DNA of 33,566 nucleotides from IMG/VR virus record IMGVR_UViG_3300045999_003816, positions 1 to 33,566 of that record; one strand, given 5' to 3'. Within the stretch, counting starts at the first letter, position 1. Each line of letters opens with the position of its first letter. The position numbers and the translations under genes are program-made. Source of the stretch: a virus. Positions 1-33,566 of this stretch are shown here, one piece after another. The notes beneath the pieces were generated by a model. The model was not told the DNA's origin and did no database searches. It was given only the letters and a program-made list of their open reading frames with translations.

Positions 1-544
1 GGAGCGCTTCGGCATGTTCGTTCCATGCGAGGCGGTACATCTCTAGTTGCACGGCATAGTCGTCGTATACAGACGATCCGCTCTTGAAATCAACGATCGC
101 AACCTTGCCATTGCGTAGTCGACATACGAGGTCGCACGTTCCAGCAAACTCATGGCGGTCACTGTATAGGAGCATCTCAACAGCGTAGACTTCGGCCACA
201 TCCTTGCGAAAGAACTCATCGAATGACATAAGGGCCTTGCTGTGGAATTCTGACAGCGTTGACATCTCAATCGTCTGCGCTGCCATATAACGCTCAAACA
301 AGATGTGCATCTGTGTTCCACGGTCTGCGGCTTCGTCACGTAGCTGGTTAGCGCCTTCTACGCCATGCTTGGCATACCATGCAATCAGCCCTGGTGGTGT
401 CGGCGAGGTGGCCTTGATGATCCTTGTGACAGATGGATACCATTTGACGTCAACGTCATTCACTCGCGCATAGAACCTGTCGCCTCCGTCATCATAACGG
501 AACAGCGGTGCCGGGCGTTCGTGGTTGTTTAGGTTCCAGATCAT
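1..544 (-). CDS. PD-(D/E)XK nuclease, RecB/Cas4-like (N-terminal part)
   Basis: This is the N-terminal 180 or so residues of a protein that continues at 33566-33124 once the genome is circularised, giving 285 residues. The nuclease core is visible: E123, D138 in GTCDLV, D152-x-K154 in IVDFKSG, and the QxxxY motif at Q166-Y170. This order is typical of RecB/Cas4-type exonucleases that use metal ions to degrade DNA ends. The ATG at 544 overlaps the stop of the regulator gene upstream by one base (TAATG), and an ACACGGAG ribosome-binding leader lies 8 bases upstream. Its place next to an SSB-like protein suggests a role in recombination or replication. The family is clear; the exact role is inferred. 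Confidence 0.88.
   Translation of the reverse strand, partial: MIWNLNNHERPAPLFRYDDGGDRFYARVNDVDVKWYPSVTRIIKATSPTPPGLIAWYAKHGVEGANQLRDEAADRGTQMHILFERYMAAQTIEMSTLSEFHSKALMSFDEFFRKDVAEVYAVEMLLYSDRHEFAGTCDLVCRLRNGKVAIVDFKSGSSVYDDYAVQLEMYRLAWNEHAEAL
4..129. repeat. Terminal direct repeat, left copy (126 bp)
   Basis: Positions 4-129 are identical to 33441-33566 at the other end of the window. Positions 1-3 (gga) do not match 33438-33440 (cat), so they look like an end artefact. The repeat lies inside a single nuclease reading frame that stays open when the ends are joined. That favours a circular or circularly permuted genome closed at an assembly overlap over true physical termini. Confidence 0.95.
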
Positions 545-732
545 TAGTTGTTCTCCGTGTAATAATTGATGTACTCAATTACCAGTTGACGCAGTAGTGC
601 CGACTTGGTTATGCCTTCGGCCTCTGCAATGTTCTTGAGGTGGTTGTTATGCTCTTCAGGGATTCGGAATATAACGTTGGGGTTGTAACATGGTTTCCGG
701 CCCCGTGGTCTTCCGCGCTTACTTTGTGACAC
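544..732 (-). CDS. Ribbon-helix-helix DNA-binding protein with AT-hook-like N-terminus
   Basis: This 62-residue protein has the beta-strand NVIFRIPE followed by two helices, as in the CopG/Arc/MetJ family, whose dimers bind operator DNA through the strand. The N-terminus SQSKRGRPRGRKP is very basic and contains a GRP core like an AT-hook, suggesting extra minor-groove contacts. I prefer the GTG at 732 because GAGGGG lies 6 bases upstream. An ATG at 753 would add seven residues but lacks a good ribosome-binding site. The gene overlaps its upstream neighbour by 14 bases and the nuclease gene by one. It is the only evident transcription-factor-like gene, so it is a good candidate to bind the early-region palindromes; that link is inferred. 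Confidence 0.75.
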   Translation of the reverse strand: MSQSKRGRPRGRKPCYNPNVIFRIPEEHNNHLKNIAEAEGITKSALLRQLVIEYINYYTENN

Positions 733-913
733 GATACCCCTCGATATATTCATCGTCGATAGCAGAGGCCACTTCCCAGATTTCGTTCATCTCCCTACGG
801 CATTCCTGCAGCGTCTTGGCCTTGTCGATGCTGTCAACGATTACCCCGAGGTCGTCGACCCATTTGCGGAGAACTGAGATAGGGATCTCACGTGTGATGG
901 TTTTGTCAGTCAT
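719..913 (-). CDS. Small hypothetical protein (64 aa)
   Basis: I do not recognise this gene. The product is acidic and probably all-helical (for example RKWVDDLGVIVDSIDKAKTL and ECRREMNEIWEVASAIDDEY), with no signal peptide or membrane segment. I chose the ATG at 913, which overlaps the upstream stop by 8 bases and reads MTDKTITREI. A start at 943 would overlap the neighbour by 38 bases. The gene sits between two other small genes in the early operon and overlaps the regulator gene. It could be a host-interaction or regulatory peptide, but nothing in the sequence settles that. Confidence 0.6.
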   Translation of the reverse strand: MTDKTITREIPISVLRKWVDDLGVIVDSIDKAKTLQECRREMNEIWEVASAIDDEYIEGYRVTK

Positions 914-1253
914 TAAAGATCTCATTAAGATTAGCACAGGCACGTTCGGCGTCTGGCTTATTGCTAAAGAACGAAGTTGTTTTCAGGACATCGCCATTGC
1001 CATATACCCTATGTATAGTCCACTGGGGGCGAGGTGGCACGTATGCGGCTTCGTCTGTAAACTCAACGACCTGGTATTCAAACTGCGATGCCTTGATGCT
1101 ATTGACAAAATGCAGGCAGTTCTCAAGCTCACAGTGTAGCTTGTACGTAACGTTCTCATCAGGGCCGTGGTTGACGTAATAGTCTTCCCAGTATGCCTGT
1201 GCTGCTATTGCCAGCAGTTTATAGGCATTCAACAGTTTATCTTGCTTATTCAT
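906..1253 (-). CDS. Hypothetical protein (115 aa)
   Basis: This is an unrecognised soluble protein. The N-terminal half is helical (KQDKLLNAYKLLAIAAQAYW). The C-terminal half has alternating hydrophobic residues and then a helical end, KPDAERACANLNEIF. That end resembles the short AERACxxLNE segment often seen at the C-termini of small phage early proteins. The ATG at 1253 overlaps the stop of the upstream membrane-protein gene as ATGA, so it is preferred over one at 1265. The gene is coupled to neighbours on both sides. Its function is unknown. Confidence 0.65.
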   Translation of the reverse strand: MNKQDKLLNAYKLLAIAAQAYWEDYYVNHGPDENVTYKLHCELENCLHFVNSIKASQFEYQVVEFTDEAAYVPPRPQWTIHRVYGNGDVLKTTSFFSNKPDAERACANLNEIFND

Positions 1254-1465
1254 CGTTGCCCCCACAGTGTTACGGTCTGGTTTGGTTTGATCATGGGGTC
1301 AGGCGATATGCTGCCTGCAAGGGCGAACATGCCGATTGTTAGAACTGTCAGGAACACGCCAACAGTCAGCAGGCGTTGACGATGTGATCCCTCGATGCGA
1401 GGTGTGACGCGGAACCATAGGTTCCCATCGTAGCGTCCAGTCTTGAACTCGATGCTGAGTCGCAT
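1250..1465 (-). CDS. Small single-pass membrane protein (71 aa)
   Basis: The first 30 residues are polar and basic (RLSIEFKTGRYDG, RIEGSHRQR). They are followed by one hydrophobic helix, LLTVGVFLTVLTIGMFALAG, at about 32-51, and then a short C-terminal tail. The positive N-terminus predicts an N-in orientation. The start is well supported: ACACGGAG lies 5 bases before the ATG at 1465. This is the first gene after a non-coding leader with palindromes, so it may begin a transcript. No family is recognised. A role at the host membrane, such as superinfection exclusion, is possible but not shown. Confidence 0.65.
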   Translation of the reverse strand: MRLSIEFKTGRYDGNLWFRVTPRIEGSHRQRLLTVGVFLTVLTIGMFALAGSISPDPMIKPNQTVTLWGQR

Positions 1466-1529
1466 AAAAACTCCGTGTAAATAAGATTGTGGTTGACGTA
1501 GTAGTTGACTACGTTTTATTGCATTGCAA
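1466..1529 (-). promoter_or_regulatory. Leader with palindromes and ACACGGAG ribosome-binding site
   Basis: This short gap upstream of the membrane-protein gene holds ACACGGAG (complement of 1471-1478), a 12-bp palindrome gtagttgactac at 1501-1512, and two gttgac direct repeats at 1492-1497 and 1504-1509. The perfect palindrome ttgcattgcaa at 1519-1529 overlaps the last codons of the glycosyltransferase gene. A similar palindrome occurs at about the same distance from ACACGGAG at 3420-3432. Operator function is inferred; no clear -10 box is seen. Confidence 0.4.
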
Positions 1530-2175
1530 GATTAACAAAATCTTTTCGATTTTCCAACAGCCACTCACGAGAATTTTTCGCATCCTCTTCGTAGTTGGCA
1601 ACTCCTAGTGTCTGCGAACCTACGTGGTGCACGTATGACCGTGACACGAACACCTCGTATCCACGCTGGCGAATGTCAAAGCACTGCACATCGTCACTGT
1701 AAAAATTTATCGGTGGGAAGTCCACCCACGTCTCCCTTGTGTAGACAGCCAGCAGGGGCGCAACGCTAGGCACTGCGATGATCTGCAGTTCCTGCGGGTT
1801 CTGGATTGTCCTCTGCTGTTTCATGCCGTATGTGAAACGTATATTCTGCGGGCTCATCCTCACGTAGTCAGCACGTGCTGCTATAACTCCCCAATGCCGT
1901 TGTTCGCCCTGGCAAATCTCGATGTCTTCGTTCAGCAGTTGGAAGCTATCAGGGCGCAGCACGATGTCGTCGTTGGCGATAACAAAGGTTCTATGCCCTC
2001 CACGGATCATGGTGTCTACGAGTTCGTTGTAGCTTGCCCCGAAGTTACCTAGCGAGTGCTGGCGGAATACCTCCACATCACGTGGTTTGTATTCACGTAG
2101 TGATGCCAGAAACACCCGTTCGTGAGGCGTGTAATGTGCGCGGCTCTTGTGGCAGTAGCCAAGGGCGGTAATCAT
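1516..2175 (-). CDS. GT-A fold glycosyltransferase, GT2-like
   Basis: This 219-residue protein matches short GT2-like transferases. A conserved Asn-Asp-Asp sits in VIANDDIVLRPD (68-70), in the position of the DxD metal and nucleotide-sugar motif. It is followed by WGVIAARADYV and by the acceptor-side motif FYSDDVQCFDIRQRGYEV. The closing segment VHHVGSQTLG is typical of this group. No membrane segment is seen, so it should act in the cytoplasm. Donor and acceptor are unknown; phage DNA, a virion protein or a host surface glycan are all possible. The ATG at 2175 overlaps the upstream stop as ATGA, with AGGA just upstream. It is the last gene of the small coupled cluster. Confidence 0.8.
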   Translation of the reverse strand: MITALGYCHKSRAHYTPHERVFLASLREYKPRDVEVFRQHSLGNFGASYNELVDTMIRGGHRTFVIANDDIVLRPDSFQLLNEDIEICQGEQRHWGVIAARADYVRMSPQNIRFTYGMKQQRTIQNPQELQIIAVPSVAPLLAVYTRETWVDFPPINFYSDDVQCFDIRQRGYEVFVSRSYVHHVGSQTLGVANYEEDAKNSREWLLENRKDFVNLAMQ

Positions 2176-2357
2176 GGCGTCCTAGTCTCGTCTAATGAAT
2201 TGGCTGCAGCTACCGAGATCTCGTCGATGATCTCCCATAGCTCTACGCTATATCCAACACCTTCGCACTCAAGGGATTTGGCAAGGTCGCAGAGCCTATT
2301 GCTAATCTTAAACAGCTCGATGTGCAGCGTTACGAAGCGTTCGGTGGAGATGCTCAT
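2172..2357 (-). CDS. Small hypothetical protein (61 aa)
   Basis: This is an unrecognised acidic, helical protein reading MSISTERFVTLHIELF with a C-terminus VAAANSLDETRTP. The ATG at 2357 follows AAAGGAG, which is encoded by the last codons of the gene before it, and overlaps that gene's TGA. The gene ends by overlapping the glycosyltransferase start. It is part of a chain of four genes that share the same repeated boundary sequence. Confidence 0.6.
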   Translation of the reverse strand: MSISTERFVTLHIELFKISNRLCDLAKSLECEGVGYSVELWEIIDEISVAAANSLDETRTP

Positions 2358-2379
2358 GGCTGCTCTCCTTTGGCTTTGG
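2353..2379. repeat. Gene-boundary repeat, copy 1
   Basis: These 27 bp are identical to 2478-2504 and match 24 of 27 bases at 2662-2688. On the minus strand the repeat encodes the end of one gene (AKGEQP then stop), carries the AAAGGAG ribosome-binding site and includes the overlapping ATGAG start of the next gene. Confidence 0.9.
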
Positions 2380-2482
2380 ATTTGTCTACAGAATTTGAGA
2401 CGGCAATATCTATACGGATCACGGTTGCGATAGCCCATCCCCAAATAATTATTTTTAGTATTACTTCAGAGCATTCACTCAT
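2354..2482 (-). CDS. Tiny single-pass membrane peptide (42 aa)
   Basis: The peptide starts MSECSEVILKIIIWGWAIAT, with a hydrophobic helix at about 7-25, then a charged tail ending KSKAKGEQP. The ATG at 2482 has AAAGGAG 6-7 bases upstream within the boundary repeat, and the stop overlaps the next ATG. An open frame continues upstream to 2554, but that part lies inside the neighbouring gene in another frame and is not used. Small membrane peptides like this are common in phage early regions. Its function is unknown. Confidence 0.55.
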   Translation of the reverse strand: MSECSEVILKIIIWGWAIATVIRIDIAVSNSVDKSKAKGEQP

Positions 2483-2666
2483 GGCTGCTCTCCTTTGGCT
2501 TTGGTTTGACGTAGGAATTGGGCTTAGGAATGGGCTGCCATGGTTGGCCTTCATTCACAGCATCATAGGACCACACTAGAACACCATCGTCATCATCCCA
2601 TAAAAGCACACAATAATGCAACGCATCCTCTACAGTCGGTAGCCTCTCTGTTACCCATTCACTCAT
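2475..2666 (-). CDS. Small acidic hypothetical protein (63 aa)
   Basis: The protein begins MSEWVTERLPTVEDALHYCV and contains WDDDDGVLVWSYDA. The phrase LPTxED...VLVW resembles the common small phage proteins with a WxxVxxRLPxxxxxVLV pattern, here shortened (family knowledge, moderate match). The ATG at 2666 overlaps the upstream TGA and has AAAGGAG in the boundary repeat. Its own end overlaps the next start by 8 bases (CATGAGTGA). Its function is unknown. Confidence 0.6.
   Translation of the reverse strand: MSEWVTERLPTVEDALHYCVLLWDDDDGVLVWSYDAVNEGQPWQPIPKPNSYVKPKPKESSHE
2478..2504. repeat. Gene-boundary repeat, copy 2
   Basis: This copy is identical over 27 bp to 2353-2379. It ends the 63-residue gene in a different reading frame (KPKESSHE) from copy 1 (AKGEQP), so the conservation is at DNA level rather than of a shared peptide. 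Confidence 0.9.
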
Positions 2667-2688
2667 TGCCGCTCTCCTTTTGCTTTGG
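2662..2688. repeat. Gene-boundary repeat, copy 3 (diverged)
   Basis: This copy matches the other two at 24 of 27 positions. It ends the 109-residue gene (AKGERQ then stop) and provides the ribosome-binding site and ATGAGTGA start of the 63-residue gene. Confidence 0.85.
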
Positions 2689-2992
2689 CGATGGCTGCAT
2701 CGATCATTGCAATTGTTTTGGGGTCGTCGTGTTGCCACCCGTACTCTTTACAGGTGCACCCATTTAGTGTGCATACATCAGACATTGTTGATCTGGTATA
2801 TTCCAACGCCTCCAGCATGTCAGGGGCGGCGGCGATCAATTGGGCGTGTTCTTTATTTAACACTTTCGCAATAGGAACATCCCATGTGTAAAACACCAAA
2901 TAGCTTTGGCTATTTTTAAGATAGGCAAAAGACCAATCATGCATTTTATCATTGTTCCAATCAGTAACATACCATACATTTTCATCACTCAT
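2663..2992 (-). CDS. Early protein with AAPDMLEAL motif (109 aa)
   Basis: The N-terminal half is aromatic-rich (WYVTDWNNDKMHDWSF). The C-terminal half carries EHAQLIAAAPDMLEALEYT and ends AIAKAKGERQ. The AxLIAAAPDLLEALE segment followed by a terminal AIAKAxG helix recurs at the C-termini of many otherwise unrelated phage early proteins (established pattern, function not defined). The ATG at 2992 overlaps the upstream stop, with AAAGGCGG before it. Four cysteines lie around SDVCTLNGCTCKEYGW. The gene is coupled to its neighbours on both sides. Confidence 0.7.
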   Translation of the reverse strand: MSDENVWYVTDWNNDKMHDWSFAYLKNSQSYLVFYTWDVPIAKVLNKEHAQLIAAAPDMLEALEYTRSTMSDVCTLNGCTCKEYGWQHDDPKTIAMIDAAIAKAKGERQ

Positions 2993-3132
2993 TTCGCACC
3001 GCCTTTCGTCTTCGCCATCGCCTCTGCTTTGGCCTTGGCATCTAGGCAGGCTGCCATCATGGTTTTCCCGTAGCCTTCAACTTTCTTACCTGATGACGTC
3101 AGGATAAAAGCCTTGTAGATAGGTGTCTTCAT
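2989..3132 (-). CDS. Small basic protein (47 aa)
   Basis: The protein reads MKTPIYKAFILTSSGKKVEG and ends with an Ala/Lys-rich helix, KAKAEAMAKTKGGAK. The ATG at 3132 has ACACGGAG 6 bases upstream, the same leader that precedes four other genes. The stop overlaps the next ATG (AAATGAG). The Lys/Ala tail resembles the tails of the following genes and is encoded by a sequence distantly like the boundary repeat. Its function is unknown. Confidence 0.6.
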   Translation of the reverse strand: MKTPIYKAFILTSSGKKVEGYGKTMMAACLDAKAKAEAMAKTKGGAK

Positions 3133-3193
3133 TGTGGTCTCCGTGTGGTTGGTGGTTGGTTGTGCAGTGTAGGATGCTGCGCCCCTTGGTTTG

Positions 3194-3364
3194 TTAGCGT
3201 GGTAAGATATCCCACATCGTTTCGCCCATTTTTACATATTCGCAACCTTGCTCTTGAATAAAGGCAAAAGCCCATTGTGCCTGAGAACCAAAATCATTTG
3301 CATCAAATGACGTTTTAACTACCTTCCAGCCGTCTGCTGTTTTCTGATATTCTGTGAATCTCAT
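3194..3364 (-). CDS. Small hypothetical protein (56 aa), first gene of the early operon
   Basis: The protein is MRFTEYQKTADGWKVVKTSF followed by QWAFAFIQEQGCEYVKMGET and a short end. It looks like a compact alpha/beta domain of the kind common as first early proteins, but I recognise no family. The ATG at 3364 has ACACGGAG 6 bases upstream and lies about 40 bases downstream of a good promoter candidate, so this should be the first early gene transcribed. A 61-base gap with CA-rich leader sequence separates it from the next gene. Confidence 0.65.
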   Translation of the reverse strand: MRFTEYQKTADGWKVVKTSFDANDFGSQAQWAFAFIQEQGCEYVKMGETMWDILPR

Positions 3365-3400
3365 TGTCGTCTCCGTGTATACTGTGGTTGTTTGTTGTGT

Positions 3401-3432
3401 GCAATCTAAGGGATATTTATTTGCAATGCAAA
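3401..3432 (-). promoter_or_regulatory. Candidate early promoter with operator-like palindrome
   Basis: On the minus strand TTGCAT (complement of 3426-3431) and TAGATT (complement of 3403-3408) are separated by 17 bases, a sigma70-type arrangement. The -35 element lies inside the perfect 13-bp palindrome tttgcaatgcaaa at 3420-3432, so a dimeric repressor bound there would block RNA polymerase. It lies directly after a terminator and upstream of the first early gene. Confidence 0.55.
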
Positions 3433-3466
3433 CAAAAAATAAAAAACCCGAAAAAAATTTTCGGGC
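3433..3466 (-). terminator. Rho-independent terminator at the end of the late genes
   Basis: On the minus strand CCCGAAAA and TTTTCGGG form an 8-bp stem (3458-3465 with 3447-3454) with a 3-base loop, followed by a run of T residues interrupted once. It ends the tail operon and insulates it from the early promoter that begins in the next bases. Confidence 0.85.
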
Positions 3467-3511
3467 TTTGTAATCGCTAACTCACAACAGACAAATCCGT
3501 CACCTTATTGT

Positions 3512-3643
3512 CTATCGTAAAGCCTTCAGCCGTTCCGTCCACACCTTGTGCATTTTGTGGAGTTCAGAACGGCGAACAGGCTCCATTTCTAATTTTAGCA
3601 GAATCTCAAGACTCCGCAAAAACAACACTACGTGTTCTCTCAT
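3512..3643 (-). CDS. Short basic helical protein at the end of the tail operon (43 aa)
   Basis: The protein begins MREHVVLFLRSLEILLKLEM and ends with HKMHKVWTERLKALR. It is helical throughout, with a hydrophobic N-terminal half and a basic C-terminal half. The ATG at 3643 overlaps the stop of the structural gene upstream as ATGA, which supports real coupling even though the frame is short. About 45 bases separate it from the terminator. It could be a small virion or late-function protein; no family is recognised. Confidence 0.5.
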   Translation of the reverse strand: MREHVVLFLRSLEILLKLEMEPVRRSELHKMHKVWTERLKALR

Positions 3644-4179
3644 AATGCCGTCAATGCCTCCGTAAACACGCGTATACGCGCTGCAGCACTTGCGGCATAG
3701 GTTACACTTGTCGCTGAGTTAGAAAGCACCACAGCGTAGAACGTCGAAGACGTCGACACCGTGCCTGTGCGAACGTACTTGTCTGGTTTAATGCCAGCAA
3801 TCCAAACGGTGTCCGATACGCGCTTATAATCTGTATCAGCAATGGTAAACGCCCCAAGTAGGTTCGTAGTCGATCCGTTATAGACGGCACCGGATGTAGG
3901 CGTAGTGGGCGCTGTCGAGTTATACAGCAGCACAATCAGAGGGCATTTCTTGATGTTCGCAGAACTAGATGCCGTCTCTTCAAACTCGATTTGACGGATG
4001 ATCGCGTGCTGTTGTGTCGTCTGTGCAAGTCCCGTGAGGGTAATAACAGACGCCATGACCGGGTAGTATTGGCTCAATGCCGTCGTTATGACCGTGCCGG
4101 TATTTTGCCAGCCGTGGTCGGTTGAGTTAGTAGCTGTTAAGACATTGGCAGCTACTGGGGTATTTGGTAAACAGGACAT
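3640..4179 (-). CDS. Putative structural protein near tail tip (179 aa)
   Basis: This is a beta-rich, Ser/Thr/Ala-rich protein with few charges, typical of virion surface proteins. The segments HAIIRQIEFEETASSSANIK and CPLIVLLYNSTAPTTPTSGA, and an end RIRVFTEALTAL, suggest a jelly-roll or decoration-type fold. Its composition resembles the 145-residue protein after the capsid gene, but I cannot align them confidently. AAGGA lies before the ATG at 4179, 15 bases after the C1q-like gene. A role at the tail tip or as decoration is inferred from position and composition. Confidence 0.6.
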   Translation of the reverse strand: MSCLPNTPVAANVLTATNSTDHGWQNTGTVITTALSQYYPVMASVITLTGLAQTTQQHAIIRQIEFEETASSSANIKKCPLIVLLYNSTAPTTPTSGAVYNGSTTNLLGAFTIADTDYKRVSDTVWIAGIKPDKYVRTGTVSTSSTFYAVVLSNSATSVTYAASAAARIRVFTEALTAL

Positions 4180-4194
4180 TTTGTTCCTTAAATT

Positions 4195-4998
4195 TTACGG
4201 TTGATTACCTTTGGCGAAGACGTACAATCTACCACTTGACGGGAGATTGTCTGTGTTGTTTAACTCGCAGTTCTCACGATGGCCTGTGATATAGGCGTAG
4301 ACGGATGAAGGATAGATGACACCAGCATCCTCGGATGAGGGGGCTTCGGAAAGCATCTTCACTTCTAACTTATCGCCAGGTCTTAGTGGCACGTGACACC
4401 CGCCCTGTAGCCTACAATCGTTGATGTGGGGGCCGTCACCCATCATGTGATGGTCAACCATGTCAATGATACGGAAGAAAACACCGTTGACATAATACGC
4501 AAGGCGTGCCTCGTTGATCTGACCACTGCCAGGGAAACGAATTTGAAGGTATGTATACACCCACCACACCCCAGCATTCGCATCTGTCGGCCGAAACGAC
4601 CACGTGTCGTCGTAGTCAAGAGATTCATTCTGCACACCTTGCGTGCGTAGGATTTCGTTGTTGAACGGAACCGGCGTCCACACGTCACTCATGAACTGCC
4701 AGTTGCCGGTCAGATCCCACTGGAAACTTTGCTTGTAATCGCCCACCCAATGCTTCGACCTGTGTTCAGCATTGCCTATTGACTTCATCACGCGGTTTGT
4801 TTCGCCGCTCAGATACTGCTTGCTGACTAGGTTGTTTACCGTCGTGTTAAAGTTGACCTCGATATAATACTGGTAATTGTAAACATCGCCATCCGTGTCT
4901 TCGCCTGCATAGTAGGTGCCGAAGGTCTGCCTACGACGTTCGAATGCCAGCGAAGCCGGTGCTATCTTGCGATTGTTAACGGGGTCGTTAATGGGCAT
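4195..4998 (-). CDS. Tail-tip protein with C1q/TNF-like domain (267 aa)
   Basis: Residues from about 150 to 250 show the C1q signature: GVWWVYTYLQIRF, then ARLAYYVNGVFFRIID, then LRPGDKLEVKM and PSSVYAYITGH. In C1q-type jelly rolls the LRPGD-hydrophobic strand and the closing Ser-aromatic strand are the most conserved parts, and these trimeric domains often sit at the ends of phage fibres and spikes. The N-terminal 130 residues have no recognised domain. The ATG at 4998 overlaps the stop of the preceding tail gene by one base. Receptor binding is a reasonable inference from fold and position. Confidence 0.6.
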   Translation of the reverse strand: MPINDPVNNRKIAPASLAFERRRQTFGTYYAGEDTDGDVYNYQYYIEVNFNTTVNNLVSKQYLSGETNRVMKSIGNAEHRSKHWVGDYKQSFQWDLTGNWQFMSDVWTPVPFNNEILRTQGVQNESLDYDDTWSFRPTDANAGVWWVYTYLQIRFPGSGQINEARLAYYVNGVFFRIIDMVDHHMMGDGPHINDCRLQGGCHVPLRPGDKLEVKMLSEAPSSEDAGVIYPSSVYAYITGHRENCELNNTDNLPSSGRLYVFAKGNQP

Positions 4999-6743
4999 TA
5001 CGTGAGTTCCTTAGAATCGCTAGGCTTGAATAGGAAGTATTTAATCGTCGACGTGCCGGCAACCCAGTTTTGCGTTATCGACACCGGAAGGGCATAATCC
5101 CACGCAAGGCTTGTGAAAGTACCTACCACGTTATCTGTCAGGGTGTGGCGCCCTGGCAATGCACTAGGCAGTAATGCCGTACTTCGTATGTAGTCCCACT
5201 CAGTTTCACAGGTGGCGTTGTCAGGGTCTGCGAAGACGTGCAAGTGCAGCAAACACAGTGCAGCCGGCATCGAGGTTTGAGCCTGCATAGCAGCCAGCTG
5301 GACACGGTATTTTTCCTGCGATTCGTCGTCTTGATATTCTGGTTTGTCCGATGCAGCACTCGAGATCTTCACCCATTGCGTCGACTTGGGGCCGTACCAG
5401 TATTTCGTGGTTTCGTGTACTTTAATCAGAGAACCACCGGACTCTCTGAACAGCACCTGATTTGTTTGCTTATACAAGTCGGTTCGTCCTTCAACGTCGT
5501 CGTATTCCCGCATGTAAACAGGCACGTTGTGGATAATCGGTTCTATGTTCATAGAACGCGATGACCGTGCGCCCTGCTGTAGACGCACTATTTCGGTGGC
5601 GTCTTCCTGCTGTGTTGTTTCGTAGCGACTTTCCACTTTGGCGATGTTATCACCACGCTTGACAATCGAGGGCAACTGTAGCGAGTTATTCAGTGACAAG
5701 GTTGCATCGGTCGTGTCTACGTTGTTGGCGTATCCCTTGGACGATGCTATGCGCTTGACTGTCCAGTTAGCGATAATCTTATCGTCGAAGGTAAAGTATT
5801 CGAAGGAATACGAGGCTTTTACCCCGAACGTTTCGCACAGATCTCTGATGATGTCGTATGCCGTAACATCACGGCGTCCCCATGCGAAGTTATCACCTAC
5901 GGAGTAGAGGCCGCCAATGGTAGATGTAGCGGTTGAGTCTTTGTAGATGTTACTTGTTAGGTATGCCGTCGACGCTGTTACGGCCGTCGATGGCGTCCTC
6001 GGGTCTGTGTCTATGTTCGTCGTATACAGTTCTATTGCGGCCGTGATTAGACCATCGAGCGTGTTGAGGTCAAACAACCCCACGGCCGTTGCTGACGTCC
6101 TAGCGTAATTCGTTTTAATGTGCGTGCCCAGTGCCGTGCGTAGGTGAGTCAGCACCTGAGCGAAGGTATCAGCTAAGACTAAACCAACGCTAAGATGCTT
6201 TTGATTCCTACCGACTAGGCTTCTAAGTAGGAACTGGAAAACAGCAAACTCTGGGGGACGGTGGGCGCCTATTTTGCCGTTGAAGATCTGGTATCCTGTC
6301 AGTGTCTTAGCAGCATGGAAGATGTAATCCACAAGTTGAACGTTGTAGGCATAGCTGCCATCGTCCAAGGGCTCCAATTCGACAGCTTCGACGTTATCCT
6401 CGACACCTGCAAACTCGACTGTGTAGGTCGCCCCGTTCGTGCCACGGTCTGACCACAGGATCCACAGGTTGCACTTATCCGGCGCAGACGGATCTACGCT
6501 GTCCTCGATGTAATCCTGCACGGCTGCGGGCAGCATCGACCACGCCAGTTTGAAGTTCAGAGTTTGGGGCTTTACAAGCCCGTATGGGAGCGAATCAAAT
6601 TCGGCCGTCTGTTCGCCCAGTTCAAGCAAACAAACGTCACCAAGGGGCGTTATGGTGCCACCAAGGGCCGTATCGTATGGCAGTAGTTCCAGCCGTACGT
6701 TCCAGCCATTAGGTAGCTTCCGTTGTATTCTGTAGTGAGGCAT
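4998..6743 (-). CDS. Large tail-tip / baseplate hub-like protein (581 aa)
   Basis: The gene is downstream of the tape measure and a small distal-tail-like gene, where siphophages encode the tail-associated hub protein. The N-terminus (HYRIQRKLPNGWNVRLELLP) and the following 130 residues are beta-rich. The rest mixes beta and helical segments, with a Thr-rich middle (YTTNIDTDPRTPSTAVTAST). No peptidase or lysozyme motif was seen. It overlaps the genes on either side by one base (TAATG). The hub assignment rests on position and size, and I do not recognise a specific family. Confidence 0.6.
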   Translation of the reverse strand: MPHYRIQRKLPNGWNVRLELLPYDTALGGTITPLGDVCLLELGEQTAEFDSLPYGLVKPQTLNFKLAWSMLPAAVQDYIEDSVDPSAPDKCNLWILWSDRGTNGATYTVEFAGVEDNVEAVELEPLDDGSYAYNVQLVDYIFHAAKTLTGYQIFNGKIGAHRPPEFAVFQFLLRSLVGRNQKHLSVGLVLADTFAQVLTHLRTALGTHIKTNYARTSATAVGLFDLNTLDGLITAAIELYTTNIDTDPRTPSTAVTASTAYLTSNIYKDSTATSTIGGLYSVGDNFAWGRRDVTAYDIIRDLCETFGVKASYSFEYFTFDDKIIANWTVKRIASSKGYANNVDTTDATLSLNNSLQLPSIVKRGDNIAKVESRYETTQQEDATEIVRLQQGARSSRSMNIEPIIHNVPVYMREYDDVEGRTDLYKQTNQVLFRESGGSLIKVHETTKYWYGPKSTQWVKISSAASDKPEYQDDESQEKYRVQLAAMQAQTSMPAALCLLHLHVFADPDNATCETEWDYIRSTALLPSALPGRHTLTDNVVGTFTSLAWDYALPVSITQNWVAGTSTIKYFLFKPSDSKELT

Positions 6744-7255
6744 TAGATTAGACTCGATGCTTGGCGGAAACGATGCTTAAACGCTAGGGTCAAATTACGG
6801 TTGCCAAATTCTTTATTTAGCGAGCCCTGCCACGATTCCAGGACGACAGGGTAGACGTGCCCCGATGTTGTGGGGCTTGTCCGTGATCCAGCCGTGAAGC
6901 GAACCCAAAGGTATTTCTTTCCGTTGATGCCATCAGATAAGGCGAAGTAATCATCGAGGTCGGTTTCGGTAGTCGACGCGTCAAACAGGAACGGCCAGCA
7001 CTCGACAGTCCAGATCGTACGCCTGTTTGCCGTGCCGATGGTGCCGCCTCCAATGTCGACTAACGTAGACGTTTCGAATTCCGCATCTTCAGCCGGTGCC
7101 AGGATAGGGCACGAACCGCCTGGAAAACCAGTTGTGATGTTGACATACCCTGACAGGGCCGCCAGCGAGGAAGCCGCCACCGTGTCGTATGCCGTCGATG
7201 AAGTGTCAGCATTAGCAGCGTATAACCACATTTGCCATGAACTATTCCCTGCCAT
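6743..7255 (-). CDS. Putative distal tail protein (170 aa)
   Basis: The gene lies directly after the tape measure with a one-base gap and directly before the hub-like gene, which is the usual position of a distal tail or tail-tip connector. The protein is beta-rich, for example RRTIWTVECWPFLFD and HVYPVVLESWQGSLNKEFGN, and ends LTLAFKHRFRQASSLI. It is shorter than typical two-domain Dit proteins (about 250 residues), so only the ring-forming part may be present. GAGAGG precedes the ATG at 7255. The role is inferred from gene order. Confidence 0.55.
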   Translation of the reverse strand: MAGNSSWQMWLYAANADTSSTAYDTVAASSLAALSGYVNITTGFPGGSCPILAPAEDAEFETSTLVDIGGGTIGTANRRTIWTVECWPFLFDASTTETDLDDYFALSDGINGKKYLWVRFTAGSRTSPTTSGHVYPVVLESWQGSLNKEFGNRNLTLAFKHRFRQASSLI

Positions 7256-7256
7256 G

Positions 7257-10200
7257 TTAACCTCTCAAACCACGCACAGCAGCGCGGTATCTGTTACGTT
7301 CGTACAAATATGTGTCCATGCCCACATCCACAGCGACGGCCATCTGTCCCTGAATACCGTTCGGCATCGAGTCAAGACGGCGCCGGATGGCAGCCAGCTC
7401 TTGCCTCATACCCGACATTTCACCGCTGAGGTCAGGGGCCACGGCCGGCGCCTGAAATGCCAGCGGGAACTTACCTTCGTTCATCTGTTCCAAGATGCCC
7501 CGATATTTGCGAGTGTTTTCTTTGTTAATGACGAACTCTCCCTTGTGGACAATGCCGGCCGGTGTGTACTTGCCACCGTCGCCTGTGTAACCACCTTCGG
7601 CGAAGCCCGAAGCCGATGCCTTAGCAGATGCGAGAAGAGCTAGCAAGGTTGCCGTTGCCGCTGCAGCTATGGCAGCGCCAGCTAGTGACTTCTCCACAAA
7701 TTCCTTCCCAAAGATTTGAGCAATGAAGATAGGCACCAATGCCGTCAACACATCGAGTGCCAACAATACAGTTGCTTTGCCGAAGTCCTTTTGTTCAGTT
7801 AGGATCTGGGCAAATGCAGAGCCAGCGACGGTGGCCAGTTCGTCGTAGATGTCAGCAAAAGCCGTAGCACCTTCGGCAGCCGTTGCAAGAACGTTGATGT
7901 TTTCCTGCGTCAAGGCTGTAAACTTTTCGTTTAGTTTGCCTAGGATCTTATCAAACAAACTAGGCACTTCGCCCAATGAACCCGCTAGTTCGTCTACTGC
8001 ATCTTGGTAAGCCAGAGTGCCCGATGTGATGTCGTCAACTATTTTCTTAGTTGCCTCTTCAGATGCTTTTTCGGGTTTCTTGAAAACAGCATCCCAATCT
8101 ATGCCCTGTATCCCCTTGATCGCTGTTTTTCCAAATGACTTGAAAGCCGTTTCATCGAGTGTAGGCTTTAACTGCAGTTCCTGCGCTGTCAACTTTAAAA
8201 ACTCGACTTGCCGCTGTAGCGCTTTGGTTATATTCTGTTGAGACCTACGGACTACGTTTACCTCGGTAATCTCAACGTCAGCAGGGCCCTTTAACTTAAG
8301 ACCCTTTAACTCCGCCTCGATTTGCAAATCGCGAAAATCATCGAGGATAGCCTGCTTAGACTCGTCTTTCAACAGGCGTAGCTTCGTGTTTACTGGTAAT
8401 CCATCGGGGCCTAACTCGATGCGGAGAAGTTCCTGTGCTTGTGTTATCCTATCCTGCAGCTGGGCAACGTCAAACTTCTCGAGTTCAAACTTAACGTTAA
8501 CAGCTTCGCCTGCAGCCTCACGTCGTGCGAGTGTTAACTCAAATTCCTTGCGTGCTGTTTTCTGGCTGTCGATATACTGATCGAGTGCTTTCTTGGCTGC
8601 TTTGTATTGTGAGGTTTCCTTCTCTGCTTTCTTATCGCCGTCTTTGCCATCAGGTGGTGGCACTACAGGTGGCGGCGGCGTGTTTGCTGCAGCCTGTGCT
8701 TCTTCGACCTTACCAAGTGCTTTTAACTGAGCGTTGAGGGCGTTGTTGTATTTCGTGATACCATCGAGGCGTTCTTTGGCATCCTTGATATTCTGGTTTG
8801 CAAACTCAGCAAAGGCGATCCGTAGCTTGTCCGCCTGTTCTTGTGTCTTGACTGAATACAGACGGTTCGCAAAGTCGATGGCGAAGTTGTCAACGTTGCC
8901 CAGAATATCACTAAATACGTCCTTAAACTCCTCGAGTGCCACGTCACGCTGTGCAGCAAGCAACGTCTGATTAGCCTGTCGAAGTTTGTTCTGCAGACCG
9001 ATTGCTTCGTCGCCTAATTTGTTGAGTTCGTTGGTCGTCAGTTTAGAGATCTTCTGCACACCATCGAGGTTTTCCGAGAACGTCTTAGTCTGGTCGATAA
9101 GATCTGGATACTGTTCGTCCAGCTTGCCCTGAATCTGCTGGAGTTTCTTGTCCTCTTCGACCGTTCGGTTTGTTTTCTTGGCAAGTTCAGTGAACTGTTC
9201 AGCCAATGACTTGGTTTGTTTCACCGTCGTCTGGCGTTCTTTGTTGCCCTTGATTTGTTGCTCGACAAGGTTCTTTTCGGCCTCTGCGTTTTCTACGGCC
9301 TCCTCAGCTGATACGTTCAACGCATCTGCTAAGTAATATACACCAGCCGCCAGTGCAGCAATACCGGCAATGACAGGCCCTATCGGGTTTGCTAACAAAG
9401 CCGTTGTAAATGCTTTTAACGAAAAACCAGCAAGGGCTGTAGATGCTGCTGATATACCCATGGCTATTCCGTAGGCTGTAATACCAGCAGCTGCAATGAT
9501 CAGCACAGGCGCGATGTCTTCGAAGTTGTCGAAGACGGCTTTGACGATTGGAGACAAGGTTTGAAATGCGTTGATCAAACCCACCTCAATAGCGGCCTTG
9601 AACTTATCAAACCGAGCCGCTAGGGTATCGTTATTCTTTGCCGCCTGATCGAAGGCCTCGCTGGTACCTGTTACACCTTCGGTGAACGCTTCGATATTGC
9701 CAATGTTGTCAAGCAAGATACCAGCCGTTGCCGCGTTTTCCGTACCGAACAACGTTGCCTTAAACGCTGCTTTCTCGGCATCGGTGCCTAGCTTGTCAAT
9801 CCCGCCCTGCAGTTTTGTAAGTGCAGCAGACAAGCCTTCCTTCGTAAGTGTTTCCCCAAGATCTTTGATAGACAAACCGACGCCTTTAAGCGCTTCTTCT
9901 CCAGGGCCTGACTGTTTAACAAGCAAACCAAGAACGTTACGAAGACCGACGCCAGCCTCCGAGCCTACCTTGCCGCCTACAGCAAGGGCCTGAATAGCAG
10001 CGTTGGTTTCTTCAAAGGATAGGTTGGCACCCTTGGCAGCGACACCAGCCTGCAAGATAGCGTCCGCAACCTGTGGGATTTCAGCGGCGCCCACCTTAGC
10101 AGAGGCCGCAAGAACGTTGATGAAGCGCCCCGACTCCTCAGCAAGTTTTGCCGGATCGCTTGCGTCGATGCCGAACTGTAGCATCGAGTTTGAAAGGGCA

Positions 10201-10775
10201 TCTACAGACGCCTTCGCATCGAGGCCTGCAGCCTTGGCAAGAACGTTAACGTTCTCGGATACCGCAGACAATGCCTCGGGTGTGCTTGCCAGATCGGGGC
10301 CGAACTTAGACAGCACCGTCTGGAAAGCCTCCAGCTGTGTTGTTGCTGATCCTCCAAACTGTTCAGCAAGGCCTTTGGCACGTTCGCCCAAATCGTTAAG
10401 GCCGTCACCAGTTACACCTGTGACAGCTGATACCGACTGCAGGGCAGTCTCGAAATTAGAGCCTGCTGCTATGGCCTGTGAAAGACCTTCCTGCAGCACG
10501 CCTCCGAGCTGTGCAGCAACGCCACCAATAAGACCGCCAGAGAAGGCACCCTTGAAAGAATCCGACAGCGAAGACGCGGCATTTTTACCTGTTGTCTCCG
10601 CTACGTTTTCAAGGCTTTTGAGGCTTTGTTTGGCACCGTCGGTATCGACTACAGCGTCGATGTTTAGGGCCTTGCTTATCTGATCTGCTGAGGTCTTGGA
10701 ATCACTAGCGGCCTTCTTCAGTGACGATGAAAAGTCGCTAGTGTCCAGTTGTAGTTCATTCTTAAAAACTGCCAT
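7257..10775 (-). CDS. Tail tape measure protein (1172 aa)
   Basis: This is the longest gene, as expected for the protein that sets tail length. Residues of about 80 to 400 match the PhageMin_Tail/TP901 core (LAEQFGGSATTQLEAFQTVL, VLAKAAGLDAKASVDALSNS). Hydrophobic segments follow at about 415-490 (VLIIAAAGITAYGIAMG, PVIAGIAALAAGVYYLADAL), then a long charged coiled-coil region to about 950 and further hydrophobic helices at about 1010-1060. The C-terminus has GFAEGGYTGDGG...PAGIVHKGEFVINKEN, a common tape measure signature. By the usual scaling of about 0.15 nm per residue the tail would be roughly 175 nm. The start overlaps the chaperone stop (TAATG). Confidence 0.95.
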   Translation of the reverse strand: MAVFKNELQLDTSDFSSSLKKAASDSKTSADQISKALNIDAVVDTDGAKQSLKSLENVAETTGKNAASSLSDSFKGAFSGGLIGGVAAQLGGVLQEGLSQAIAAGSNFETALQSVSAVTGVTGDGLNDLGERAKGLAEQFGGSATTQLEAFQTVLSKFGPDLASTPEALSAVSENVNVLAKAAGLDAKASVDALSNSMLQFGIDASDPAKLAEESGRFINVLAASAKVGAAEIPQVADAILQAGVAAKGANLSFEETNAAIQALAVGGKVGSEAGVGLRNVLGLLVKQSGPGEEALKGVGLSIKDLGETLTKEGLSAALTKLQGGIDKLGTDAEKAAFKATLFGTENAATAGILLDNIGNIEAFTEGVTGTSEAFDQAAKNNDTLAARFDKFKAAIEVGLINAFQTLSPIVKAVFDNFEDIAPVLIIAAAGITAYGIAMGISAASTALAGFSLKAFTTALLANPIGPVIAGIAALAAGVYYLADALNVSAEEAVENAEAEKNLVEQQIKGNKERQTTVKQTKSLAEQFTELAKKTNRTVEEDKKLQQIQGKLDEQYPDLIDQTKTFSENLDGVQKISKLTTNELNKLGDEAIGLQNKLRQANQTLLAAQRDVALEEFKDVFSDILGNVDNFAIDFANRLYSVKTQEQADKLRIAFAEFANQNIKDAKERLDGITKYNNALNAQLKALGKVEEAQAAANTPPPPVVPPPDGKDGDKKAEKETSQYKAAKKALDQYIDSQKTARKEFELTLARREAAGEAVNVKFELEKFDVAQLQDRITQAQELLRIELGPDGLPVNTKLRLLKDESKQAILDDFRDLQIEAELKGLKLKGPADVEITEVNVVRRSQQNITKALQRQVEFLKLTAQELQLKPTLDETAFKSFGKTAIKGIQGIDWDAVFKKPEKASEEATKKIVDDITSGTLAYQDAVDELAGSLGEVPSLFDKILGKLNEKFTALTQENINVLATAAEGATAFADIYDELATVAGSAFAQILTEQKDFGKATVLLALDVLTALVPIFIAQIFGKEFVEKSLAGAAIAAAATATLLALLASAKASASGFAEGGYTGDGGKYTPAGIVHKGEFVINKENTRKYRGILEQMNEGKFPLAFQAPAVAPDLSGEMSGMRQELAAIRRRLDSMPNGIQGQMAVAVDVGMDTYLYERNRYRAAVRGLRG

Positions 10776-11044
10776 TATCGTTTCCCGATTCGGCGTTCGT
10801 GCCTGTTCTTAGCTATCTGTGAATCGGTCGGCTGATCCCACGAGTGAGCCCGCACAAGTGCGACCCTTCGCAGAAATTCCGACGCTGTGAGGGAAACTAC
10901 CACTTCGTCGGGTGTCATTTTCCACAACTTGCCTATCTCGATGGCCATAAGAACGTCGTGCTCATGTGCAGGCACTACGTCGGTTCCTGTGATGCGCTTG
11001 GGGTAAGGCTTGCCCGTGTCGTCAACAGGCGTTTTCGTCAGCAC
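10775..11044 (-). CDS. Tail assembly chaperone, second frame (gpT-like)
   Basis: This 89-residue frame lies between the first chaperone gene and the tape measure, the position of the lambda T frame. The only nearby start is a GTG at 11044 without a convincing ribosome-binding site. The frame is open upstream to 11110, so it overlaps the end of the first chaperone frame by 29 bases. This suggests expression by programmed frameshifting (+1, or -2) as a G-T fusion. The upstream extension reads EASLNSEVAAVAEIYEAYDV, which looks like real coding sequence. The core contains EHDVLMAIEIGKLWKMTPDE and AKNRHERRIGKR. Independent initiation at the GTG is the alternative. Confidence 0.65.
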   Translation of the reverse strand: MLTKTPVDDTGKPYPKRITGTDVVPAHEHDVLMAIEIGKLWKMTPDEVVVSLTASEFLRRVALVRAHSWDQPTDSQIAKNRHERRIGKR

Positions 11045-11081
11045 GTCGTAGGCTTCGTATATCTCAGCGACGGCTGCGACC

Positions 11082-11618
11082 TCAGAGTTTAGCGACGCCT
11101 CGAAACCACTTTACAGATTCGACCACCTCCGTAAGGTCTTGGTCTTCCCAGAATTCGGAAACGGACATGAGTGTCTTTTGTTCTTCGGTCAGCTGGGATA
11201 AATCCATAATAACCTTCAGCACCTCAATGCAGGCGTTAATGGCGTCGTCGTTGTCCAGCGGGAACTCTGTAATTGGGTTGTTCAGGGCTTGCCAGATGTT
11301 GGGGAATGATTCCAGCAATTCGGATTGTATGCGCTGTGTTACCATCGACTGCAGATCGGAGTCTGTGATGTTTGGGATAGCTTCCCGAATTTCCTTGCCA
11401 ATCTGTGCAGCGTGCACCGAGTTAGCACCACCAGACAAGGTAACAATCTTGGCAGCATTGGGCGATTCCTGCAGGGCTTTCTGGAAAGCCGCGTTCTGGC
11501 CTAAACTGCGAAGCGTTGCGATTGGGTTCTCGACAGCCTTGATAATGCGGCGCGAGATAATGTTCTTCAGCGGGATCTCTTTTTGTTCACCCACGAAATA
11601 CAGTTTAATCGACGGCAT
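11082..11618 (-). CDS. Tail assembly chaperone, first frame (gpG-like)
   Basis: This is a 178-residue protein directly upstream of the tape measure cluster, as expected for a tail assembly chaperone. It starts MPSIKLYFVGEQKEIPLKNI and contains a conserved-looking acidic C-terminal half (PLDNDDAINACIEVLKVIMD). The ATG at 11618 has AAGAGG 8 bases upstream. The open frame continues to 11687, but that segment lies in a terminator hairpin and lacks a ribosome-binding site. Near its end the sequence TTT CGA (11105-11100) offers a +1 slip into the second frame before the TGA at 11084-11082. Its role is to coat and fold the tape measure before tail tube assembly. Confidence 0.75.
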   Translation of the reverse strand: MPSIKLYFVGEQKEIPLKNIISRRIIKAVENPIATLRSLGQNAAFQKALQESPNAAKIVTLSGGANSVHAAQIGKEIREAIPNITDSDLQSMVTQRIQSELLESFPNIWQALNNPITEFPLDNDDAINACIEVLKVIMDLSQLTEEQKTLMSVSEFWEDQDLTEVVESVKWFRGVAKL

Positions 11619-11641
11619 GAAAAATCCTCTTGTTACGGCAT

Positions 11642-11684
11642 GAAAAACAAAATAGGCAGGGGCCGCCATGCCGCGAACGGCCCC
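11642..11684 (-). terminator. Rho-independent terminator-like hairpin after the major tail protein
   Basis: On the minus strand GGGGCCG and CGGCCCC (complements of 11678-11684 and 11659-11665) form a 7-bp stem, followed after seven bases by TTTTGTTTTT. A second small hairpin (gtaacc/ggttac) lies at 11691-11706. Placed between the tail tube and chaperone genes, it would lower transcription of the chaperones and tape measure relative to the abundant tube protein. Confidence 0.75.
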
Positions 11685-11704
11685 CACCAGGTAACCTCGA
11701 AAGG

Positions 11705-12271
11705 TTACTTATAGACTACTGTTCCGTAAGGGATTGTACCGAACAGCGTGACAGCCGATGCTGTCGTCATGAAGTCACCAAAGTAGCCAGACGAGAGTGT
11801 GACTGGGTTTTGGAGTTTGAAACCTTCAAATGACAGCGTGACACGGTTGTATGTTTCGCCGGCTTGTGCCCAGCCACCAGATTCGTTTGTCAGGCGTTGT
11901 GGGAATACGCCAACCTTACGAGCACCACCAGTTTGACCTCCTGCAAAACCACCGCGAACAGCGACGATCAGCTTCTGGTTCTGTGCAGATCCCGTTTCGT
12001 TAGTGCCGTTCTCAAGAAGCAAATCCTCGATAGAACCAGCACCTACGTTTGTTGCTGACTCGATGAACGTTTGGAGTGCCTGTGTATCTTCGACATGTTC
12101 GATAGATACCGCATAAGCACCCGATGCAGCATCGCGTGTTACATCTGTTGAGATGATGTTATCAGCAAGTTTGTAAAAGTATGTGGAACCAACAGCAGGT
12201 GTGCCGGTATCTTCCACAGTCCATGCGCCAAAGACGTTACCGCCCGCGACGACGCGACGTGATAGTGACAT
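11705..12271 (-). CDS. Major tail (tube) protein (188 aa)
   Basis: This beta-rich protein of typical tube-subunit size lies immediately before the chaperone pair and is followed by a strong hairpin terminator, both usual for a highly expressed tail tube gene. It starts MSLSRRVVAGGNVFGAWTVE, and a strand pair near the end reads ETYNRVTLSFEGFKLQNPVT. The AAAGGA ribosome-binding site before the ATG at 12271 is strong and lies within the end of the glycosyltransferase gene. The identification rests on gene order, size and composition. Confidence 0.7.
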   Translation of the reverse strand: MSLSRRVVAGGNVFGAWTVEDTGTPAVGSTYFYKLADNIISTDVTRDAASGAYAVSIEHVEDTQALQTFIESATNVGAGSIEDLLLENGTNETGSAQNQKLIVAVRGGFAGGQTGGARKVGVFPQRLTNESGGWAQAGETYNRVTLSFEGFKLQNPVTLSSGYFGDFMTTASAVTLFGTIPYGTVVYK

Positions 12272-12272
12272 G

Positions 12273-13016
12273 TTATTTGTCCTTTGTTACGTAATACATG
12301 AATGATCCCGAGTCACGGTGTATCATCTGTGTCCAGTATACTAACTGGTCATCATCGGTACAGTCCGCAATCTCACGTGCGAGCCCCTTCACATTACGCC
12401 TCACCTTGGCCATCATCGAGTCGGCGTCGACTTCATAGCCTACGTGGTGCACTAACAGTGAACAGGTCTCTAATGTTAGCCCCTGCTGTTCTATCGACCA
12501 TGTGATCTGTTCGTGTGCAGCACCTTTGAAGGCGAATGCTTTGTTGTTGCGAAACACCCTTGTCTGTGGATGATGGTATCGCATAACATTGCTATTGCCT
12601 TCGTGCTTCGGTTGTACTCCAACACATCCGCACACAAGCCCGCCAACACCGGCGGGGTATATCGTCAGGTCGTCAAACCAAGAATGCTGGTGAGTCAGTA
12701 GACGGTCGTCGGCGTCTATCCACATAATCCACCCGCGAGAACAGAGACCAATGCAAAGGTTGCGAAGATTACCGAAGTGCAGATCTTGCCACTGCGTTTC
12801 GTGGTAACGAACAACGGTGCCGTTGTTTAACGTGATTTTCTTACGTTCTACAACCTCTGAATTGTCGCCCTGTTCATTCCATAGCACGACCACCTCGCAG
12901 CCACTTGGTAGCGTTGCTATCATCTGCATCACGTGGTGTGCTTCGCTCTTGTGTGCTATGCAGGCGAAGCTGACGTCGACGTGTTTAGGCTCTGAGCTTT
13001 GGTTCGTTGCCGACAT
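12273..13016 (-). CDS. GT2 family glycosyltransferase within the tail module
   Basis: This 247-residue GT-A fold transferase shows a nucleotide-binding start (VDVSFACIAHKSEAHHVMQM) and EVVVLWNEQGDN. The metal-binding DxD is IMWIDADDRLL (D101-D104), and later HHPQTRVFRNNKAFAFKGAA and HVGYEVD follow, as in GT2 enzymes that modify glycans or peptides. It is unrelated in length and order to the second transferase at 1516-2175. Its placement between connector genes and the major tail protein hints that a tail protein could be its acceptor, but this is only an inference. The ATG at 13016 overlaps the upstream gene by 32 bases and has a weak ribosome-binding site. Confidence 0.85.
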   Translation of the reverse strand: MSATNQSSEPKHVDVSFACIAHKSEAHHVMQMIATLPSGCEVVVLWNEQGDNSEVVERKKITLNNGTVVRYHETQWQDLHFGNLRNLCIGLCSRGWIMWIDADDRLLTHQHSWFDDLTIYPAGVGGLVCGCVGVQPKHEGNSNVMRYHHPQTRVFRNNKAFAFKGAAHEQITWSIEQQGLTLETCSLLVHHVGYEVDADSMMAKVRRNVKGLAREIADCTDDDQLVYWTQMIHRDSGSFMYYVTKDK

Positions 13017-13224
13017 ATAGAACAGCTTTGGTTTGTGATGGTTCGTTTAAGAATTGCCCGATGATGATTTCCTGCACGTCGCGCACAAAGAACTCCTGCA
13101 CGGTCGTACTGGTCACGTCACGCGGTCTGTGGTCTGTGAACAGATCCGAGTCCACCCTGACGTCGATGTCGCCGTAGACGCTGTGGATCTGGCGAAGATG
13201 TCTCATCAGTTCAGTAACAGTCAT
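12985..13224 (-). CDS. Small hypothetical protein (79 aa)
   Basis: The protein begins MTVTELMRHLRQIHSVYGDI followed by DVRVDSDLF, a pattern shared with many small phage and bacterial proteins of the form MTVxELIxxLxxxxxDxxV. The role of these is not established. The ATG at 13224 overlaps the upstream stop as ATGA. Its end overlaps the glycosyltransferase start. It may be an accessory gene acquired together with the transferase. Confidence 0.6.
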   Translation of the reverse strand: MTVTELMRHLRQIHSVYGDIDVRVDSDLFTDHRPRDVTSTTVQEFFVRDVQEIIIGQFLNEPSQTKAVLYVGNEPKLRA

Positions 13225-13694
13225 GCTTGCTGGAGATAAGATATAGTTACTTCGTACAACAGTCCCACCTTGTCCGACTTGTCGTCGACGTAGCCCGTAA
13301 CGTTGCCTGTCTCGATGCTATGCAGTGTTACCGTATATCCTGCACTGGTGACGTCTGAATAAGGGAGCGTAGCTTCGACAGCGTCCATCGCCTTATCTAT
13401 CTTCTCGCTCAGTTGCCCGTGCATGATGGCAGCCGTTCCGAGCTCTTGAGAATCGAGTGAATTTTTCTGCACTGCGTAGATGCCTAGCAACAGCCGACGT
13501 ATTGAGGTTCTAAACCCTGACTCGGTGTTCAGTGGTGTTAAGGTGTCACTGATGACGTTGACGTAAACGTTGGCCTTCGTGTTAGACAGGGCCGTTTCTT
13601 TGGTGAATACGTTGATGACGTTGAAGGTCTTATCGTCAGACAGTTTGTCCTTGACAAGATCCAAAGCCATAGCGTACTTCGATGTTGTGCTCAT
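13221..13694 (-). CDS. Putative tail completion / minor tail protein (157 aa)
   Basis: The gene sits directly after the HK97 gp10-like gene, where tail terminator or completion proteins are encoded. The protein has an alpha/beta composition: an N-terminal helix (TSKYAMALDLVKDKLSDDKT), a middle section (GFRTSIRRLLLGIYAVQKNS) and a C-terminal strand (KVGLLYEVTISYLQQ). The strand pattern and size fit tail terminators, which form the hexameric ring closing the tube. The ATG at 13694 overlaps the previous stop by 4 bases. The call is positional. Confidence 0.55.
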   Translation of the reverse strand: MSTTSKYAMALDLVKDKLSDDKTFNVINVFTKETALSNTKANVYVNVISDTLTPLNTESGFRTSIRRLLLGIYAVQKNSLDSQELGTAAIMHGQLSEKIDKAMDAVEATLPYSDVTSAGYTVTLHSIETGNVTGYVDDKSDKVGLLYEVTISYLQQA

Positions 13695-14239
13695 GACGAA
13701 GCCTCTGCTAATTTACGGAGCATGATGTCGATGATACGGGGGAACGTTGTTGTCTGGAAAGACTCAAAAGCAGGGCGAATGTATGGCCTTGCTGGAATCG
13801 TTATAGTATGGGGTTTGGTTACTGGCAAATCACCACCCTTGGCTTTTGATACGAATTTGGCCAGTCCATCATCGCCAATGAAGTAAGGCGTTCCGCCTGG
13901 ATGGTTTATAGTCCCACCGTATTCATGAATCCGAGCGTATGGTATGACGTTTAAGTCGATTTCAAGAATGAAGGTGTAAGTGCTGCCACTTTCAACATAC
14001 CGCGATTTGTTGCCCTTCGCCCTGTATACTGTGGCAGCCTTGAACAGGTTGCCACTTACCAGCTGCAAAGTGCTCCCTTGTGGTTTGCGTGGGTACTTCG
14101 GGTTGCGGTTTGTTTCGCCGTAGTTCTTCGAAATGTCTACAGCAAGGGCAGTCTGCATCCGTTGTGGATCCAATGCGTCCTTTGCCGCTGCAGGCAAGCC
14201 CATTAGAATTAAACGTACATATTCGTCGACACTAATCAC
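13691..14239 (-). CDS. HK97 gp10-like head-tail joining protein (182 aa)
   Basis: The protein has the features of the gp10/virion morphogenesis group: an internal YARIHEYGGTINHPGGTPYF motif, then IPARPYIRPAFESFQT. The xRIHEyGG and iPaRPyirPa motifs are the conserved landmarks of this family, which joins tails to heads. I chose the GTG at 14239, which overlaps the upstream TGA as GTGA with AGGG 9 bases upstream. A TTG at 14245 would add two residues. The family match is good; the precise ring it forms is inferred. Confidence 0.8.
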   Translation of the reverse strand: MISVDEYVRLILMGLPAAAKDALDPQRMQTALAVDISKNYGETNRNPKYPRKPQGSTLQLVSGNLFKAATVYRAKGNKSRYVESGSTYTFILEIDLNVIPYARIHEYGGTINHPGGTPYFIGDDGLAKFVSKAKGGDLPVTKPHTITIPARPYIRPAFESFQTTTFPRIIDIMLRKLAEASS

Positions 14240-14814
14240 AGCCAAGCCCTGACGATATAAGGTGCCAGCCGTGCACGGAATCGGTTTGTCAGGTCACGAT
14301 AGACGGTCGTTACTGTCGTGCCGGCCTCTGACGAAGCCACCGACTGAAGCCCGATTCTGTTTTCACGACCTGAGTAATCAGTGTTTTTGAATAACTCCAC
14401 GACCATTTCGGAGCAAACACTTTTAATATCAGCAGGTGTGTTGGCGTCTGTATAACCGACCGTAACATTTGCACGCCACAAAACGTAGTTGAGTCCTTCG
14501 GCATAGTACACCTGATAAACACCGTCTGCTTTCACAACGATAGCACCTGTGGCTGTTGTCCAGGTTGCATCGTCGACGTGTTCCTTGTACTGCAGTGATG
14601 TCAAGGTAACAGGCACGGTGTACGGTAGGATATAGGTTTGCATCCTGTTACCTACGAAGTCCAGCGCTACGGTCTCGGTTTCGATAGGTTGTTTGCAGAT
14701 GCCCTTGATAATAGAGCCAGCCTGCAGGATGAAGCCTAGTATGCGCGTGTCTTGCGTGCTGTCCCCGATGTTGAGATAGCTTGTTTTGATTTCAGAGACA
14801 GTTACCAATGCCAT
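14236..14814 (-). CDS. Head-tail connector protein, gp6-like (192 aa)
   Basis: The protein begins MALVTVSEIKTSYLNIGDST followed by TRILGFILQAGSIIKGICKQ, like the helical start of HK97 gp6/SPP1 gp15-type adaptors, which stack under the portal. A beta-rich insert (TYILPYTVPVTLTSLQYKEH) is followed by a helix PADIKSVCSEMVVELF and a C-terminal end RDLTNRFRARLAPYIVRAWL. AGGA precedes the ATG at 14814, and the gene directly precedes the gp10-like gene. Unusually, it is separated from the capsid genes by the fibre and lysis cassettes. Confidence 0.7.
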   Translation of the reverse strand: MALVTVSEIKTSYLNIGDSTQDTRILGFILQAGSIIKGICKQPIETETVALDFVGNRMQTYILPYTVPVTLTSLQYKEHVDDATWTTATGAIVVKADGVYQVYYAEGLNYVLWRANVTVGYTDANTPADIKSVCSEMVVELFKNTDYSGRENRIGLQSVASSEAGTTVTTVYRDLTNRFRARLAPYIVRAWL

Positions 14815-15276
14815 TTACTTAATTCCTACAACGTCGAAGATTGCCTGGTCGCTTTCGTTCATCTGTGTTGGAAAGCGTGTTGATAAAATTAGAGACTTTT
14901 TGTATAAAGATACGCACACCTTATCCGACTGGTTACCACCAAGAAGATACACGCTGTCGCCTTTTTCACCTGTGTAGAAACCGACGTGATGGCCTCCGGT
15001 TCTTTTTAGCACTACGAGGCACCCATACTGAATAGGAACCTCGCGTCCCCACTTCAGCCATGACTTCGCTGCAGCGGAGCGTGTGATTGGGTAGCCTGAC
15101 TTATTGAATACCCAGTTCACGAACGACGAACACCAAGGCACCTCGTCTGCTTTGGCTTTCAACGTGGTAAGTGCATGGTATTCTAGAATCCTCGGAGTGT
15201 GCGATGAGATGCCAGTGATTTGCTTGATACCTTTTTCACCTTCGGCAATCTTGAGCCAGCTGTACTTGTTAGACAT
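14815..15276 (-). CDS. CHAP-type endolysin (TIGR02594-like)
   Basis: This 153-residue protein matches the TIGR02594 group of phage peptidoglycan amidase/endopeptidases. It has the catalytic cysteine in VPWCSSFVNWVF (C49), the histidine in GGHHVGFYTG (H96/H97) and the polar residue in LLGGNQSDKV (N115). It consists of the catalytic domain only, with no cell-wall binding domain and no signal peptide, so release would need a holin. The ATG at 15276 overlaps the HEXXH gene by 8 bases and has AAGGGG 9 bases upstream. It cleaves peptidoglycan at the end of infection. Confidence 0.85.
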   Translation of the reverse strand: MSNKYSWLKIAEGEKGIKQITGISSHTPRILEYHALTTLKAKADEVPWCSSFVNWVFNKSGYPITRSAAAKSWLKWGREVPIQYGCLVVLKRTGGHHVGFYTGEKGDSVYLLGGNQSDKVCVSLYKKSLILSTRFPTQMNESDQAIFDVVGIK

Positions 15277-15559
15277 CTAATTGGTTCCCCTTCGCTGTTT
15301 TGTACGATTGCCAGGCCATTTCTTCGAACAACCTTGTCCGTTCTTCGTTATGGTCTTGCCCTGTTGCTGCCTCAAAAGCATGGTACCATTCGTGTAGGAA
15401 CGTCTTAAGTTGAGTTTCTATGGTCGTGAGCCGGCCGTCTACGTGGGTTGCTATGCGGATTGTGTGCTTCTCAGCGTCACATTCGCCATAGGCGCCCCGC
15501 ATCTTGCACATCCGCACACGCCAGGTGTGGCCTCCGAGTTTGAATGACGTGGGGATCAT
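15269..15559 (-). CDS. Small HEXXH zinc metallopeptidase-like protein (96 aa)
   Basis: The zinc-binding signature is FLHEWYHAFEAATG (H56, E57, H60), preceded by a strand HTIRIATHV, as in minimal phage M48/M78/SprT-like peptidases. At 96 residues it is little more than the active-site core. The third zinc ligand may be an acidic residue in EERTRLFEEMAW. It is coupled by 4-base and 8-base overlaps to a phosphoesterase and the endolysin. The substrate is unknown; a role in lysis or in processing a host protein is inferred from context. Confidence 0.7.
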   Translation of the reverse strand: MIPTSFKLGGHTWRVRMCKMRGAYGECDAEKHTIRIATHVDGRLTTIETQLKTFLHEWYHAFEAATGQDHNEERTRLFEEMAWQSYKTAKGNQLDV

Positions 15560-16626
15560 CTCACTTCTCCGTCAATTATCATCTTGTTGTATACTGTGAA
15601 ACGTCCCGAGTGCTGCAGGTCGACAAGAGCGAACCCGTGATTCCAGCCGTTACGAGCCGCGTAGAACGGATTTAAATCGCACAGGCACCCAACAGACCAC
15701 CCTGCTATGAAAGACCCGTCTAAGGGCCTGCGAATCATGTCCGTTGACGTTCTGTGCACGTGCCCCACTAGGATATTGTCGAGGGCTTTCATTCTGTAGT
15801 TTCGCCCTGGCGTTACACCACCACCACCGAACCACTCATGACCGTGATCTATCCACAGCTGGCCAGCCTGCATCTTGCCCCGTTTACTTACCCACTCGAT
15901 GCCTAGCTCACGTAGTTTCAGAAACTCCTCGAGGTGAACGGTGCCGATTAGTTCCTTCGCCTTACGTGCAAGGTAGCGCTGGTATCTTTCTTCGTGGTTG
16001 CCCTCACGGTAGACGATGCGTACCTTGTCACCAAAGAAAGCCCGCAGGTGTTTCAGCATCGCAATAGCAACATCCAATTCCCACTTCCAAGAACGTTTCC
16101 CTTCGACCTTTTCGTGATCGCTTAGGTTGTAGACGTCCAACATATCGCCGTTCAATACGAGCGTGTCTATGCCCTCATCACGGAGTGTTTCTATGGCCGT
16201 CCAATATGCGCCGTAAAAATTACCAGCCGAATCTTTGCGGAGATCGTGGAATGGCCAGTGAGCATCCGAGATGATGCCTATCTTACCAGGTCGTATTTCG
16301 CATACTTCGTCATCACGTAGTTCGCCTGCTATGGCATCGTCGAAGGGAACCGCCCCGTATTCGGTAGCTGGTGCTTCGGCTGTTCTAAGTTTCTTGAGTG
16401 CTTCGGCCTCACGTTCATGGACGCTGTTAAGTGCTGCCTTTGCCTTGGCAACTTTCGTAGACATCAGCTCGGGGTTCTCAGCAGCGAAGGCGTGGGCGTT
16501 CTTGATTTCAGCGCCGCGTATTATGCCACCCTTAATCTGGGATTTCTTCATACGAGCCGCACGGTAATCTTCGATGATTTCCCGCACGGCATCGTACTCT
16601 ACATCGGACAGGCGTAAACGCGGCAT
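15556..16626 (-). CDS. Calcineurin-like metallophosphoesterase (356 aa)
   Basis: All hallmark motifs of the family are present: DAH at D121/H123, GDMLD at 160-164, GNHE at 209-212, HGH at 261-263 and GHVH at 288-291. These bind two metal ions to hydrolyse phosphoesters. The N-terminal 110 residues are helical and charged (YDAVREIIEDYRAARMKKSQ), likely a DNA- or protein-binding extension, and end in a linker. Related phage enzymes are often annotated as DNA phosphoesterases, but the substrate is not shown here. The gene lies between the holin-like and peptidase genes, 16 bases after the former. Confidence 0.85.
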   Translation of the reverse strand: MPRLRLSDVEYDAVREIIEDYRAARMKKSQIKGGIIRGAEIKNAHAFAAENPELMSTKVAKAKAALNSVHEREAEALKKLRTAEAPATEYGAVPFDDAIAGELRDDEVCEIRPGKIGIISDAHWPFHDLRKDSAGNFYGAYWTAIETLRDEGIDTLVLNGDMLDVYNLSDHEKVEGKRSWKWELDVAIAMLKHLRAFFGDKVRIVYREGNHEERYQRYLARKAKELIGTVHLEEFLKLRELGIEWVSKRGKMQAGQLWIDHGHEWFGGGGVTPGRNYRMKALDNILVGHVHRTSTDMIRRPLDGSFIAGWSVGCLCDLNPFYAARNGWNHGFALVDLQHSGRFTVYNKMIIDGEVR

Positions 16627-16642
16627 GTCTGGCCCTGTCTAT

Positions 16643-16999
16643 TTACTTGGAATCTTCAGCGAAAAAACCGATAATGAAGATAGCAACCGCAGTGATCGCT
16701 TCCTGTGGGATAGTGTAACCAGTAACCGAGTTCACCACAAGGGCGATGGCAGACACGACGCCTGCAACGGTTGTTTTCCAGTTCTTCATGAGAAGACCTC
16801 GGGAGATAGTGAATAAGTGAGGTATCAGTCGCAACATAATCCACGCATTGTGGATTTTATCAACAATGTTAGTGCTCGGCTGTTCTTCAGCATCGACGAC
16901 AGGCAACGGCTGAACAGGTCGTATTTTCTGGAATACGTTCGGCCGTTCTATGCGCCTCGGAAGTACCTTCGTAATTATCGGGTCTTCACTTAGTGACAC
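16643..16999 (-). CDS. Holin-like membrane protein (118 aa) with possible internal start
   Basis: The C-terminal 48 residues (MKNWKTTVAGVVSAIALVVN, then a turn and ITAVAIFIIGFFAEDSK) look like a small two-helix phage holin, which permeabilises the inner membrane to release the endolysin. The full frame adds 70 mostly polar residues, including RRIERPNVFQKIRPVQPLPV. The GTG at 16999 has a weak AAGG site. An internal ATG at 16789 has GAGG 9 bases upstream and would give the 48-residue form alone. Two products, as in dual-start holins, are possible. It overlaps the upstream gene by 14 bases. Confidence 0.65.
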   Translation of the reverse strand: MSLSEDPIITKVLPRRIERPNVFQKIRPVQPLPVVDAEEQPSTNIVDKIHNAWIMLRLIPHLFTISRGLLMKNWKTTVAGVVSAIALVVNSVTGYTIPQEAITAVAIFIIGFFAEDSK

Positions 17000-17270
17000 G
17001 CTTGTACGCCTTACGTGGTTTTGGGTCTGTGTTGCCTGTTCGTTCTTCTAATCTTACCAGCCGCTCGATAATCTCAACGATGCGCTGTGTGATTAGCTCA
17101 TCTGATTTTTTGAGAGCAATGATTTCGTTGGTCGTGTTGCTCATCACTTCGTGCATGGCAATGACGTTATCACGTGTTTCGCGGAAATCGTTCACGAGCG
17201 TTTTCACCCAGAAGCCGATGATGGCCAGCATGGTGCTCATGATGACGCCAAACAGAGTTTCAACGGTCAT
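16986..17270 (-). CDS. Membrane-anchored coiled-coil protein, lysis-associated (94 aa)
   Basis: An N-terminal membrane helix (LFGVIMSTMLAIIGFWVKTL, about 6-25) is followed by a long amphipathic coiled coil (ALKKSDELITQRIVEIIERL, RLEER) and a basic tail. This layout fits an inner-membrane spanin or a holin-associated protein. XhlA-type proteins have the reverse order. There is no overlapping o-spanin-like lipoprotein frame nearby, so a spanin pair is not proven. The ATG at 17270 overlaps the preceding stop as ATGA. The gene belongs to the lysis-like cassette. Confidence 0.6.
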   Translation of the reverse strand: MTVETLFGVIMSTMLAIIGFWVKTLVNDFRETRDNVIAMHEVMSNTTNEIIALKKSDELITQRIVEIIERLVRLEERTGNTDPKPRKAYKRVTK

Positions 17271-17470
17271 GGCTGTTCGTCCTCATTATTAGGGATGGCA
17301 CGATAGAAGCGAGCTTCGCTTTCTTCCCACCAATCGCCAATGCCTGCCCAATCGTTAGCGATCATAATCGTCCCGTCATTCGGCGGCTGCCATGTTTCCA
17401 GCAAACCATCCCAGAGACAAGTATTATACACTACGTTGTCTTTGACCATTGCGTATCGTTTAGGTTCCAT
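17267..17470 (-). CDS. Small fibre-associated protein (67 aa)
   Basis: The protein shows the pattern KDNVVYNTCLWDGLLETWQPP followed by ANDWAGIGDWW. A pattern of the form VxxGxVxNxxvWDGxxxWxPP...xxxGdxy is common in short phage proteins encoded beside tail fibre genes and at the starts of some tail fibre chaperones. GGAG lies 9 bases before the ATG at 17470, within the end of the adhesin gene. It may help fold the adhesin upstream of it; that is an inference from position. Confidence 0.6.
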   Translation of the reverse strand: MEPKRYAMVKDNVVYNTCLWDGLLETWQPPNDGTIMIANDWAGIGDWWEESEARFYRAIPNNEDEQP

Positions 17471-17473
17471 CGT

Positions 17474-18613
17474 TTATGCTCCGTAGTATTCGACGACTAT
17501 ACAAAGTCCATTACCGCCAGCACCACCGGCTCCTGAGTTAGCACCGTTCGTGCTTGCACCTCCGCCACCTCCGCCAGCACCACGCCCGCCAGCTCCGCCA
17601 TTACCGCCAGCAATTGATCCACTCGATCCACCGGTTGTATCACCAGCAGCCCCACCGCCGCCGCCTGTGCCTATGGCGTTTGTAATAGCATTGTTAATGT
17701 CAAATATCAGCTTGTCTGCAACATTGCTGCCATTTGATCCATTAAGAGTGCCTGTTGTTGTTCCGCCTGCTCCACCAAAAATTTCTGTACTATTACCATT
17801 GTAAATACTACTACCATTGCCACCGTTATATGAAACATTTGTCCCACTTATCGACCCACTTCCACCACCTCCGGAACATGCAGAATTAGACATTGCGGGG
17901 TTTGCATTGCCGCCACTTTGGCCGGAATTAGAAAATCCACCATTTGCGCCGCTGACTGAAAATGGGCCAAATGCAGGAATTGAACCTATAATACCACCCC
18001 CATTACCGCCTGCTGTAAATGCTAGCGTTCCGCCATTGCCGCGATTTCCACCGTTGGCACTAACAAGCCCCGCAAATATCGTAGCCCCACCAGTAACGCC
18101 GAAGTTGCCATTATTGCTATTGACCGTTTGTGCCGCACCCCCAGCCCCACCGCTGCCAATGGTGATAGCATAGCTTGAACCTGTTAAAGTTGCGGCTCGC
18201 ATAATTCTATAAGCATAGCCGCCTCCACCTCCACCGCTTCCGCCTGTTCTCGAGGTACCAGCAGATCCACGTCTTCCACTTCCACCACCGCCCCCAGCCC
18301 CAAAGCATACGACCAATGCACCCCAAAAGTTAGCGGCCGTTGGCTTCGTCCATGTGTCATTAGCTGTGTATTCGCGGACGACTGGGTTTGTTCCACCGCC
18401 TCCGGTAGCTGTCAGGTCAAACTCGGTTCCTGCATCATTCTTGAAATACAGTTTCCCGTCGGTCTTTGCGTATACAATACCATAACCAGAGGCAGGTGTG
18501 CCGAGTGATGTGGATTGCTCCGCTACCATCGTGCCTTCGCCTGCTATCAGTGTGTCCGTGTCTGGCAATTCAGACAACGTGCCGGAGGTTATTATAGGTC
18601 TCTTACTTGACAT
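17474..18613 (-). CDS. Glycine-rich tail fibre adhesin (379 aa)
   Basis: Residues 1-70 form a small fibre domain (TPASGYGIVYAKTDGKLYFK, NDAGTEFDLTA). Residues 78-110 (REYTANDTWTKP, LVVCFGAGGGGG) start a glycine-rich domain that runs to the end (CIVVEYYGA). It has repeated GGxG runs separated by short Asn/Ser/Thr segments. This composition is known from phage adhesins such as Salmonella phage S16 gp38, where glycine strands pack as polyglycine II helices and loops contact the host receptor. The middle third uses more A/T-rich codons than neighbouring genes. The start overlaps the 68-residue paralogue (TAATG). Receptor binding is likely but inferred. Confidence 0.75.
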   Translation of the reverse strand: MSSKRPIITSGTLSELPDTDTLIAGEGTMVAEQSTSLGTPASGYGIVYAKTDGKLYFKNDAGTEFDLTATGGGGTNPVVREYTANDTWTKPTAANFWGALVVCFGAGGGGGSGRRGSAGTSRTGGSGGGGGGYAYRIMRAATLTGSSYAITIGSGGAGGAAQTVNSNNGNFGVTGGATIFAGLVSANGGNRGNGGTLAFTAGGNGGGIIGSIPAFGPFSVSGANGGFSNSGQSGGNANPAMSNSACSGGGGSGSISGTNVSYNGGNGSSIYNGNSTEIFGGAGGTTTGTLNGSNGSNVADKLIFDINNAITNAIGTGGGGGAAGDTTGGSSGSIAGGNGGAGGRGAGGGGGGASTNGANSGAGGAGGNGLCIVVEYYGA

Positions 18614-18819
18614 TAGCTCAATAGTGTTTCCGTGCCTGCATCGTTTTTGAAGTACAGCAAACCGTCTGCTTTAACGTACATAACACCGTATCCAGATGGA
18701 GGCGTGGCAAGCGAACTTGCCTGTTCGCGCATTAAGATTCCTTCCCCACATATCAGCGTATCAGCGTCGATATGCTCGGCTATGTCACCCCTACCCGTCA
18801 ACGGTCTCTTACTTGACAT
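18613..18819 (-). CDS. Stand-alone paralogue of the adhesin N-terminus (68 aa)
   Basis: The whole product aligns with residues 1-68 of the next gene: MSSKRP starts both, followed by ADTLICGEG versus TDTLIAGEG, SSLATPPSGYGVMYVKADG versus TSLGTPASGYGIVYAKTDG, and LYFKNDAGTE in both. The DNA around both starts is also the same over 19 bases (18597-18615 and 18803-18821). It is a tandem duplication that kept only the N-terminal fibre domain. It is coupled on both sides by TAATG overlaps, so it is probably translated. It could be a separate virion subunit or the remnant of a replaced fibre. Confidence 0.7.
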   Translation of the reverse strand: MSSKRPLTGRGDIAEHIDADTLICGEGILMREQASSLATPPSGYGVMYVKADGLLYFKNDAGTETLLS

Positions 18820-19328
18820 TAAGCTAGCGTAATAGGTTGCTGTTCTTCAAAGTTAATCTCGGTTGCTGACAAAGCAATTCCGATTTCCTGCGAAATAAAG
18901 CCCGCCGTGCTCGGAGCCGTTGCCGTTGCCGCGCCTGCTGTTGAACCACTTAAGTAGTAAGCCGCGCCCGGCGTTAAACCTGTAAGCCCTGTGATCGTAC
19001 CATCGAGGTACACGGTTGCGTTGTTTGGTGATGTGGAGTTTGTAATCACAAAGCCGATAGCACGGCGTCCGTTGCTTGCGTCTGCCTTGCGTGCCTTGAT
19101 TGTGCCGCCATCGTTAAACAGATTCACGAGGTTGCCAGCAGATAAATTCTCGGTTGTTGCCGCAACCTTTACAGTCGCACCAATCCCTGATGGCAATACT
19201 GAATTGTCAAGCTTGCCGCCTCCGTCCAAAGCAACAATCTTGCCCGCTTCCGTTGCGCCGGTGGATGATACGGTCGCTTCGACTTCAGCAAGCTGCCCCG
19301 CGTTATTCTTGATATACTTTTCTGCCAT
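18819..19328 (-). CDS. Fibre/decoration-like structural protein (169 aa)
   Basis: This protein is rich in Ala, Gly, Thr and beta-strands, ending with DGTITGLTGLTPGAAYYLSG and TAGFISQEIGIALSATEINF. The pattern GxixgltgLxpGxxYYls...GxvxxxxiGxAlsxte is a short domain repeated in many phage fibre and head-fibre proteins. It begins MAEKYIKNNAGQLAEVEATV, resembling a virion-anchoring region. It follows another protein carrying the same kind of domain, so the two may form a composite fibre. The specific role is unknown. Confidence 0.6.
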   Translation of the reverse strand: MAEKYIKNNAGQLAEVEATVSSTGATEAGKIVALDGGGKLDNSVLPSGIGATVKVAATTENLSAGNLVNLFNDGGTIKARKADASNGRRAIGFVITNSTSPNNATVYLDGTITGLTGLTPGAAYYLSGSTAGAATATAPSTAGFISQEIGIALSATEINFEEQQPITLA

Positions 19329-19329
19329 G

Positions 19330-19803
19330 TTACACCGTTTGAATGATTGTGTCTATGTCGATTAGTAGTTGCGTCGCTGTTAAGGCCTTGCCTACGTGAA
19401 CGACGATAGCGCCGTTCGTTGGCACCGTCTGTGTTAGTGTTCCGTTCGTGCCCAGGTAAACCGTTCCCTTCGTCCAGTTCCAGTTGGCATCTGTTAAGAT
19501 ACCCGAGATCTTAATGGTCACGTTCGCCCCTGAGCTTGCGGCCGTGTATACGATGCCTACAACCTGTGCATTTGCAAGCGTGTTGTTGCTGGCGTACACA
19601 GCCTGACCTGAGGAGTTTGTAGTAACAGCACGAAGTGCAGACAGGTTTTCGCCAGCGACCAATGTGAGGTCATCAGAGATAGGCACCAGCCCACCCGATG
19701 CAACATCGAGTGTGATAGTAGATTGGTCGACGTTCAGTTTTACGTCTTCATCTGCAATGTTCAGGCTGATCGTCGACTGATCTACGTTTATCGTCGTGCT
19801 CAC
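19330..19803 (-). CDS. Fibre-like structural protein with repeated N-terminus (157 aa)
   Basis: The N-terminus has two near-identical strands: INVDQSTISLNIADEDVKLN followed by VDQSTITLDVASGG. The rest (GENLSALRAVTTNSSGQAVY, VVGIVYTAASSGANVTIKIS, VYLGTNGTLTQTVP) is the same kind of beta-rich capping domain as in the next gene. It starts with GTG at 19803, overlapping the previous stop as GTGA. The internal repeat suggests a trimeric fibre shaft start. I cannot say whether it is on the head or the tail. Confidence 0.6.
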   Translation of the reverse strand: MSTTINVDQSTISLNIADEDVKLNVDQSTITLDVASGGLVPISDDLTLVAGENLSALRAVTTNSSGQAVYASNNTLANAQVVGIVYTAASSGANVTIKISGILTDANWNWTKGTVYLGTNGTLTQTVPTNGAIVVHVGKALTATQLLIDIDTIIQTV

Positions 19804-20144
19804 TGGGTAACCTCACCAAGAACAGTAACGTAACCTCGGAGAAGTTCGTTCGTTGAACTTGAGACCGTCTGCTCCAAGTCCCAGACGTAAACCTCACCAA
19901 CCGTCAGCGATGCCGTAGTCGCTGCACTTAGTGCCACCGAGAACGTACCCTGCGAAGCGTTGACAGTCGTAATCGTGAACGTTGCAGCCAGCACGTTGTC
20001 GATAGTCCTAATCTGGCCGGCGAAGGTGTAACCTGTAATATTGGTAACCACCCCGTTCGACTTATGTGTGAAGGTACGTGCAAAGGCTGCCCCCTGACGG
20101 AGCTCTAAATCAACACGTGCACCTGATGATGATAGTATGACCAT
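19800..20144 (-). CDS. BppU/Ig-like N-terminal domain structural protein (114 aa)
   Basis: The sequence DLELRQGAAFARTFTHKSNG, NITGYTFAGQIRT and the end VGEVYVWDLEQTV...LLRGYVTVLGEVT match a widespread phage beta-sandwich. It is often seen as the N-terminal domain of baseplate upper proteins and of fibre genes (family pattern). Here it is a stand-alone protein. AAAGG lies before the ATG at 20144. As the first gene after the capsid block it may anchor the following fibre-like proteins to the virion; this is inferred. Confidence 0.65.
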   Translation of the reverse strand: MVILSSSGARVDLELRQGAAFARTFTHKSNGVVTNITGYTFAGQIRTIDNVLAATFTITTVNASQGTFSVALSAATTASLTVGEVYVWDLEQTVSSSTNELLRGYVTVLGEVTQ

Positions 20145-20167
20145 GGAATACCTTTGCTGTGCTCACC

Positions 20168-20187
20168 ACTGGGCCCTAAGGCCCAGT
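20168..20187 (-). terminator. Strong hairpin after the head genes
   Basis: A perfect 8-bp stem (20168-20175 with 20180-20187) with a 4-base loop lies between the probable decoration gene and the next structural gene. There is no T-run after it, so it may slow polymerase or protect mRNA ends instead of terminating outright. Confidence 0.5.
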
Positions 20188-20199
20188 CGTCAGAACAGA

Positions 20200-20637
20200 T
20201 TAGTCCTTGATGATGTTAGCAGCAAGACCGCGCTCGGTAGCGTCGTTGATGCCTTCGCCGTTATAGAGAACAGCGATGCACGATCCGAAAGTACCTGTCG
20301 ATCCGTCGCCAGCTGTAGCAACGACGTCGATATAACGCTTGCGACCTGCGAGATTCACAAAGAACCCGAAGACCTTGTTATCATCGTTAGCTGTTGGCAG
20401 TGCCGGTGAACCCGACGCTCCGTAAACACAGCCTGTGATGTCAGCATAGCTGGAATCTACATCTGACTCTTGCAGCTTGAGGGCTGCCATCGCGATGTCT
20501 GTTGCACCGAGGCTGAAATACACTGCGAGCTTACCAAAGCCAGCTGTGTCGATCGTGTTAGTTGTAAACGATGCATTGTCAACGATTGCAGCTGGTGGCG
20601 TAACGTTGACAACCTTCACATTTTGTAGTGCGTTCAT
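20200..20637 (-). CDS. Putative head decoration protein (145 aa)
   Basis: The gene lies directly after the major capsid gene, with its own good ribosome-binding site (AAGGTG before the ATG at 20637) and a hairpin after it, both consistent with an abundant virion protein. The product is beta-rich with a central FGKLAVYFSLGATDIAMAAL and AGRKRYIDVVATAGDGS. Proteins of this form are frequent next to phage capsid genes and are usually taken as decoration proteins. The identification is by position and composition only. Confidence 0.6.
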   Translation of the reverse strand: MNALQNVKVVNVTPPAAIVDNASFTTNTIDTAGFGKLAVYFSLGATDIAMAALKLQESDVDSSYADITGCVYGASGSPALPTANDDNKVFGFFVNLAGRKRYIDVVATAGDGSTGTFGSCIAVLYNGEGINDATERGLAANIIKD

Positions 20638-20646
20638 GTTGTCACC

Positions 20647-21996
20647 TTATGAGTTAATAGTTACGAAACCAACAACAGGGCCTGTTGTGCGTGATGCTGC
20701 TGTAGCATTGTAGTTGCCCATCTCGTGTACCTTGATGTCGAGGTACTGAGTAGCCTTGACATAGATTGTATCTGTGTCGAAGCCCTTGCTTGCGTCTTGC
20801 TTGATCGATGTTGCCATGCGATCGCCAAGAGTTGCAGCCTGTGTAAGGTTACCGAAGTAAGCAAACACCTGGCTGTTAGCATCTGCTGATGGCATCACGT
20901 CAACAAACTCGACAGGATAGCCGAAGAGGCGCTGACCGAATGAGCCAGCAAGTTCTGCAGCTGTAGATCCGCCCTGTGCGTATGCGAGGCGCTCTGCTGT
21001 TTCGCCGAAGGCTACCTTGTTAAAGTACCACTTGGCACCTGTGAGTGCGTATGTTGGAACCTTGCGCATACCAGCAATCAGGTTGCCCATCGTTACCTCT
21101 GCGAAGGTGTTGCCAGCACATACCTGTGCTGATCCAAGATAGCCCTTGTGCGTGTCGTTCGTCCATGTTCCACCACCATCCTCGAGAACCTTGCGGAGCT
21201 TGCCAGCAAGACCGAGAACACCACCGTATGTAGACGTACCATCACCCAAGAACCCAGCTTCGTCTTCCTTCTTTGCGAATTGGCGTGCTACCGATTCAGC
21301 AAAGCGAAGGCCAAGATTTTGTGTGCTGTTCATTACAAGTTCTTCAGAGAGAACAGCGAGGGCATACATCTTCTTGGCATTGAGCGTGACAGCGTCGAAT
21401 GTCATGTCAGATGATGACAGTGTGCCTTGCTCAGATCCCCAGTATGCCGTCACGTCATCGCCTGTGCGGAAGATGCGGATTGATTCCGATCCCATAGGCT
21501 CAACACGTGTGTTGCGACGGAATGATCCGTATGTGTCCTTCAGGTTGACGATAAGGCTTGATGTCTCCGTAGGAACGAAGATACCGCCTGTGGCGTCGTT
21601 GCCTTGTGTGTGTGACTTGTACTCAACACCTGTTACTTCGGCGTACTTTTGACGTGCTGTCTCATTAGCAAGACCACCTACAAACAAGCCTGTTACATAT
21701 GCTTTGTACTCAGCATCTGGCATGTTGGCCTTTGCTGATGATTCGCCGACCTTGATGTCGTTTGACTTTGGCAGCTTGTTTACTGCTGTCTTCACTTCTG
21801 TCTGGCGTTGTGCGTTCTTGGCCTTGATAGCTTCGAACGACTTTACTTCGTTAGCCTGCTCATTGAGCGCGTCGATTTCAGCGTTCAATGTCTGTGCAGA
21901 CTTTACTTCGTCCATCGTTGGCTCTGTCTTAGCAAGGAGCGTTTCAAGCTCTGCAGACTTCGCGCTGATGGCGTCGTTGATCTGTTGCAAATTCAT
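20647..21996 (-). CDS. Major capsid protein, HK97 fold (449 aa)
   Basis: The N-terminal 110 residues form a charged coiled coil (KSAQTLNAEIDALNEQANEV) that acts as the built-in scaffold and is normally removed by the protease encoded next to it. The mature part starts near GGIFVPTETSSLIVNLKDTY, a typical HK97-family beginning. It continues through IRIFRTGDDVTAYWGSEQGT and AVLSEELVMNST to LFGYPVEFVDVMPSADANSQ and TIYVKATQYLDIKVHEMG. It assembles the icosahedral shell. AAGAGG precedes the ATG at 21996, which overlaps the protease stop. Confidence 0.95.
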   Translation of the reverse strand: MNLQQINDAISAKSAELETLLAKTEPTMDEVKSAQTLNAEIDALNEQANEVKSFEAIKAKNAQRQTEVKTAVNKLPKSNDIKVGESSAKANMPDAEYKAYVTGLFVGGLANETARQKYAEVTGVEYKSHTQGNDATGGIFVPTETSSLIVNLKDTYGSFRRNTRVEPMGSESIRIFRTGDDVTAYWGSEQGTLSSSDMTFDAVTLNAKKMYALAVLSEELVMNSTQNLGLRFAESVARQFAKKEDEAGFLGDGTSTYGGVLGLAGKLRKVLEDGGGTWTNDTHKGYLGSAQVCAGNTFAEVTMGNLIAGMRKVPTYALTGAKWYFNKVAFGETAERLAYAQGGSTAAELAGSFGQRLFGYPVEFVDVMPSADANSQVFAYFGNLTQAATLGDRMATSIKQDASKGFDTDTIYVKATQYLDIKVHEMGNYNATAASRTTGPVVGFVTINS

Positions 21997-22742
21997 GATT
22001 GTTTCCTCTTGTTTACTAATGCCCGCAGGGCTTCCATTTCCATGGCAGCCTTTGCGGAAACCGGTTGTGCCGCCTCGATAAGCATTTTGATATTGCCCAC
22101 CGCTGCAGTCAGTGTGTCCATCAATTCGGTCAAGCGTGCCACGTTAGCCGACGATAGCGTGCGCCCTTCCTTTTGCCTAATTTCTGCGCGTTCGTTCAAC
22201 CTTGTGATGATACGGCCGACGTCAGCTCCAACGTCTTCCAAGTCATCGTTAAGTCCCTTAGCGCTAATAAGTGCCGTCTGTGAGTTAGCACCGAAGAGCA
22301 CGGGTGACCACTCGTAAAGTTTGCCCTTTACCAGTTCACGTGCTCCATCCTGTGCAAATGTTTCTTCGACTACAGAATAACCGATCGAGAACTCGTCGAT
22401 GATACCTTCCTTGATGTCGGAGTAGGTCTCACGTCCTCGCTGTGTGTTCATGTTGAACTGGCCCCTGATATACAGGCCACCAAGGTCTTTCAAGCTATCA
22501 GGTAGCATGGCGTCGCCTGGCATTAGCTCACGTGCTTCTAATGTCTTCGCCACTGGTGTCTTCCAATCGTGAGCCCAGACGCCCTTTGGCAGTTTGGTCT
22601 TCAGCGAGTCGTCGAAGAAACCGTATTTCACACGGTCGCCGTAGCTGTCGACGTTGTTAAACACGGAGACAATGGCCTCGATTACGCCACTGTCACCTTC
22701 TGCCTTAGCTTGAAATTCGAAAGTCTTACGTTCAATTTTCAT
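21993..22742 (-). CDS. Prohead maturation protease (249 aa)
   Basis: This is an HK97 gp4-like serine protease. The catalytic histidine is in GVWAHDWKTPVAKT (H58) and the serine in DEFSIGYSVVEE (S119). It begins with the usual beta-strand KTFEFQAKAEG and includes NNVDSYGDRV. It cleaves the scaffold part of the capsid protein and then itself inside the prohead. The last 70 residues are helical (LMDTLTAAVGNIKMLIEAAQ) and may act as a delivery segment. GGGGAA precedes the ATG at 22742, and its stop overlaps the capsid start. Confidence 0.92.
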   Translation of the reverse strand: MKIERKTFEFQAKAEGDSGVIEAIVSVFNNVDSYGDRVKYGFFDDSLKTKLPKGVWAHDWKTPVAKTLEARELMPGDAMLPDSLKDLGGLYIRGQFNMNTQRGRETYSDIKEGIIDEFSIGYSVVEETFAQDGARELVKGKLYEWSPVLFGANSQTALISAKGLNDDLEDVGADVGRIITRLNERAEIRQKEGRTLSSANVARLTELMDTLTAAVGNIKMLIEAAQPVSAKAAMEMEALRALVNKRKQS

Positions 22743-22799
22743 GGTGTGTTCCCCATACCATACGAATTTGGGTTATGCTGTTGTTTAATTATCCACAAG
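22743..22799. promoter_or_regulatory. Intergenic gap with a perfect DnaA box
   Basis: This 57-base gap between portal and protease genes contains ttatccaca at 22789-22797, identical to the DnaA box consensus. It also contains gttatgc at 22772-22778. The same two elements recur in the same order in the 27468-27512 gap. A phage protein with a DnaA-type DNA-binding domain is encoded nearby, so regulation by it or by host DnaA is possible. Confidence 0.45.
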
Positions 22800-24734
22800 T
22801 TAGGCTTGCCGTGCACGTGTGAAGCATCGGCAGTTGACGGCGTTCCATGCCGATAGTCCATCGCCTGCTGGGTAAGGTGTTGTTTCACCACCTACCAAGA
22901 AAAGCCCAGGCCCTGCCTTTTCCCCTTCAAGTTGATCGTGTGCTGCCATATGCTCATCACGTGCCCCTGACAAGGCCACCCATGACCTTTTGATCCCGCC
23001 CAACTCATCCCACACGGATTTCTGCACCGTGCCCGTTGTGGCTGTGGCTGTAGTGCGAGCGATGGCGTTGGCACGTGATACCTTCAAGTCAGAGAATTTT
23101 TCCTTTAACAGCCTTGCCAGTTCCTCCTCACCTACGCCCGCGTTCTGTCTTAGCAATGTTTGGATGTCAGTCCTAATGGTTCCTACAGAGGCTGAGATCT
23201 TGTCTGCGCTTTCCTGAATACCAGCCTCACGGCCCCGTGTGAACTCGCCCTCAGCTTCGACCTCTTCTTGTGCTAATGCCAGCACGATTTCTGTGAGCTC
23301 GGTTCGGCTGTCTTTGGTTCCGTCAACGAAGTTCTTTTCCCAGACATCGAGGCTGAACTGGTCGTCTATCTTCGTCTCGATGCGGAGCGCCTTAACGTCA
23401 GCCGTGATGGTGTCGTAGAGATCATCGAGCACACGCCCCCACTCCTTAGCGATATTCTCGGATTGCTTGTTCAGCAGATCGTCGTATGCTTTGGCGTAAA
23501 CCTGTGAGTCTGGATGGTGCAGCCAGGCTTTCGTTTCGGGGCCTACGGTAACGCTGTAGTTTTTGTGAAAGTATTTGTCCAAAGACACGCCACCTCCGAG
23601 GCTTAGTGTCTCCGGTGAATCGTCGACGTCTGAATCATCGTCTACGTCGCTGTCGTTGTCAGTAGATACCGCCTCCATGGCGATGGTCTCACCAGCTAGG
23701 GCCTGCACTGTCGAAAGGTCGAAACCAAGTTGCACGCCATATTCAGGGATAGAAAGCTGTGCGTTGATCTGGTCTGCTATCATATTCCAGAAGGGAACAC
23801 GCACCATGTTGGTGAAATCCTTGCTTGCCTGTTCAAAATTGCTATAAGTCGCAGACGAGAGCCCCATATGCGTCCCCGCAATAATCGGGTGCACCTTGTA
23901 AGCACCACAGATCCGCGTCTCGTATTGACCAAAGGTATCAGACAATCCTAGTTCATTCCAGTCAAGTGCAAGGCGTTTAACATCCTTGACACCCCACATG
24001 ATGCCAACGGAGCCGCGGCGGTCGCCCCCATATTTACGCTTAAACGAACGTTCAGCAAGTGCCACCTGTTCAGGTGTGAGCTCTTCGTCGTAGACTACGA
24101 TCGTCTTCGGCATGGCGTCGTTCTTGTGGATGTTGAACACCGTAGACGTTGCCTCATTATAGCCCTCGATAGACTGCGCTGCTAACTCCACAGGGCTGCC
24201 ACCACCAAGTGTTTTCTCGGGATCGTACCAAAAGCCCTGAATGTGAACGATGTCTTCCTTCCGTACTGTGTACGCTACCTGTCCATCGTAATACAGGTAG
24301 TGTTCAACGTCCCCGTAACCATCGTTGACAGGGGCGAAGTTCTTATCTGAATACCAGCGCATGCCGATGATAGCACCCGAGGCGTTGCGTAGCTTGTAAC
24401 CGTAGGCGTTGCCACCAATGCACAAGATCGTCATGATCTCACCAAAGGTCACACGCCACTGGTTACGTGTTAGCATCCCCACGATAGGGCTTTCGAAGTC
24501 GTAACCGGTCGGAGTGATGACGCCGATTTGTGCTTCCGGCATCATCAGCGAATACGTCAGAGTGCACGCCACAGCCACAGGGTTCGCCTTCCACATCTGG
24601 TAAGCACCACGCCAGTTGACGATAGGTGTGAAGTTATGCTTGTTCCACAACTCCGTCACTGGTATAGGTAGGTCGTTCTGTGCGACCTCACCAGTAGGGG
24701 AGATATACTGCTTAATCCGAGTTAGTATGCTCAT
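22800..24734 (-). CDS. Portal protein fused to a MuF-like domain (644 aa)
   Basis: Residues of about 40-350 match HK97-type portals: GGNAYGYKLRNASGAIIGMR, VRKEDIVHIQGFWYDPEKTL and the ring region GLSSATYSNFEQASKDF. A repetitive acidic linker follows (DNDSDVDDDSDVDD, 359-372). The last 90 residues are like the MuF/minor head morphogenesis domain: SRANAIARTTATATTGTV, then WVALSGARDEHMAAHDQLEG and the closing NAVNCRCFTRARQA (NCRC at 634-637). These two functions are usually separate genes. The 12-subunit portal is the DNA entry channel, so the fusion would place a MuF domain on each subunit. The start overlaps the methyltransferase stop as ATGA. Confidence 0.88.
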   Translation of the reverse strand: MSILTRIKQYISPTGEVAQNDLPIPVTELWNKHNFTPIVNWRGAYQMWKANPVAVACTLTYSLMMPEAQIGVITPTGYDFESPIVGMLTRNQWRVTFGEIMTILCIGGNAYGYKLRNASGAIIGMRWYSDKNFAPVNDGYGDVEHYLYYDGQVAYTVRKEDIVHIQGFWYDPEKTLGGGSPVELAAQSIEGYNEATSTVFNIHKNDAMPKTIVVYDEELTPEQVALAERSFKRKYGGDRRGSVGIMWGVKDVKRLALDWNELGLSDTFGQYETRICGAYKVHPIIAGTHMGLSSATYSNFEQASKDFTNMVRVPFWNMIADQINAQLSIPEYGVQLGFDLSTVQALAGETIAMEAVSTDNDSDVDDDSDVDDSPETLSLGGGVSLDKYFHKNYSVTVGPETKAWLHHPDSQVYAKAYDDLLNKQSENIAKEWGRVLDDLYDTITADVKALRIETKIDDQFSLDVWEKNFVDGTKDSRTELTEIVLALAQEEVEAEGEFTRGREAGIQESADKISASVGTIRTDIQTLLRQNAGVGEEELARLLKEKFSDLKVSRANAIARTTATATTGTVQKSVWDELGGIKRSWVALSGARDEHMAAHDQLEGEKAGPGLFLVGGETTPYPAGDGLSAWNAVNCRCFTRARQA

Positions 24735-25912
24735 AAGTCCAAAGTGTTTTGTTTGTTCTTGAAAGCGTGCTCAATCCGTGCACGTGCTATGTCTACGTAT
24801 TCGGGTGTCATGTCTATACCGATAAACTGGAACCCTTCCAAGATGGCAGCCTTGCCTGTGGAACCGCTGCCCATGAAAGGGTCGAGAACTATGCCATCCG
24901 GTGGTGTTACCAGCCTGCACAGGTAGCGCATGAGGTCGGTGGGTTTGACGGTGGGGTGGTGGTTAGTTCTTGGCCGTGGGTTAATTTCGCGCGGCTCATT
25001 CGTATATGGCAAAGTGCCGTATTTCTTATCACCGTGTGCTACGCTCTGCTGAACGGTTTGCGGCATCCCCTCGCACCCCTCATCCCTGTCTCGCTTGGAA
25101 GCTTTGGCGCAGTAGAAGTACCTTGCTGACTCCCCCATGCCGAAGACGGCCTCATCACTCCCGTCGTGGATAAGGTTGGCGGGGAAGCGGCCGAAAGTTG
25201 TGGTTGTTTCACCTGTTGCTTTTTGCACAATCCCTACGGCTTTTGCTCCAATACCAGAACCATTTACAACCTGAGCGAGCCGCTGAGTAATTACTTCCGT
25301 CCCCACCCTGCACCCATCCACATTCACGCCACCGGTTCCCCATTGCAGTACGTTCGCCGCTACTGTTCCCGTGAATGGCTTGCGTGCCACAGTAATCGGC
25401 TCCAGCGCAGGTTTGAGCGAAGTACCCCAGCCTTGCCATTGTTTGGCGGAATTGGTGGCAGGGGCGGTGATGTTCGCGCCATGTGAACCTATTTTTGACC
25501 AACCATCATCATTTAAATTTTTATTTTTTGCAAGCCCACACGTTGCATTGTAGCCTACCACCTCCCGCTTTGCCCCTGCTGCCTTATCAATCGCCTTGCT
25601 TATGTCGTGCGACTTGGGAAATCCGCTGCCATACACCCACGCGATCATGTCACGTATTTCGAACCCTGCATCCTCAATCCGCACTGCCATACGGTGTTGC
25701 GTACGTGTTCCTGCGAAGGCTAGCAAGTGACCACCGGGTTTAAGCACACGGAGGCATTCACGCCAGATGTCCTCGCTTGGCACGTCGTAGTCCCACTTCT
25801 TGCCCATAAACGCCAGACCATAGGGTGGGTCGGTGACGATAGCGTCCACGCTGTTATCTGGCATGGTAGCAAGTATGTCTAAACAGTTGCCCGTGTGGAG
25901 TTCAAAACTCAT
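24731..25912 (-). CDS. DNA N4-cytosine/N6-adenine methyltransferase, beta class
   Basis: The catalytic motif IV, VTDPPYGLAFMGKKWD (DPPY at 28-31), comes before the S-adenosylmethionine motif LDPFMGSGSTG (344-353). This is the order of beta-class amino-methyltransferases. The region HHPTVKPTDLMRYLCRLVTP just before motif I is also characteristic. The 220-residue middle part should hold the target recognition region. No restriction enzyme gene adjoins it, so it is an orphan enzyme that may protect phage DNA from host restriction or mark packaging or replication sites. It lies, unusually, between terminase and portal, coupled by ATGA overlaps at both ends. Confidence 0.9.
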   Translation of the reverse strand: MSFELHTGNCLDILATMPDNSVDAIVTDPPYGLAFMGKKWDYDVPSEDIWRECLRVLKPGGHLLAFAGTRTQHRMAVRIEDAGFEIRDMIAWVYGSGFPKSHDISKAIDKAAGAKREVVGYNATCGLAKNKNLNDDGWSKIGSHGANITAPATNSAKQWQGWGTSLKPALEPITVARKPFTGTVAANVLQWGTGGVNVDGCRVGTEVITQRLAQVVNGSGIGAKAVGIVQKATGETTTTFGRFPANLIHDGSDEAVFGMGESARYFYCAKASKRDRDEGCEGMPQTVQQSVAHGDKKYGTLPYTNEPREINPRPRTNHHPTVKPTDLMRYLCRLVTPPDGIVLDPFMGSGSTGKAAILEGFQFIGIDMTPEYVDIARARIEHAFKNKQNTLDL

Positions 25913-27081
25913 AGAAATACAACCCCTGCACCTTGTGATTTTACAGCCGCCATCTCAGCGTATACGAGAGCATCAACCATGTCGTCATGGTTGCCCTCTG
26001 GAAATGATAGTAGTTCCTGTTCGAATGAAGGTTCCAGCCCACGTACATGTGTAACCAGTAGCTGCTCATACCTTGCCAGCAGAGCGTGGAAACGTGTTAC
26101 CTTGTCGCGGTCTGGCTTGACAGCCTTGACAGGTAGGGATGTCTTGCGGAGTAGTTCCTGCACTACGGCCACCTGATACTGGACTGCCTCGATGTTGATG
26201 CGTGATGGGTTCCATTTGGCCGCTAGGCTTTGGACGCCTTGCACTACCTCGTGAAACCCCACCTTGCCCCTCCACATGTCCAGCACGTACCTACGGCCTG
26301 AGTCCTTGTCGTAGCCCACCACGGCAATAGCGGTGTAGTCAGCCGTATCTGACTTACTGATCGCAAGGTCAACACCCATCCCAATCTTCAGATCTCTAGG
26401 CACCTGGTCGCTGTTGACGTATGTAATCATCTCACGTTTAACCAGAGCACCCTGCACATCTACAAACTCAGCGAGGTATTCTTGGTTAAAGACCACCGTC
26501 GGGAGCTCGCGCTGTGCAGCGTCGATTTCGTCCTGTGCTATGTATGGGTTCACGCTCGTAGGCATACGGAAACTGGCATACGTCTCATCGAGCCTGGCAC
26601 GTTCGTACATAGCGTGGAAATCGTTGCGTCCCTTGGGTGTCGAAAAAAAATACCCGTCGCCCTTGTAATCCGTCAACGTCGGACGTATCGCCTCGTTCCA
26701 TGCGTCCATGAAGTTACGCACCATGGCAACCTCATCGCAGACAACACGGGCATACTTACGACCCCGCACGCTGTCGAAGGCGTCTAATGACCAGCAGTCG
26801 ATGATACCACCCGTCTCGATAGTAAGGCGCTTCTCTTGTTCGCTTACACCCGTGATGATAGGATGCAGCGTTGTCTTGAGAGCCTTCCAAACATCAGATA
26901 GCATCTTGTAAGTGGGGGCGAAGTAAGCCGCCGGTTTGCCCATTATAGCCGATTCGATAAGCAGGGCTTCCGCCATCACGGTCTTGCCAAACCTACGACC
27001 ACAGGCGACCGTGTTGAATCGCCTCCGGTTACGGAAGATTAGCTTTTGACCGTCATGTAGCTGTGCGTCAATCGTAATCAC
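25909..27081 (-). CDS. terL: Terminase large subunit (390 aa)
   Basis: The ATPase domain has Walker A VACGRRFGKT (26-34), Walker B ARVVCDEV (D116/E117) and the coupling motif FSTPKGRND (146-154). The RNase H-like nuclease has D238 in MGVDLAISK and the C-terminal NHDDMVDALVYA (D366-D370). It pumps DNA into the prohead through the portal and cuts the concatemer. At 390 residues it is a little short for TerL because the N-terminus starts close to the ATPase. The GTG at 27081 overlaps the small terminase stop as GTGA. Confidence 0.95.
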   Translation of the reverse strand: MITIDAQLHDGQKLIFRNRRRFNTVACGRRFGKTVMAEALLIESAIMGKPAAYFAPTYKMLSDVWKALKTTLHPIITGVSEQEKRLTIETGGIIDCWSLDAFDSVRGRKYARVVCDEVAMVRNFMDAWNEAIRPTLTDYKGDGYFFSTPKGRNDFHAMYERARLDETYASFRMPTSVNPYIAQDEIDAAQRELPTVVFNQEYLAEFVDVQGALVKREMITYVNSDQVPRDLKIGMGVDLAISKSDTADYTAIAVVGYDKDSGRRYVLDMWRGKVGFHEVVQGVQSLAAKWNPSRINIEAVQYQVAVVQELLRKTSLPVKAVKPDRDKVTRFHALLARYEQLLVTHVRGLEPSFEQELLSFPEGNHDDMVDALVYAEMAAVKSQGAGVVFL

Positions 27082-27467
27082 AACGAAGCGTCCTTTGGCC
27101 CTATGGCGATAATCTCGGCATCCTCGATGTGCTTGGGTTCCTCATGTGTCGGGGCAAGGACAATACGTATATCTGTCTTGCCTGAAACCTCGGTAGCCGC
27201 CTTGTCTGTCTGTGCGAGGTGTTGTTTGCCCAGCCAGATCAGCATCGTGTTATCACCTGACAGGGCTTTGTCGATCTGTGTCTGTGCCAGCTGGAACCTG
27301 ACGTCGTTACGTTCGTTCTCGATCATGAGGGCATAGTCAGCCTTCAACTCACTGACAGGCACGTCACGGTTCAACAGAACCGAGCACCACCGTGACAGGG
27401 CAGTCCAGCCCATCATGGCGCGTGCACGACGTTTCAGTTCGGCCTCTTGTGAAGGTGTTAGGTTCAT
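27078..27467 (-). CDS. terS: Putative terminase small subunit (129 aa)
   Basis: The gene directly precedes and overlaps terL, as small terminases do. The protein has a helical, basic start (TPSQEAELKRRARAMMGWTA) and a central segment VRFQLAQTQIDKALSGDNTM followed by LIWLGKQHLAQTDK. This helix pair is common in small terminase and terminase-associated proteins of siphophages. The C-terminus (IVLAPTHEEPKHIEDAEIIA) is likely a flexible arm to TerL. It would recognise the packaging site. No Shine-Dalgarno is evident before the ATG at 27467, which follows a hairpin and a DnaA box. Confidence 0.75.
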   Translation of the reverse strand: MNLTPSQEAELKRRARAMMGWTALSRWCSVLLNRDVPVSELKADYALMIENERNDVRFQLAQTQIDKALSGDNTMLIWLGKQHLAQTDKAATEVSGKTDIRIVLAPTHEEPKHIEDAEIIAIGPKDASL

Positions 27468-27512
27468 TCAGCTATTAAGTTATGCTTAATAGTTGGCCAC
27501 TTATCCACAACA
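27468..27512. promoter_or_regulatory. Operator-like hairpin and perfect DnaA box upstream of terS
   Basis: The gap contains an 8-bp perfect inverted repeat, ctattaag and cttaatag (27472-27479 and 27485-27492), and the perfect DnaA box ttatccaca at 27501-27509. The inverted repeat lies just before the terS start, which lacks a ribosome-binding site, so it could regulate transcription or translation of the packaging genes. Binding by the DnaA-like protein encoded next door is a plausible inference. Confidence 0.5.
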
Positions 27513-27812
27513 TCACAGGCCCCGCATAAGGCTAGCATAATTGATCTGCTGTATGTCAGTCACCACCGACCTCACGTCGCTGTACATAAGGTAGGCATCC
27601 TCGATGCTGGCGATGCCGTGCAACACCGTAGCATGGTGCTTTTGGCTGTGCTTGGCTATAGAGGTCAGCGTCCAGCCGTAGTGCTTGCTCAGGATATACC
27701 ACGTGATAGAACGCGCACGTACCACGTCAGCACGTCGTGTGGCACTGTAGGCATCCTCGAGTGTGACACCGCACAATGTGCATACGTCAGATAGGATCAA
27801 CTCGTATAACAT
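27513..27812 (-). CDS. Stand-alone DnaA domain IV-like DNA-binding protein (99 aa)
   Basis: Residues 30-75 match the DnaA C-terminal helix-turn-helix: VVRARSITWYILSKHYGWTL corresponds to the aaRqiamyL helix, and SIAKHSQKHHATVLHGIASI to the signature GRDHTTVLHA with its basic loop and recognition helix. That domain binds 9-bp DnaA boxes. The ATPase and other DnaA domains are missing, so this protein could mark or block boxes but not unwind an origin alone. AGGGGG precedes the ATG at 27812. Perfect boxes lie immediately downstream at 27501 and at 22789, and an origin candidate lies less than 1 kb upstream. Confidence 0.82.
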   Translation of the reverse strand: MLYELILSDVCTLCGVTLEDAYSATRRADVVRARSITWYILSKHYGWTLTSIAKHSQKHHATVLHGIASIEDAYLMYSDVRSVVTDIQQINYASLMRGL

Positions 27813-27820
27813 AAAACCCC

Positions 27821-28252
27821 CTAATTCTTTTTGACGAACTCGATGGCATCGTCAACAGATCTGACGATCCCATAGGGTACGCCATAACGCAGACAACAGT
27901 CCGAGAACCTGTCTTGCGTTTCCGACACCCTACCTTTGGCAGCCTTAACTTCTAACATCCATGCGCGGCCGTCACGATAGACAGCCAGGTCAGCATGGCC
28001 TGATGTGGCGTTAATGTTTACCACACGATACGAGGACAGCCGTGTGCCATGTTCCAGCTGTTGCGTTGAACTGTTGACACGGACAACCATATACCCTAAC
28101 ATGCACAGTTGGTCAGCTATGGCCTTTTGCACTACGCGCTCCGGTATAACACCCGAGGCTTTCTTGGCAGCCTTGGCACGCTTGGCAGCCTTCAGTTCAT
28201 CCAGCAGCCTATGCTCGCTCGCATCCCAGTCCAGATCGTCTATCTCTCTCAT
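27821..28252 (-). CDS. VRR-NUC domain nuclease (143 aa)
   Basis: The VRR-NUC fold is complete: IPERVVQKAIADQLCMLGYM begins the domain, the metal residue D88 is in TSGHADLAVYRDG, E101-x-K103 in WMLEVKAAKGRVS, and Q113 in ETQDRFSDCC. It belongs to the PD-(D/E)XK group that acts on branched DNA in replication and recombination. A lysine/alanine-rich segment (ELKAAKRAKAAKKASG) precedes it. I chose the ATG at 28252, which overlaps the upstream stop as ATGA with AAGGG before it. The frame runs to 28306 but would then overlap its neighbour by 58 bases. Confidence 0.85.
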   Translation of the reverse strand: MREIDDLDWDASEHRLLDELKAAKRAKAAKKASGVIPERVVQKAIADQLCMLGYMVVRVNSSTQQLEHGTRLSSYRVVNINATSGHADLAVYRDGRAWMLEVKAAKGRVSETQDRFSDCCLRYGVPYGIVRSVDDAIEFVKKN

Positions 28253-28923
28253 TGCATCCCTTGGTTGTTGTAACAGTGCCACAGTCCGTCGGTACCTTCG
28301 AACCATGTGTATCCGTCGACGTTATGCTCATACATCAGGGACAGCATGGTCTTGCCAGCCTTGACCCGTTGGCGCTCGATCATGGCCGATTCCAGCACCT
28401 CATGGCGTGAGATAAGTCTGGCCTCGGTAGCGTTGAATTGGGATAGGTCGGGGCCGTCATCGGGTAGGACGCCATCCCACGCGTCGCCTGGTGGCTGTTT
28501 ATACCGCTTAAAATACTCCCAATCCTGAGCCAGCACGTCGTGTAAATACGTACCTCGGGTTGCCTCGACGACGGCATCTATCGTTTCCGGTTGCAAGGTG
28601 CCCCCTGACGTAGCAACCGACGCCAAATCGTCGCAACTGTAACGATACCATTGACTTACGAGGAAATCCAGCATCCCCTCGGTTGCTAGGTTGCAGGGTG
28701 AAACTATAGTTTTCACTCTATACTTTTCATTTATTTCTCCTTCTACTTCTAATATATTCTTACAACCTAGCAACCTAGAGAAGTAAATATAGATATAGTA
28801 AGGGGTTAAGTCGGTTGCCACCTGTTCGTCTGAACTGACAACCTTCTGGCAATCCGGCAACCGAGGGGTGGCAACCGGACTCAGAAGCCCCATTTCGACT
28901 AATTCATCACGTGTGAACAGCAT
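28249..28923 (-). CDS. Unknown protein whose gene contains the candidate origin (224 aa)
   Basis: No family is recognised. The start is MLFTRDELVEMGLLSPVATP. The middle (PYYIYIYFSRLLGCKNILEV) is encoded by an AT-rich stretch, and the C-terminal half is helical (ATEARLISRHEVLESAMIER) and ends DGYTWFEGTDGLWHCYNN. GGTTGC hexamers in the first 335 bases of the gene are read in all three frames, producing peptides such as PVATP, RLPD and SRLLG. The DNA repeat, not the protein, therefore seems conserved. The stop overlaps the VRR-NUC start, and the start adjoins the primase gene. A replication role, such as an origin-binding protein, is suggested by position only. Confidence 0.7.
   Translation of the reverse strand: MLFTRDELVEMGLLSPVATPRLPDCQKVVSSDEQVATDLTPYYIYIYFSRLLGCKNILEVEGEINEKYRVKTIVSPCNLATEGMLDFLVSQWYRYSCDDLASVATSGGTLQPETIDAVVEATRGTYLHDVLAQDWEYFKRYKQPPGDAWDGVLPDDGPDLSQFNATEARLISRHEVLESAMIERQRVKAGKTMLSLMYEHNVDGYTWFEGTDGLWHCYNNQGMQ
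28589..28876. other. Candidate replication origin: GGTTGC iterons around an AT-rich core
   Basis: Eight exact GGTTGC/GCAACC hexamers lie within 288 bases: plus-strand at 28589, 28681, 28689 and 28813; minus-strand at 28613, 28770, 28857 and 28871. Two one-base variants (acaacc) are at 28762 and 28838. The extended consensus is close to CGGTTGCYA. Between 28695 and 28812 the DNA is strongly AT-rich with a palindrome aaactatagttt at 28701-28712. A perfect 13-bp inverted repeat (28681-28693 and 28763-28775) flanks it. Chance expectation for one hexamer here is about 0.14. The flanking genes are replication genes. Confidence 0.6.
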
Positions 28924-31064
28924 TAGAACTCCCCTTGCTCATCTACGTTGAATGGCGAATGAGCACCGCTCTTCGTGCCTATAATCACGTTGTAGCCCCT
29001 TCTCGTGCCCGTGGTGGTCTTTTTAGCTATTCGGGGTATGTTGGCCTTGGCTAATGCCCTTCCAAGCCCGTAAATGAACTTATCGTTGATTTGCAGGGAT
29101 ATCTTCTCTTCATCGAAGACACGGTTCGCCAGCTGTGATGCAACCTCGGACGTGGTCAGGAACGGCACGTGAGCCCCCGAGCCCTCCGGCTTGTGGGTTA
29201 TGTACTTGGACACTAAGTCGTCGTATTGCGTCAAAACTTCAAAGTGCTTGTTCCAATCGTTGATCTTGCTGATCTCACGATCATCAAACCAGTAACGTTT
29301 TCCCTCACGGTAGTATGCAACAGCCTGCGACCACAGACCGTCGATGTCAAACTGGCGTATAGCCGTAATGTCGATGTTGCCCCCTACCGGTATGACAGGG
29401 AACCGGCGCGATCCGGTCTCGTCGTTCAGGAAGGTGCGTCTGTTGACAGATCCGGCAAAGGAGCACCGTCTGGCGTACGTCGTCTCATACTTGTCGTAAG
29501 GAGACCGTAGGCGCATGGTGTCGGACGTGATGATGGCCTTGATAGATTCGTGCTGCTTCTTCGTCATCGACTCTAATTCGTCGTCTACGACCATGAAAGA
29601 CCTGGCAATGATCAGTTTGACGTCCTTGTCGTCTGAAATGCTGCCCTCATGGTAATAGTCTTGCCGAAGTTCCACAGGGCATAGGTGCCGTAGGTAGGTC
29701 GTCTTGCCTATCCCTTGGCCGCCCTGCAGAATGAGCATTATGTGGTTCGGTTTGTGATCGAGAGCACCGGCCACGGCCCCTATTAGCCACTTCTCGATAA
29801 TCATTTCAAAGATTGCGTGCTGTACTTCGGCTGAGTTATGCTTACCATCGTCGATGTCGGCATCGTGTGGCAGTAGCTGCACGTAATCACGGATGAAATT
29901 ACGATCGCCTGCTTTCCATTCGTCCAAACCTTCGAAATACGATTTGATAGGGTCGTGCTTAGGTACGAAATCACTATCGAGCACTTCGTTCATGCGTTCC
30001 TTGGTGATCTTGATGCCAATTTTCCGCATCTTCCGTAACTGTGAGTGCACCCAGTAGTCAGTCAGGGCTTCAAATTTGACATCGTTGTCGCCCCTGAGCT
30101 CGATTTTGCCTGTAATAACATTCTTGCGGAACTCGTAACCACTGGACAGGTACGATTCAACCTTGTCTAGGATCTCAGTCGGGTCTTTGGTCTCGAGTTT
30201 GATAATGTCCTTGGGAACCTCATACCCGTGCAGTCTGGCATAGTAGTACAGCGTCGCCGTGGTGACCCGTGTGAGCTTATTCTTGAGAACATCTGCATAC
30301 GTCAGGCCTCCAGACATCGGTGACCACTCCTCTAGGAGCTGTGCTGCCATCTTATCGTCTCCTAGGGCGTGTGCGACTGCTGCCACTACTTTCTTCCACT
30401 GGATGTGATCCTGCTGCTTAGGTATTACGCGCAGCATTGCTCTAATCTGGTCAACGTTCGGCTTAGTACCACCGAAGGCGTTAAAAGCAATCTCCAGATC
30501 TCGTGCTTCCTCATGGCCGTCTGTCATATCAGCTATCTGATCCATGGTAAGGATGTTACCCCAGACGTGGATCTGTGCGTTCTTAGCACCGAACCAGATG
30601 CGTACTGCATCTCGTGCGTTGGTGTCGCCTCCGAAGCGTTCAGCGAGTGCCGTGGTGATTGCTTTGTAGTCTTTGGCGTTGCGTATGGGCTCTTCGGTTA
30701 TAAACATGACCCGATAACGTGGGTTCTCTGCAGTGTGCGAGGCTGTCGTGTAGGCGAAGGAAGCGTACTTGCGGAAATAGGGGTCTGCCTCGATGTCGTC
30801 GAAGCTATGTTTGCCGTTGTCGACGTCAACGCCTACAATCTGTGCAGACTTGAAAGCATCGCCGTTGCGCTTGGCAAATCCTGTCTTCTGATCTACGTGC
30901 AAATCAGCACAGCAGATGGGAAACCCATGACCTACGAGGTGGTTGATGATGTCGTCGCTGACCATCTCGACAGGTGAGAGCTGAGCGCTTAGCGCCACCC
31001 AGTCCTGACGTGTTGCAGCCTTATTGACAACGGTTTTGTTTATCGATAGACGTATCACTTGCAC
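28923..31064 (-). CDS. Primase-helicase: PrimPol-like N-terminus with VapE/VirE-type C-terminus (713 aa)
   Basis: The N-terminal part has a D-x-D metal motif in QIVGVDVDNGKH (D80/D82) and an S-H motif in YTTASHTAENPRYRVMF, as in archaeo-eukaryotic primases of mobile elements. Residues of about 205-285 resemble a PriCT domain (IRAMLRVIPKQQDHIQWKKV). The C-terminal half is a VapE/VirE-like P-loop ATPase with Walker A ILQGGQGIGKTTYL (448-455), Walker B FMVVDDELE (491-496) and the family segment SVNRRTFLNDETGSRRFPVI. It should prime and unwind phage DNA. The start is a GTG at 31064, 9 bases after ACACGGAG. It is the likely central replication protein of this phage. Confidence 0.88.
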   Translation of the reverse strand: MQVIRLSINKTVVNKAATRQDWVALSAQLSPVEMVSDDIINHLVGHGFPICCADLHVDQKTGFAKRNGDAFKSAQIVGVDVDNGKHSFDDIEADPYFRKYASFAYTTASHTAENPRYRVMFITEEPIRNAKDYKAITTALAERFGGDTNARDAVRIWFGAKNAQIHVWGNILTMDQIADMTDGHEEARDLEIAFNAFGGTKPNVDQIRAMLRVIPKQQDHIQWKKVVAAVAHALGDDKMAAQLLEEWSPMSGGLTYADVLKNKLTRVTTATLYYYARLHGYEVPKDIIKLETKDPTEILDKVESYLSSGYEFRKNVITGKIELRGDNDVKFEALTDYWVHSQLRKMRKIGIKITKERMNEVLDSDFVPKHDPIKSYFEGLDEWKAGDRNFIRDYVQLLPHDADIDDGKHNSAEVQHAIFEMIIEKWLIGAVAGALDHKPNHIMLILQGGQGIGKTTYLRHLCPVELRQDYYHEGSISDDKDVKLIIARSFMVVDDELESMTKKQHESIKAIITSDTMRLRSPYDKYETTYARRCSFAGSVNRRTFLNDETGSRRFPVIPVGGNIDITAIRQFDIDGLWSQAVAYYREGKRYWFDDREISKINDWNKHFEVLTQYDDLVSKYITHKPEGSGAHVPFLTTSEVASQLANRVFDEEKISLQINDKFIYGLGRALAKANIPRIAKKTTTGTRRGYNVIIGTKSGAHSPFNVDEQGEF

Positions 31065-31088
31065 GTGGTTGTTCTCCGTGTGTAGATG

Positions 31089-31292
31089 TTAAAGAATTAT
31101 GAAAGCTAACAACTTGATAGCCACGTAAGCTATCCCCAATGCCACGGCACCGATTCCAGCCACCGCAGCCACAAAGGCCAGCGTTGTAGTGTATACGACA
31201 GCCTGACGTGCCCAGGGGGGCAGAGGCGAAGGACGTGAGATGATTAGCTCACGTTCAGCATCGAGGGCTTTGCGGAAGTCATCGCGGTTCAT
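31089..31292 (-). CDS. Small two-helix membrane protein (67 aa)
   Basis: A charged N-terminus (NRDDFRKALDAERELIISRP) is followed by a Pro-rich turn and two hydrophobic helices, AVVYTTTLAFVAAVAGIGAV and IAYVAIKLLAFIIL. The ATG at 31292 overlaps the previous stop as ATGA with AAGGA before it, so it is preferred over 31331, which would overlap the neighbour by 43 bases. It might be a second holin-like or host-membrane protein expressed early. Its function is unknown. Confidence 0.6.
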   Translation of the reverse strand: MNRDDFRKALDAERELIISRPSPLPPWARQAVVYTTTLAFVAAVAGIGAVALGIAYVAIKLLAFIIL

Positions 31293-31501
31293 GGTGCTGC
31301 ATCCTTGCTTGTTGGCATAAAATAGAAACACCCATCGTTGTATGTGAACGGTGGGGTGGTAATTATGACTCGAGGGTCGAAGTCTGTTTTGCCGTCGTCT
31401 TTGGCTCTTACTATGCTGTCATAGACAACCCAGCGGGCGCAGCGTTCTTTCTGAGCACAGGGGCCGCCAATGCAGACGGCGATGTCGAGGGGGAGGTTCA
31501 T
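31289..31501 (-). CDS. Small cysteine-containing protein (70 aa)
   Basis: The N-terminal half has three cysteines in CIGGPCAQKERCARW plus one near the C-terminus (DGCFYF), which could bind a metal ion. The same CxxxxCxxxxxCxRW cluster recurs in small phage proteins without known function. The ATG at 31501 overlaps the stop of the upstream gene, and its own stop overlaps the next ATG, so it is part of a three-gene coupled unit. No further assignment is supported. Confidence 0.6.
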   Translation of the reverse strand: MNLPLDIAVCIGGPCAQKERCARWVVYDSIVRAKDDGKTDFDPRVIITTPPFTYNDGCFYFMPTSKDAAP

Positions 31502-31761
31502 GGTCTTGGCAATGCCTCAAAAAATGATGTTAGATCTTGTTGGTCGTCCATCAGTCTGTACATAGTTTTTACCTCTTTCGAAGACATGATTCTTCTGCCA
31601 CCAGCTGCATAGAAAAAATGATGCTGCAAACGGGGTAAATACTCAACAATTACTTTACGTGTTGGCTTTTGCTCTAAAAGCATACTGCCATCAACAAATG
31701 TCAGGGTTTCGTAAGGGCCGTAATATGGTTCCCTAGGCTTTAGTTTCATTTTCTTCGACAC
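31498..31761 (-). CDS. Hypothetical protein (87 aa)
   Basis: This is an unrecognised basic protein reading MSKKMKLKPREPYYGPYETL and ending TSFFEALPRP. It uses a GTG start at 31761 preceded by TTGGAGTTTTT, closely like the leader at 1465 (CGGAGTTTTTATG). A terminator lies about 20 bases upstream, so the gene probably starts a transcript or depends on read-through. Lysine content and alternating hydrophobic strands (RKVIVEYLPRLQHHFFYAA) fit a small nucleic-acid or protein-binding fold, but this is weak. Confidence 0.55.
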   Translation of the reverse strand: MSKKMKLKPREPYYGPYETLTFVDGSMLLEQKPTRKVIVEYLPRLQHHFFYAAGGRRIMSSKEVKTMYRLMDDQQDLTSFFEALPRP

Positions 31762-31779
31762 AAAAACTCCAATTTACAA

Positions 31780-31815
31780 TCAAAAATTAAGGGCCGGCCT
31801 TCCACAACCGGCCCT
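31780..31815 (-). terminator. Rho-independent terminator downstream of the early block
   Basis: On the minus strand an 8-bp GC-rich stem (31808-31815 with 31790-31797, loop 10 bases) is followed by TTAATTTTTG. A smaller hairpin (gcaggg/ccctgc) lies at 31867-31883. The 128-base gap 31762-31890 otherwise holds only a 29-codon frame (31876-31787, MPLRVGSKYQHSNACGGVWN...) without a proper ribosome-binding site, which I do not call a gene. Confidence 0.75.
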
Positions 31816-31890
31816 CGTTCCAAACTCCACCACAGGCGTTGCTGTGTTGGTATTTACTACCGACACGCAGGGGCATACCCTGCTTATTGG

Positions 31891-32394
31891 TTAGTAAAAA
31901 AACTTTTCTACTGGTCTGCCGTATACGTTAACGTATGCGAACTGATCGACGACAGGTCGGTACCTGTTCAGCACGTAGTCAATCATCGGGCGAACCTTGC
32001 CAATGGTCTTGCTAATGTGCATCTCGTGTGCCAGCCTCTTGGCAGCCTCGATTTCGGCGTACTCAGCACGTTTCTTGTCAAGGAATTTCTTGATGACGGT
32101 GATTTGGCGCTGTTCGTAGTTTGGATTCTTAGGTGGCACAACGGCCCCGTTGGATTCTATAAACGTTGCCAGTTCTTCCTGCAGCTTGTTGAATGCACTT
32201 ACAAAGGCGATAAAGTTACCACAGGCAAGAGTTCGCGTACATCTTACGCTGTTACGTATTATCTGCACCTTCAACTGTACACAATTTCCTTGCTTATACG
32301 CTGAAATGTACTGTACAACCGGAACGTAAGCCATCTTGTTCGGGTCGGTATGCTCACACAGTTGTTTCCATATGTCAGAAAGGGAGTGCTGCAT
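31891..32394 (-). CDS. Hypothetical early protein (167 aa)
   Basis: I do not recognise this family. The N-terminal part is alpha/beta (YVPVVQYISAYKQGNCVQLK) and the C-terminal half a basic helical region (KKFLDKKRAEYAEIEAAKRL) that ends RPVEKFFY. The ATG at 32394 has AAGGAG 7 bases upstream; both are embedded in the codons for the acidic tail of the SSB-like gene, with a 20-base overlap. Tight coupling to the SSB-like protein and nuclease suggests a replication or recombination accessory factor. The gene is followed by a terminator. Confidence 0.6.
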   Translation of the reverse strand: MQHSLSDIWKQLCEHTDPNKMAYVPVVQYISAYKQGNCVQLKVQIIRNSVRCTRTLACGNFIAFVSAFNKLQEELATFIESNGAVVPPKNPNYEQRQITVIKKFLDKKRAEYAEIEAAKRLAHEMHISKTIGKVRPMIDYVLNRYRPVVDQFAYVNVYGRPVEKFFY

Positions 32395-33028
32395 CGTCGT
32401 CTCCTTGTGCTGGTGGTAACGTTTCGTTGACGGTAACAACACGTTCGTTGCGTTGTAGCTTGGGGCTTACTTTAGCTTGGAACTCAGACAGTAGGAAGTC
32501 CATCTGCTTTGTGTCGTCCCAAATCTCCTGACCGCGTACCTTGACCTTTTCCAGATCTGGTAAAATGATCTTCCCATCGACGGGGTTGATGGAACTACAG
32601 TAGAGGCGCTCGATTTTCTTCCCGCGCTGTGAGACAGTGCAGCCGGTGATGACTCTGCTGGCGTCGTCCTTAGGGCTGAAGCTATAGGGCTTGACTGTTG
32701 TGTCCAGCGTTGCATCCCACTCGGGATTGCAGAGCGCCTGTATGAGTGTTCTGGCATAATTACTAGAGTATTTTAGTGTCAAAACATAGGTATACGGCGC
32801 ATCGACGAAGGTGATACGCCACTGCTTACCGAAGTCGGTATCGGCAACCTGTATGGCCCGCACAAGACCTGTGAACTCATCGTGAACTAATTCGTGCACA
32901 GTGTTCCCGTCTTTGGTCACACGAGATACTGACTCGGGTGTGGCCTCACGAAGGCGAATGCGGCACTTGCCATCGCTGAGGGTGAAGTAAGTGGCATTTG
33001 TTGCCACGGATGATGATTGAAAACCCAT
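32375..33028 (-). CDS. Putative single-stranded DNA-binding protein with acidic tip (217 aa)
   Basis: The C-terminus ends GDDDAALPF, very like the acidic tips (DDDIPF, DDDLPF) by which bacterial and phage SSBs contact partner proteins. The body is beta-rich (CRIRLREATPESVSRVTKDG, KQWRITFVDAPYTYVLTLKY), compatible with an OB-type fold, but no classical SSB motif is clear, so the call rests on the tip and gene context. I chose the ATG at 33028 with AGGA upstream. A GTG at 33088 adds 20 residues but lacks a site. It lies between the RecB-like nuclease and replication genes. Confidence 0.6.
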   Translation of the reverse strand: MGFQSSSVATNATYFTLSDGKCRIRLREATPESVSRVTKDGNTVHELVHDEFTGLVRAIQVADTDFGKQWRITFVDAPYTYVLTLKYSSNYARTLIQALCNPEWDATLDTTVKPYSFSPKDDASRVITGCTVSQRGKKIERLYCSSINPVDGKIILPDLEKVKVRGQEIWDDTKQMDFLLSEFQAKVSPKLQRNERVVTVNETLPPAQGDDDAALPF

Positions 33029-33123
33029 GATAGGTGATCCTGAAAAGGTGAAAAATGTGGGTTGTGTGGTTGGTGTAACAATACGCACCGGTGCCCGTCA
33101 ACCACAACAGACACCGGCACGGT
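33029..33123. promoter_or_regulatory. Gap between the nuclease and SSB-like genes
   Basis: These 95 bases contain ccggtg/caccgg inverted elements, including the palindrome gcaccggtgc at 33085-33094, and a CA-rich leader (ACCAACCACACAACCCAC on the minus strand) like those before the genes at 3132 and 3364. TTGACG lies 18 bases before TACACC on the minus strand and may be a weak promoter. No gene is visible. Confidence 0.35.
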
Positions 33124-33566
33124 TTACGAATGGCCCACGGAGAGAAGCCAGTCGTCATCAGTCAATGTTTCGTCATTCTTTGCCAGCCGTTCGTAGGCAG
33201 CCCGTGCGATGTCTTCAGGGCGCACAATCTCGATGGTCGCTTGTCCAGGTAAAGTTCCCGTGTAAATTTTCTTTTCTCTTGGTGTGCGCAGTGTGCCGTT
33301 CATGGATTTGAACAGCAGGCACCGTGCGGCTATTTCGTTCAGACTTACCTCGCCTGTCTGACGTTTCCAAGTCCACGTTGGATCGGTTCGCCAGTCTTTA
33401 GGGAGCCAGTTGTATATCTCAGTCACGACAGGCCAGCCATGCGCTTCGGCATGTTCGTTCCATGCGAGGCGGTACATCTCTAGTTGCACGGCATAGTCGT
33501 CGTATACAGACGATCCGCTCTTGAAATCAACGATCGCAACCTTGCCATTGCGTAGTCGACATACGA
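33124..33566 (-). CDS. PD-(D/E)XK nuclease, RecB/Cas4-like (C-terminal part)
   Basis: This is the C-terminal part of the nuclease that starts at 544, interrupted only by the window ends. It repeats residues of about 140-180 through the terminal duplication (VDFKSG and QLEMYRLAWNEH) and continues with HGWPVVTEIYNWLPKDWRTD and PTWTWKRQTGEVSLNEIAAR to the end DDDWLLSVGHS. A GTG at 33489 (codon 165 of the full protein) should not be taken as a start, because it falls inside the catalytic core. The SSB-like gene follows after a 95-base gap. Confidence 0.88.
   Translation of the reverse strand, partial: VCRLRNGKVAIVDFKSGSSVYDDYAVQLEMYRLAWNEHAEAHGWPVVTEIYNWLPKDWRTDPTWTWKRQTGEVSLNEIAARCLLFKSMNGTLRTPREKKIYTGTLPGQATIEIVRPEDIARAAYERLAKNDETLTDDDWLLSVGHS
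33441..33566. repeat. Terminal direct repeat, right copy (126 bp)
   Basis: This copy is identical to 4-129. The nuclease frame reads smoothly from 33440 into this repeat and on to 130, and it would be broken only by positions 1-3. The circular length is therefore about 33,437 bp. Confidence 0.95.

Follow-up and report, generated by a model that had tools for sequence, protein, structure and literature searches.

The C-terminal domain of SaPI Rep is reported to recognize iterons that lie immediately past the gene encoding this protein (PMC7581432). The isolated C-terminal domain of Cch2 also binds its putative SCCmec origin (PMC7581432). The archaeal plasmid pRN1 is described as a replicon that needs sequence downstream of the replication operon (PMC4234260).

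We analyzed a viral DNA of 33,566 nucleotides (here called the window), which carries features of the SaPI Rep/VapE type: a VapE-family helicase immediately upstream and short repeats flanking an AT-rich tract downstream. As in SaPI Rep and PriRep1 (7pds, 7ola), which give the best fold match, a VapE-like AAA+ helicase is followed directly by multiple short iterons. Unlike in those systems, the repeats of the window read GGTTGC, a coding gene downstream of the helicase contains the array, and the helicase has its own N-terminal primase-like region. The SCCmec Cch2 system likewise has short repeats just downstream of the initiator helicase gene, bound by the Cch2 C-terminal domain, but its three AAGTG iterons are intergenic and its polymerase/primase proteins are separate (PMC7581432). 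A likeness to pRN1, an archaeal plasmid, is that the replicon of a plasmid replication protein depends on sequence downstream of its replication operon (PMC4234260).

We infer, with a probability of about 0.82, that the array is a phage replication origin of the self-loading VapE/SaPI Rep helicase type, with the VapE primase-helicase as the most likely binder of GGTTGC, which would load to the left and right of the AT tract and initiate replication there. A first-pass annotation had called this origin undescribed. What is new is its embedding in a coding gene; the layout is that of the SaPI Rep and SCCmec Cch2 origins (PMC7581432), and the SaPI/VapE-type origin itself is already known.

Iteron array and AT-rich core of the window

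Counting both strands, the window contains 36 GGTTGC hexamers. Eight exact copies, four per strand, fall between 28589 and 28876, as the first-pass annotation had reported and our recount reproduced; a ninth lies just outside that range, and the gene at 28249-28923 holds all nine (Table 1). GGTTGC was the most clustered hexamer of the window, with 8 copies in 300 bases, compared with a best of 5 for any hexamer in 20 whole-window shuffles. Dinucleotide shuffling of the gene (2,000 shuffles) gave a mean of 0.35 copies and a maximum of 4, so that the clustering is far above chance; the expectation of 0.14 copies given earlier was about right (approximately 0.17 for 288 bases, from the shuffle mean).

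Table 1. Positions of the array, its neighboring genes, and the proposed functional elements in the window
Feature	Position	Strand	Remarks
DnaA domain IV-like protein, 99 aa; possible accessory, not the favored iteron binder	27513..27812	-	E 1e-14
Host gene, 224 aa	28249..28923	-	First ~14 residues and C-terminal domain (about 130-224) conserved; iteron-bearing middle variable
Iteron GGTTGC, outer copy outside the range first reported	28558..28563	+	
Iteron GGTTGC	28589..28594	+	
Iteron GGTTGC	28613..28618	-	
Inner iteron doublet GGTTGCTAGGTTGC, 8-base period, one inverted-repeat arm	28681..28694	+	Copies at 28681 and 28689
AT-rich core, proposed duplex-unwinding element	28700..28762	.	
Inner iteron doublet, one exact and one near copy, other inverted-repeat arm	28763..28784	-	Exact copy at 28770
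Iteron GGTTGC	28813..28818	+	
Iteron GGTTGC	28857..28862	-	
Iteron GGTTGC	28871..28876	-	
VapE-family primase-helicase, 713 aa, proposed initiator	28923..31064	-	Gene ends about 46 bases before the first iteron
Predicted helix and beta-hairpin of the C-terminal winged-helix-like domain, residues 661-695	28980..29084	-	AlphaFold2
16-residue tip before RGY, proposed iteron reader	29001-29048	-	Covariation in other lineages

The copies are spread over all three reading frames and both strands. Chance, or the coding bias of a repetitive protein, could account for part of such a count, since the amino acid sequence alone permits about 2.3 copies, the mean over synonymous-codon permutations of the gene (maximum, 8). 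At least nine copies were reached in 0 of 5,000 permutations, and the use of all frames and both strands, together with the retention of repeats as the protein diverges, refutes this explanation, whose probability we consider close to nil.

The inverted repeat, the palindrome, and the AT-rich core named by the first-pass annotation were also confirmed. The two arms of the inverted repeat, which match perfectly over 13 bp, lie at 28681-28693 and 28763-28775, on either side of the core; the palindrome is AACTATAGTT (28702-28711). AT content peaks, for 80-base stretches of the window, at 28717-28796, with GGTTGC copies on both flanks. An inflection of the GC skew had also been proposed as a check; the cumulative skew does have a minimum near the array, yet block shuffles place it there 9% of the time, and we treat this result as neutral and uninformative.

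Host gene and conservation at the DNA level

The 224-residue host protein gave no Pfam, PHROG, or NCBIfam family, no DNA-binding family, and no match in the phage collection. Its residues 130 to 224 form a conserved C-terminal domain with a remote match in locus L216, where a weakly similar gene occupies the same place and the array differs, being made of AAGTAC repeats.

The host gene is conserved beside vapE, and relatives whose VapE is 88 to 99% identical retain 7 to 11 GGTTGC copies just downstream of vapE. Within the alignment of the window and four relatives, the 22 bases ACTTCTCTAGGTTGCTAGGTTG around the inner doublet at 28763..28784 are invariant. When the host proteins are only 57% identical, 4 to 6 of the 9 hexamers remain exactly in place, compared with 16 to 18% of any 6-mers; lost GGTTGC copies are replaced at new places, and totals hold at 9 to 11. 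Each divergent host gene has a GGTTGC count above its synonymous permutation. Because these relatives at 57% identity keep 9 to 11 copies and the inner core, the constraint acts on DNA and not on protein, in agreement with the earlier claim that conservation is at the DNA level; whether related phages keep the repeats while the protein varies had been proposed as a check. In our best explanation, the small gene that separates vapE from the VRR-NUC gene houses the origin of this clade, which puts a constraint on the variable middle part of the host protein. The doublet AGGTTGCNAGGTTGC was also scanned in viral contigs, where it matched mostly unrelated places; therefore, the doublet alone is no marker of the window's origin.

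Repeat arrays downstream of vapE

VapE-type loci came from a phage collection and from viral contigs, the latter searched for the domain and for Walker A motifs. In each non-redundant locus with enough downstream sequence, the strongest two-strand repeat cluster was sought blindly. The criterion, a cluster starting between -60 and +450 of the vapE stop, was fixed after the first 17 phage loci and then used on those and on later loci. The strongest cluster started in this interval in 51 of 68 loci, with 4.1 expected under uniform placement, although these loci share ancestry and the counts are not independent. The top cluster lay elsewhere in the remaining 17, and the same position test on other ORFs gave 10 of 265. 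A second (GKS) set had 9 of 33 loci within the interval, or about 19 if some ten further loci, whose CGGCAAC-like arrays overlap the vapE 3' end, are counted, a widening made post hoc.

The repeat sequence varies by VapE lineage (GGTTACAC, CGGTAGCA, AATGCCCC, GATGTAAC, and others). In 43 of 48 arrays, the AT tract belonged to the top 5% of the locus; the iteron orientations across the tract were more mirror-like than in shuffled arrays (0.44 versus 0.27). An array for a regulator, serving as operator or partition site and not as an origin, is a very improbable reading. Any oligomeric protein could bind short two-strand repeats, and the skew evidence is neutral, but the place after a replicative helicase is fixed across many lineages, and both the AT-rich center and the covariation with the helicase tip described below argue for an origin. 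Together with the DNA-level conservation, this position rule lends good support, on sequence grounds, to the proposal that a coding gene harbors an origin of the iteron type.

Embedding in a downstream gene is rare: the array lies inside an ORF starting at or after the vapE end in only 3 of 48 cases, the window included. CGGCAAC arrays over the 3' coding end of vapE were observed in L345, L378, L382, L393, L398, L411, L430, L432, and L433. With these arrays, coding and origin-like DNA overlap in a further lineage.

A coding gene that contains iterons together with an AT-rich stretch recalls the lambda-type origin in gene O. In lambda, the gene that hosts the origin encodes the initiator, and the host supplies DnaB as the helicase. 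By analogy, the 224-residue protein could be the initiator, binding repeats in its own gene and recruiting the helicase; the host gene is indeed conserved beside vapE and carries the array, and lambda O is the classical case of an initiator gene with internal iterons. We regard this as very unlikely, since the protein matches no DNA-binding family and most VapE arrays, all but the 3 of 48, have no such gene. The vapE - VRR-NUC order is also kept in the distant relatives L217 and L310 with no gene between; there, a TATATATA tract (TATATA) immediately after the end of vapE has G-rich repeats on one flank and C-rich repeats on the other, in an arrangement spotted by eye that is not the top scan cluster. 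Unlike in lambda, the likely initiator of the window is the neighboring helicase and not the host gene product.

The other neighbor named by the first-pass annotation, the DnaA domain IV protein, was confirmed along with the primase-helicase. A DnaA-type origin bound by this phage protein is a very doubtful alternative. Its gene lies about 0.8 kb from the array, and directly after its stop there is a TTATCCACA DnaA box (27501-27509), whose position is unchanged in 11 relatives. This box is single-copy and outside the array, GGTTGC is not a DnaA box, and a search for a DnaA-box cluster found only three TTATNCACA in the window and none in the array; moreover, arrays with lineage-specific repeats are general in VapE loci. 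Both the 224-residue and the DnaA-like proteins are less likely iteron binders, which could still assist.

The helicase tip and its covariation with the iterons

The window's helicase contains a VapE-like domain (E 7.5e-44), and its PriCT-2 match is weak, below the cut-off of that family. An AlphaFold2 model predicts a winged-helix-like C-terminus (mean pLDDT, 85.9). In a fold search, the top match of the model was the staphylococcal helicase PriRep1 with dsDNA (7pds, E 3.7e-19), and the VapE family sequence profile matches the same 7pds chain (E 1.7e-61). The predicted C-terminal fold is a likeness to SaPI Rep, for which origin recognition by this domain is reported (PMC7581432). Alignment searches with VapE gave no relatives in genome contigs and, in viral contigs, no new distant relative except L058 (28%).

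We compared pairs of helicases whose AAA+ cores share 95% identity or more, taking as the tip the 16 residues before the RGY motif. In pairs with different iterons (n = 28), the tip differed at 30.8% of positions and the preceding 100 residues at 4.6%; in pairs sharing the same iteron (n = 29), the values were 4.5% and 2.7%. The iteron switch was seen in 7 clusters, all outside the window's clade (within-cluster permutation, p ≤ 0.0005). The iterons change in concert and keep their places, e.g., from ATGTAAC to ATGTCAC in L232/L318. Over all pairs, iteron similarity and C-terminal identity showed a weak rank correlation (0.13), the signal being confined to close pairs, as expected if the code changes fast. 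In the clade of the window, both tip and iteron are invariant, and the pairing is seen in other VapE lineages only. Tip and array are neighbors, and some of the covariation may be due to recombination events that replaced both at once. In searches of the open literature, we found no paper on VapE-tip/iteron covariation in phages.

As mentioned above, the primase-helicase is our preferred initiator. Of the two candidates put forward earlier, it is favored because the repeat tracks the helicase C-terminus in other lineages, and the 224-residue protein is disfavored by the many VapE arrays with no gene at that place. Position, fold, and the covariation seen in relatives lead us to propose that the 713-residue VapE binds the GGTTGC iterons just downstream of its own gene with its winged-helix-like C-terminal domain. 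The copies flanking the AT-rich core and the inverted inner doublets would then load two helicase rings, as suggested by their symmetry and by the SaPI model. Finally, the AT-rich core would melt, and the N-terminal primase part would prime the exposed strands.

On balance, we favor the view that a C-terminal VapE specificity tip of about 16 residues coevolves with the downstream iterons, giving one readable origin code across distant hosts of VapE phages and satellites, and that in the window's clade the cognate origin was taken into a coding gene. The 16 tip residues are proposed as setting origin specificity. To locate the origins of VapE phages and satellites, one would look immediately downstream of vapE for an AT tract flanked by a repeat that occurs on both strands. 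In the window's clade, one and the same DNA would serve as origin and encode a protein, so that the repeats persist while the surrounding protein changes.
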